Assembly (NCBI RefSeq): GCF_032362555.1
Contig: NC_083522.1
Span: 4,256,001-4,320,000, forward strand
DNA length: 64,000 nt
Reading direction: 5' to 3'
DNA from: Amyelois transitella
Taxonomy: Eukaryota > Arthropoda > Insecta > Lepidoptera > Pyralidae
Part shown: piece by piece, positions 1 to 64,000 of the stretch
Layout: each line of letters opens with the position of its first letter
Numbering within the stretch: the stretch's first letter is position 1
Position numbers and translations under genes: made by a program
Notes under the pieces: generated by a model
The model's database searches: none
Seen by the model: the letters and a program-made list of their open reading frames with translations, nothing else
Told to the model about the DNA's origin: nothing

Positions 1-3000
1 CACCGAAACCCGGTTGTTGAACCCCAAGTCAAGTTCAAGTAGCAAAGGGAGGCAGCCATGTTTATTTTTAGGGCACTAAATATACCAACTCCTTCGTTTC
101 CTGTGTTTGATTGGCTATGTCGTTGCGAAATCTAGGAATTGTATAGATTTAGTGCAGTTGAACGCCCTAGGGATGACTGTGCAAACGGGACAATGAAATG
201 ATCCGTTTTTATTAGCAACTTTTCTAAAATTCACTTGCCTAAATTGGACAAAATAAATTTAGATTTTTAATAACTATTGAGAATTCCTTATTTTCCGGAT
301 TCAATAGTCTTAAGCAACAAAAAGTCGTTATATTATTTTAAATCAAATATTTTATTAATGTTTGCAGAACAAAAATTCAAATCAAATTTAAGTTAATTAA
401 GTATAACACTTACGTTATTACGTTAATTGTATCACATTAAGCACAAATATTTTATTAAATTAACCTAAGTTTATGAATATAAAACTAAAACATAAAATTA
501 CTTTGCTTAATATTATAACAATGAGCGTGTCAAATAATAACGCCATTTGATTGTTAGAAAGTTATTAAATTAATGGAACATGCATAACAAAATACAACCG
601 GACACGATTTAAATAACCCTAACACACATTCAAAGAAACCAATTAAAAAAATAAACTACAGCGTATACGGCTGTACGACTTATCAAATATGCACGGACGT
701 TATGCGACGGTAATAGTAACTAGAATCCAATGAATTTGGGTAGATTTATTTGCCGTTGAGTGTACAGGGTGCGCTACCCTCCCGTGCTATATTGCATTGT
801 TGCCGAGGCACATTGTGCAATAGCCACCTGGCTCATTAACGGAGCTTCTCTAGTCTCCATTCTAAAAAGACCTACCGCTTGAAGCGATCTTCAATTTGTT
901 GCGACAAAAATGTTCTACTTGATTCAGTCGGATTACCAATATTAGACAGAGACAGTCTCACATATCAATTCTTTATTCCTAAAGTGGTAGACAGACATAG
1001 ATAGTAACAAGACAAGGGGTTTAGCCGAATACCTCCTAAATGGAATTGCAAGGATGTCTAGCCCTACGACTTAAAAATAATCTCTAATTTGTAGTACCTA
1101 TAAGACTGAATAGTTTGATGCAAATACTATCAAGAACGTCAGTTCATATTTGTCACTATGGAAACATACGTCAACAACTTATTGAAAACAATTACTATGC
1201 ACATAGTTTTACACTCTTCCATAATGCGATTGCCTTATGCCAATATGACTTCACGGTATTTTTAATTTTGTATACTGACTTGTTTTTACTTGCAGATCCA
1301 CCCGTTTCAAACTATACGTCGAAGATCAGGTTCCTCAGTCCTTTCAGTCAATTCCTCAGTCAATGCTCGCGTCTCTTCGAAAGTAAACTAGATGCCGAAT
1401 TTCAGTTTCTTACGGCAAGGAGTTTCGACTATTTGCCTTTATATTATATGCCAGTCAGTCAGAAACTCTTAATAATCAAGTCTTATAAATCCAATGCTAC
1501 TGTGATTACAATCAGAACCAATCATTATAATAAATAAAACCAATTCATAGAAATTGGCTTTCACTTTCAAGTACCGATATAAAAACCCACGTGAACAGCT
1601 CGAACTAACAGCACGAAACATCAACTTGTCGCTCGTCGATCGACGAGAGATCTTGATAAGGTGGCTAGGAACACGTTTCACTTGCTTTACCTCACGTCAC
1701 TGGCCCATTTCTTACGACCCATTGACTCACACCCATTCATCGCTGCCCTTTCAAACTAAGGGCTTTATGCGACTCATTGCAAATGAGGACGTATATGGAG
1801 ATTTATCGCGAATGCCATTGATAGCGAAGGCGCTAGGCTGCTCAGAATTTTCTTTAATTGTTACGCTTAAGTAATGAGTTACGGCGAAAATGTGGGACAT
1901 TTCGAGGAAACTGTAGACTTTCATGGCGAATTGAGTCATAGTAGCTTAGCTATAGCTAGTAAAAATAACATAGTAGACAAAAGTGGATTTAATCAATTTA
2001 TGCTTGCTAATAATGCCGATAACATTATTAGAAATTAAGAAGAAACAAAACCATAACATTTTTCTTAAATTAAATTTTAAACATGATTCAACTCTGAAAA
2101 AGGTTCGTCAACTCTTGAGTCTGCAGCAATAGTAATTATAAACTGCAATATAAGCATAGATTTCGCAATTATGAAAGGACATCACATTTTCACAAAAATA
2201 AAAGATAATCAAGAGACTATTCATAGATACCAATTTAAATGAAAACGTGATGTTATAGGAATCGCAACAGAAGTAAAACCAATTGAGTTTCCCCTCCGAG
2301 CTTATGATTAGCTTCCTTTTAATCTCGCTTTAAAAACTCCATGACAATGGACTAGGCACACTCGCGGGGCCTATTTTGTAAAAAAAAAAAAGTCTCCCAT
2401 TTCTTTTGCCCGACGATTTGAAAAAATATTTTTATTACTGAACCAATGTTTGCCTTGCCATCGTCAGCAAGGGGTTGGGCAAAATCACCATTCATCCGCC
2501 ATCTTTCTTTCATTCCGATCCTTCATCGTTTCGACGAATTTGAATGCCTATAGAACAGCTGTCGAGATCGATCCTCTTTTGATTGCGTTCTATAAATGAT
2601 CAGAAATTTTTCATTACTTTTCTCTGTCGGATATACGAAATATGTTAAGGTATATTAAAACTTTCTATTTTGTTACAAAACAGTGCTTCGTGATTGCAAG
2701 TTTTATTTGTAAATTCTAAAAAGAAATAATATCGAACATGAAAACCATAAGCTCAATTCAAATACAAGTCTGCAATAATCTTCAAAACATCCTTGGAAGT
2801 TATGAGAGTTGTTGCTAACTCTGCAAAGGAAATGCAACGCAAAACAAATGCTGCACACATGTGCTTACGTTATTTGTGGAATATATGCGGCCATATTTTC
2901 AGCTAAGAATAAAATCAGCATTGCAGAGGCACTTACATAAACCACAAAACAGGGAGAAAATTTGATTGTTGGAACAGGCGACCCCGAAACAGGCCCCTAA

Positions 3001-4844
3001 AAGAAATTAATCGGCGTGTCCGAAAAAATAAAACAAACGGAACGGTAAATCCCACACTGGGCGAAGACAATATATATCGTATCGTCATAAAGCTGTCCCT
3101 CTCCCGCCAGGCGGCGCCAGAGCCGCGGCCCCCGCACCCCGGGCTCCAAGAGACGGTACGCACGTGCGTGCTACTTGTGTCATCCGTTCCAACCTCACCC
3201 CTAAATGAAAAAACACCTTACAGCCCAATCTTAAGATTCAATTCTAATTGCGTAACAACCGCCGATCCCGCACAGACCATTATTTACCATATCACGTTAC
3301 CATTAAACACATTTTTGTTTTACTTTCCAACCGCATTCCTCTCCGCGAGATTCCACTTTAACAGCGATTGTGTTGTCGATGTTTGAACTTTTGTCCTTTT
3401 TTGATTAGCGGTTATCGTTTTATTTATGATTTTTATTAACTAGAAGTACGAGCGGTGCGATAAAATTTTCTTATTGGTTTGAGGCGATACCGTCTTCTTT
3501 AAAGACTTTATAATCTGCTACTTTTACAAATCCAGGATCAATTAAAAATTATGCAAGACAACCATCTAACTTAAATAAACTTTTAATAAATAGCAGGCGT
3601 GCAATCATAAACACTACTTCACATCTGTACAATACACCCCGACCACATAACTGCTCCCTCGGGTATTGGCTCCTGATGAATGATCCAATAAATACCCATA
3701 AGTTTATTTGCGACACGTACAAAACATTCCCGGATATAAAAGCATTATCCTGTAAAGTAATTTATTTCTTCTTCAGGTACAAACGGTTATTTTATGGTGC
3801 CACTTAAACGTTCTATAATCCTAGCTTTTAAAGTATAAAAAGAGGGTGACGGAACCCATAATGCAACATCATAAACGGTAAAGAATTGAAGTTTAAAAAA
3901 GGCACCTGTACAAACCGGAGTAGGTAGTTCATAAATCTTCTTTTAGAGCTCTCTTTTTAAGAATGTATCTCTAAATTCTATTGGGCTTATTTTATTATGA
4001 TTTAGTACTCCTTAGAGATATACTTTGTTTTCTTTTGTGTTGACTTGAGCTTTAAATATTATGGTTTTAATTTACACCAGTAATACATCAGGTTGATTAA
4101 TGATTTTAATCAACTTATAGTAAAGGTCATCGAGATGTTTATGGGCCGATTTATTTTATAAAAAAGCAACCTTAAAAACCACGTACTATCTTTTATAATG
4201 GCAAAAAAAAATAACTTTTTTGTGATCTTCATGTTTTAACCACATCCAAACCACTCCAAATTGTTTGTCAATAGAACAAAAGGACCGTAAATATTGTACT
4301 CAAATGCCGAAGACAATATTGATATTTGTGTACAAAAAGTATTGACAGCTGTCCACAAACACATCTGTTCACGAGTCTAAATTTTTTGCCCAATCATCTT
4401 CTCTTTCGTTCCCAGTTGGCCGGACTTTCATACCAATTTGATATTCTGAAGACCGTTTCGCATTAATTTATCCCATCTTTCATCTCTCTACTGAGTCATC
4501 GCCCTATGAGTCAGAAATTCTGCCCATCCCGTCGCCGTCTTACTACCCACTCAGAACCGGTCTAGGTATAGCCAGTACAGGTTATTTTGCCGCTATCACT
4601 AAATATAAACAGCTTTTCTTTACTGCACCATAAATTATATCTGACACATTTGCAATAGCTTAACTGATTTTACTGCACTTTCTGAGCAGTAATTTGTAGT
4701 AGGATATACTGTCTTTAGAATACTAGACATCGACTTAAGGCCGCCTTTCCGTAAGTTAGATGGCAGCCAAGAAGTAGGCAAAGTTAAGATGAATTCCGCA
4801 TTTTTAGAAAGCAAAAGTAGTCAAATACCCAGTCATATCTTTAT

Positions 4845-6019
4845 ATATAAAACTCTTCCGTTACTGAGTGACTGACTGACAGACAACGCACAGTCGAAAC
4901 TACTGGTCGTAGACAGCTGAAATTTGGAATGTAGGTTCCTTGGGATATGTAGGGGAGCACTAAGAAAGGATTTTTGGAAATTCAACCCCCAAGGGGGGGA
5001 AAAGGGGTAAAAACGTTTCTATGAAAATTCTTATTCCTTGAGTTTATAAACTTGAAACTTGGCATGAACACGTACATAGGCAAGTAAATATGTTTGACAT
5101 TATAAGTTTTTTCAAACTACCCTCCAATCGTGATTTAGGGGGTGCGATTGGGTGACTGATTTATTAACGCACAGCCGAAACCGCTCGGTATAGGAGTCTG
5201 AGATTTTGAACAGAGGTTCCTTTAGTAACATAAGTGAGCACTAAGAAGGGATTTTTGAAATGTCAACCCCCAAGGGGGGGAAACGGGATAAACTGAGCCG
5301 GGGCTGCGCGAAAGTTCTAACGAGATACCGTGGCCCCGGAACGCAAAGGGCAACTGAAGGAACGAGGTGGGTTTTAGTCAGTAAAAGTCTGACACTCCCT
5401 TCCGTTCCACTCAGAGCGGGAGAGGTCATTTGATGATTTCCCATCCTTAAAAAAAAAGACTTTGTATGACAACTTTCAGTCGTCTCTTTAACATACATAA
5501 TAACATACATAATTATGTACATACATGCATAACATTAATAACATCACGCCTTTAAATCCTTATTTTGTGTTAACACTACCCATACAAACAGCTAAAAGGA
5601 AACAAGTGAAGAGACGAAATTTGTCCGCATCCATTTTCACCTAAATTCTTAACGTTAATGAGATTTACTTTTTATTATCAGGTCAACCTAATAGCCTCAC
5701 ATGTACGTATAACTTCGTAAGAATTTTCTTTCAACTCCTAACCGTTGAGGAGTTGTACCTTCCATCATCAGCTCATTCACATGGGATGATGACTATCAGA
5801 CGCAAATACTTAAACAGATCTATGAAATTGTCAAAAACGTAATTGCCTGTAAATTTGAGGTTTGCCCTTGATTTCCCTGGAATACCATCATCAGATCCTG
5901 ACTAGGTAACAACGGGACCAACTTGAAAGTATACTCTACCGAACAAAAAAAGAATCACGTAAATATATATGTATATAACCGAATTACACGTGGGCGAAGC
6001 CGCGGGCGGAAAGCTAGTA
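4845..6019 (+). mobile_element. Composite Helitron-like repeat with internal duplication
   Basis: The block starts with a TATATATAAAACTC-type end followed by gactgactgac and closes with gaagccgcgggcgg then aaagCTAGT, the sort of CTRR|T end seen in many lepidopteran Helitron-like elements. Two copies of a ~113-bp module lie about 282 bp apart (4,886-4,998 and 5,168-5,280), both ending in caacccccaaggggggg. A second common repeat (about 5,292-5,450, GC-richer) is embedded after the second module. No helicase or transposase coding was seen, so this is non-autonomous; the class assignment rests on the ends only. Confidence 0.5.
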
Positions 6020-8660
6020 TACAGATAAATTAAAAAAAAGTGATTATTGATACATATTTTGGTGTTTTCCAAAACCCTTATTTAGATCATAAAATCCGCT
6101 TATCAAATATCTATGAGTCTTCTTGCTTATTTGTCACATTGTTAATTAATCCACTGACACAATTTCTACATTAATATCAGCGGACGCCGATACAGTCACA
6201 TTACATACTCTCAAATTAGGTTAGCTAGTATGCATCCACTTATCTTGAAGGGAACATTCATAACAGGAGCATTATATTGTTAGTCAGGATTCTCATAGCG
6301 AAATGTGCTAGGCAAATTAATTTCATAGTTAGGGTTCAACCAGAATCTCTAAAATCTTCATAATGTAAGTAGATACTACATTATGTTATTGTTCATAATT
6401 TTTGTCAGGGGATACGGTAATTTGAAATTATTATTCTCTTCCGACATTATAATTGAGGCAGTGCCTTGGGTTCTTTATACCATTTTTTAGATCATTACTT
6501 TACTTAATATGGGAACTAAAATGAGTGTTACTTCTAATAAAGGAAACATTTATTGCCATCGCTCTTAAGTTAAATGAACTGGGGTAAGTATTTGTGTTCA
6601 ATGAACTGTAATTCATTGTGAGTCAACGTATGATCAACTAGTCCAGAAAACTATTTCATAAAATATTTTATCTTGAGTAAGTATTTAGTTTTTATTAAAG
6701 TTGTTATTTTACATAACACAATGTATTCGGAATTAGTTATCTGAAATAAACAATAATGTTTCTTACATTTCAACACCTACAAGTCTACCATATCGAAAGT
6801 TAACACTTCACGTCTTAATTTTACACATCTGAGGCATTTTTATTACTGGAAAAGCAAAGAATGTTTGATGACTTCTAAAAACATGAAATACTTTCAAATG
6901 CTGCTCATTGATTTCATAAATCTATCAGTGGTTAGTTTAAAAATACTGATTAATACTTCTCAATATATCTCCCAACAATAAATCAAATATATTAATCTGA
7001 GCTAGTAGCTAGACCCCTTCAAGTAAGAGCATGTAAATCAATCTTCATGTCGATTACCGGACCAAGTTTCCACAATGCGGTCAATTTAGCTATACATATC
7101 AGTTTAGAGTTGTGGATATCGTTAATGTTGAGATATTGACACTGCTGCTTCAGTGCACGTATGTCTAACAACTAACAACGTAACATAATGCAATTATGTA
7201 TATGAGTATATTCTGAATCCGAATATCAAAGTATAATAGCGGTTCTTCACAAATTTAAATACATTTCTGTGATATTTCAAAATGGCAAGGCATAATTTAA
7301 TACAAAACAGGCCATATCAATTATTTCTTCTATTTAAAAATACAAACTAGACTTATTATTCAACACAGTAACTCATCCTTTAAACAATATTACCGAAATT
7401 TTTGCACGTAAACAAACGCCACTTAGTTCAAGTCAATAAGTATTCAAAAGTTGTCAGATAATATTCAAAGTAGAACATTAAACGAATTTTAATAATATTT
7501 TTATCGGTCGAGTCTCAAGTTAATACTTTTATGGTGCATTTGCGTTATTAATGAATGCATTAGCATTTGGAAGCTATAACTACAACAATGGCCGGATACA
7601 TTGGCAGGATATGCGTTGGACGCATTCGCGTCTCGTCTTCTGGCGTCATCAAATGGAAGCTGTTCATTAATCAATTTACGAGCAGTTTCACCACATATGA
7701 TTTCAGCAGTCCTTTCATTTACAGTTAGTGTCCTTTATATCAATGAATTATGTCTTTGAAACAGTCTCGACATTTCGATTCATTTCATTTGTGATCATGA
7801 ATCATGTAATTAATTGTTAGAAGTGTTTGAGCTAATTTTAGAAATTCCTTTTAGCTTTGTATAGGTTTGATAGCTATTAATAAGTTATTTACAGTTACCA
7901 CAATATCAGGTTTGTTTCCTATAATTTTATACCTACATTACAATGTGTGTGTTGTTAGTTAACAAAAGATCGCTCAGGTTATCGCCTTTATCACAATACC
8001 GCACGATTGTTACAAAGTTACTTTCAAAAACGAAATTGGGACAATCATTGTCTGTGACTTTTCATCGCAGTCGTTATCACCTAATCTGCCACTCTCAGTT
8101 TAAAAACTCGATGTCTTCTAAAAGCATTCACTAAATATTTTATTTTTATTTTATTTTATTTTTAATAGGAAGACCAAGAGCTACAAACATAATATAGTAT
8201 AGTATATTTTCAGTTTGAAAGGATCTCACTCTTTTCAACAAAAACTTTTTCTTTAACTGTTAAAGATCAATAGTCAAATAACATTCCCGTAACTGGAGCT
8301 AGTTTTCATTAATGATATCAAAACCCTGATCATAAAGCATTTCACACACTCCATTGCCTTCTTATTCAAAGCATCTCTCGATGACAAAGTTTCATCCAGT
8401 ACGTTAAACATCGCTAATCCAAGCGCGGCATTGCAAAACGCAGGACAAACTACTTTGCTTTGTATTGTACTAATGACAGCCACGTGGCTATCCCCCGCAA
8501 TGCAGACTGCACAATAAAACAATGGCCCAGTGCTGGCTTTATTCCTACAGGAACTGTCGCGTGACTCCAAATAGTTTACTGGCACCGCAAGGCGTTCTAA
8601 AGCCATTTATGTTTATTCCAATTGGAATATGGTGCACCAATTTTAGCCACAACTTATACT

Positions 8661-8699
8661 TACCGTGAAAATAGTATCATATATACTATTTTCACGGTA
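8661..8699. repeat. Perfect 17-bp inverted repeat (hairpin)
   Basis: Arms 8,661-8,677 (taccgtgaaaatagtat) and 8,683-8,699 are exact reverse complements around a 5-base spacer (catat). It lies in the semaphorin-like intron, outside any recognised element. Confidence 0.85.
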
Positions 8700-9288
8700 T
8701 TTTGTTTTTGAGTACATGGATTCTTATTTGCCACAAAATAATTGATACCATATCAGCTTTTACTTTTTCTAAAAGTCTTCATATTGTAAAAATATTTACA
8801 GGTTCACCGATTTCGAACTCGTTTTAATGTTTAGATAACGGTTATTTTGAAATTTAAAGCTTCCCGTTTTAGATACTAAACGTCCATAACTTTCTACTAT
8901 GTTATTGTAAACATCGCCGATGTCACCGCTTACAATGTTGATGATATAAACACGACGGTCCGCTCTTAACCTAACCTATCTTGTTGCTATGATCCCTAAA
9001 AGGAACAGATGTAACCTCTACCACAACAATTTTTTTATCGTTATACCTACCCACATTTCGCTTTTCTTAAAATTTTTACTAGACTATTGACATCAACATG
9101 AGAACTTTTGAATGAGACTGTTTGTTCGCGCGTTGTCGTCAAACAAAACAACATAAACATGGGGCGTGCTGTCAACCACGGTTGTAAACTCGCCCTTACG
9201 GGTCTATGCCCTACACTGGCTCCGTTTTGGCAGCCTATTAGGCCGATTGTTGTGAGTTATGGTTGGTGTCAGAATCGTGTGGACTTAC

Positions 9289-9385
9289 CTAATTGCGCGA
9301 AGACCTTGGGCCTGACGTTCTCCTGCCAGGCAGCATCGGCGGCGGCGAGGAGTGCCGCCAGGAGAGCACAGCGTAACACGAGCAT
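9289..9385 (-). CDS. First coding exon of a semaphorin-1a-like gene
   Basis: Semaphorin-1a is a transmembrane axon-guidance ligand and receptor that acts through plexins. On the minus strand an ATG at 9,385 opens 32 complete codons and ends at a strong splice donor (gtaagt, 9,288-9,283) in phase 1. The peptide starts MLVLRCALLAALLAAADAAW, a typical signal peptide, and continues QENVRPKVFAQL before the intron. The AW..(D/N)V.PK...Q.G pattern right after the signal peptide is what I recall of insect Sema-1a mature N-termini. No further semaphorin exon was found down to position 1, so the first intron is more than 9.2 kb, usual for this gene in insects. The position -3 base is G, an acceptable start context. 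Only 32 residues support the family call; another secreted or membrane protein is possible. Confidence 0.62.
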
Positions 9386-9660
9386 GGCACTAGTCACAAG
9401 TCGACATCACTTGGAGATCACTCGCGACTCGCGGCAGAGCGTGACTCGGACGGGCGGGGCGCGCGGCGGCCGGCGTCGGACTGAGGACTAGGGGGCTCGG
9501 GGGGCGCGCCTGCGCTGCCGGCGCCCCGCGGTCTCGCATGCGTGGGGCTGCGGAGTGCGGATCTGGCACGTGACGCAGCCCTCCGCCCGCAGCGCCGACC
9601 CTGCGACGTCATAATCGCGTTAAAAAAGCGCCTGCATGTCCTAATGAACGCCGACACTAA
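9386..9660 (-). promoter_or_regulatory. GC/CpG-rich 5' UTR and promoter region of the semaphorin-like gene
   Basis: About 370 bases (9,290-9,660) are far richer in G+C and CpG than the AT-rich surroundings and span the signal-peptide exon and its upstream side. Visible motifs include an E-box CACGTG at 9,567-9,572 and a CRE-like GACGTCA at 9,605-9,611. Open frames exist here on both strands but are low-complexity Arg/Ala/Pro products of GC bias and were not called. Transcription would run right to left. The transcription start site cannot be fixed from sequence alone. Confidence 0.5.
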
Positions 9661-10850
9661 ACCTGCAATTAAACCCGCAGGGTGCCTTCGGCTTTGTTTA
9701 TAAGCGATTTCGGGTGTATTAAAAAATCGTTAGGCCGTGTCGAGGGCGTGACAGTTCAGCGAATCGTAAGGTCGCAATTACAACTTTAATGGGTTGTAGA
9801 GCTCATTGCAAAGAATTCCCCTTCCGGTAAAATTTCAGCATTCGTGACTTAGTTTTCGTTTCGTAATGATCAACTCAAGAAAACGTTAAACGATTTTGTT
9901 TTGGTCATTAATCTTTTACTGCACATTGTAGTCAGATGCATAATTTCAATTATTCAGGATACGTATGGAAGACCTAAACATGTACTACCTACTGTATGTA
10001 GAAACTTTTCCATTGACCTTCTGATACACACAGCAATTACCTTCAAGAACTAAGTAAACAAGTGTCATATGTCAAATTGTCAACGAAGAAACAAAATGTA
10101 CTTAATTAATTAAGTTGCCTCACTTGGAACAACGCTTCCATTCCGAAATAATATAGCTTAGCGTAACCTAAAGCAATATATTACAATTACACACATCGTA
10201 AAATTAATCGATGTGTAGTAACTACCCAACTGGATAGAGTTACAACAAAAGTAAAGCAAACACAAAAATATTAAAATTTATTTTTACAAAGTTCTAACAC
10301 CATACAGCAAGGCTTACGTTTGCGACCCTGTCGAAATTGAACTTTTGTGCAACAATGGGGTCCCGGCGTATTCATTATTATTAATTGGACAAAGTTGCTC
10401 CCTTGTAATTTTATTCGCGGCATTTAGAACTTTGTCGTAGTGACTTCCGTGTCAGTGTACCAGAGATGCATTCTGGCCGGCCGTGTGAAAATCAATAAAA
10501 TAAACATTAATAGTGCATGACTCCTTGGGCGGAAAGCCAGTATGCATTCATAGGACTCTGTCGTTAATGGGGGCACAAACAAACTTTTATACTCGCTTTC
10601 TAAAGTGAAGTGCATCTCAAGTCATTTAATTGAATTACATACAGGATGATATATAAGTGTTAAGTGGTATGAACTTCTTATACTGCCGCTTCTTAATGAA
10701 GTTTTGCGACTATCATGGCCATCTTAACTGTTGACGCCGCTGAACGAAAGACCTCGAAGGTTTTTTTTCTTCTTTCTGCTGAAACTTATTAGCTGAAGAA
10801 TATGGTATATTTCCCCTCTCATGAATCGGAATAATTAGTTTCATGTTATT
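9661..10850. other. Upstream flank of the semaphorin-like gene, no gene seen
   Basis: AT-rich sequence immediately upstream of the CpG-rich block. It probably carries distal promoter sequence, but I recognise no coding exon, RNA gene or clear transposon. Confidence 0.4.
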
Positions 10851-10857
10851 CTGAACT

Positions 10858-11095
10858 AGCTTTTATCCGCAGCTTCTTCGTTTACATGTATTTAGCGCCA
10901 CCGACATAAGAATACGGGTTTTTGTGCAAGCCCATTGAAACCATAGTTATTACCGAAATAAAAAATACCCCTTTGTCCTTCTTCAGACTCTAATATAAAT
11001 TAACGCAAAATTTCAAGAAGATTGGTTTAGTAGATAAAACGTGAAGAAAAAACGAACAAACAAATCAACTTACTTTGGTGTTATTATATTACAGT
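10858..11095 (+). repeat. Dispersed repeat, 'ctagctttta..cgcagcttcttcg' family
   Basis: The copy starts ctagcttttatccgcagc and runs to a motif like gtgaagaaaaaacgaacaaa followed by acttac, a layout repeated at several sites here: 40,992-41,215 and 57,887-58,125 in the same orientation, and 26,184-26,395, 50,690-50,955, 58,285-58,500 and 63,390-63,545 inverted. Class is uncertain; its CTAG end is shared with the Helitron-like block at 4,845-6,019. Confidence 0.5.
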
Positions 11096-11341
11096 TACAA
11101 TGGGATTAACTTACCTTATAATATTAATCATATGAAATTTAAAAAAAATGTTTTCATTAGATAGATAATTTCACTGTTGAAATGTTTATGTTTATAGTTC
11201 TCTTATAGTTCCATCATCTCCGCCTACCCGTCCGTAAGTCAAAATGATTAAGACAATCGCGAACATGCAAATTTACAGGTAGAATAAAAAACTTTGAGAA
11301 AATTTAAGCGCCTTATTAAATATTAATATAGATAAACATAC

Positions 11342-11720
11342 ATACATACATAAAATCACGCCTCTTTCCCGGAGGGGTAGGCAGAGACTACCTCTTTCCA
11401 CTTGCCACGATCTCTGCATACTTCCTTCGCTTCATCCACATTCATAACTCTCTTCATACAAGCTCGGCGGTTTCGGGTACTTTTGATCTGACCCTTTACC
11501 AGGACTTCCTTAATTTGATCAAGATACGTTCGTCTAGGTCTTCCCACTCCGACCTTTCCCTCCACACTCTCCTTGTATATCTGCTTAGTCAACCTGCTTT
11601 CATTCGTCCTCTCCACATGACCGAACCATCTTAACATACCCTTTTCTATTCCTGTAACTACATCTTCTTTCACATCACAACATTTCCTTATCACGCTGTT
11701 CCTTATCCTGTCACTCAATA
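11342..11720 (-). mobile_element. 3' end of a non-LTR retrotransposon (RTE/R-type LINE), 5'-truncated
   Basis: A 120-codon open frame (11,356-11,718) reads as the C-terminal tail of a LINE reverse transcriptase polyprotein. It contains RWFGHVER, RLTKQIY, GRPRRTYLDQ and ends GKWKEVVSAYPSGKEA before the stop. These motifs follow the reverse transcriptase in many insect RTE-like LINEs. The element ends in a (TATG)n microsatellite on its 3' side (11,335-11,351). The upstream polymerase and endonuclease are missing, so this is a dead 5'-truncated copy. Short 3' tails of the same family recur throughout the window. Confidence 0.8.
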
Positions 11721-11724
11721 GATA

Positions 11725-13435
11725 AAACTCTACCTAATCTCTCTCTATATAATCAATATCTACTTAATCTAAAATAAGGACGGCATAAAGCATTTCTTCG
11801 ATCAGCCACCATAAACCAGAGACAAATGCAGGATAACAAAGCATTCTTATCTATAAAGTTTGGGAGTGTCGCAGACAAGCGTCGAGATGTATTAATTGAG
11901 GGAATAAATTATAAATAACGAGCGAGCAAAGGGACAGCAGCTTTGACGCTCCCTTATATGACGGGATGATCTACGCACTAGCATAAGTAAAATGAACGTT
12001 TGTTTTATATGAATGTTGAGCTAATAAAAACGCACTAATAAAAATAATAATGTATAAATGGCAAATTAAAACCCACCTTCACCATGCATTTTAAATTTTA
12101 CAAAAACTTTAGCAACAAATAACTTTGAGTTATTTGCAGAAAGAAATATTGTTGTACAAACCCCTAAACTCTGATATTTTTTTATTATTTATGCGAACGC
12201 TTACAGTAAATATCGAAAAGATATCATTATAAACCTTTTCGATTGAATAAATGCTAACATTTAGCGATTTTTTTGCACTCAGTAAGCAATACTGCACGTC
12301 ATATCCGGCTTCTGAAAATGAAGAACTAAGCTATGGTTAACCCTTCAACCTAACTGAACCTTTATCAGTGGTGATATAATAGTAACATAACCAGCTACAT
12401 ATATTGCCTTCCCTGGGAAGTCCTAAGAGGCGAATATTGGGAATAAGCACACTCGTCTACTGCAAGTTTCCACACATGGGCCAGCTGCTTCTCTTCCTGT
12501 GCAGATTGTAAAGTTCAATCAAGGGAAAGGCTAATAAACTAGCCATTTGATTATTCTAAAACATCATCGTTACCATCACTTCTTACATGTGTAGTGCGTA
12601 CACCGGCTACTAACTAAATCTCCCCTACAGAAATTCCAGCAAAGATCCGAAATCTTCGAAGGGAGGTCTTCCTTCCCTATCCTGTCCATCCTGAAACTTA
12701 TTACTCCTACGTAATTCATTATTTTTTTTAAATTTACATATTCCAGAGTAATTAACTCTGACAGACGTCTTTTTGTCTCTTCGAGAAAAAATAATAGATT
12801 GAACGATATTTCAAATTAACATTCTGTTTTTCTCTCTCGCCGTAATTTTTCTGTAGTTTTTGCTAGCTGTAATTGAAACCGCATTTTTAATTATCGCCTT
12901 TTTTCAGGAGTATTAAGAGTCCGTTAATGGTCGTGAACTCAAAATTATTCAGATCTTTTGGTATTTATTTGTTGAATTATTTTTCATATTTTGTTGTACC
13001 CTGTACATAATTACAACTAAGATAATTTCACCAAATACACAACTATGCAATGGAAAAGAAATTATTGTTTTTATTCGTAAAAAAAGTACTGTTTCCGATG
13101 AATTTGCGTCAAGTGACAATGTAAGTACACGCACCGAAACGCGGACAAATGCTATATTATTTCGCATGACCTTTAGATCAAACAAAAAATAATTATACAT
13201 CCTCTTTAGCGGCAAAGCATTATCAGATATCACCAAAAGTGTCATTATTTAGCGCCCTAATAACGGATCCCTGGGCCCGATCCAAAAATAACGTTGGAAA
13301 TGATCCAGACCCACTTAGCTTTTGCCAAGTTGATCTTATTACTGGCCTGTGTTTAAGTTGAATTAACTTGACAATCATAACCCTTATTTCGGCTCACTCA
13401 CTTTATACACATCACCTGTATGTACATATACTTTA
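11725..13435. other. Intergenic, AT-rich, no gene seen
   Basis: No supported coding exon. Around 12,410-12,545 lies a degraded repeat (gggccagctgcttctc and gggaaaggctaataaac motifs) that recurs at 23,500-23,595. Confidence 0.4.
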
Positions 13436-13439
13436 CTTT

Positions 13440-13660
13440 GTACAAACACGTTTTTGTCCCTTAAAGGGTAGACAGAGCCAGCAATTTCAAAAAGACTGGA
13501 AGAAAACACCTAGCTTTATGTCTTAATGATAGAATTGATATAAAATATCGCTAGGTCATCACCTTAGGGATGACTCCCAAGTGCATGAGCCTTGGCCTTG
13601 ATTGACTTTCAATCTGCACGGGCAGAGAAGCAGCTGTCACTCGCTACCTTTGATTGTTTT
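13440..13660 (-). repeat. Family-2 retroelement tail ('gggtagacagagcc'), near full length
   Basis: Oriented so that its 3' (CATA/TATG) side is at the left. It carries the signature gggtagacagagccagcaa followed by aaaagactg, then a longer body. At least a dozen other copies occur in the window. Probably a SINE or a LINE 3' end; no coding was seen. Confidence 0.55.
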
Positions 13661-14409
13661 TGCTACCAGACCAGCATGACCAGAAGAGCTGTCATAAACA
13701 TCTCTAAAGATGTCAAAAATATATCTCTAATCACAGGTTCAATTCACATTTTTTACTTTTTAAACTTAGTCATTATCATGACCCTAATTGGGTTAGGTAC
13801 CGCTGTTAAGTGTTACGTGTAAATGCCTAAGTTACACAATCCAAGATTGTAATTATAGATGAAATTCGGACTTTTGTCCAGAAAGGTAAAGACGCAGGAT
13901 GTTGATTTTATAAAATCGTCATCCTGGCGTTAAAACTGTAAACAATAACAAATCTCCTTTTTTACTTCAAAAATTAATAAAGTCATACAATAAAATGGTA
14001 ACACAACTACTAAACAATTTTGGAATACGGTAAATTTGCGAGATACAACGAAGAGCGATGTCTTCTGTCATTATTTGCTGAAATCCTATGTACACAATTC
14101 ATAAAACCCTGTTAACGTTTTAGGGCGAGCGTTTTAACGAAAAAAGGCAGTTTTATGAAGCCACTGCTCGACCGACGCAAATAGGGCGAGATGAGAAACT
14201 TTTGATCTGGGATTAATTTGAAACAGCGCAGTTTCTGAAACGGCCGCGATACAGTCGATGTAAAGAGTGAATTTATGATTTTTATCAAACGGAGTAAAAA
14301 ATATTAACAGTTTGCCTGAATTTTTAAGAGACTGTTAAAAGAGAAAGGTTTCAATTTAAGTGTAAATAAATTATTATATAATAGTAACTCGGTAACATAA
14401 TAGTTTAAA

Positions 14410-14500
14410 AATATTGCATACATACATATAATCACGTCTATATCCCTTACGGGGTAGACAGAGCCAATGGTCTTGAAAAGACTGAAAAATTTAAAGGTTT
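14410..14500 (-). repeat. Family-2 retroelement tail
   Basis: catacatacatataatcacg followed by ggggtagacagagccaatgg and cttgaaaagactg, matching the family-2 signature. Confidence 0.6.
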
Positions 14501-14504
14501 TCAA

Positions 14505-15930
14505 TTTGACTGAAGGGTGAATACACATACATAATTACACTGACGGTAGCTAAGTTACATATAAGTAAGTACCTATATAAATATTGATTTTTATACATTG
14601 TGAAAAATAAATTAAATTAAAATCAATTCTAAAAACATTTTTTTAGGAATAATATAAGCGAATAGTATTCCCATCGCTTTGCTGGGTATGATGAACATAC
14701 ATAACTTAACATACGTATATTTTTTGCCTCTTACAGACAGTTTGAGCTAATTAATAGTCACAAGACTCAAAAGTAACATTAAGTTGGATGGTGGAGAGTT
14801 TCTGAGATAGAGATAAGTTGATAGTCCATCCCTAAAAAAGTTGAATTCCAAGCTTTAAGCCATTCTTAGATTTTAAGAATTTGCGTGGAAGAAGCTGTAA
14901 CTTTTTCGTCGCTACCATACCAGAATGGAAGACCAACATAGCATTGCATTATAGTATATTACAGTGATGAATTATACTCACAATCCAAACGAGATCCATT
15001 TTGGATCTGAAACTGCAATGTGCAGAGAATAGTGGCGTAATGGACTGCCGCCGGTAAAAAGAGACGCGAGCCAATCAATCTACATTTACAATCATATGAG
15101 AATCGATTCAACTCTGTAGTTCGATTGACATTCCAAAATACTTGGTGGATAAAAAATACGAGAATGATAATAAGTTATACGATGTTATCGATTGTTACCT
15201 GTTGTGTATACCTTAAGTAAATAAGTATCTATTATAAAAAGAAAATTGAATTCACTTTAATTATTTAATTAATAATTAAGTTATTTTCTCTGTCTCTCTT
15301 ATCTTTGCGTTACTAAGAAATTATTCTGAAGCTATTACTGACAGTTTTTATAAACGTTTGGGTTAATGTGAACTTTAAGCAAGGTATGATGTATTCATCC
15401 CGCAAATATTTTTTAATAATTGAAAGCTTAAAGTTAATAAGGGAAAAGCCAAGACAAATAAATGTAACTTGATCAAATCGGGTGAAAAGTCAGGTCAAGA
15501 ACCAAATGGTAAACTGTTTGAATCTAAACTGACTAGCTCTCATGCCCAATCAGAAAGATGAACTCATACATTGTTAAAAACATAAGACTGAACTTTGGAT
15601 TGTAGTATCGAGAAAAACCTATTACGATTGATTAAAAAGTAAGTTTAAACAAAAATAGCTCTCCGAGGTAAACTGTAACAATCAATAATGATTCGTCGTC
15701 GTATACAGATCGTCAATCGAATCATTCTTCTGACGAATAGTTTAGAAAAGACTTCATTTGATATACACGAGGGCGGCAATATTAGCTTGAGCTGCTTTTT
15801 ATTGGTGTAAGCAATGCTTTCCAATATATTTCATTTAATTTTGATCAGTGAGTGTATTTTGTTTTCAACTTACTCGTTTAGGAATAACTAACTTAAGTTT
15901 GTTCAGATGTCTACTGTAATTTTTCTTATA
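14505..15930. other. Intergenic, AT-rich, no gene seen
   Basis: No coding exon, RNA gene or recognisable transposon could be supported here. Confidence 0.4.
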
Positions 15931-15934
15931 TGTA

Positions 15935-16530
15935 GATAACTTTCGTTCTCAGCTTGGTTGGCTGCCTATTCCTCTTTGTCGCAAAGCTAGAATCCTATCC
16001 ATGTTGTATACAATTGCCTTGCGCTCCAGATTATCTTAAATCGAAGTTCCCACTTTTAAGCGCTACACACGCTCGATCTCTTCGCTCTTCTGAAAACCTT
16101 CTTCTGGCCACTCCTGCCCACCGCCTGGGATTCCTGTCGAATTCATTCCAAGTGCAAGCCATCAGATTGTGGAATTCTCTTCCTGAACCTATTCGGAAGG
16201 CGCCTAAAAGATTTGTATTCAGGGAGCAAGTCCATGATCTTCTTTTTGACCAGTAGATTTCCTTAAACTTTACACAATCATCGAACTTATGTAGTATATG
16301 TATGTTTATTTTATATATATAGTCATACTTATGTTTGTAATATATTATATGCAAGTGTATTAAGTAACCTATTATTATTTATATTTATATAGTTTTTTAT
16401 TTTACAGTTATCGCACTACCCGTACATCCATCTCAGTTTGGTCTAAAGGTTCGACTGGCAGAGAATGCCTTGTGGCATTAAGTCCACCTGTTGTACATTT
16501 TACGTGCATAAAGTTTAAATAAATAAATAA
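15935..16530 (+). mobile_element. 5'-truncated CR1/Jockey-type LINE with 3' UTR, frameshifted
   Basis: The 3' end of a non-LTR retrotransposon. The reading frame begins at 15,935 as DNFRSQLGWLPIPLCRKARI, then shifts near 16,010 into the frame that reads APDYLKSKF, RSSENLLLATPAHRLGFL and QVQAIRLWNSLPEPIRKAP before a stop at 16,254. These are the conserved C-terminal motifs of lepidopteran CR1/Jockey reverse transcriptases. A 3' UTR follows with cagagaatgccttgtggcat and ends in an (AATAA)n-type tail at about 16,510-16,530. Truncation and the frameshift show it is inactive. Confidence 0.82.
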
Positions 16531-16552
16531 CTGTGTCCTAACTTATACACTG

Positions 16553-16622
16553 AAAAGTGGAAAGAGGTAGTCTCTGCCTACCCCTCCGGGAAAGAGGCGT
16601 GATTTTATGTATGTATGTATGT
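16553..16622 (+). repeat. LINE family-1 3' tail (truncated copy)
   Basis: About 70 bp matching the end of the 11,342-11,720 LINE: ggtagtctctgcctacccct, gaaagaggcgtgatttta and then (TATG)n. It lies just after the CR1/Jockey copy. Confidence 0.75.
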
Positions 16623-16629
16623 AATTTAT

Positions 16630-17570
16630 ACACATTTGTTAAAGGGTACTAAATAATTAGTGATTTTTTGCATAGAAAAACTACTGAATAAGTAATTTAT
16701 TAAAAATTGTTAATATAAAAGCTTTTGCCAACAAAAGTGACGTGAAAAATAAAGTATTATAAGAAGTAAAAGGCAAATAGATAGAATAGTTAATGTCCTT
16801 CGTAATGACACCACTTTGTGGGAGGCTTTTGTTGTATGTTCAGAGCTATTAATTCGCAAGACAGTTGAAAGAATGAAGTTACATTTTTTGCCATTTCCCC
16901 AATGTCTTCAGAGAAAATTCGATTTGCTTAAGTAATTGTGTCACAGACTTCAACTAAAATATGTACAAAATTGTTACTAGCCTTTGAAATACAACGTTTA
17001 TTTAGAATTATGCATAAGCTTTCTTCGGAAGCTCAATTTAACGAAAATCTTTCTATTAATGCACTCACTGGTCAGAGGTCAACTACCTAAAGACCAAGAA
17101 CACAAGTGCTCATTATTTACTGCCTTAAAGAAATCGTTTCACAAGTTGAACCTGATTCGGGTTCTATCTGGCTCTAGTTTCATTTGTGTCTTAGTCTCTC
17201 TAAAGAGGAACACAGTGCAACCTATTAAAGTTAGGTACCTATATAAAGCTACTCACGTCTGACCTCCGCAGCCTTGCAGAGAAACCTGCAAATTCAAGCA
17301 ACCTGGACCTATATGTACTTGGTTGCCTGACTGGCCACACGAGCATCGAGTAAAAATCAAAATTGCATATGTTACTCAAAAGAAGTAATTGGTACATAGG
17401 TAGGATTCAAATCTGTACTTGAAACAAACAGGTTTTATAAAGTCGAATCATTATCACGTTCGCATTTTACAAGTCATTTCTAAACATCTATATAAAACCT
17501 ATACTATTTACACCATTTACTAGATTAAAAACGTCTCTCAATCAATTGGTAACTCCATCCAGCTACTTAG
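16630..17570. other. Intergenic with a SINE fragment
   Basis: No gene supported. 17,255-17,345 is a minus-strand fragment of the SINE also seen at 43,425-43,625: its reverse complement has the ctctgcaaggctgcggaggt and cagacgt pattern. Confidence 0.45.
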
Positions 17571-17574
17571 TAAG

Positions 17575-17710
17575 CTGAGCCGGCAATTTCCAACGAGTTA
17601 TAGCTATGAAATTGAATTGATACCGGGCTAGCATGCCAGGCGGCCGTGAAATTATCTCCGCTACGCTACCACAGATTGAGTGACGAGGCTGAATAACAGG
17701 CATTTTTATA
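17575..17710 (+). repeat. Unclassified dispersed repeat, copy 1
   Basis: Contains gtgaaattatctccgctacg and agattgagtgacgaggctga, closely paralleled at 18,585-18,800 and 20,137-20,300 in the same orientation. No terminal inverted repeats, poly-A tail or coding were seen. Confidence 0.5.
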
Positions 17711-18394
17711 GGTAAACTAGCTTTTGCCTGCGCCTACACCGATATTCTATGTTATAAAAATAAAATTAAATATTTTTATTTTGGATATAGCCCGTACTGA
17801 GAATGTGAGAAAGAACTAGTAATTGAAAATGGTAGTAACAAAAGGAAACTTTAAAACCTATCTGAATGTGCTAAGTCATATATCTATGTATCTCTAGATT
17901 AAGACACTAACAGACTGTTTGACTGACATAATCTAGACACAAAATTTGGCATGTAGGTTGTAGATTCTTTATGTAATCTAGAGGTCGTTCAGTCATAATT
18001 ATCTGGTCCTCTAACTCTTGAATCGTAAACATTGATTGACCTCATAAATAATGGAGATAACAGTCAACAAGTTTAAGAGGCGAATTTTGCAGTATAGAAA
18101 AGAATTTGAGTAGGTTATTATGACTGTGATGTTGTTATACAAAGAAAAATCTGAATAAATATTATAAAAACAAAAATACCAACTAACACAACGTGAAATT
18201 CTTTCCTAAACTTATTCAAATTCACACACAAACTGTGAGCTCATCTGAGCTATAATAACCAACAAAAATACTGTATGTTGTTATTCACGTACAAAATTCA
18301 CGAGGTTTTAGCAAAATAAGTATACTCCAAACGACTTGTAATATCGCAGTCCGTAAGTCTAGATTATTTTTGCACGGATCTATATTCAATTTAT

Positions 18395-18582
18395 ATATAT
18401 GCAAGCTCAGCGGTTTATGGTACTCTCGACCTGAACTTTGGGACGTCCCCAATTTGATCAAGGTACGCCTTAGCCTTCAGCTTCCAAAATTTGCATATCT
18501 TATGGTACTAAAACAATATATCCACGTGTCACGGCAAGATATGTAGTCTCTGTCTACTCGTTCGGGAAAGAGGCGCAATTTT
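18395..18582. repeat. Family-1 LINE tails in opposite orientations, abutting
   Basis: 18,400-18,480 matches the minus-oriented coding part of the LINE (caagctcagcggttt and caatttgatcaaggtacg, compare 11,460-11,530), whereas 18,529-18,582 is a plus-oriented 3' tail (gtagtctctgtctactcgtt, gaaagaggcg). The two are therefore inverted relative to each other. Confidence 0.55.
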
Positions 18583-18584
18583 TT

Positions 18585-18800
18585 GTAGTCGGAACAATTT
18601 GTAATATCACAATCGGTAAATCTACTCGTAGATTATTTTTCGAACGGATCCAGCGTGAAATTATCTTCAAAGGGCAACCCCGTAGATTAAGTGACGGTCT
18701 GAATGGCCGGCTAGATCGATTGTCCCACTTTATCGGGAAAATAAACAGCTACCAGTGCACTAGGTGAAGTCTAGGAGCGCTATTTTGATAATCATCTGCC
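18585..18800 (+). repeat. Unclassified dispersed repeat, copy 2
   Basis: Same family as 17,575-17,710 and 20,137-20,300: gtgaaattatcttcaaaggg, agattaagtgacggtctgaa, then cccactttatcgggaaaata. A partial extra copy of its left part sits at 18,320-18,390 (acttgtaatatcgcag). Confidence 0.5.
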
Positions 18801-20130
18801 TATTTTAGCGAACGAATAAACTTCAATCGAAAGTCGTTAAATTCAGGTCATTTTATTTTAGTAATTCTGAAGTACGGACCTGTAAAATAATAAGTAGTAG
18901 AGGAATACAATAGATGAAACTTTTTCTAATAGCTTTTTTAACACTATTTTTAATTTGACGTCTCATTCAGTGAGAATGTTTTTCTTATGCAACAATAAAT
19001 CAAATATATATTTTTCATTGCGACAGTGCGTGCATTTCGTAGTAGCCGATAAAGAAAAGCACGAGTCAAGATTGGTGACTAAATTTATCATTATCCTTAA
19101 AAACCACGGAAGACCTTCATCTTCTAGGTTTATTAGTGTCAATTGCGTCCTTTCATATGAAAATCAGGTAGAATACCTATTTATCTAAGAATTGTCAAGC
19201 TTTTTGAGTCGGAATCTTAAAACCAATAGACCGTCACCCGCTCGTTGAAGAAAATCAGTCAAGATTTAAGGTATTACTATTCTTCTCGTCTACTTAAGTG
19301 AGTAGGATTCCAAATTTAAAGATAGCACCCCAGGAGTGGCCTGGGAATTGGTCCATCGACTGTCAAATTTAGTCGCATGCGATCCGGTTGTAGACTCCAT
19401 AGGGATCCTCGCAGAATATGTTAATTACTAAATACGTTAAATATCTATACTAAATACAACAAAGGCTCTGCACGGTTAAAATTCGTATTTGTTAAATACT
19501 TCAAGAAGAAGTAACGATATACGAAATAAAGAGATAGAAAGCGAATCGATAAAATCCTAATACAAGTAAAAAATATTCGACAATGAATATAAGACAATTA
19601 CGAACTATTCAGCCTGAAGAGTTAACGGAAGGTGCTTATACCAATGTTAATCAAATTCACAATCCGATCTGCCATAGATAATGCAAAATTTTCCACTAGA
19701 TTTTTAGCTTCCTGTCAAATTAAAGCTTCCTGCTTATTTAAAGCTTTGACATCTCGATGTTCAAATTTTCATAATTTTTAGGAAAACTTTTGGAGTTTGT
19801 TACATGTTATTTGTCTCTTTTATCCCGCCCATAGTACATGGTATGGTCCTATTCTAGGGCGGGAACAACACGCCGCCAATTTATTGTTTAGACATTGATT
19901 AATTATTACTTCACTAGTACTTGGAACTAATCAAAAGTTAAATTTGAACACGCAACTTAGTATTGGCGCTAACAACCAATGTAACCATTATATGTATGAT
20001 TCAATACCCCATTAGGAATATCCAAGATAGCTGTATTTCAAATACATATAAAAGAGGACACTGACTGACATCAGCGCACAGCCCAACCCGCCAAATTTGA
20101 TACGTTATGTTGTTAAAAACTGTACTAATT
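18800..20130. other. Intergenic, AT-rich, no gene seen
   Basis: Nothing supported apart from a short inverted motif around 19,823-19,865 (cccgccc / gggcggg) of unknown meaning. Confidence 0.4.
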
Positions 20131-20136
20131 AATAAC

Positions 20137-20300
20137 AGGATTTCCCGATATTTCCGCGGAACGGAAATCAGCGGTATTTTTCGTACGCAGCCGCTGGCGC
20201 ACTTCAGTATTAAACTATGATCTCACCGTCTACGTGAGATTAAGTGACGATACTGAACAGAGAATCGATCGACCCACTTTATTGAGAAAATAAACAAAAC
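20137..20300 (+). repeat. Unclassified dispersed repeat, copy 3
   Basis: Carries agattaagtgacgatactga and cccactttattgagaaaata, matching copy 2. The three copies lie within about 2.7 kb, suggesting a local cluster or segmental duplication of one element. Confidence 0.5.
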
Positions 20301-20449
20301 GGTCTAGCTGCCACGCGAAACGACCCGCTTAGATAATATTGGACTATCATTATAAGGCACGGTGCAGTTTCTCACTCAGGAAATTGACTGAAGTGGTGTT
20401 GCACCTTGAGTTAAAGTAACTTTAGTTCGTTTTGTAAATTAGTTAAGTT

Positions 20450-20605
20450 ATTTGTGCCGTGTGGTTCCCGGAACTTTAGAATAGTCGATGGATGTCGTAA
20501 AAGGCGACTAAGAGATAGGCTAATAAGCTTACAATAATACGTCGACGAGTATTTGATTGAGGGGTAGGCAGAGCTCTTTCCTATTGCCACGGTCGCTGCA
20601 TAAAA
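20450..20605. repeat. Chimeric repeat: family-2 body joined to a family-1 tail
   Basis: The left part (tgtggttcccggaacttt and gatgtcgtaaaaggcgacta, to about 20,530) is a plus-oriented family-2 body. The right part (ggggtaggcagagctctttc and ttgccacggtcgctgcat, 20,560-20,605) is a minus-oriented family-1 LINE tail. Confidence 0.5.
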
Positions 20606-20609
20606 TATA

Positions 20610-23600
20610 CTACTTACAATAAAATAGACCTCAATGTCTCGCACAGATTTCCATTGAAATCAATCATTTGGTTATAAATATAGCATTAAGTCTGAAAAGT
20701 TTTACCAAGTTACGCAAAGAAAGCATTTCTACGAAATTTGAATTGTTAATTTACAAAAAGCCAAATTGATTCTCAACTTTTAACCAGACATTTATGAGAC
20801 CATATAAAAAATAAAAAACTGTGTATAAAAAACGTTTCATAAAGCTATTTAAAATATTGATTAGAAATTGATACAAATATGTTTAGTTTTTACTGGGCCT
20901 TTGCTCGGCAATGAGTAAACCTATGTTACTTCCGATCGTTGAATTTATTTGTTCTGGGTAAAAATAAAAATATTTTCCCAAAATTCTAATAGGTGATAGC
21001 CCATAATACTTTCCAGTACAAAAGCCCATAGGCTCAAAATTTGCAGTACAAACCCACAGACAAACGCCCGCCTACGTAAAAAAGGCATACTTTGCAAAAG
21101 CTATTCTCAATACCTTAGTTATTCATAAAAGACATATTCTATTAATTTAAAAGCCACTTCAATTTTTAATTTACTAAGTGAGAATATTATTTTACAAGTG
21201 AATGAAATTCAGTATGGCCGATGAAATAAGTAGTCTAGGCACGATCTCTTTCACACGCTCTCAAGCAGTTGTAATTCTGAATCAAATTAACGTGTCAGTT
21301 GGCTCGTTTTTCTTCAGAAACTTGTGTTTTAGCTTTCAGATAACTTTGTTAATTAAATTTTGCATTTTTTTTCTGCCAGACGAAGTTTCGGCTCCACCTG
21401 ACTTGGACAAAATTGTAGGAAGTTTTTCGCCAATTAAATTCATGGCTATAATTCTGTACATTTTAAAGAACTTATGCCATTTTATGGCTGAAATTGTGCA
21501 ATTCTCATTGGAATTACAAAATAGAAGTGACATGAAAAAATAGTAGCCCAATTTGGAGCATACGATATATGATGGAATAATATAGTCACCATAACTTGGA
21601 AGTAAACAATCCTGCACTTTAGTTGTTCGACGGAAATGGTATCAATTAATTTCAAATATTATTACAAGAAATCGTCGGACGAATATTAAAATATTATCAT
21701 AAAATCATTGATGGAAGATGGAATTAATAATATGAAAGTGCTAGAGCCCATTTAATTGCAAAGTACATAATTTATTAAGCTCGATGAGTTTGAAACATCA
21801 TCTCTGTCAAGTCTTAATTGGACGATCGGCTATAGAGAGTAGGAGACGACTAAATCGGGGTGATTCGCCTATAAAATCAGGTAAATTACTGTGTTAGTCT
21901 TGCAGCAGGAGTAGGGTAGCCAACTCTAAAGATTTTCAGTAAATATTGTAATAGGTTCCTTAAAAAGCGTCGGTGGTTAAACGTTAAGGTGCCTGGCTAA
22001 AATCTGCAAGTAATGCGTGTGCAAGATGAACTCATTGGTGATACATAAGCACAAATAATGCTTATTAATTCTTGCCTTGAAAATTTTAAATTTCTAAATA
22101 GCGTGGAATAGAAAGGTAGGTAGAAAGTTTTAAAACTTTCTTGTTACATTATTCAAATGTTAGCTGATTTTATAATTATGACTGATTTTATTATAAGATT
22201 AGACGATAGAGAAACAGTAAGTAGAGTAAGAATTAAAAAATACTCTTACTACTTTTGTTAAGTCTTTACCGTTACTGCCGTTTGTAAAATCAATGAAAAG
22301 CTATAAATAATGAAGAACCATGATAGTTCAGCTAAACTATAGGAAATATAGAATAGACTCCTTATCAAAAAGCCACGCGAAAAGATGCGAGTATAAGCTA
22401 GTAGAAAATAAAGATTGATTATTATTGATAAAATAATCTTACCAAGCTGGCAACCCTATGTCTTGTAATACGCTTACAGGCCGGTAGTTCCCAAAATAGA
22501 GCTTGGAAGGGTTAATAACAGGGAATGTCGTTAATTTCACTCTGCTAAGAGGCGCCGCCTTCCCGGTTCAAGTTTCTGGAGCTCAGAATTACCTGCGGAT
22601 AACTATTTAACCTAATTAACAAAATAAGCCTCTTTTATTTTTTGATTAATTTCCCCCTTTATTCTGCTTTTTGAAATCAAGTTCCAGATTAAACTTCTCT
22701 TGTAGCTGAAGGATTCTATGGTAGGAGACGAGTTTCTGCACCTACAATTTTAAACAAATTATTCCCAAAGGTTTACACATAAGTATAAAAATTATTTAAA
22801 GGACATCGAAAGCCTGCCCGAGTCTCGTCATATTATAAATGCGACAGTCATTTTATCAGTCCGTCAATCTGCTTTTACAGATTAACAAGAAAACTAAATT
22901 TTGAATGAATAGAAGAGATATCGAAGGATAGGCCTATTTACATAGATTTTGTTTAAATGCAACAAAGTTATTAACCACAACCAATTTCGAGTGTCCGTGA
23001 GAATAACACAAAATTCATTTAAAGAAAATTGGAAAATGCCTCTGTTTCACGCGGACAGAATCGAAGGCAAGAGCTTATTTTCCATATAACCAAAACCAGC
23101 CCATGTGAACGAGGCCTAACTAGTTAAACATAAACTTGCCTTGGAATCCCAAAGGGCCAGGAGTTGCCTAACTAACGTCCTAGCAAAAGGCTAGTTAACT
23201 AGAATATTAATACATGTGTTGGCTAATTGAGTGACTAAGTGCCGAGCCATGGGAATTATTACGTGATGCTAACAACCCACTTTGATCGCTACTTGAGACC
23301 TCAGTACAATAAACATGGCATTATGATTTTTTTTAAGAAGCCGCTATTAAGTTCTTGACATAAAAAAAAAATCTCAAATTTCAGTTCCAATGGTTACATC
23401 AGCGTTATCATTATTAGCTCAATTATTAAATTAATTTACTTAAAGTTCTTGGGTTGGTTTTAATAACATCAAAGAAACTGCACTTGATTCTCATTGATGT
23501 CCCAAAGGCGAATAAGGAAGGAATTCTGAAAAGAAAATACATAGTGGGCCAGCTGCTTTTTTTCAAATAAAGGGAAAGGCTTATTTACTTGGGGTTCTCT

Positions 23601-24110
23601 TTTAAGCCTAAGATGTGAATTGCATTTTAGGCTTTGCCTTTAAGTCTTTTCAAGATTATTTATCTTTCTAACCCGCGAGAGATGGAGATGATACATAGCA
23701 TTGTAATGAGTTGAGCTGGTATCAAAGCCGAGGTTCGTCTACAAAGGGAGTTACGCAGTGGTAGCTCAAAGGTGCAACCACTGCATCGGTCGAAGGCCCT
23801 TCAGGCCCTGCCACTAAACCCCGGTGACGCTGCAATGCCATTATACAACCAAAAGATATGAGCATAAAGAAATGCTAGAAGTTTAATAATACGTAACATA
23901 CATACATCGCACCACAAATCCATATTGACCGTTTTGGGGAAAAAGGCAACAAAGAATTCTTGTTTTGATTCCCAGGCCAAATATTTTCCTATGTCCTCTG
24001 CGGTTCTAGGTATGTGTTCGTTTATTTCTGGGATTGTGTCCACAAGCGTCAGCTTAGATGAGTTTAGTAATGTTAATTTCTTTCTTAGCAGATTTTTTGT
24101 CATCTGAGTA
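20610..24110. other. Intergenic, no gene supported
   Basis: AT-rich. Small open frames at 21,202-21,543 and 23,801-24,103 lack homology I can recognise and overlap open frames on the opposite strand. The repeat fragment at 23,500-23,595 matches 12,410-12,545. Confidence 0.4.
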
Positions 24111-24119
24111 AAAGATACA

Positions 24120-24200
24120 TCATAACGTCTTTGTCCAATGTAGGGTAGATAGAGCCAACAAGGCTTAAGAAGACTGTAAGGTCACTTAACTCTGTATGAA
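24120..24200 (-). repeat. Family-2 retroelement tail
   Basis: Diverged copy with gggtagatagagccaacaag and gaagactg. Confidence 0.5.
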
Positions 24201-25556
24201 GAAAACAGATGCAAAATTCATTCACAACGTTTTGCCTCAATATAAGAGCATTGTTAGCAAGCTACTGTAAGCGCGTAATATTGAAAATAGTATAAAATGG
24301 TTGCGGATAGATCTAAACTTAGGGATCACGCTTTTTTGTTCTAATAACGCCGCAATAAAAGACATAAGTGTACACAAAAACTTTCATAAATTTACTTGCA
24401 ACATGCAAAAAGTCAAATCTCTAAACAATTAAACAGGAATAATAGAACAAAACGCTTGAATAAATATGAAATGACGACGATGATCGCTGAGTCGACCCGT
24501 TTATATCGATGTTATAGAATTTTAATTAAAAACAATATGCGACGCCCGCGAACTTGCCAAATCGATACTCCAATATGAATTTATTTTCATTCGATGGTGC
24601 GCTTGGTTGGAAAAGATTGGCGCAAATTTTGATTGACACCGTACTTTAACTAAAAATAAAAACATTGCAGCTTTCGTATGATAAATTTAAAGTTACGCAT
24701 ATTAAGTGAGTGAGTGGATATAATCTTTTTTTTAATACTGTAAACAATAACTATCTTAGTTGTCCTAAGTAAAAATCATTCCATGCCCTGTTTTTTGTCA
24801 TCTTTTCTGTAATTTTACTGAACTATGATTAATTTTTTGCTACAAAATAAGGTTTGCTTACAAAGGCTTCTTAGAACTAGTATTACTCAGCCTTTTCTAT
24901 CAAAAGATGATTAATTAATATTTTTTGGCAACACGCTTAAAATGCTATAAATAAAGCTTTGTTCATTGATAACAAATGTGTACAGTTTTCCTGACTACAC
25001 TGGTGTTTTTATACTTTTTATCAAAAAATTAATTTCAATTTCAGTTCCTGATATACTACTTAATTATTTTGGCAGACCACTTGGAAAGAACGAGTGGCGC
25101 CTAAAATAACGGATCAGGGAACATTAAATTCCTACAAAGAGTCGTGCGTCTGGTCATGTAGTAATTTGTACAGTGTAGATATACCTATTTTCCATTTCAA
25201 TTGCAAATTCCGTCAGTTACTTCGTATCGTCAAAAATTTTGTGTCCGTTCAAAAATGTCTGAACGGCCGCAGCAATACTGGAGAACCTCTCCAAGAACCT
25301 GACATACTATGACCACGACCCAAGAGCGAGAAGGTCAGGCAATCAAATAGAATGCCTGCCTTCTGACCAAACCTAACTACATTGTATCATTTTATGCTTC
25401 TGTAAACCGTTGTGTGCTAATTAAACGTATCATTAAAGGCAAGACTGTGATCGTTCACGCATCTCCGTACACCTCACTGGGTATACTAAGTCCAAATAAA
25501 TACTTGATATGATCTTATATAGTCCGAAATAGCCTAACTATTTTGTTATAAATAAT

Positions 25557-25685
25557 AAATAAATAAATATATACGGGACAAATTACACAGATTGAGTTAG
25601 CCTCGAAGTAAGTTCGAGACTTGTGTTACGAGATACTAACTCAACGATACTATATTTCATAATAAATACTTAAATAAATAAACAA
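25557..25685 (-). mobile_element. tRNA-derived SINE, 3' half only
   Basis: The reverse complement matches the 3' half of the SINE at 58,975-59,222 almost base for base: ctcgtaacacaagtctcgaa, cttacttcgaggctaact and a gtatatatttatttattt tail. The tRNA-like head is missing. Confidence 0.75.
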
Positions 25686-26183
25686 CCAAGACCCAGTTAT
25701 GTTGATTTATATAAGTAAGTAGATAGTACAGACAAAACGTGCCAAAAATTTTTTGAATACTGAAAAAAAAACACGGAAGAAAACACATCGGCCAGTAACT
25801 TAAAAAAAACTTACATCCACCCTACATCGAACAGTAGACAAGAATAAGTTCTTAAGTAATATTTTAGAAGCTACATAAACTGGCTAAGTGTCCGTGTTTC
25901 ACTTCCATTATATAAACTAGGCGGGTTTAAATTATTATTATAAGGTTATACTTACTCGGTATCTGAAGCTTAATGCAACTCAATGATTGTTTAATCCCCG
26001 CAGACGAATGCTGTATGAGGTGCAGTCGCTATTTGTCCATGGTATTTGCTCCCATAGAAATTCACGGCAAGATGGATAACAAGGGAAAAACAATCCTTCT
26101 TTACCAAACCAAAATGGAGATCATTTTGATGCGGTTTTTTAATCGATAAACTCTGGTCATCGAAATCCTATCCCAACTAATAG

Positions 26184-26395
26184 CATAAAAGTGAAATTAA
26201 TCTTGTTTGTTTGTTTTCGTTCAAGCGTTATCTACGAACTCTTCTTGAAGTTTGACGGATATAATCAAGAGTTTTGAGTAGGATTTAGGGTACTTTTCAT
26301 CCCGGTATAACTATAGTTCCCATGGAATTTGCACACCTGTATTCTTTTGTAGGTGGCGCTAATTTCGCGCGAGCGAAGCTGTGGGTAAAAGCTAT
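26184..26395 (-). repeat. Dispersed repeat, 'ctagctttta' family, inverted copy
   Basis: Runs from cttgtttgtttgttttcgtt to gcgagcgaagctgtgggt and aaaagct, the reverse complement of the layout at 10,858-11,095. Confidence 0.5.
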
Positions 26396-27554
26396 TAATT
26401 TGATAAAAAACCATCCATAATTACGAATGTATTCTTTTAATTCAATTAGAATAAAAGTCATATGATCATCCTATAGAAAAACATTTATTTATATTAAGAT
26501 AATATTTCATATTAAAAACAAATAGTTTTTTTTAAATACTTAAGGAAAATGTCGTTGTAGGAGCTGCATAGGGAACCTATCATCTTTGCTTTGTTCCCCA
26601 ACGATAAAAATAAATTACTATGTTAAATTCTACACCCCTAGCAGGATACGATTTGTTACGGTAAGTCGTTGCTTTTTATTAACGTAGGGAATCTAATAAT
26701 TGAAGTAAAACATTGAAGTGCAAGGATGGGGCATGGCATACTTTGGATGGCTCAATTTGCAAATGAAATAAAAACATTTGAAAAAAAGACCCGTCTCAGT
26801 ACTATGAGTGAACGTATAAACGACTCATAGCGACATCTAACGGTATTTTCACGAACTTCTTGGAACTGTTTTGTAATTATTATTTTAATTAATTACGTGT
26901 TCTATAAATTAGTTCTCACAGTAGGTATTTTCAGGTATCTGGGTACTCTGTTTTTCTCTGTAGATACCAATATTTAATGGACGGTAACATAGGTAGCATG
27001 AAATGCACAAAAACTTGTATCAAAACCGAAGATTTTCCTGCACTGTCCCGAAAGACATGTCCACAGGAACCTTCAGCTCCTTCGAGTACAAAAGAAATAA
27101 CGGTGCCTTGTGGAATTCGAGCCTCGTCACCCAACACAGCCACATGCCTCGTCCTTAACAACTAACGCTTACTGAGCAACAAGACCATTTTAATTTGACC
27201 TCTCACCAAACACTACAGATACGCTGAATACACGGAACTTCTATAGCAGTAGAGCGGCAAGGAAGATCAGCATTTATTGGTAGCAGCAGGTGTAAACCTA
27301 GTGTTGAATTTCACGAATAATTCCACTTGTGACACCACTTCACCTCCATTTGGCGGGAAAGGTGAACCTATTTATTTCGAAAATGTAGAATGCATACCTT
27401 TAAATTGCTTTCATTATTTGGTGAAAATGTAAAGTGACACATGGATATAAATTTCATTTCTTACTTCTTAGAATATTGTCATAAAAAGATGATGTTTACG
27501 AGACAACAACCTATTAACTCGTTTTTCGTAAAGAATTAACATAACAAAAATGCG

Positions 27555-27615
27555 TAGGGATAGTGGTAAGCTAAAAGAAGTAGTCACTGCCTAAACCTCC
27601 GGGAATGAGGTGTGT
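27555..27615 (+). repeat. LINE family-1 3' tail, diverged
   Basis: gtagtcactgcctaaacctc followed by cgggaatgagg, matching the family-1 end with several changes. Confidence 0.5.
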
Positions 27616-27837
27616 ACCATTATTGTATTGCATTGTATCTATAATTATTGTATTTATGTAATGTTAATGCTTCAAAACCCTTGCAAAGCTATGAATGATA
27701 ACTTAAAACCAAGTCGCAATACGTAATTATAATAGAAATCTCCTTTTTTGTGCTATTATTAAAATTTGTCAAACTCCAAAGAGGTGTTGGCGTAAGCGGC
27801 ACTAACGCCAGAAAAGAAATAATTAAACAAACATACC

Positions 27838-27935
27838 TACATACATATAATCACGTCTTTGTCCCTTGCGGAGTAGACAGAGCCAACAGTCTTGAAAAGA
27901 CCGATAGGCCACGTTCAGCTATTTGGCTTAAAATT
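27838..27935 (-). repeat. Family-2 retroelement tail
   Basis: catacatataatcacgtctt, ggagtagacagagccaacag, cttgaaaagaccg and aggccacgttcagct: one of the best-preserved family-2 tails in the window. Confidence 0.65.
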
Positions 27936-28077
27936 TTAAGTTTTTAAATATGGAGACCAGTGATCAATTTGCTTGAAATATTGCTTACATAAAATATACT
28001 TGCAATAATTAATATATATTATTCAATAATTACCTTCCCTTTAAATTTATTTGGCTTAATTATAAACAGCATTGTAC

Positions 28078-28116
28078 AAAATTGCCCTGTACAAAATTAT
28101 TGAACAGGGCAATTTT
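28078..28116. repeat. Perfect 13-bp inverted repeat (hairpin)
   Basis: Arms aaaattgccctgt (28,078-28,090) and acagggcaatttt (28,104-28,116) are exact reverse complements with a 13-base loop. Confidence 0.8.
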
Positions 28117-31100
28117 ATTAGTGTGCACAAAGGCTCGGAAACATAATGCAATTCTAAAACATGGAATGTTGTTTTGCGATTGGCATAATTAATTAGCTCA
28201 TTAATAATGTAGGCAACGTTTGCGGCCCAAATCACGTGAGTATAAAGGTGTAACTTTTCTATTTTAAACGTAAAATTTTGTAAAACAAGACAATAACTAA
28301 GTAGTAATAATAATGTTGAAAAAAGTTAGTTACCAGACAAAAGGAAATCTGTTTTAAGATGTAAAGCTTTTTGTTAGTAGGAAAAAAGGTTATATTGACG
28401 TAAAAAACAAACCTATAGACTGATAAAAATCACTGTATTAACGATGATTTAAAACTAAGCGAATATACTTATAAGACTACAGAATATAAATTGAAATTAA
28501 ATGTGTTATTTTTTAAAGTTTCAGTCTTTATAATTCATATGTGTTTATTTCAAATTATTAACTGTCCCTAAAATACACATCTGTACTTATTTAATTTCCG
28601 TTGCGGGAAACTCGAATACGGCATGTGTCAGCTTTGAATCCATTAGATATATGATATCTGACGGAATTTTTAATTGTTTGCGCCAAGTTGAATACTTTAG
28701 ACAGATACTTGGCTCGTGGTCTTCATTTTAAAATAAAAGAAAAATCTCATCCACTACAATGAACGGCGCACCACAGCAAATTTTTGAATACGATTCTATT
28801 CCTACTTTCCCCCGCGGAAAGTAAAATCTCATTTTACGGTTCGCGCATGAAAAAATCTAATTAAATGGTGCACGATGGGATAGAAGAAGTGTTTTGATTT
28901 TGTTTTCAAATTTTATTTTGAAACCATTTTGGTGAAACATTTTTTTTTGTTTAGTTAATCATCTGTTATGAAAATAAATATACTCGTATAAAATCATATT
29001 CCTCTCCCAAAGACGTACTTAGGCAGAAACTACATCGTTTCCTTGTCACGAACTATGCATACTATGAAATGTTTCTTTGTATTTGAAAAATTGGTCGTAA
29101 AATGTAACAACAGGAATCTAAACTAAAATCTTAGCTTTTACCAAATCTTTTCAAATATGGCACAGAGACCGCTTAGTACCAAACACACCTAACGCGAACC
29201 TTCAAGCCAACAACCGATAATGTAATCCAGATGTAATTTTGATAGAAAGGAGTCCATATCACATGTCCATATCCTTGTTACCATGTGCCGAAAAACCGAC
29301 AGCTTCGATTCAACTCACAAGGAAGAAACGCAAAAAATGATCCAACAAACTGATCTAATCTTTAAAAAATAGCCACCAAAAGAAAGCCTGGATAATATCA
29401 CGTCGTTTTACAAAAGGACAAGTAATAAACCTGTCCGCAAACGTCCTTTATAAAAGATACAGCCCACGTCATACAACGGGATGTCCGTGGCACTTTCCCT
29501 AATAAAGTAGAAGCCGTAAAAAGCCACTACAATCATCATAACTTGGTGCCGCGCGACGTCTTTTAAAAATTAACGGCCAATGGCCGAAGCACAGAGATTT
29601 TATTGTGGCTATTGGCTTACATATAATATTTTGTGATGTTGCAATCACAAGAGTGGAATTTAAGTGAAATTTTAGAAATAAATCTTACATTTATCTTGAG
29701 ACACGTTACGACAATAGTAAATACTAAAGAAAAATAAAACGATAAATATTGTGAAAAAATTGTACCAAGTAGTTAAATTTCTGTAAAGCTATGAAGGTAG
29801 ATACTTTTTACAATCTCGATGCTTATAGGTATTAGGTTTTTGAAAATTTTGTGGTCTTTACTTACAAACTTACTTAATAGTATTTACTTCAGAACAGTGA
29901 AATCTAAGTAACCGATAGTTTTTATGAAAAGAGATCCTAACAAATGGATTTGATGTGGTAGTCGTGACAATGTTAAACACGAACTTTATTAGTTTCATTA
30001 TATACATCACCAATCGAAGCCTCCTAAAGGGTTGAATCATTATAATAACATGAGTTCAAGGGCGTACGATTTCAATATAAATATTATTGCTTGAAGCATT
30101 AAACGCAGAGCATTTGCATATTTATAAGAGCCCTTAGCAAACATGGGGTTTGGCTAGGCAGAGTTTGTTTTTGACATAATGGCCCCTTTATAGAAAGGGG
30201 CATTTCTTAGGATGTGCTTTCACTAAAGTTGTTGAAGATGTCTTTCTTTTAATAACCTTCTTAATTCGGGTTTTGAATAGAAGATCTTAGATGCATTTGT
30301 AATCAGTGCAATGTAATTTATTATTTTAGCAGTCTTATACGACATTCACGAGAAAAAGACGAAGACATCTTATTCTAAAGTGCTGTGAATTTTTCAGTCA
30401 TACCCACAGTAATTATTCTATGTCTGTTGTAAGCCACTCAAAACTAACACTCCCATACCATAGTGTTGGGACTAACACGCCTCATAACTCTATAATAAAA
30501 AATAGGCTATTTTTTTAATCAAGCGTTTTAGTGGAAACTTACCCCTATAGTCTCATTACTCAGACGAGGTTCCTTCGCGAGTTAGAACATTGCGCGATGA
30601 GAGAAATTTGGAACGATTTCTCGGCACATATGAAAAGAAAAACTACTTAAATTGGGATTTCTGTTTTAGACAATGTGCAAACAACCTGTGACTATCTGGC
30701 TACATATTCTGGATCTTTTTACTCCGTAATAAATAAATATGTGACGTGTAGTTCCCGGCACTTTAAAATACCACTCCATCTCTTTTCCATGAATGTCTGA
30801 CAGTTGGCTCTGTCTACCACGTAAGAGATAAAAACGATATTATAATATGTATGTATTTACATATGTGATATATATTTTGTGAAAGACGTGCTTTATTAGT
30901 ATTGTATATGTTACGATTGAAAATTACATGCCATTTTCATGACGAACTCGACGCGAATGTCTGACCTAATTATGAATGAAAATAATTAAGTCAAGTTAAT
31001 TAACATAACAAAGACATTACATCACATATAATATGTTAGTATAGTGCATCCATTACCATTTAAATGTGCAACCGGAGCTGATTAAAGCGTCACAGACAAT

Positions 31101-32699
31101 TAGGCCGTAATAGTGGCGAAATCTCATCACGGTGCGCGGTATCTAATTGTTACAATTTATATGTATAAGTATGGTCTTTTGTCATGTCGATAGTGACCGG
31201 ATCGCATCTCTCACTCTCTCTTATCATAGCGATTCACGTCATCATCCTCCATTTTTCACCCATACTTTCTTAAATATAATATTTAATTCGACCTTATCAT
31301 CCCCTTTTAAGTATGGAAACAATTTATATGGATTTTTTGTAATCATATCAAAAAGAACACAAAAATCATTCATTAAGATTTCAAAATCTCAATTTCTTAC
31401 ATCAAAATGAAATTTGCATGTCATATATCTACTACTAAAAATTGGTGTTGACAATAAAATACATATTTACAAAAAGACAAACTCCAGATAATTGATTTTG
31501 TTAACTGTATGATTTGTCCTACTGCACTACGGTACAAACGTAGAACTTTTCGTAGCCATATTTCACCCGCTACGAAGCTACGAATCTACAAGACGCTACG
31601 GCGTAGCTTCGGCGTCACCTGCTACAGGGTTTATGGCATAGAGAAACAAATACATACCTAGAGTCTTGCTTTTTTTAATTCGTTTTTTTATTATCTGCCT
31701 TCAAATAATTTTATCGGCGGTACCATAATATCCAACAAGAAAATCCGACTGATATTCTGAATTTCGGTAATTATTTCTCAATAGTCGACACTTATTTCTT
31801 GGACAAAACATTATTCCACTGGCAGAATCTACTTTAAGAAAACAACCTTCAAAGAACTTTTCTGATCCCTGTTTCGCCAAAACATACTTCTTCGACAGAT
31901 TACTACTTTAAATGTGTATAACTGTCTAAAAATGACAAAACAACGGAAAATCCACGACGAATTGTGATTTTGTTTCGTCATTATAATACGTTCGCGATGA
32001 ATGCCCGAAACAACGTGTGACAACATATGAGAACGAGGATATAGGATGTAAAATAAATAATTTACATACAAGGGTGTCATTAAAAGTACAGGAATAAGGC
32101 CTGAGCGTGGCTTTTTCGATACTATCGGCTCTAGACAGTCTACCCTTGGCCGTGTATATAAAAGTTTTTTTAATATTATATAGCTCTAACCAATACCTTA
32201 CGTGAATGAAAATGTTCTCTTGGCGGAGAAATAGCATATTTTCCAAAATATACTAAAATCCATTAAATATTTCAAAACATCCATTACTAGTCAATCAGTC
32301 GATTTACTAAGATAGATTTTCGCTCGTTCTCATATAAAAATACGTTTAATATATATCGAAGTTAACGTGGCGTCGTTCTCAAAACAAAATACCTCAAATT
32401 TGAAAACGATTCGTTCAAGTAACCCCCAAATAAATGTAAGAACATTTCCGTGGTCCTGGCTACTTTGAGAACAGGTCGCACATGATGTCGACCTTTCTAT
32501 TAAAATTCTGCAAATAACAAAGGGCCGAGGTGTAACAGTCCCCTGCCTGTTTACCTGCTGGTCCTTCTTTAAAAAGGAATGTAATACAATCCCCGTTATT
32601 TTCATTATTCACCTTCACTACCAACCGGTTCTATTTGGTATTTTTACAAGCATTCCTGAGGAAACCTGTTAACTGTGCGGTATATATGTAGACTAAAAC

Positions 32700-32785
32700 G
32701 ACCCCGTAGCATGGCAAGCGCGACGCCGTTTTTATCGCGCGAAAAATCGCTGTTTCGCCTTTTACTGTGACGTGAATTACGATCA
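32700..32785. mobile_element. Partial copy of the 'gcgacgccgttttt' MITE
   Basis: Carries gtagcatggcaagcgcgacg then ccgtttttatcgcgcgaa, matching the reverse complement of the complete MITE at 56,164-56,308. The opposite end is not evident. Confidence 0.5.
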
Positions 32786-34635
32786 CTTTGTATGTTTTTG
32801 TACCGTTGGGTCGTTCTTTGGAAGGAGCTCAGGGTTATTACATGGAGCGACACCGCAAATGACTTAAAATATCGCCCCCTACTGAAAGTCTTAAGTGACA
32901 ATATACATACTACCATTTAGAACCTGTTATTCTGAGATATATTTGTAAAACTCTTCATACCACAAAATCCAGTCCAGTCTTAATATGGAGGTAAAGTTTT
33001 TTAATCTATTCTTCAACAGGTGAACTGCTCATTCAGTCCTGAGTTCGGACAAATGATTCCTCGCAGGAACTGTTTGAGAATCGTTTAGAAACAATGGAGT
33101 TTTGAGTTGCAGACTCTCCTGCAGCGCCGGCGGCCACAGACTAAACACTGAGTTCATTTTACGTGTCCATTAAACTTTGATAACAATGAAATGCTGTATA
33201 AATTTATAAGTCACTGTTTATTTTGGAGTTTTGTTACTTCAGTGCTTTGCGTTGCTTTGATTTCAGTACGAACTGTGAATATTAACAACAACGACCATGT
33301 GTACTTTTTTTGAAATCCGGAAGTCACAAAACCGCATTTTGTCCCAAAGGTTCCAATTTTGTTATGATAGTGATCATTGCCGGGCTTTGCCTCCGACCGG
33401 AAAAGACACAAAAGCTGCTTTAGAAATCTGACTGAGATACGGGTATATGATACGCTCTCCAAAAAACGACAATAAAAGCACTAATGTAAGTGTGATCTGG
33501 TATTGAAAACATAGTCAATCAAGGGAAAGTAAGTTAAGCAAATGTCTTGTTATTTAAAGAACAGTCCTTTTTTTACAGCTCAAATCAACGTAAAACTAAA
33601 AAACAATCATTTCAACAAAAAAAAAACTAAATTTCATAATGGAACGCGAAACGTTTCTTTCAAATTATACAAAACTCGATCCATTTACAGTATCCAGTCA
33701 GTCGATTTAGCATAAATTGCGGCACATAGAACAAGTAAAAAGCCACAAAGTATCTGTGATGACGACAAAGTTCAGCTTTTATATCAAAATGCGGAGGAAA
33801 TAACCGTTAAGAGGCTGAGCCCTTTAACCAGACAGAAGATAAGCGAAGTTTTATAAGTGTAGTTGTGTTATTGAATTATTTCAGTCAATTAATAATTTTT
33901 AAATTCATCAAGCTTATCAATTCTAATATATTGATATTTTTATAGCTGTGCATTGTACCTGCGAATTCTTCAAGTGTTGATCTACCCTCATTACTAATGA
34001 AATTTAATTCAGCGGTTTAGTTATTAAAACTAAAGATAACAAAATTGGCAATCTCAAAATCATCACACGTTTAATCCAAAATCACTAAATTGACTAAAAT
34101 ACTAAAATCGGGTGATAACATTGTATGTTTGATATCTGTAACAGTAATAATTAAAATTTACTTTTTTCATTCGTAAATCGTCATATGATCCCAAAATCCC
34201 TGTTGAAGTTAAGATAGTATTTTGAGCGAAAAATATAAAGCCTGCATACAATATACAAACAAAAAAAAATTTTAAAAATCAAATTCTCTTTTGCAGTTAT
34301 GAATAAATTCCTTAACATCAGCACCTTAACAGTTTCCTGTCTGCGAGCAATAAATGAATGAAAACTCAAGTTGGAAGATACAATTGATAACTTGCCCGAA
34401 GCTAACTTTTTGCTCCCACTCCATTATTGACGTCTCGAAAGAATGAGAGTCTGGATATCTTTTAACTTTCTAGATACTAGACTTCGCTAATTCGATTACA
34501 AGTTACAAAGAACTGATAGATACAATATGGAATTATATGGATAACTTAATCGAAGCAAACATAACTGTGTTAAATAAATTATTAATTGTAATAGATGGCC
34601 TTGCGTTATCATGAATCATTTGTTTAAAATTACAA

Positions 34636-34715
34636 ACATACCTATAGTAACGTCTATATCCCGTGCGGGGTAGACAGAGCCCACAATCTCGATAAGAATA
34701 AAAGGCCACGTATAA
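34636..34715 (-). repeat. Family-2 retroelement tail
   Basis: taacgtctatatcccgtgcg then gggtagacagagcccacaat and aaggccacgt. Confidence 0.6.
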
Positions 34716-36294
34716 ATAACTGTTCAGATTTACTACAATTTTTTTGTTTTAATTATACTGAATATAGGAAGGAAGGAGATATTAACTATCCTGGGTAAAG
34801 TTCTGAATCATGTGATTAATCTTCTGTATATTTAAATGGAAAAGATGACTGACAATTTATCAACACACCGCCAAAACCACACTGAATGAATAACGCTTAA
34901 ATTTCGCATACAGACTTTACGTAATACGAGATTTTTGGAAACCCTTCTTTAAGCCAGGCCTTAGATAATACCAATAATTATGATACAATGTAATGACGGT
35001 TCACAAACTAAGTTTCAAGTGTTTCAATTAAAAATGAGAGTTACCGCTTTGCTGGTTTGCTTTTATTACTTCTGTCGAGCAAAACATAGACTCAAATAGA
35101 AAATAGATCAAGAAAAATATGCACCTATTTTATATATACCTGATATATCAACGCATAATCAATTTGACATATTTTCAGCCATCCATATTTTCACAATCAG
35201 GTTTTCATGCGCTTTCATCTTTAAATCGTCTTTCAAGTATTTAAATAGATAAGTGTTCTGCATACCATTTAACTACGATAAATAAATAATAAGACATTTA
35301 GTATGTAAAGTTATATGATATTAAAGGTACACATATTCGGCAAAATTACCACCTTTCCTCTAAGAAAGTCGGTCTGTGGACTAGAGGAAAAGTAATCAAG
35401 TCTGCGATATATCGCAGCGCACCTAACTCGGGATAACTCTTAATTGTTTGATGCGATGCCTCACTGGTGGACGTGACAGTGCCGGCTCGATGCGCAGCAA
35501 ACTTACTCAGTAAAAGTAAGGTTAAAGTAGTTAATTTACTTAGAATAGGTAATCTTTTAGATTTTGGCAAAAAGATTTGACCAAGCCCAACGGTTAGATA
35601 CGAATGAGATTAACAAAAAACTTGTTGTGTTAAAAACTTTTGAAAGACGTTAAATATCGTGTGTAGAAACTAAAATAACAGAGTAAAAACTAGTGAGTAC
35701 GACTATAAAAAAACTTTGTTAAAATCTTCAAACGTTCACCTGCTGGTATCCAAAAATGCTATCAGAAAGCAAAAATGAAACGTAAATGTACGAAAATGGG
35801 TCATCGAATGAAACATTGCTCGCGTCCAGTGAAGCCGGACCCTTCGGAGCTTGCGGAGCACTGAAGGTGTGAGGACATAGGAAGGGTCTACACGAGTAGT
35901 AATAGGGCTCTACAGGACGTTCACGACACGATTCGCACGAGCAGGCAGGCTACAATCGCAGCAATTGTTTTCTTTGTGCTCTAACGTCGACGGCCGGTGA
36001 GCGCGGGTTTTTAACACAAAATTCTGACAGAGCCATTCCAATTGCAAAATGCTCTTTAATGTCACTGATATTCGGAGAAGAGAGTCATTGCCCGCTTTTT
36101 CAATTTCAACGTGGCTCACATTTTGCCACTTTACCTCTCCTACGAAATGGTATGTTCCGATTGGTTTAGTTTTAATTAAAATCTTTTATCAAGATGATAT
36201 GCAGATGCCGACACCTCAAAGTGATTCTGTGATTATAAAGTATATGAATAAATGTTATAATTATTATTTGTATTGATACAAACTAATTTAAGGG

Positions 36295-36455
36295 GTCAGG
36301 TCAAGAGTACCCAAAACCGGGGAGCTTGCTTAAAGAGAGTTATAAATAAGGATGATCCGAAGGAACTATGCAAAGATTGTGGCAAGTGGAAAGTTGTAGT
36401 CTCTGCCTACCCCTCCGGGAAAAAGGCGTGATTTTATATATGTATTAATGTATGA
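36295..36455 (+). mobile_element. LINE family-1 3' tail with coding remnant
   Basis: The plus strand translates to a decayed match of the LINE C-terminus, ending KELCKDCGKWKVVVSAYPSG then KKA and a stop, like KEVCRDRGKWKEVVSAYPSG at 11,356-11,450. It is 5'-truncated. Confidence 0.72.
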
Positions 36456-36459
36456 TTTA

Positions 36460-38333
36460 TTTGCTACACACAGAATGATTTATTCGAAGGCACACCTAAG
36501 CATAAAATTAATTGTAAACCACCAGTGTAATACCTACCATTGTACAAATACTGCTTTTGTGAAGTAAAAATAATAAAAAATTTATTACTATTATAAAATT
36601 GTAATTTCTATAGGCAAATTGTGCAGCCTGTGCAAAAAGAATATATGGTAACTACAAGAAAGATGACTCATACAAAAAATAAAAACTCATAACTTAACTT
36701 CCGAATAAAGCATGCTTTTTATTCCAGAAATTCACACTAGCCTATTCTAAACAAATAAAATAATGGCATTTATTTACAATTTATCCAAGTAAAAAAAATA
36801 TCAAACTAATGTTCTAAAAACTTTTATTATAAAGTCTTGTTTATTTTTTTAATATAGTTACTTCTATTGGAAACACAAATATTACATAATGTTAGTAAAA
36901 TTTGGCAGAGATAAAATAAACACAAATAAAATTTTTATAATGCTTTTTTATTTGGGGTATTCCTTTTTTAGTTTGGTTGACTGGAAGAAATTTAACTAAT
37001 GATAAACTAGTTTTAAATAAATTTATTTACTTGTGAAGCAGCTTTGCCTATATTTATACAGATATAGAGATTGATATAACAGACTTAGCTAGCTTTATGG
37101 CATTTCTAGATGTTGGTATCTATGAGAAGAAGAATATAAAAATTAAAGTTAATAAACCTTCTTAAAAAAAATGGAAAAATGGGAAGGAAGGAGGATGAAT
37201 CTTTTGCGTTTATTCATAACAATGAGGTATTGAAGTAAAATTTAGTATAATTAGTAAGTACTTTATGAGGTAATTTCAACAAAAGAAAAAATTTCTTTTC
37301 TAGCTTGCCTCAGTGAAATTAAGGAATTGTAAACTAGAAATTTTATGAAGTTAACACTGAATAAGCATATGTGTATGAAACAAACGAAAGATGAAAAGCT
37401 CTTAAAGCATTTATTTTAAAATACGACAGCTATAAGCTACATTCCCAATGAACATTTGAATTATACAAATCGCCTGTAACTAAAAAAACTCCTAACTACA
37501 AGTGAAAGCCTAAATTCAAGATCTAATTTATTGACAGAACAACACGGAGGAGGCATGCAATGGATACGTACAATTAATTTTGTTGTTTCCACACGAATAA
37601 ATTTAATTATATGGTCTTCTAACACAGTTATTCACCGTCAAATTGCGGTAATATGAAAATATTGAAATCACAAACTATAATAATAAGTGTAGAAATAAAA
37701 TGAAGTAAACACAATTAACAGCCGTGTTAATTTTGATTTGACAAATTTTAATAATAAAACACCAAAAGATTTCAGTAATATCAATGAAAATAATGATGAA
37801 ATCTAAAATCGTATTGTTTTTGTTATTGTTGTACTTCCATGTTGATGTTGAACACTCACTTGTCATCATTTACATGAATTTGACATTGACAGTCACCCAT
37901 CTACATTAGGTTTTTTAATTTCGGCGCGTAAGTATGAAAATTATTTCCATGAGCAGGTAGGTCTTATTATATTATATGTAATAACAACATACATAAAGAA
38001 TATATACTCTTATTACTATTTTACTTTTCATTATTTCACATTTATATTTTATGAAAATAAATATGAAATGATAAATAGAAAAAATTGTAAACGGGAAAAG
38101 TAGAACACAAGATAATATACGAATTTAAAACACATACTGGTGACTAACATAATATTATATTTTGACACTGAAATAGACAGAGCTTTTCAAAGATTTCGTC
38201 AAAGCTTTTGACAAAACGACAGCATGAATAAAAACACAAAAAATACTTGAGTAATCATTATAATGTGGCTAAAATTCATAATAATGTAACTTTTGATGGC
38301 CTTCATTTTTTAAATACAAAATTATACTGTGAT
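36460..38333. other. Upstream flank of the TSSK-like kinase, no gene seen
   Basis: Very AT-rich. It presumably holds the 5' UTR and promoter of the kinase near its right end; no TATA box or initiator could be assigned with confidence. Confidence 0.4.
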
Positions 38334-41300
38334 ATGCCGGGGCCGGATGTTAGAGCCAATGAAAATGTATTCGGTGAGATGTCGACCGAGCCCGCGGCGA
38401 CTCTGCACAGCGGTACTGAAGCTGCTAAACCCGAAAGGAAACTTACCGTACTCGAAACACATGGATATGTACTTGGTAGAACAATTGGGTCAGGCTCATA
38501 TGCTACCGTCAAGGTACTCTGTCTAGTTACTTCTTCTTTCAGAGGTGTATTTTTGGTCGATCTAGTCTCGTGAAAAATAGAGCGATTAGCCTATGAGGCA
38601 AAAATGCAGCAAACGTCGCTTTGTCCGTTAGATACCAATTGTAGATCATGCTACCTATAATATTAATGATTTTTAATTAACAGTCTCTATAGTTACTTCA
38701 TTCCTCTTAAATATTTATAATAAAACAGGTAGCTACAAGTGAAAGGCACAACTGCCAAGTAGCGGTTAAAATAATAAGCAAATTTCAAGCACCAGGCGAT
38801 TATCTGAAGAAGTTTCTGCCAAGAGAAATAGAAGTCGTGAAGGGACTGAAACATGAAAATTTAATACGGTTTTTGCAGGCAATTGAAACCACACACAGGT
38901 TTACTTTTAATTGTTATCATTTATAGCTCATCAAAGTGTAGAAAATATAGACGATTAAATATTTAGATGCTTAGTTTAGAATGATACTACCTATCTATAT
39001 AAAATAGCCTAAAGTCGACTATTAGCATAGCTGTCAACTTGGCAGTTCTTAGTGGAAATTCCAACTAGATACACGAGTAGTAACGTGATTTTTATGAATG
39101 CTTTGATTTAACAATGTAGATTTTTATACAGGTTAGCGAAGCAGCGGGTTATTCACGATTGCCCACAAGAAATTTATTTATCTGTTATTCTGTTATGTTA
39201 ATGAAAAAGTTAGAAAGGGGGAGAAAATAAAAGTAAAAACTATGCTTTTTAGGGTCTACATTGTGATGGAGTATGCTGAAAACGGCAGCCTCCTAGACAT
39301 CATCCGCAAAGATCAACACATAGACGAGATCCGTGGTCGTCGTTGGTTTCAGCAGCTTGTCGAAGCCGTGGAGTACTGCCACGAACGTGGGGTAGTTCAC
39401 AGGTAAAATTTCTTCTACCCTCTTTTTCACGAACTTATATTTTTTTAAACCACTGTTACAATGCTTAAACAGGTAATATTTAGCCAAAATGCTCAGCAGA
39501 CGACAAACGTCTGCGTTCGATTCACGAACGTTGATAAACTTCCCTCTTTCTCTTTCCCAGCGGTTAATTCAAAATATAAAAAGAGTGAGAATATAAGCCA
39601 TGCCATGACCTCTGATTCTCGAACATTAATATGGCATAGGTGTGTTACGGTGAGGGAAAACATCGTGAAAATTAGAAGAAACTTATACATTTCGACCAGA
39701 TATACAATTTGACACGGTATTATGTCTTATCTTCCCTCTTTTTTTTATCACTTCTGAGAGCCTTAAAGACATAGGTATGCCCCCATATCGTCACCTCTTC
39801 TTGCTTGTACAGGGACATCAAATGCGAAAACTTGCTGATGGATCACGGTTTGAACATAAAGCTGTCTGATTTCGGATTCGCGAGGGGTCATATGAAGCCA
39901 AAAAATGGAGTGTATTCTTTGAGCGAAACCTTCTGCGGCAGTTACGCCTACGCTTCTCCCGAGATCCTGAAAGGGGTCCCTTACAGGCCACAGGACTCCG
40001 ATATATGGAGCATGGGAGTGGTGTTATATGCTATCGTATACGGACGACTGCCCTTTGACGATACAAATTACACACAGTTATTGAAGGTTAGTTAGTCAAT
40101 AGACATAAGTTTGCTAACAAAAATTTGCTAACCAAATAACGAAGAAGGTAGGGTTTGAAATTTTCACGATTCTTGACATGCTGTTTAATAGTTCCACCTC
40201 GTTCCGGTAAAAGTTATTGATGATAAGTATAGTCCACTTTAATAACAACAGCTTTAGTAACAACTTCTTAAGACGATAAACGGGCATTATAAAACATTAT
40301 CACCGACCCATTTATAAATAAGAGCTTGAAGTCATCGTATTTAAAATTTTAGTACGAGTACAACACATATCACTAAGTTGTCAGATATTTGTTTCACCAA
40401 TTTTATAGTAACTCTTTTCCGCAGCAAGTTCAGAACAAAGTTTCGTTCCCAAGAGAGCCAAAGGTTTCGACGGAATGCCGCAAACTGATCACCAGAATCC
40501 TGGCTCCTCTGAAGGTCCGTCTGAAAATCCCACAGATCCTCGCCGACCCCTGGTTAAACCCCAATCAACCAGCCAAAGATGAAGAAGTTGATGCTCAGGT
40601 AAACCAACGCAGGTTTGATAAAGAACTTAACACCAAGAATAACCAGATTAAAAACTTCTTTGTAAGTCCCCATTCAGCTGGATAGCTGAATAGATTTGAG
40701 ATTCATATAGCGACAGGTTGCTCAGTGCTCAGCCTTTCCGAGACTTTGGCTCTGACTAGTAAGGGATAAATTTTTAGTAAGTAGGTAAGTATGTATGCTT
40801 ACTTGTAATATCACGGGTCTATTATAGCTTGTTTTTTTTTCTGGATTCGGCTAGTTTCTTATAATTATCTACACTATTAACTTCCTTCTACTGCTGGCGC
40901 CATAACAGCTTGTGCCCATTTTTATATATCATCAACGGTATGACCGTTTTTTGAAAAACATGTTTGTCATAAATAAATTTATTGTGCCATTAGCTGTTCC
41001 CGCGACTTCGTCCGCGTGGAATAGTTATTTTGGGCATCATTGAAGCCCTCAAGGAGGAACAATTTCTTCTAATAGTTGCAGCGTCATGATAAATAGCCTA
41101 AAGCAAGCTTCCTCGATAAATGGTCTATGAAACACAAAAAGGATTTTTCAATTCGAACCAGTAGTTCCCGAGATTAGCGCGTTCAAACAAACAAACAAAC
41201 TCTTCAGCTTTTTAATATATTACAAATTTATATTTGTAATGTATATTACAAATTTCTTCAAGTTTATTAACTTTTTGTCTGTTTAAAGAAATGAACTAGT

Positions 41301-41846
41301 TAAGTATTATTAGGTAACCATACTAAATTTTCCGAATACCAACTTCGTTTCCTCACAAAGCTATAATTTAGCAATTATAAGGTCAGTAGCTAAATTGATT
41401 TAGATATCTAAATTGGAAACAAAATTTTAACATTTCAGAATTCCGATCATGGCCCTAAATTGGTATAACCTTTTGGCACAAAAACACCCAGACAAAATTC
41501 TTCAACAAGGTTCAACCAAGTGAAGTATGGAAGCTGCTACGAAATTAATTTGAAATTGTCTAAATTAAAAGCTTTTGTTTTTTTGATGACTGCCTGATTA
41601 TCGTCAGAAATGTTTATTTTCATTGTGTCTTTTTCATGAATGATAGCGTAGTTTCATTTGATGATTAATACGTGAAAAATTATTATATATCTATTTTAAA
41701 AAGATTTTTACAATGATACATATGTGTACCCTATAAATATTCTTCATGTTATTTTTCAGGAAAAAGAAGTCACAAGCAAAGAGGAAATTAAAAGCGTAAA
41801 CATAGGCACTGTAACATTCGACAGAAAATTAGAAGAAGTGAAATGA
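38334..41846 (+). CDS. Testis-specific serine/threonine kinase (TSSK-type), six exons
   Basis: A protein kinase of the CAMK-group TSSK family, which acts in post-meiotic male germ cells in animals. Exons: 38,334-38,513; 38,729-38,898; 39,253-39,402; 39,813-40,086; 40,425-40,661; 41,760-41,846. All junctions keep frame and give 365 residues. Seen: a ~45-residue N-terminal extension, glycine loop GSGSYATVK (52-60), VAVK lysine K74, Glu in FLPREIE (about 93), catalytic [10 protein letters not shown] (from 166), DFG (186-188), and [14 protein letters not shown] (204-217), where SPE replaces the common [12 protein letters not shown] and TFCGS.AYA are TSSK hallmarks. The C-terminal tail is Lys/Glu-rich. 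Donor 1 (gtactc) is weak; the rest are good. The ATG at 38,334 is the first in frame; the longer open frame to its left has no ATG. It converges with RNASEK copy C. Confidence 0.9.
39478..39720 (+). mobile_element. Decayed tRNA-derived SINE in intron 3 of the kinase
   Basis: A B-box-like gcgttcgattc (about 39,512) is followed by ggtgtgttacggtgagggaa and aacatcgtg, the same body signature as the SINEs at 43,425 and 44,395. It lies wholly inside the intron between kinase exons 3 and 4. Confidence 0.5.
40992..41215 (+). repeat. Dispersed repeat, 'ctagctttta' family, in intron 5 of the kinase
   Basis: Starts gctgttcccgcgacttcgtc and ends with gcgcgttcaaacaaacaaac, a diverged copy of the family. 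Confidence 0.5.
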
Positions 41847-42683
41847 TAATTTGATTAAACACCTGTAAAAAATTTTAAGAGCTCTATATTTTTGTTTTAA
41901 CCTTTTAAAAATAATAATAGAGAGATAAAAAATGAAAATATAGTTTTTTTACTCACAAACAAATCCATGTGTTACATACAAACCAAATGCCATCGTCTCT
42001 TACTATACCCGGCATTAAAGTTGTCCCTAGAGAATTTTTCACTTCCGGGATGCGCAGTAGCAATTTTTCATACCTCCCTAAAAACATCGAATATTTTGAT
42101 GTCGCCCAATGTAACTAAGCGCTATTTCGCCGTCTTACGACGATAATTTTAGAAAGAAGTTGAAAAAGTTCGTAGGCATAAAAGCACAAACAAAGAACAA
42201 TCATCACAATATGTAAGTAACAATTTGATTTATTTATATTATAAACTATAAAAACTACGTATAAACAAAGAAACTAAAATTAATTAGAAATAGTTCATTG
42301 ATTCACAGTTAAGTGTCTTAAAAGGATGTGAAGTACCATCAGGCTTTTTCTTCGTCAAGCAGATATTATGGGTGGATGCTCATTAGAGCGGACCATTGTT
42401 GCGTAACTACCGAACTGAAACTTTACATCCTTTTATATGAAGCAATTATACCAAGTGCATATTCTGACCGGGCCCGCGGGACTTTCAAAATTGTATATGG
42501 CCACGTTAATCACGTTCAGCTGTAGCCTTTAAGCCTTTTTTAGACCGTTTGCTCTGTCTGCCCGGCAAGGAATATGTAAGTAATGTCGTGAATCTATAGT
42601 CGTGATAATATGTATGCAATGTAACTTATTAAAATCATGTCCCGTCCGCCCCAGATAAAGACCGCTCTAATGAGAACCATCTC
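41847..42683. other. Convergent intergenic gap with family-2 tail and 13-bp inverted repeat
   Basis: Separates the ends of the kinase (+) and RNASEK copy C (-). Contains a plus-oriented family-2 tail (42,515-42,585: tttagaccgtttgctctgtc then tgcccggcaagg) and a perfect inverted repeat, ctcattagagcgg at 42,379-42,391 and its complement at 42,662-42,674. Confidence 0.5.
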
Positions 42684-43913
42684 TTACTTGGGGTCATCTA
42701 GTGTTCCGCACAATGATTCTTCTGCATAAGCTTTTTCGGCCGCCTTCCTGTCATTTGATTTTCCTCGAGAGATCATGTACCAGGACACCAGAATCATAAC
42801 CACGTATATATACGCAGTATAGTAACAAACTCCTGATATCTAAAAAAGCGAAAATCAAGTTTAATTCTTTGCTCTTTCTATTTCCTTCTGATGCAAAAAC
42901 AGAATGAAAATTGATACTATTTATTCAGAGATAACTTTATATGCTTTCACGCTGAGGAAACTATGGACCTTGCAAGGCTGAGTTCTCTGCGTGTACCCAC
43001 TTCATACCTTTTTTGTCATATACCTATAATCTTTGAAAAGGTGGACCCGAGGCTTTTCTCCCGACATGTGTTGACTCAACTGGGACTAATTTCAGATAGA
43101 TAGCACATTTAAAAGGGATTTAACAATGTAATATCAACCGTTCACCTTTTGAAAATTAGCTTTTGTAATAGATAAGTAATCTGAGATATCGTTATATTTT
43201 TCGGCTTCCACGTCATCAACTAACGTTGACGCTTCTATGCTATAGAAAAATCCCATTAAAGTCTGCAACCATAAAACATTGATCATTAGTAGAAAGTCAG
43301 CGCCTCTGGTATTTAAGGTACTTAAATTGACGAATTGAATCTTCTGTTTTTATACAAAAAATATCTATCTCATACTCACAAATAGATATTTTTTCTTGTA
43401 CTTGTTAAAACTATTCTTTTATGCTCCGGATTCAAGTCCCACCGCCGCTACCAATAGATTGTTAATCGTGTTCTTACGGTGAGGGAAACATCGTAAAGAA
43501 ATATGCACATTCAGGCAACCGGATATTATGTTAAGGTTCCTCTGCAAGCTTGCGGAGGTCAGACGGGCCGCTTCGTGTAAAAACCTGACTTACACCCACC
43601 AGGAACATGGTCATAGGCTGTCTAGTCTAGGAAGGGTACTAACTTTTTATTGGAAGATGATAATGAATAAGATTACATAAATATTAAGGTATTTAGATAG
43701 ATAGAATACTTTAATTACAACAAATTAACTTATCCTAAACTTATGCTATGGTAATGTACAAAAAAATTAAGATATCAAATGAAACTCAGACGAATGAATT
43801 ACATTTTTAAGTACGGTGGACCTAAGAGATAAACCTGTGTCACTCACCAATTGTATGACAGCCCAAATGCTAAGGCACAGGCAGCACATACCGCCAGAAT
43901 AAAGAGCGCCCAT
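42684..43913 (-). CDS. RNASEK-like protein, divergent copy C
   Basis: A small two-helix membrane protein related to ribonuclease kappa. Exons on the minus strand: 43,848-43,913; 43,146-43,262; 42,684-42,839, all phase 0 with good sites (gtgagt, gtgaac), giving 112 residues. Exon 1 is MGALYSGGMCCLCLSIWAVI then QL; exon 2 begins TLMGFFYSIEASTL; exon 3 begins ISGVCYYTAYIYVVMILVSW. Intron positions and the SIWAVIQL-TLMGFFY core match canonical copy A (SVWGIIQL-TLMGVFYY), and CYYTAY replaces NCWIAA. An in-frame TAG lies just before the ATG, so the conserved CGPKLSLCG N-terminus is truly absent. The hydrophilic tail is longer than in copy A. Function unknown; I infer a diverged tandem duplicate. 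Confidence 0.78.
43425..43625 (+). mobile_element. tRNA-derived SINE in intron 1 of RNASEK copy C
   Basis: B-box-like ggattcaagtcccaccg is followed by cttacggtgagggaaacatc, cacattcaggcaaccgg and cttgcggaggtcagacgg, the usual body of a lepidopteran SINE. It is antisense to the host gene. The A box is not clear. Confidence 0.6.
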
Positions 43914-44394
43914 TCTTTGCTATGCACTTGTGTATAATATTTATTTCAAACTCTATAAATCAAAGTAAATACCTAGCAAAACGAGCAATACCTGTAGACA
44001 ATTTGACAATGTTATCAAAACGACACTGATGTTTTGGGCGTGATGGTATGTCACGAAAATATTTTTTCAAGGCTATTCGCGGAATGGTGGACAAAAAAGT
44101 TTGTCTACCGACATTATCCTGGGGGACAACGGGGATGACCAAGGGTATAGTTGTTGTCTTTATAACATGCACGCAGTAAATAAAAGAAGTGATTCTTATC
44201 CTAAGTTCTATGTATGTCGAAAGGCTATCAAAAGGCAGGAACTGACTTCCATTTAATATCTGAGCGCCTCCCAGCTTAGTCGTTTATCCCGCTTTTGACT
44301 CTACTACCTACCTAAGGTGATCCACATGTAATGACAATAGATATAGGTAATAAATTCCAGATTATAAACAGAGCCGCGTCCGACTCTCTTGGAC

Positions 44395-44700
44395 CTGTTC
44401 ATAGCAAATTATATACAAGATTGGACTAAGAGAATCCTGTGCTCTTCACCGCACGTGGAAGGCACAGGTTCAAATCCTCGGCCATGTATCAATGACTGTT
44501 TTCAGAATAACGTACATTAGTTTGAGTGCTAACCGATGCTCTTTACGGTGAGGGAAAACATCGAGAGGAGACCAGCACATTCTGCAACTTTGAGTGATAA
44601 ATCTAATATTAAGCTAGAGGCTAGATTCCCTTGTAAGGGTCTATCTAACGGGTAACGGAGGTCAGAGAAATGCAGAAATGTAGAGATTTTGAAATTTAGA
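44395..44700 (+). mobile_element. tRNA-derived SINE between RNASEK copies B and C
   Basis: B box aggttcaaatcctcgg (about 44,466) is followed by ctttacggtgagggaaaaca, cagcacattctgcaac and acggaggtcaga. Same family as 43,425-43,625 but more diverged. Confidence 0.6.
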
Positions 44701-44841
44701 AATGATACCTTAATAAAATCGACGAAGTCGTGGTCATCGACCAACTAGTTAAAAATAAAAGGCAAATTTAATATTAACGCTTTAATGTTTCATAAGTTTA
44801 TAAACACTATGTCAATATTGGTTCGTTCGTAACGATAATAA

Positions 44842-47800
44842 TTATCGTTTTCGAACCAACGTAGGTATATCTCCTAGCTGCTTTTTCGCTTCCATTTTAT
44901 CCAAAATTTTTCCTTTGAAGATTACGAACCAAGATATCACATTGATGACCACGTAGGCATAGGCAGCGTAGTAACAGTTGTGTGACACCTAAATGCAAAT
45001 ATTTTTAGTATATAATCTTATATATAAAATTCTCGTGTCACAATGTTCGTTCCCGTACTCCTCCGAAACGGCTTGACTGATTCTCATGAAATTTTGTGAG
45101 CATATTGAGTGGCTAGTTATTTCATTGTAATATTATAAAAATCAGTACATATATAAGTCGTACCTACCTAGCTGACTGTGTCGTGAACTTGAAAGATATT
45201 GGCAAAAAATTGGTATCGATCCCCCATAGTTCAATAAGGGCAACCAAAATCAAAAATGTATTTTAATTTCTGTTTGTCTGTACGTTTGTACCTAATAACT
45301 CGCATTACACGAGAACTATTGTTCCGATATTAATACTGTTTTCTTAGATGTATTATTCTCGCCAACTAAGCCGTCGCGTAAAGCGATCGCGGAGGCGAAA
45401 TTACCTATCAATCTTTAGCAACCATTTTATATGGGAAAATGTTTTTGGGTGAAAATGTGGAAAAACTAATTTTTCTGGATGTAGGACCTAGTAAGATCGT
45501 TTTTTTTTAATTCCCGTACGCACCTATATGTATTTAAAATTTCAACGAAATCGTTAGAGCCGTTTTCGTGTACCTACACGTTTTATCTATATTAAAGGAT
45601 ATTTTTCTATAAAAAGATAATATCAAAATTGTTTATCTTTATTAAAGAACCTATTAAAGAAATTGACCAGTTACTTATAGGGCATGGGAAGCTGAAATTA
45701 TACTCCACTACCTAGCTGTTTCCCGTGATTTAGTGTTCTCAAGACTAAAGGTTCTGTCTACCCCGTAAGGAATAAGGACGTGATTTTACATACGTACTTA
45801 TGTAATACATATAGGCATTGGTATTAAAAAAATGTTTAAAAAAACAATAACTAGTTACTTACTATTTGGTAATTATCTCTTAGGTACTTCATACACAAAG
45901 TTATAACTGCTATTAGTATCCACTACAGAAACGTCTCCAAGTAGAGTTGACGCTTCTATGCTATAGAAAAATGCCATTAATGTCTGTGAAAAGAAATTTC
46001 ATTTGTAGGTAAGTAGGTATGCCTACTTACCTACAAATGATATTTCTACAAGTAAATACATACAATGTGTAACGGAAAGGGGGTTATCATATTGAGTACA
46101 CCAAACGAGTTACCGGTAACAAACAGCCTGGTGCCACGCAAAACCCTAAAAGTAAATTTTTTATTTTGAAATTTTTATTTTTTACAGCCGATTTTATTTT
46201 ATTTTATGTTATTTTATTAAAACTTGCACAACACTATAGCAGTAAACAGCTGTGAGGTCAATAGCACCTTAACGATCACACGCATTGGCCCGCTGGCCTA
46301 ATGTCGACGCCTCCCGTCTGTACTCCTGGTACTTTAAAATAGTATTTTAGAGCCAGGGTTCCGGATATCTTTTTTTTTTTGTTTTTCTTAACTAAGTGTT
46401 CCTGCTTTTTTCTTTACTTTTTACTATTTAGCTGACGAGTCCCACCTGCGAAACTTGATTTTTTACTTTATCTCATTAAAATTACAACTTTACACTGAAG
46501 GCTGTTTGAATATCAGTGTTTCATATGACTCTTCAATCTCATGGCAAAAAAGAAAACTGACTAACAGTTTCTCATCAATTATTTTAGCAGATTAATTGTA
46601 GCAACTAAAATACCGGACTGGCGTTTTTACAGTTATAAAGTAAAAGTAAAACAACGAACTAAGCGTACTGAATAATATCAATGTAGTAGTTACCAGAGAA
46701 CGTGTTTGTAACATTATGAAAAACTTAAATATGAAAGAAATATTTTTTAAAGAAATAATAATTAAAAAGAGAAATAATCAAACTATTATTGAATCACAAA
46801 ATCCGAGCAAACTATTGTTGTTGGTTTTAACTAAAATTTTCCAAATGAACCCTGAAATAGGCGTGACTTTTCTTTGCAAGGAGCAAAGAGCAAGGTCGAT
46901 TAATAATGTATTAAAATGGTTCCGGATATTTTAAGAAATTTTCTATTACGAACGAAATTCTTTTTCATATTTTAAGAAGCCGATTAACGAATATCGTCAT
47001 AAATTAATAAAACTATTACTAATGATCTAGTACTTAAATGACGTTTACATAGGTTGTTAAAAGTCCGGGAAGAAAGAAATGTTCGTGAAGGGAAACATGT
47101 TTTCTTTTAAGTCTCTGATCCTTGCGGACGTCAGACGGCAGTCTCTCTGCGTCATCTGCATCAACAACACTACTCTTTTTTGCATCATGGGTAAAAACAT
47201 CTCCGAATAAAATAAAGGAATTAATCATTTAGCTACCAGGATTTCATGGATACGCAAGAGGTTTAATTTATCTACTTAAAAATAAATGAAAACGGGCCCC
47301 TAATTTACCAAAACGAGAAGGCAAGACTAGATAGAGTACTTGTCTCTCGTTCTTAAATTCGACTAATTCAAGGTCAATATTCAAATTTGAGAGTGTGTGT
47401 GTGCGCAGTCAATGGGTTCACTGTCTAGTACACTAAGCGCCGCCCAATGGCGCTACGCCGCGAGACAGGTGATGTACACGTATCCTTTCTTCCGCTTTAG
47501 GGTAAGTGAGGGTAAAATGATGATCCCACCTGATTATTTACGTTTGTGATTAGTAAACTTTTACTTTGTTTAATTTTATCGCCACATTCATAAAAAAGTT
47601 GTCAACATTTAGTCAACCTAGGAAACACGTTTTGTACATGCCACTTTTTCCTATTGGTAAGAGTGGTAGTAAGTATGGTAAAATTTTGAAATCAAATAAT
47701 ACTGTTTTTAACCCGTTTATTATGGTAAAATTAATAAGATATTGAATCAAAGGGACAAAACATATTTGTACTAAAATAATTTTATTTCACCTTTGTTTAC

Positions 47801-50182
47801 AAAAATAGCCGGTTAACGTGACCGTGGTCGACTTTGCCCGTGTCTCCCCTGTACTAGGATGCCAGAATCGGGAAGCGGAAATGTACAATTATTTGAGAAG
47901 TCAATCAGTCGTTCGCTATCCGTTTGCGTGACAACCAGTGCTGCCATTTTAACGCTTTGGGCGCTAGATCTAGCGCTTTTTTATGTGTTTGGTGCGCTTT
48001 ACAGAATTATGGCACCTAGCGGATAATCTGGTGTTTTTTTTAATTTACATCATGACATATTAAAAAACTCTATGGCTCTATCAGCATCAGTTATTTTAAA
48101 GCCTAATAGAGTGTTTTTTTGTTTGTTTGCTTTATTTCATTCAAGAAAAATTGTTCTTTTAGCGCGATATCTAGCGCTTTTTTAAAGCACAATTTCCAAG
48201 AAATCGAGCGCTTTTTTACATCTTACAGCGCTCAATCGGATTTTTGGTCTGGCAGCACTGGTGACAACATTGTTTGTGTTTTGACTTTTTCGTACACGTG
48301 TTCTCTTTCGTGATTTCTTTGAGTAATTCAGAATATTATTACGACTACAATGAACATTATTGGTCGCATACCTAGCTACCAATCCACATGTTTTTACGGA
48401 GTCATCTTTCCAGTACCAGTGGCGGATAAATGTGTTGGCTGGATGCTGGAATAGTCGGAGATGTTGTCGTTGAACCATATTTTTTGCCTAACAGCCTAAA
48501 TTTCCTAGAAAATTACTTAAATGAGGAACAGTAATGCCAGTGAGAAGTTACGTGGATATCGTGATGGAAAACAACCTAATATTCCAACATGGTGGCGCTC
48601 CAGCTCACTTCGCTCGTGATGAGCGCAGCCACCTCAATGCCCGGTTCCCGGAATGGATTGGACGAGGAGGACGTATCGCATTGCCTCCGCGGTCTCCAGA
48701 ACTCACACCACTTGACTTTTTTTCTGGGGATACATTAAAAATAAAGTGTATGCGTCGGATTCCCCTTCGAGCGAAGAAATGGTTGCCCGCATCAAACCGC
48801 ATGCGATACTGTAACGCCAGGAATGCTTCGCAATGTCTGGGTTTCCATTTACCGGAGAGCTGACTTGTGCATCCAAGAAGGAGGTCGACGTTTTGAACCC
48901 TTTCTTTGAAAGGTATGTAGGTTTTCATTCTTTCTTTGACTTAGTTACCAATTTATTTTGTAATGTAGGTAATTATTTATTAGCTTGCATGAAGAGTTAT
49001 GAATGTGGATGAAGCGAAGGAAGTATGCAGAGATCGTGGAAAGATGTAGTCTCTGTCTATCCCTCCGGGAAAAAGTCGTGGTTTTATGTATGTAGGTAAT
49101 TATTATTTCTTTTGCATTTCATGCGAATATTTTCAAATCGATTGAATGTCTTAAACGACGTACCTCTGTCAAAGCAAAATGATTCTTATTGATTAAGTAA
49201 ACGAGTCTTATTTGTTTGTTTTAGAATCTTCGTCAAACGTTCGCCGCCTTGCCGCGATCTCTTTGACGGCGCCGACAAAGCGGCTACCTACGACTTAGGT
49301 CGCCGACGGTACCAGGAGAAAATGACGAGTGAGGAGTTAGTGTTTTAGTGTACATCGATAGTGTCTTAGTGTGTGTGTTGTTTTGAATTGGGGATGTTGA
49401 CCCAATAGTGATTTGCCACGTTTGTTTACATTTAAATAAATACATTTTATTGCGAAATTTTATTGACATGCATTTATGAACATGGTGATAAGGACCAGCA
49501 GTAGCAGTAGGAAGAATCTATTTAAGGTATAGTATCCACCCACTTTTTATGATAACCCCCTTTCCGTTACACCTTGTATAGGTATTTACTTAGTCTCAGG
49601 TCCATTGTAGCTGTATCAACCGCTAGATGGACGCTTACAAATAAGAAAACTTATGTTTAAGCTTTGATCATGTCATATGTACCTATGTACATATATGTTA
49701 TTTGTATTTTTTCCTTTCATAAAATAATTCCTTTTGGGGCTCTAATCCATCCCAAGATAGAATGCAACACGTGTGGTTCACAGCACTTTTATAATAAGAC
49801 CACTACATATATTACCCATGGATGTCGTAAAAGGCGACAAAGGGTAAGGCTAATAAACTTAATAAAGACTATAGATTCTTCATAAGGGCGATGGGCTCGC
49901 AACCTGTCACGATTTGAATCTCAATTCCATCATTTAGCCATGCAGCTGAACGTGGCTTTTCAGTCTTTTCAAAACTGTTAGGTCTGTCTACCCCGCAAGG
50001 GAAATGGACGTGATTATATGTATGTAGACATACAGTAGAAGGGAATACAACCAAGACAAACGCAAGTAAGATGATAGGTATAGGGTTCAAAAAATAAAGC
50101 GCAATAAATTACCTACCAACTGTATGACCGCCCAAATACTTATGCAGAAAATGAATACTCCTGTGGTATAAATAACACCCAT
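44842..50182 (-). CDS. RNASEK-like protein, divergent copy B (exon 2 donor doubtful)
   Basis: Exons on the minus strand: 50,117-50,182 (MGVIYTTGVFIFCISIWAVI then QL, donor gtaggt), 45,888-45,983 (TLMAFFYSIEASTLLGDVSV onward) and 44,842-44,988 (VSHNCYYAAYAYVVINVISW onward). Exons 1 and 3 are cleanly open and phase 0. Exon 2 has an in-frame TAA at 45,873-45,875; the only phase-0 GT before it is gtacct at 45,887, a weak donor, which would give 102 residues. Otherwise the protein stops 36 codons into exon 2 without its second membrane helix. Closest relative is copy C (shared FYSIEASTL). Intron 1 is about 4.1 kb because it hosts a TIR element at 46,063-49,576. An in-frame TAG before the ATG excludes a longer N-terminus. 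It may be a young gene or a pseudogene. Confidence 0.6.
45005..45600 (+). repeat. Helitron-like or unclassified dispersed repeat in copy B intron 2
   Basis: Starts ttatatataaaattctcgtg and continues cgaaacggcttgactgattc, a head often found in lepidopteran non-autonomous repeats and comparable to the start of the 4,845 block. The right boundary is uncertain. Confidence 0.4.
45700..45800 (+). repeat. Family-2 retroelement tail
   Basis: tctcaagactaaaggttctg then tctaccccgtaaggaataag and gacgtgatttta. Confidence 0.55.
45999..46040. repeat. Perfect 19-bp inverted repeat beside the copy B exon 2 acceptor
   Basis: Arms 45,999-46,017 (tcatttgtaggtaagtagg) and 46,022-46,040 are exact reverse complements around tatg. 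With one mismatch the stem extends to 26 bp (45,992-46,047). It lies about 15 bases upstream of the exon 2 acceptor on the minus strand and 22 bases from the TIR element. Confidence 0.85.
47936..48260. mobile_element. hAT-type MITE with perfect 8-bp target duplication
   Basis: Ends CAGTGCTGCCA (47,936) and TGGCAGCACTG (48,260) are perfect 11-bp inverted repeats, flanked by the direct repeat gtgacaac at 47,928-47,935 and 48,261-48,268. An 8-bp duplication and CAGTG-like ends are typical of hAT elements. Inside, the motif agcgctttttt recurs at least three times, as subterminal transposase-binding motifs often do. No coding, so non-autonomous. It is nested inside the TIR element. Confidence 0.9.
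48534..48863 (+). pseudogene. Transposase fragment (Tc1/mariner-like DDE domain), decayed
   Basis: The frame reads NNLIFQHGGAPAHFARDERS, HLNARFPEWIGRGGRIALPP and RSPELTPLDFFSGDTLKIK, closely like the FQ.DGAPAHFA...RWIGR.G...PPRSPDLTPLDFFLWG block of insect Tc1/mariner-type transposases, covering the second catalytic Asp region. Residues before it (about 48,300-48,530) are disrupted by stops and nothing of the N-terminal DNA-binding domain is clear. Beyond LTPLDFF the match weakens and a frame change is likely. It lies inside the 46,063-49,576 TIR element, to which it presumably belongs. Confidence 0.8.
48985..49100 (+). repeat. LINE family-1 3' tail nested in the TIR element
   Basis: gttatgaatgtggatgaagc, gaaggaagtatgcagagatc, then gtagtctctgtctatccctc and a (TATG) end, matching the 11,342-11,720 LINE terminus. 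Confidence 0.7.
49812..50030 (+). repeat. Family-2 retroelement, best-preserved long copy, in copy B intron 1
   Basis: Includes ccatggatgtcgtaaaaggc, gcgatgggctcgcaacctgt, cagctgaacgtggcttttca, gtctgtctaccccgcaaggg and acgtgattatatgtatgta in order. This gives the family's apparent consensus layout for judging the shorter tails. Confidence 0.65.
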
Positions 50183-52010
50183 TATCTATCTTATTAATAA
50201 ATGCAATTCAACTTAAATTTATGCAGACTTATGTTAAGCAACTCGAAATCTATGACAGAATAATGACAAATAGAGAAAAACAAAGATGTTTTATGTCAGT
50301 TACGACATTAAAAAGAAAGGAGGAATTAGTTCAGTGAAGATAATACTTTTTCAAAGAAGTACACAGTTTACGGTTGAAGCGGTTTGAATGCGGTTTTCGT
50401 CAATATACAGCCATATAAATAAAGGGTTTATTTCACTGAAATCCAAAAAAAATGTATGATAATTTTCAAATAGTACACCTTTGCTAGGCACATTATATCG
50501 ATTGATTTATCAGAATTTTTGGACACTATGATGACGTTTTAAAAATAGGTATGCATTATTTTGCGCATATTCTAGGATATAGAAACGACCAATTCTATGG
50601 TTTTATTGCTAAATTAAAAAAATATCTCGGTCAGATATATTGCTTAATGTACAAATCTGATTTACCCAATAATGGTCACAGGCGCACTGTGCCTCTTCAA
50701 TGAGGTAAGGACGCAACCGGAAGGATGATTATAACTATTGCCAATTTACAACATAAAATCACTACTTCCCTACTAATCTCTCTGTGTGCTAGTCTTTCTC
50801 GCCTTAACCACTGAACTGGTTTCAATGAAATTTGGAATAAATATAAAATTGGTCAGGGTCAACTCTATCACTGAATCAAATTCCATCAGGAAGAAAATAG
50901 ACTGCCTCTTATTGCGTAAAAGACGCGTAAGAAGACACGGGCAAAAGCTAGTTATAAATAATGCCACTATACCATTTTAAACAAGTTCTTGGAGTGGAAC
51001 GAATAGAACGTCTTGATTATCACAAAAAAAAATATAGCTACGTAAGTTTAATAAAAATAAAAAATAAAACACACATCTAATAACATTAATACTTTACTTC
51101 AAGAAAATCTATGATTATATAATGTTACCTACTAAATAATTATGTACAATTTGAGAAGGGATACTTTTGCAACAAATCGGAATTATTTTGAAAAGTTTGT
51201 GAATATAGGACTTCAAACTTAAATGAAAAATAAATATGTAATCCTTTATACACAGGTCATATCTTAATCAATAAAAACTGAAAGTAAAATAATCAAAACT
51301 ACCTATTTGATTATAAAATGCAAATTGTACATATAGGTAGCATGAAAACGTGATTGCAAAAACAAAGCAAAAATTATTTACACTGATTTTATTTTATTAT
51401 GGGAATTACAGACATATAGAACATTTGGATAAATTCTGAGTTTAATTACATGATATTACTTCAATATCGTTTTTAGACTTTTTTTAACTTTCAAAAACAT
51501 AGTCATGAGAGTATAACCAAAAATCATAGCTTTATAATTTACATCGGCATCATACTAATTAATTTATATCTGGAATGGTATTATAAATATAACAATTACC
51601 TATCCATTATGGTTTGACTAACTTCAGGGCAGATACACAATAAAAAAAAATTGCATGTTCTGCTCTTTGTCTCATAAAATTTTATTTAGTGATTGCATAG
51701 GGATGGAAATACTGACTCAAGGATAACATTACAGCTATTATTTGAAGCATATGCACGTAACTGATGTTATATGCAGTAACTAGTAATATGCATAGACATT
51801 TTACCCAGGGTAAATTCACAATTCGAAACATCACCTGTTTATTTGTCTATGGTATGTTATCACTAGGTAGTTGATGCACAAGACTGCCTGTTAATCTAAG
51901 GTATTATTATTGCGAACAAGCCCACCAGTGGTGAAACGGAATTTCACTCCACAACAGATTATTCTTTATAGAAGTTAGTTATAACAAATGGAGGTCCAAC
52001 AGCTTCTTAT
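50183..52010. other. Gap between RNASEK copies A and B
   Basis: AT-rich with one inverted copy of the 'ctagctttta' repeat (50,690-50,955, ending gacacgggcaaaagctag). No additional RNASEK-like exon was found. Candidate poly-A signals for copy A on the minus strand are at 51,838-51,843 and 51,681-51,686. Confidence 0.5.
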
Positions 52011-52655
52011 TTACATGCTGACTGATGAACGGTTGTTCATCCAGAACTGGTGACCAGACACCACCAGGGTGACGACGTAAAGCAGTGCCGCTATCCAGCA
52101 ATTGTAAGCATTCTGAAAAAGACAATATTTATATTAAAACAAAGGAAACATACCTATGGTATGCATGAACTATAGATTTTTTTGTTAATATTGCGCTGCA
52201 ATTAATAAATACTTATAGCATTAGAATATTCAAGGTACCTTGAATATAAACTAAATAAAAGAGTGATCTTCCAGCAATATGAAGTTTCTGAGTGTAAAAA
52301 ATAGGAGTACGACCCTGATAACATAACTACCGTGAATTAAATTAGAACATTTTGAGTCAGACTGACCTGTGTGTATCCACTTTCAACTTGCGCGATGAAT
52401 TGGTCAATTGTTCGGTTGCTATGCTCTGTGGCTTCTTCTATGGGGAGATCCTCAAGCAATGCTACGGCCCTGATGTAATAGAAGACGCCCATCAGCGTCT
52501 AAAAGAACATTGAACAAGAATAATGAACATGGAACGACAGAACATACTAATACTTGCCTTATTACAAAACGATAAAAACTTACCAACTGGATTATACCCC
52601 ACACACTTATAACGAGACCGCATAGGGAAAGTTTTGGTCCACAAACTTTAACCAT
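52011..52655 (-). CDS. RNASEK: Ribonuclease kappa, canonical copy A
   Basis: RNASEK is a small two-helix membrane protein; it was named for ribonuclease activity and is now known as a V-ATPase-associated factor needed for endocytic acidification and virus uptake. Exons on the minus strand: 52,584-52,655, 52,367-52,498 and 52,011-52,112, all phase 0 with consensus sites, giving 101 residues. Exon 1 is MVKVCGPKLSLCGLVISVWG then IIQL; exon 2 begins TLMGVFYYIRAVALLEDLPI; exon 3 is NAYNCWIAALLYVVTLVVSG then HQFWMNNRSSVSM. CGPKLSLCG, the LMG.FFY helix, ALLEDLP and NAYNCWIAA are the family's invariant blocks. Its length is close to the ~95-residue fly protein. It is divergent from rush, with 476 bp between the start codons. 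Confidence 0.95.
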
Positions 52656-53131
52656 TTTGGTGATTTATTTTACAAAAATCACACACCAAAACCCGAAATA
52701 AATTTATCGACCTCGAATGAACTGTCAAATGCGGACTTTAAAAAAAATTACTCACATGATCATACTTTGTCTATGATCAAGAATGATGTTATGCAACATT
52801 GAATAATTCACAAAATATATTTTTTATAAATAAGTGGATACTTAAAGCAAATATGGACCATAATGAGTAACTTCTCGTGTTGTGACACCGACACCGATGG
52901 CAAACAGATGCTCTCGTTCGCTGTTTCAAAACCACGTACTTGAGTATTTGTTACCAATTTTAGGTCTTCCACAATGACATTATGCCAATGCCAAAAGATG
53001 AAAAAAAAATAAGTGATATTTATTTTTCTCATCTCTGCCTTTCAGTCTGTGGTTGAGTGAGTGACACATTTTCATTGACTTGACCGTCCGTTCATATCTT
53101 TTTATCGGATTGAAAAATACAAATTGCAATA
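52656..53131. promoter_or_regulatory. Shared (bidirectional) promoter interval of RNASEK and rush
   Basis: The 476 bases between the ATG of RNASEK (minus) and the ATG of rush (plus) must hold both 5' UTRs and both proximal promoters. No TATA box or CpG block stands out and no repeat interrupts it, in contrast to the repeat-laden flanks. Confidence 0.6.
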
Positions 53132-56100
53132 ATGGTGGATCGTTTAGGTAGGCTTTTATTGTCGTGCAATTGATTTTGCTACGTAAAATGAGAATTCGTT
53201 GCTATTGACATAAACAACTAACTACTGCAGTACTTTAATTCTACAGTGTTTGTTCACATACTTTCTATTGACGTCAAACTTTGTTACTGTACCGCAATTT
53301 TATGTAATTATTTTCTTTCAGTGAATAGTGAGGCTAATTCCAGAAGGATTGCTATGGTGGAGAACTGCTTTGGCAGCTCCGGACAAGTAAGTGCTTTTTG
53401 TATATTTTGTATATACATGTATCAACCACTTTTCAAACGACTAGCAACTCCCAAAGATAAGTCCTCGTGCGGGATGTCCCGATTGATAGTTATAAAATGA
53501 TCCTAATATTATTAAGTCTTGATCTTTTGTAGTCAGTTATATCTTACCTGCAATCAATTTATTATTATTAAGTTAATTTGATAAAATTAATTTTGCCATC
53601 TGCAGTACCTTTCTTGACTTGCAAGTGAGGTATAGTATAACATCAATCTTTCAATGTACTGTGATCAGCGCAACCTTTCCCCGTTAAAGCTGTAGGGCTA
53701 AGGTAATGTGACAAGTTTTGTTGAGATTTAGAGTCGCCACTGTCAAAGCAAAGTGTAATCAGTAAAGGATTTATGTCATTGTATGCAAAAAAGTAAAAAG
53801 AGAACACAATTTTTAAAAAAAGTTTTTACCTGTTTTAGCCTTTAGCAGAGCAAGGCAGGGTACTTGTTGGCGAGGGTGTCCTAACAAAAATGTGTCGGAA
53901 AAAGCCAAAGGCTCGTCAATTCTTCCTTTTCAATGACATATTGGTGTACGGTAACATTGTCATTAACAAGAAGAAATACAACAAACAACATGTCATTCCA
54001 TTAGAAGAAGTAAAATTGGAATCACTTAAAGATGAAGGACGTAAGTATATTTTCCATGGTAATTATCGTCTGCTTCAGTGGCTTGCTTTTATCCTATTTA
54101 TTTACATAAAATCTAATAAATATCAATATCTTATTTATATCCTTTATTTTTTTATGTTAGCATTTTTAGGGTTCTGTACCTGAATGTTAAAAATAGAAAA
54201 AAATGAGATCCTATAACTAAACCTCCACTGTCTGTATGCTACCAGGCTGTATCTCATAAAGCTAGTAAGCTGAAATTTTCACTAATAGATTTTGGCAATA
54301 TGTACTGTTTTTATATCCTATACCTATATTTCCAATTCTGATCCAGTGTAAAAATATTCTCAAATAGACATTGAAAAGAATGCATGCTCCTTTTATTTTC
54401 TACTTTATAAACCTACAAAAATTTATTCTTACATTTCAAAAAACAGGTTAAAATGTGAATTAAATAAACAAATTTTTATAAACAAATGTAATATAGTACA
54501 GAACCCGTCGTGCGCAAGGCAGACTCGCATTTGGCTGGTTTTTTTTTTAAATGAACCTCAAGGTCCAGGGTCAATGCTCTGTAAGCAATTCATACTTATA
54601 TAAAACTTTTTTACATATTGAAAATTTCTGACTTTGTCTAAATTTTTAAGATTTGGGCACAGTAAGCATATAATTTTATAACAATACTATCACTTTAGTA
54701 TTACTGATATTATTGTGATAAGTAGTTCATTTTGTCATACATTGATAAGAACATTTTTTATTCTGTTTATGAGTCATTTCAAGATACTAGTATAGTCATG
54801 ATTCACCATTGTGGTTTCACATTCACTTATTTGTCTTTAAAATTCAATACATTTAAATAATCTGTCACCTATAATGCTTGTTGTGAGTCAGACGAGTGGC
54901 AATTAATAGTTTTAATCCCTGCATGCATAGATGTAAATCATCTTTATATGGTTTAACATTTATTCTCATAAAAGATCATAAATAAATCTGCATACATGAC
55001 AATTATATTTTAAAAGTACTCATATACTAAAAGCAGACACCATAAGCTTTCAAAATTTTAAGTGATAACAAAAATTAGGCAGGCAATAAATCTGTTACTG
55101 AGGTCAGGAAGTATGTTATTCTCACTGTCTTGAAGATTATCTGTCTAACAACCGCAACAACTGGGCTAAGTTTATAGTTACTTGACAGATCTATATAAAT
55201 TATCATTTTACACAAATAGGCAGACATTTTTATAGCAAATATACATAAATAAATATAAGGAGTGATATACCATATTTTCAAAAATAAAAATTTGCTATTG
55301 GTGTCCAGTGACGCTGCAGGAAAGGCTAGTTAGCAATACTTCTTAAACTTCAATTCCAATGTATAATTTTCTACAAATAGATCTAAATTCTGGTAATGAA
55401 ACTCCCTGATTAAACAGTACCTCTACTCAGATAAGATAACTGAATTTGTTCAGGGGAACCTCATATTATCGATACACATTTTGTTAGGTAAATAATGATA
55501 TCAGTTAAGTAAGTAACTGCCAAATCAAGTGACTATTATGAAATAAAAATTGTTTAACTGATGAGTAACAAGAATGCGACAGACATACATACATATTATA
55601 ACGTCTGTATTCCTGACGATGTAGACAGAGCAAATTAATAGAATTGCGACTCAGATGTTTACATAGATAATCTCATCAATTATTCGAAACGTCTGAGATG
55701 AAATAAAGATACGTTATGTGCGCGTTTAATACCGGTATTATTTATGTAAAAAATTATTTCCGGAATGCTATTGGAGTGAAATGATTTTTCATCTTATCAA
55801 CAACATACATTTTTGCGTTCGGCGGTTACCATAATTGAGACCTTAACTTATTAAGTGATTTAAGATATATTTAATTGTTTCAATATGTATTGCAGAGTAT
55901 CGTAATGGCTGGCTGATCCGCACAGCTTCAAAATCGTTCGCGGTGTACGCGGCTACCGCCACAGAAAAAGAAGAATGGATGGCGCACATAGACAAGTGTA
56001 TAGAGGACTTGCTCAGAAAAAGTAAGATTTTATCAATGCCACCATGCAAAGCCATAAACAGTTGGCTTATTTGATTGTTGTCCTACACATTTAATATTGC

Positions 56101-59100
56101 CTTTGTTGGATGAAAAACTGTACATTTTAAGAAAGAAGGTTTTTCCCTCATTGAAGCTAATATCAGCCGCCGTAGCGTGTTACGTCCGACGCCATTTTAT
56201 CACGCGAAAAAGTAACGCTGTCCTTATTCACATCATAATAGACACCCAAACGGCGATAGCTATTCGCGCGATAAAAACGGCGTCGCGTGTGTCAAGCTAC
56301 CGTGGCTGATATACTTTTTTTTTCAGTATGATGTAACCACACGACGCACACTATTTTAATACTACTTATTCAGTGTAATAAATAGGTAATTATTATGTTG
56401 TAATCAGGCGGCAAGCAGCCACCATTGGAACATGCAGCGGTGTGGGTGCCTGACAACGAGGCGTCAATCTGCATGCACTGCAAGAAGACACAGTTTACCG
56501 TCCTCAACAGGAGGGTAAGTGTCACTTTTATTTTTATTTATTCATTAAAGTACACTTATACTTAGTACTTGAATGTGGATGAAGCGAAGGAAGTATGCAG
56601 AGGTCGTGGCAAGTGGAAAGAGGTAGTCTCTGCCTACCCCTCCGGGAAAGAGGCGTGATTTTATGTATGTATGTATGTATGTAAAGTACACTTATAACGG
56701 GGGCTTAATTTTTTCTACATTCATTCATGTTTTTTAATGTAGACAATGTGCATTCGTCCACGATTTAGATTTAAGAGATCTATATTTGTAAATTGACGTC
56801 CGATGAAAATGCTGCAGTGTAGTTTGTTTCTTCTACACATGCGCTTTGGAAGCGGTAGTAGTAATAATTAGATTTAAGTTATGTGACGTGAATAAATGAT
56901 ACCTTGTATCAGATTTTGAAAATAAATCTATTCTATTCTATTCGATACTAGTATGGTCTAGACCAAGCTTGCATTAGTAGTCGCTTTTCAAGACATTTAT
57001 AAAAAAACAATTCATATCATACGGTATCTGTAATTTGCCCATATAAAAATGGTTTACTTTTATCGTTAATACACATCTAATGTTGTTTAATTGTTTGCCC
57101 TTGAAATTAAACAATTTGTGAAGCAAGTACGCGCATTTGATTATCGTAAACAATGGACTTATAGTATTTTATCTTACGTAGGGCGATATCGTCGCGTCAG
57201 TTATGATATGAAGGGAAGTGTGGACTGATAATGTGGAACCCTATGTAGGTCGTGCTTTGCTTTACATACACAAATAAATCACGCCTCTTTCCCGTAGGGG
57301 TAGGCAGAACCCACATCTTTCCACTTGTCACGATCCCTGCATACTTACTTGCTTTACATACACACATATAAACACGTCTTTATCCCTTGCGGGATAGACA
57401 GAGACATTAATCTGGCTTACTGTTTGACTAAAAACGGAATTGACAAAATAAAAGACACAACCTTCCACTATTTGAATCTTAATCAAGGCGTACTTATTTA
57501 TTCATTACTTAAAGACATCCAAGACGATTAGGTTACAACGTCACAATAACCAATTGTGGTTTTTCCCAAACATTAGAATTGGCATACTACTTTACGTTTT
57601 GAATTGCGTTACACGACCTAAAAACAGAAATCATTACTATAATTAACATATTTCTATACTATTCATTCTGAGATTATTGTGATGTGAAATTGTGACTCTT
57701 TGGTCGCCTCTTAACGCTTTATGTACTTATCCAATCTTTATGATATTTCGAACCTACATAGTAAGATCTGAGATTAATATAGGGCCGTTCCATTGCGCAT
57801 AAAAATATCCCATAGAATCTGCAGTTAAAAATTTATTTACGCGAGTGAATCCGAGAGCGAAAGTTGGTTATTATAAGAATGTACTAGCTTTTACCCAGAA
57901 CGTCGCCCACACGAATTTAGCCCACCTACGATATAATACAGGTTTTTGGTAATCCCACATGAAATGTAGTTTTACCGGATGGACAGTTTTCTATTTTCTT
58001 CTCCAGACTCTTAATTATAGTATATAAGGTACGCAAATTTTCAAGAAGATTAGTTCAGTAGATAACGCGTGAAGAGGTTACAAACAAACAAATAAATTTA
58101 CTTTCGCATTTATAATATTAGTTGGGACTAGAGTACACATGCGTAAAACGTAAAAACCCATTAATTTCTGTTCGCGCGGCAATTTCAAATTTGACACTTT
58201 TATGCGAAATTCAAATCTCTCGTCTCGACCAAGTGGTTTAATCTGTGCGGTGATATGTTAGTAAGTCCGTATACTCTTTCATATATCCACATCCACACTA
58301 ATAATAATAAACTGACAATATAATAATAAAGAGAAAAGTTTTTGTATATTTGTATGTTCGTAAAGAATAAACTCAAAATTTATGGACTGATTTTTAAGAA
58401 ATTTGGTAAAGATATAGAATAAACCTTCGTGAGTAACATAGGCTACTGTTTTTTCTTCTGTTATTTCCCACAGGAGCGAAGCCCCTCGCGAAAGCTTGTT
58501 CTATACATATAGATCTATATCCCTTGCGAGGTAGACAAAGCCAAGTTTAAGATAAAATAAAAAAATAAATATCTATATTTTAATTCGTTCCAGCATCATT
58601 GCCGCAAATGCGGTTCGGTAGTGTGCGGCCCGTGCTCGTCCAAGAAGTTCCTGTTGCGCGGACAGAGCGACAAGCCGCTAAGAGTGTGCCTGCAGTGCTA
58701 CGACGAGCTCAACCGCGAGCGGGCGCGGCCCAACCAACCACTGCCCAACACACGTGAGTTATTTAAAAAAAAAAACAAATATTTTTTTTTTAACTGTTTC
58801 CTTAATTTTTTCCCCAATTTTAACAAGTAAATGACAGAATGAGGAGCGAAATATATAGAATTCGTGAAAAAATTCTCATAACATTGGTCATCTGTTTTAT
58901 TAGATAAAGACTTGATTATATATGTATGTGTGTTATTTCTTCCTGGCTATAGTCTCACATAGACTTTTACTAAAGCTGTCTATGACGGCCTCTTGTGGAG
59001 CAGCGGTAGTACGATTGTCTGTGGCACCGGAGGTCTCGGGTTCGAATCTGGCCGGGATGAGAAACGAACATTTTCTGATTGGCCTGGGTTTTGGATGTTT

Positions 59101-61103
59101 ATTCATATAAGTATTTATTATAAAATATAGTATCATTAAGTTAGTATCTCGTAACACAAGTCTCGAACTTACTTCGAGGCTAACTCGATCCGTGTAATTT
59201 GTCCCGTATATATTTATTTATTTTATTTGTCTTGCCTTTTTTTACAGCAAAATCGGTGCCGGACACAGCTGGCTCCGGCGGCGACTCGTCCGCTGACGAC
59301 GACGATAGCGATGACGATGACGAACGCGTCAAGGCTGACGAAACACATGATGAGGTAAGATTCCGTTCTTTTGTAACCAATTCCGAATTGAAGTACCCGA
59401 AAATATTGCGATAATATGTTATCATATTAGGAGTATCCGTAATCGTTTAATATGCATGAAAAGAGTAATGGAAAATTGAGTAAGCGGTAAAGGTCTGTTA
59501 AGATCTTAGCAAGTGGAAATGCATAGTCTCTGCCTACTCCAATGGGAGACAGACGTGATGGTATGTATGTATGTACATAATATAATGATAACACAATAAG
59601 TAATACTTTATCATATAAAGCTAAACATATGCGGTACAGGTACAGGTACGGTACAGGTAGATCGAACAATATATGAAGAAAAAAAATATGTAAAGAAACT
59701 TATTTCCCATAATTAATTATGATCAATCTATTGCACAAATAACTACATAAAAAAAGGGATTTAAATTATAAATCAGCAATCAATCAAATTGTATAAGTTT
59801 TTTGGGGAACCAAATGATAATGCAGATCCGAAATTACTGGGGGTAGCTGTAACAAAATAGCTGTAACCGTAAGCTGAAACTAGGCATATTAGTTACCTAG
59901 AGAGCTTAGAGATTCTTTGTGGATTGAGTATTCAAAATTCCTACGAAAACAATTAAGTCTTACGAATTCTTGGGCATACTACTAAAGCAAAGTAGTAAAT
60001 GTACATTGTACATTCAAACAACTTATTTGTTTCTAGGGATTTACAAGTTATAACGGTGTCAAAAACGGCTATGGGAAAAAAGTGACGACTGTATAGTACA
60101 AGTTGATATTGTGTAAGTGTAGTCAATGAAATAGAACACGTTATGCGTTGAATTGTTTTTTTTTTTTTTGTTTGTGATGTCCTGGTTGGTTTTAGTTTTT
60201 CTCTCATTGTAAACTTCATTTGTGTTGTCACAAGGTATTTTTAATTTTGCATCTTTAAGGCATCATAACATGACATATGCCTCTGAGAACATATTACAGA
60301 TGGGTTGTTTACGAATGCTGACTAGGCATTTGGCTTATCTCCCCTCTCTTTCTAACTGCAGGGTTAACAAAAAAAGCAGAGAGAGAGATAATAAGTCTGC
60401 GTAGTGTTAGGTCGTTGACTATAGGACATAAATTGCATTATTAAAAATTCTTTTAAGTGTAGGAGGGATTTTTGGCGTGCCAAAATAGCTTCTGTTGTAC
60501 ACAATCATATACTTCTTGAAAGCCAGTGTTTGGTGGTCTTGTCATTTTACTAACTGTATGGTTTGGTTTTGCTTGTTTTCAATTCATTGGTTTGTTACCA
60601 TTTCACAATTTCAAAATTAAGTAACACAATGACAGTAACAAATTTTATTATAATTTAGTATTCTACACAGAGATTTTAAAAACATTTTTAATAATACGAT
60701 AATTTATTTAGATTTCATTTCTGGTAGTGGTAGAGGAACATAGTAATAAAAACAATAGAAGAGTTATTTCCTTAGATTTTTTATAGATTACTAGTATTAG
60801 TGGGAGATTTTTATAACATGGAAAATAGAATATGCTAAATTTTGTTTGTTACATATTTGATACAGTGAAACATCTTAAAAACCTTAATATGAATGAAACC
60901 TTATATTGAAAGTGTTATAATTAATACATCGCCGGCTGTATTTTTATTTTCAGACAACAATTTAAACAAAAAGATACTTTTTTCCAACGCAAAGATTTTA
61001 TAGTATCAATTATATTTTTTTTATATTCCAGCCAAAGTTTTACAGTGACGGCGATAAGACTGAAGAAACCAACAACCATTCGTCCAAGGAGAGCGCCAAT
61101 TGA
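53132..61103 (+). CDS. rush: Phafin (PH and FYVE domain protein; rush / PLEKHF), eight exons
   Basis: Phafins bind PI3P on endosomes and help control endosome size and maturation, with the fly orthologue called rush hour. Exons: 53,132-53,147; 53,322-53,386; 53,839-54,040; 55,896-56,021; 56,408-56,514; 58,594-58,753; 59,248-59,354; 61,032-61,103. Every junction keeps phase, giving 284 residues. Seen: N-terminus MVDRLVNSEANSRRIAMVEN, nearly the vertebrate PLEKHF sequence; PH domain (about 35-130) with KKPKARQFFLFNDILVYGNI and SFAVYAATATEKEEWM; FYVE domain (about 148-212) with WVPD, RRHHCRKCG (171-179) and eight zinc-binding Cys/His positions; and an acidic linker DDDDSDDDDE encoded by exon 7. 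The C-terminal tail (exon 8) is polar. A poly-A signal aataaa is at 61,267-61,272. Introns hold LINE tails, a SINE and a MITE. Confidence 0.96.
55585..55650 (-). repeat. Family-2 retroelement tail, in rush intron 3
   Basis: acatacatacatattataac then gtctgtattcctgacgatgt and agacagagc. Confidence 0.5.
56164..56308. mobile_element. 145-bp MITE in rush intron 4
   Basis: The ends form long imperfect inverted repeats: cagccgccgtagcgtgttac then gtccgacgccattttatcac, against, in reverse, cagccacggtagcttgacac then acgcgacgccgtttttatcg, giving roughly 40-bp stems. Flanks are atat on both sides. No coding. A partial relative lies at 32,700-32,785. Confidence 0.75.
56565..56685 (+). repeat. LINE family-1 3' tail, well preserved, in rush intron 5
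   Basis: gaatgtggatgaagcgaagg, aagtatgcagaggtcgtggc, aagtggaaagaggtagtctc, then (TATG)n. It begins about 50 bp downstream of rush exon 5. Confidence 0.8.
56885..56945 (+). repeat. LINE-like 3' tail with (TCTAT)n
   Basis: ataccttgtatcagattttg then aaaataaatctattctattc, a truncated retroelement tail with a pentanucleotide repeat. Confidence 0.4.
57281..57420 (-). repeat. Adjacent family-1 and family-2 tails, same orientation
   Basis: 57,281-57,347 is an inverted family-1 tail (cacgcctctttcccgtaggg then gtaggcagaacccaca). 57,357-57,420 is an inverted family-2 tail (acacgtctttatcccttgcg then ggatagacagagac). Confidence 0.65.
57887..58125 (+). repeat. Dispersed repeat, 'ctagctttta' family, in rush intron 5
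   Basis: ctagcttttacccagaacgt ... tcaagaagattagttcagta, gataacgcgtgaagaggtta, caaacaaacaaataaattta: a clear copy of the family. Confidence 0.6.
58285..58560 (-). repeat. Inverted 'ctagctttta' repeat followed by a family-2 tail
   Basis: 58,285-58,500 ends ggagcgaagcccctcgcgaa then agcttgt. 58,505-58,550 carries tatatcccttgcgaggtaga then caaagcc. It ends just before the pyrimidine tract of rush exon 6. Confidence 0.5.
58975..59222 (+). mobile_element. tRNA-derived SINE in rush intron 6
   Basis: The head carries a B box (gggttcgaatctggccggga, about 59,037-59,056) and an A-box-like tggagcagcggtagtac (58,996-59,012). The body ends ctcgtaacacaagtctcgaa, cttacttcgaggctaact and tail gtatatatttatttattt. 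It stops about 25 bp before the exon 7 acceptor. The B box is intact but the A box and acceptor stem are degraded, so this is a SINE and not a functional tRNA gene. Confidence 0.8.
59450..59570 (+). repeat. LINE family-1 3' tail, diverged, in rush intron 7
   Basis: gatcttagcaagtggaaatg, catagtctctgcctactcca, then a (TATG)n tail, about 100 bp after rush exon 7. Confidence 0.6.
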
Positions 61104-62997
61104 GACCAATATCGATACAGGTCTACAATAGCTATATTTTGTACAGGGTCCTAAATTTATTAATCGAAAACTTTGCAAACATCGGTGACTGTTTTTATAA
61201 CAAAATTTTATATTACATATTTAAGGAATATTTGCACTTTAGAAATATACTTTCAATGATAATCACAATAAAAGAGCTTAATTAAGTGTTTAGATCAAAC
61301 AGTTTCACCTTTTTGAACGACAAGTCATAATAGGAGTCACAATGACTTTATATTCAGCCATGGGTACGCTATGACAACTTTATTATAATAAAATATTGTA
61401 TTGCAATGTTACAAAAATAATTTTACTGTTGTCATCTGTGACTTGAGCAGTAAGATTTCGATTAATAAATTGAGATCATTTTACCACGGGAATACTTTCC
61501 AATTACCTTTTTTTTTTAGAAATTATTATATTTTGTCTCGATGTACGAAACTTCACCACGAGGGCCTTTGAATTTTCTATAAATACTGTAGAATGCTAGG
61601 AAATTTTCCACGAGATTTTTTGACGGAAATTCAAAATTTTCCCTATTTTTTACGATCCTACGACTTCCTAGAGTTGGTTTAGACGGGAAAATGGTCGAGC
61701 ACTTTTAAGATAAATAGAAATCAACATTATTTTTATGATTAATGTTGCTTCCTATTTTCAACTTTAACCTTCATTGAATAGGTTTGATACTTAGTTACAT
61801 TTAAAAAGTGCTTATAATTTTTCCCTCCTGACCTGAACCCTAAGCCGAAAGTATAAGATTTAAAATGGTTTTGAATAAGACGCTCATTATAATTTTGCTA
61901 TGCAGCTTTAAACGCTCAAACACAAGAGGGCACTATTATTGTTTAATTTAAATTGTATTTATTTTAAACTATTGCTAGACTTATCATGGTTCTAACGTTT
62001 TTTTAACATTGTATGTTAGGTTTAGTTTTAATGTTATTATGACATACAATATTTAATATTTACATGAGTTAGCGTATTTTATTACAAACTTTATTATAGT
62101 TTATATTTTGCTATTTCGATTGTTGGAAGTTGCAGTTTCGTGTCACTTTGGGGTGAAATATTTTGGGGAATTTCTAAATTTATTTAGGAAATAGTTAAAT
62201 GTTAATTGGTGCCAATGTTTGCCGATGTTTATGAAGGTTTAATATTTAATCCCAAAGTGATTGCGGCTATCCTATATCTTGTAAACTAATCTATAACGTT
62301 ATATGTATATTAGAAAATTAGAAATAAGTGGTGCAATGTGTAACATGTATTTTTGTTCGGAAGACGATTAAGTTTAGGTATTTAATTACGGCCGGCTTGC
62401 AGGAAACGTCTTGGCCTATCAAGACTTATTTATTTACTGATAAAGTAACATAGGCCTAAATGTTAACAAATTACACAAATACTATTTTTCTGTTAATTAC
62501 CAAAATATTGATAAGTGAAATATCTTAGGCATATTTAATTTTCAGTTGACAAATACACAATATTTTTTAAACATTTGTTATTTTATTTGATTCTGTCGAG
62601 CGTTCTTCCTTTCTCTCTTGCTTAAACTAAATAGTCTTTGTTAAAATAAAAATCATTAATTTATTTATAGAAATATTTATTTTCAAGTACCAATAACAAA
62701 TATATTCATACCTACATAAAGTTATGTAATTTTTATGTACTTGTTTCAACTTAATTTATGGATTTAAAGTAAATCAAAATTCCACACCTTTAATAAAAAA
62801 ATAGTCTACTATTTTTATTTGAAATGTTCTTATTGTTACATGGCGATTTATTGTCTTACAGTCCCTATAATATATTCATAATTCATAAGCTTGATCTCTG
62901 TAACAGCAAGATGAACGACATTCTTATATATCGACAATTTATTATTCATTCCTATCTATTTTACAAACTAAATTCCTATTAAAATAACTCTTTTTTT
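61104..62997. other. 3' UTR of rush and convergent gap to midasin
   Basis: AT-rich, no coding exon. Poly-A signals: aataaa at 61,267-61,272 for rush, and tttatt at 62,938-62,943 (AATAAA on minus), 55 nt past the midasin stop. No transposon was recognised. Confidence 0.55.
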
Positions 62998-64000
62998 TTA
63001 ACTAGTATTAGCAGCCAGTTCGAACCATTGCCTAAGCGCGTCTCCCAGTACATTGGGCAACGCTGTCATATCCCGTAGGATTAGGTAGAAGGGAAACGGG
63101 AACGTATCCAAGTAGGGAACAAAACCAGCCAAACTGTTTGTTGTCGGGTCCATGAGAGGCCGTCTGATATCCATTATGGAGTCCTGGAAAGAGATATTTT
63201 GAATTATGAGACATTAATAAAAAGTGATTTCATTCAAACTGGGATGTTTATCGAAAACATATTTTCTCATCACTTCTTTCTGAAACGATAAGGAATACGC
63301 GACCATATGTAGGTATGTACTTTAAAAGAAGAACCTATACCAGCACTTTAATAATGGATAAATTCAAATTTTAAACGTAATCATCATAAATCCACATTAA
63401 TAATAAAGATAATTTTTGTATGTTTGTAATGAATAAACTCAAAAACAACAACTGATTTTCACAAAATTTGGCACAGAACCTTCGAGAGTGACATTTGCTA
63501 CTATTTTTAATTTCTCACGGTAGTGATGCCAGCGAGGTATACAATATATATAGCCAAAATAACTGGACGTAAGAATTTAATATTTGGCATGTCTAAGCAA
63601 TTAATTTAAATTATCAGACATACGGACAAAAGTTTCTGATAACTAAATACAATTAAAATCAGGAAATCATGGTTAAAAATCAAACGAAATAAAGATATTA
63701 CCTTATTGTCTGGATTGTCAATGATAACGTAGACCAAAAAGATTCCTTGTTGCCGCGCCCTCCTCACGGCTTGAAGCACCCTAGTTTCTCCCTCCGAGAA
63801 TATACCTCTTCCATCGCTAACTACCACCAACAACTTAGCATTGATGGCGTCACTTCTCACAGTTTGCTCTTCAAACAAAACCGTGCAGAAATCCAATAAC
63901 TGCGCGATTTTAGTCTTCGTCTGGTTGAATTGTAGTTGTTCTAGAATCTTCGACCCGGAATGTTCTGAGAATTGCTCCGTGAACGGGTGCAGGAGATTGG
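62998..64000 (-). CDS. MDN1: Midasin, C-terminal two exons (partial, continues off the window)
   Basis: Midasin (Rea1) is the giant nuclear AAA+ ATPase that removes assembly factors from pre-60S ribosomal particles; its C-terminal VWA/MIDAS domain grips substrate proteins. Exons on the minus strand: 63,702 to beyond 64,000, and 62,998-63,183, joined phase 0 (gtaata donor; tctctttccag acceptor). The upstream exon reads NLLHPFTEQFSEHSGSKILE onward, with KTKIAQLLDF, LLVVVSDGRGIFSEGETRVL and IFLVYVIIDNPDNK. The last exon reads DSIMDIRRPLMDPTTNSLAG onward, then FPFPFYLILRDMTALPNVLG and DALRQWFEL before the stop. SDGRG.F.EG and DSI.DI...FPFPYY.ILRD are invariant midasin VWA motifs. The rest of this very large gene lies outside the window. 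Confidence 0.95.
63390..63545 (-). repeat. Dispersed repeat, 'ctagctttta' family, in midasin's last intron
   Basis: atccacattaataataaaga, ttcacaaaatttggcacaga and accttcgagagtgacatttg resemble the repeat at 58,285-58,500; its gcgaag end is decayed. Confidence 0.45.

Follow-up and report, generated by a model that had tools for sequence, protein, structure and literature searches.

RNASEK (RNase kappa) has two contested jobs, one as a subunit of the V-ATPase and the other as an endoribonuclease, which in Bombyx contributes to the production of piRNAs. Bombyx RNase kappa is described as the product of three exons, with 100 amino acids and two transmembrane regions; its conserved Lys9 is the putative catalyst, the K9A variant has much lower activity, and the protein promotes piRNA production (PMC8302750). 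By the authors' own words, the catalytic mechanism is unknown (PMC8302750). For human RNase kappa, a disulfide bond between Cys6 and Cys69 is reported to be required for activity (PMC4010519). On the V-ATPase side, RNASEK knockout cells are described as having intact acidification, with degradation and hydrolase delivery disturbed (PMC11374810), and a rise in endosomal pH upon RNASEK depletion is cited in PMC5537255. Paralogous a and b forms of RNASEK are held to exist only in fish (PMC8645942), and a paper on Dendrolimus names one RNASEK gene. Among the matches listed for the open-licence literature, we found no insect RNASEK duplication; gene databases may well hold such insect copies already, for example as "ribonuclease kappa-like". 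Duplication of other V-ATPase genes is described in Drosophila, where parental genes keep a dCLEAR box (its core in insect V-ATPase genes being described as TCACATGA) that can be lost from the duplicates; 11 of 17 V-ATPase duplicates without a dCLEAR box are testis expressed (PMC10452791). The terms "RNASEK", "ribonuclease", "CG40127", and "subunit f" are absent from the main text of that paper.

The window analyzed here is a 64,000-nucleotide stretch of the genome of the moth Amyelois transitella (NC_083522.1, positions 4,256,001 to 4,320,000). Its minus strand carries three RNASEK-like units between position 52655 (the ATG of copy A) and position 42684 (the end of copy C), with all exons re-derived from the DNA. 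A sequence-only reading had described a tandem array of three RNASEK-family genes on one strand, and the tandem duplication holds: copies A and C match RNASEK chains in the PDB, and copy B gives a weaker match to the family profile (20.6 bits). A tblastn search of the whole window with pieces of A, B, and C revealed no further RNASEK copy and no second or separate CGPKLSLCG exon. Pattern searches for relatives of A gave 2 matches in viral contigs and 89 in prokaryote genome contigs, and those for relatives of C gave 10 in viral contigs; none was confirmed, as expected for collections that contain no insects.

Copy A, the canonical RNASEK, runs along the minus strand from 52655 to 52011. Its exons of 72, 132, and 102 bases (52584..52655, 52367..52498, and 52011..52112, the last including the stop codon) are separated by two introns in phase 0, 85 and 254 bases long. 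The 101-residue product starts with MVKVCGPKLSLCG, contains CGPKL, and has hydrophobic segments at both helix places. Against PF23489 (V-type proton ATPase subunit f-like), copy A scores 34.2 bits (E = 3e-8), above the curated cutoff of 27 bits. Vertebrate-type RNASEK chains accounted for seven of its eight PDB rows (E = 8.2e-17 to 5.3e-16), the eighth being yeast subunit f (E = 0.24).

Copy C is an intact gene on the minus strand (43913 to 42684), with three open exons of 66, 117, and 156 bases (43848..43913, 43146..43262, and 42684..42839, the last including the stop codon), two introns (585 and 306 bases), and sound splice sites. The intron places and phase 0 are common to A and C. The 112-residue product has two hydrophobic segments, located at both helix places, and all seven of its PDB rows were RNASEK chains (E = 5.1e-6 to 2.7e-5). 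Its PF23489 score of 25.2 bits (E = 1.9e-5) lies below the cutoff, as does that of copy B; thus, we treat B and C as diverged paralogs rather than certified members of the subunit f family. Two unrelated families match copy C more weakly, both under their own cutoffs.

Copy B lies between these two on the minus strand (50182 to 44842). Exon 1 (50117..50182) and exon 3 (44842..44988, with the stop codon) are sound, and exon 2, which starts at 45983, opens in the frame expected of it (TLMAFFYSIEAST). Its final stretch and the donor read TATGAA GTACCTAAGAGA TAA TTACCAAATA|GTAAGT, such that an in-frame TAA (45873 to 45875) precedes the good donor, ATA|GTAAGT, which would give an exon of 45863..45983. 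On a scale computed with approximate weights, this donor scores 2.57, within the range of the five accepted donors, which are those of A and C and that of exon 1 of B (1.67 to 5.19, the weakest being that of C exon 2). Five phase-0 GT dinucleotides precede the stop. The best of them, GAA|GTACCT (exon end at 45888), scores -2.5, and 24% of the 3,707 GT dinucleotides on the strand do as well or better; the other four score from -3.95 to -7.22. Splicing at the good donor would yield 58 residues with the first hydrophobic segment only. The weak donor would yield 102 residues with both segments, and it is this model that scores 20.6 bits against PF23489 (E = 5e-4). When the frame at the end of B exon 2 was compared with C at the peptide level, at least 40% of shuffles equaled the real sequence in all nine comparisons.

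The first intron of B is 4,133 bases long and contains a 3,520-base element at 46060..49579 with 32-base terminal inverted repeats. The arms (46060 to 46091 and 49548 to 49579) are 97% complementary, and their inner 22 bases are identical, with no other occurrence across the window when up to three mismatches are allowed. Minus the element, the intron would be approximately as long as that of C. An inverted-repeat search and RNA folding additionally located a 26-bp hairpin with a 4-base loop on the minus strand at 45992..46047, 8 bases before exon 2. The predicted fold of this stretch (-35.6 kcal/mol versus a shuffle mean of -12.1; z = -8.8; matched by 0 of 200 shuffles) draws in the acceptor region of exon 2. 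Taken together, the stop codon before the good donor, the weak in-frame donors, the hairpin at the acceptor, and the element in intron 1 indicate that B is probably damaged. The damage appears not to be old, as exon 3 is still open over 48 codons, a property found in 516 of 10,856 same-length frames in the 42 to 53 kb region of the same strand (real exons included). Thus, the proposal that both extra copies keep the exon structure is borne out for C, with phase-0 introns at the places of A, but not for B, where the TAA precedes the good exon 2 donor.

Both extra copies have lost the N-terminal CGPKLSLCG motif, as had been noted from the sequence; exon 1 of each encodes no CGPK, and CGPKL is absent from both products. 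The replacement of NCWIAA also stands, with NCYYAA in B and VCYYTA in C. The LMG.FFY core said to be kept needs a small correction, as the copies read LMGVFYY (A), LMGFFYS (C), and LMAFFYS (B). The start of helix 1 is kept in B and C, and both helix-place hydrophobic segments are present in C and in the weak-donor model of B. The C-terminal tail is longer and charged in B and C relative to A, that of C being encoded by its exon 3.

It is this lost part of the protein that has been linked to RNase activity (PMC8302750), a point absent from the sequence-only reading. Lys9 of Bombyx very likely corresponds to the lysine of CGPK, which is the only lysine common to A and the vertebrate rows listed in the PDB alignment. 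The first lysine of C comes no earlier than residue 44, and that of weak-donor B no earlier than residue 79. Neither copy has a cysteine at the CGPK place, and both retain the second-helix cysteine that aligns with human Cys69. Because C carries additional cysteines at positions 10, 11, and 13, only the lysine argument for lost RNase activity is firm. With the putative catalytic lysine gone, the product of B or C is likely a subunit-f-like protein without RNase activity.

Over 76 gap-free codons, B and C share 45 of 76 aligned residues, compared with 25 of 50 for B versus A and 24 of 50 for C versus A (alignable parts only), in agreement with the earlier claim that the two extra copies are more similar to one another than either is to A. 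The B-C alignment omits the tails and the loop that closes exon 2, neither of which could be aligned. The B-C comparison gave a dN of 0.29, a dS of 1.31, and a dN/dS ratio of 0.22 (pN/pS of 0.39, bootstrap range of 0.24 to 0.56), with 21, 18, and 34 differences at the first, second, and third codon positions, respectively. Against A, over 50 codons, pS was 0.91 for C and 0.78 for B; synonymous sites are thus saturated, and only pN/pS is given (0.37 for C and 0.42 for B). A dN/dS ratio near 1 had been named in advance as the mark of neutrality, and the shared history of B and C does not show it. These values place the B/C split long ago, with constraint for much of the time since; being a two-sequence figure, the ratio does not say which copy is still constrained. 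A 27-base identical run in exon 2 of B and C, reached by 101 of 20,000 codon shuffles, hints at gene conversion between the two copies, and the split may look younger there.

A motif scan placed TCACATGA, a dCLEAR-type (Mitf) box, on the plus strand at 52752..52759, 97 bp ahead of the start codon of A. Two such boxes occur in the window (the other at 34808), against 2.2 in shuffles; thus, the position of the box, and not the number of boxes, is the argument. At that rate, the chance of a box within 200 bases before one given start is about 0.007, a figure weakened by the motif having been chosen after it was seen. The window scan found no dCLEAR-type box near B or C, which is also the chance expectation. 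Weaker E-boxes were present near C (CACGTG at 44452 and CACATG at 44323), in intron 1 of B (CACGTG at 49768), and inside the intron 1 element (TCATATGA at 46521). Copy A shares its upstream intergenic stretch with a divergent plus-strand gene encoding a PH-type domain (53839 to 54180, E = 1.1e-6) and a FYVE domain (58561 to 58827, E = 2.5e-13), so the box may serve either gene.

On the other side of the array, at 38.2 to 40.7 kb, a kinase is spread over several open reading frames, two of the four tested containing a Pkinase domain. The best PDB rows of one of these frames are TSSK6 (E = 1.3e-25; 60 of 65 rows shown), consistent with its earlier description as a TSSK-type neighbor. In Bombyx and Plutella, male fertility is reported to depend on a testis-specific TSSK-like kinase (PMC12551868). 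By analogy with the Drosophila testis duplicates (PMC10452791), the box at A, the lack of one near B and C, and the TSSK-like neighbor make testis a fair guess for where the duplicates would be expressed, although gene neighborhood is weak evidence for tissue.

Building on the gene structures, the homology, the loss of the motif, the B-C constraint, and the splice-site state of B, we give an even chance to the reading that C is an RNase-dead RNASEK paralog and B its decaying sister, both from an ancestral tandem duplication. Under this reading, the three-exon RNASEK gene A would have duplicated, and the copy would have lost its N-terminal CGPKL and gained a longer charged C-terminal tail. A second duplication of the CGPKL-less copy would then have produced B and C, in what we infer to be that order. 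The product of C would most likely retain the two-helix RNASEK fold and serve the membrane sector of the V-ATPase as an alternative, subunit-f-like partner that does not cut RNA. C would probably be expressed in a restricted tissue, with testis as a first guess, and A would have retained the general role together with the Mitf-type box. B would have been constrained for long along the same path and now appears damaged. Weighing against this reading, C and B fall under the PF23489 cutoff, the RNase-dead state of C is putative given its cysteines at 10, 11, and 13, and the Bombyx lysine is presumed to correspond to that of CGPK. The box at A could also be due to chance or serve the PH-FYVE gene, further E-boxes are present close to C and within the first intron of B, and the two-sequence dN/dS ratio is compatible with recent neutral decay of C.

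The status of B separates several of the alternatives. The sequence-only reading had proposed B and C as functional tissue-specific V-ATPase accessory subunits, which stands at most for C, as B is probably damaged by its stop, donors, and hairpin, a condition that reading had overlooked. Function of both copies would require B to be spliced via GAA|GTACCT to give the 102-residue product. Sound exons 1 and 3, the open exon 3 frame, both hydrophobic segments, the PF23489 E value, and the B-C dN/dS ratio would all fit, but the donor scores far below the post-stop donor (-2.5 versus 2.57, with 24% of GT dinucleotides as good) and the hairpin sits at the exon 2 acceptor; we therefore consider function of both unlikely. 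Were the stop in exon 2 an assembly error, B would be intact. Only a single sequence is at hand, and the other two exons of B are sound, yet the longest single-base run from the start of exon 2 to the stop is short and the acceptor hairpin is a second, independent flaw, which makes such an error improbable. That both copies are pseudogenes or becoming so, with all constraint in the past, is distinctly doubtful: the stop and splice sites of B, the score of C below the Pfam cutoff, and its exon 2 donor, the lowest-scoring of the five accepted (1.67), are in keeping with decay, but C is open in three exons with sound splice sites and matches RNASEK chains at an E value of 5e-6.

The remaining alternatives concern what C does. 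C (and B) might have kept or moved RNase activity, or, like Bombyx RNase kappa, might act in the piRNA pathway of the germline, by means of other residues. The promotion of piRNA production in Bombyx, the mechanism that PMC8302750 calls unknown, and the three cysteines near the N terminus of C leave room for this, but the lysine whose change strongly lowers Bombyx activity is absent, and we give the idea little credence. The opposite extreme is that C is a natural separation-of-function RNASEK, RNase-dead and V-ATPase-only (perhaps sperm-specific) and under selection, with the RNA-cutting and piRNA role left to A alone; we regard this as possible, if rather less than probable. If so, the locus would let both RNASEK jobs be pulled apart genetically in an animal. 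Under the preferred reading of an RNase-dead C and a decaying B, a selected paralog with the helices but without the cutting motif would itself be a natural test of the job of the fold.

Compared with RNASEK/V-ATPase subunit f (PF23489; PDB entries 6xbw_f, 6vq6_f, and 7u8o_f), copies A and C show the same two hydrophobic segments, the three exons, the cysteine before helix 2, and the start of helix 1, whereas B and C differ in lacking CGPKL, in their longer charged tails, and in scoring below the Pfam cutoff. Copy A resembles Bombyx RNase kappa as described in PMC8302750, with three exons, about 100 residues, and two transmembrane regions; unlike that protein, B and C lack the lysine proposed as catalyst, taking Lys9 as that of CGPK. 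RNASEK-a and RNASEK-b of fish are likewise RNASEK paralogs with three exons each, but the fish pair is described as 73% alike, derived from genome duplication, and retaining the family sequence (PMC8645942), while the moth copies are in tandem and have lost the N-terminal motif. The Drosophila testis V-ATPase duplicates offer the parallel of a box-less duplicate beside a parent with a dCLEAR box, although many of them are retrocopies (PMC10452791). If our preferred reading is true, RNASEK would join the list of V-ATPase subunits with insect duplicates dedicated to special tissues.

The exons of B and C, the two diverged RNASEK-like copies on the minus strand, share a 27-base identical run in exon 2 (within 45930-45983 in B and 43209-43262 in C), a length reached in 101 of 20,000 codon shuffles. 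From this run, gene conversion between the two second exons is possible. A further likeness is non-exonic on both sides: a 63-base stretch of B intron 1 (49952-50014) is 73% alike to one downstream of C (42522-42584), and the pair probably represents an interspersed repeat.

Intron 1 of B also holds a 3.5-kb element with terminal inverted repeats (46060-49579), whose 32-base arms are 97% complementary. An ORF within it (48525-48863) retrieved no match in a Pfam search; we take it to resemble a mariner-type transposase fragment. Eight bases ahead of B exon 2 lies a hairpin (45992-46047) whose 26-bp stem is almost perfectly paired and closes on a 4-base loop (z score of -8.8 for RNA folding versus shuffles); this hairpin may mask the acceptor of that exon.

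The neighboring genes lie on the plus strand. A multi-exon, TSSK-like kinase gene occupies 38232-40685, with its best PDB matches to TSSK6. The canonical copy, A, and a PH-FYVE gene, recognized by domain matches, are arranged head to head across an intergenic stretch (52656-53131) that contains a TCACATGA box; the two start codons are ∼0.5 kb apart, and the PH-FYVE neighbor is presumably PLEKHF-like.
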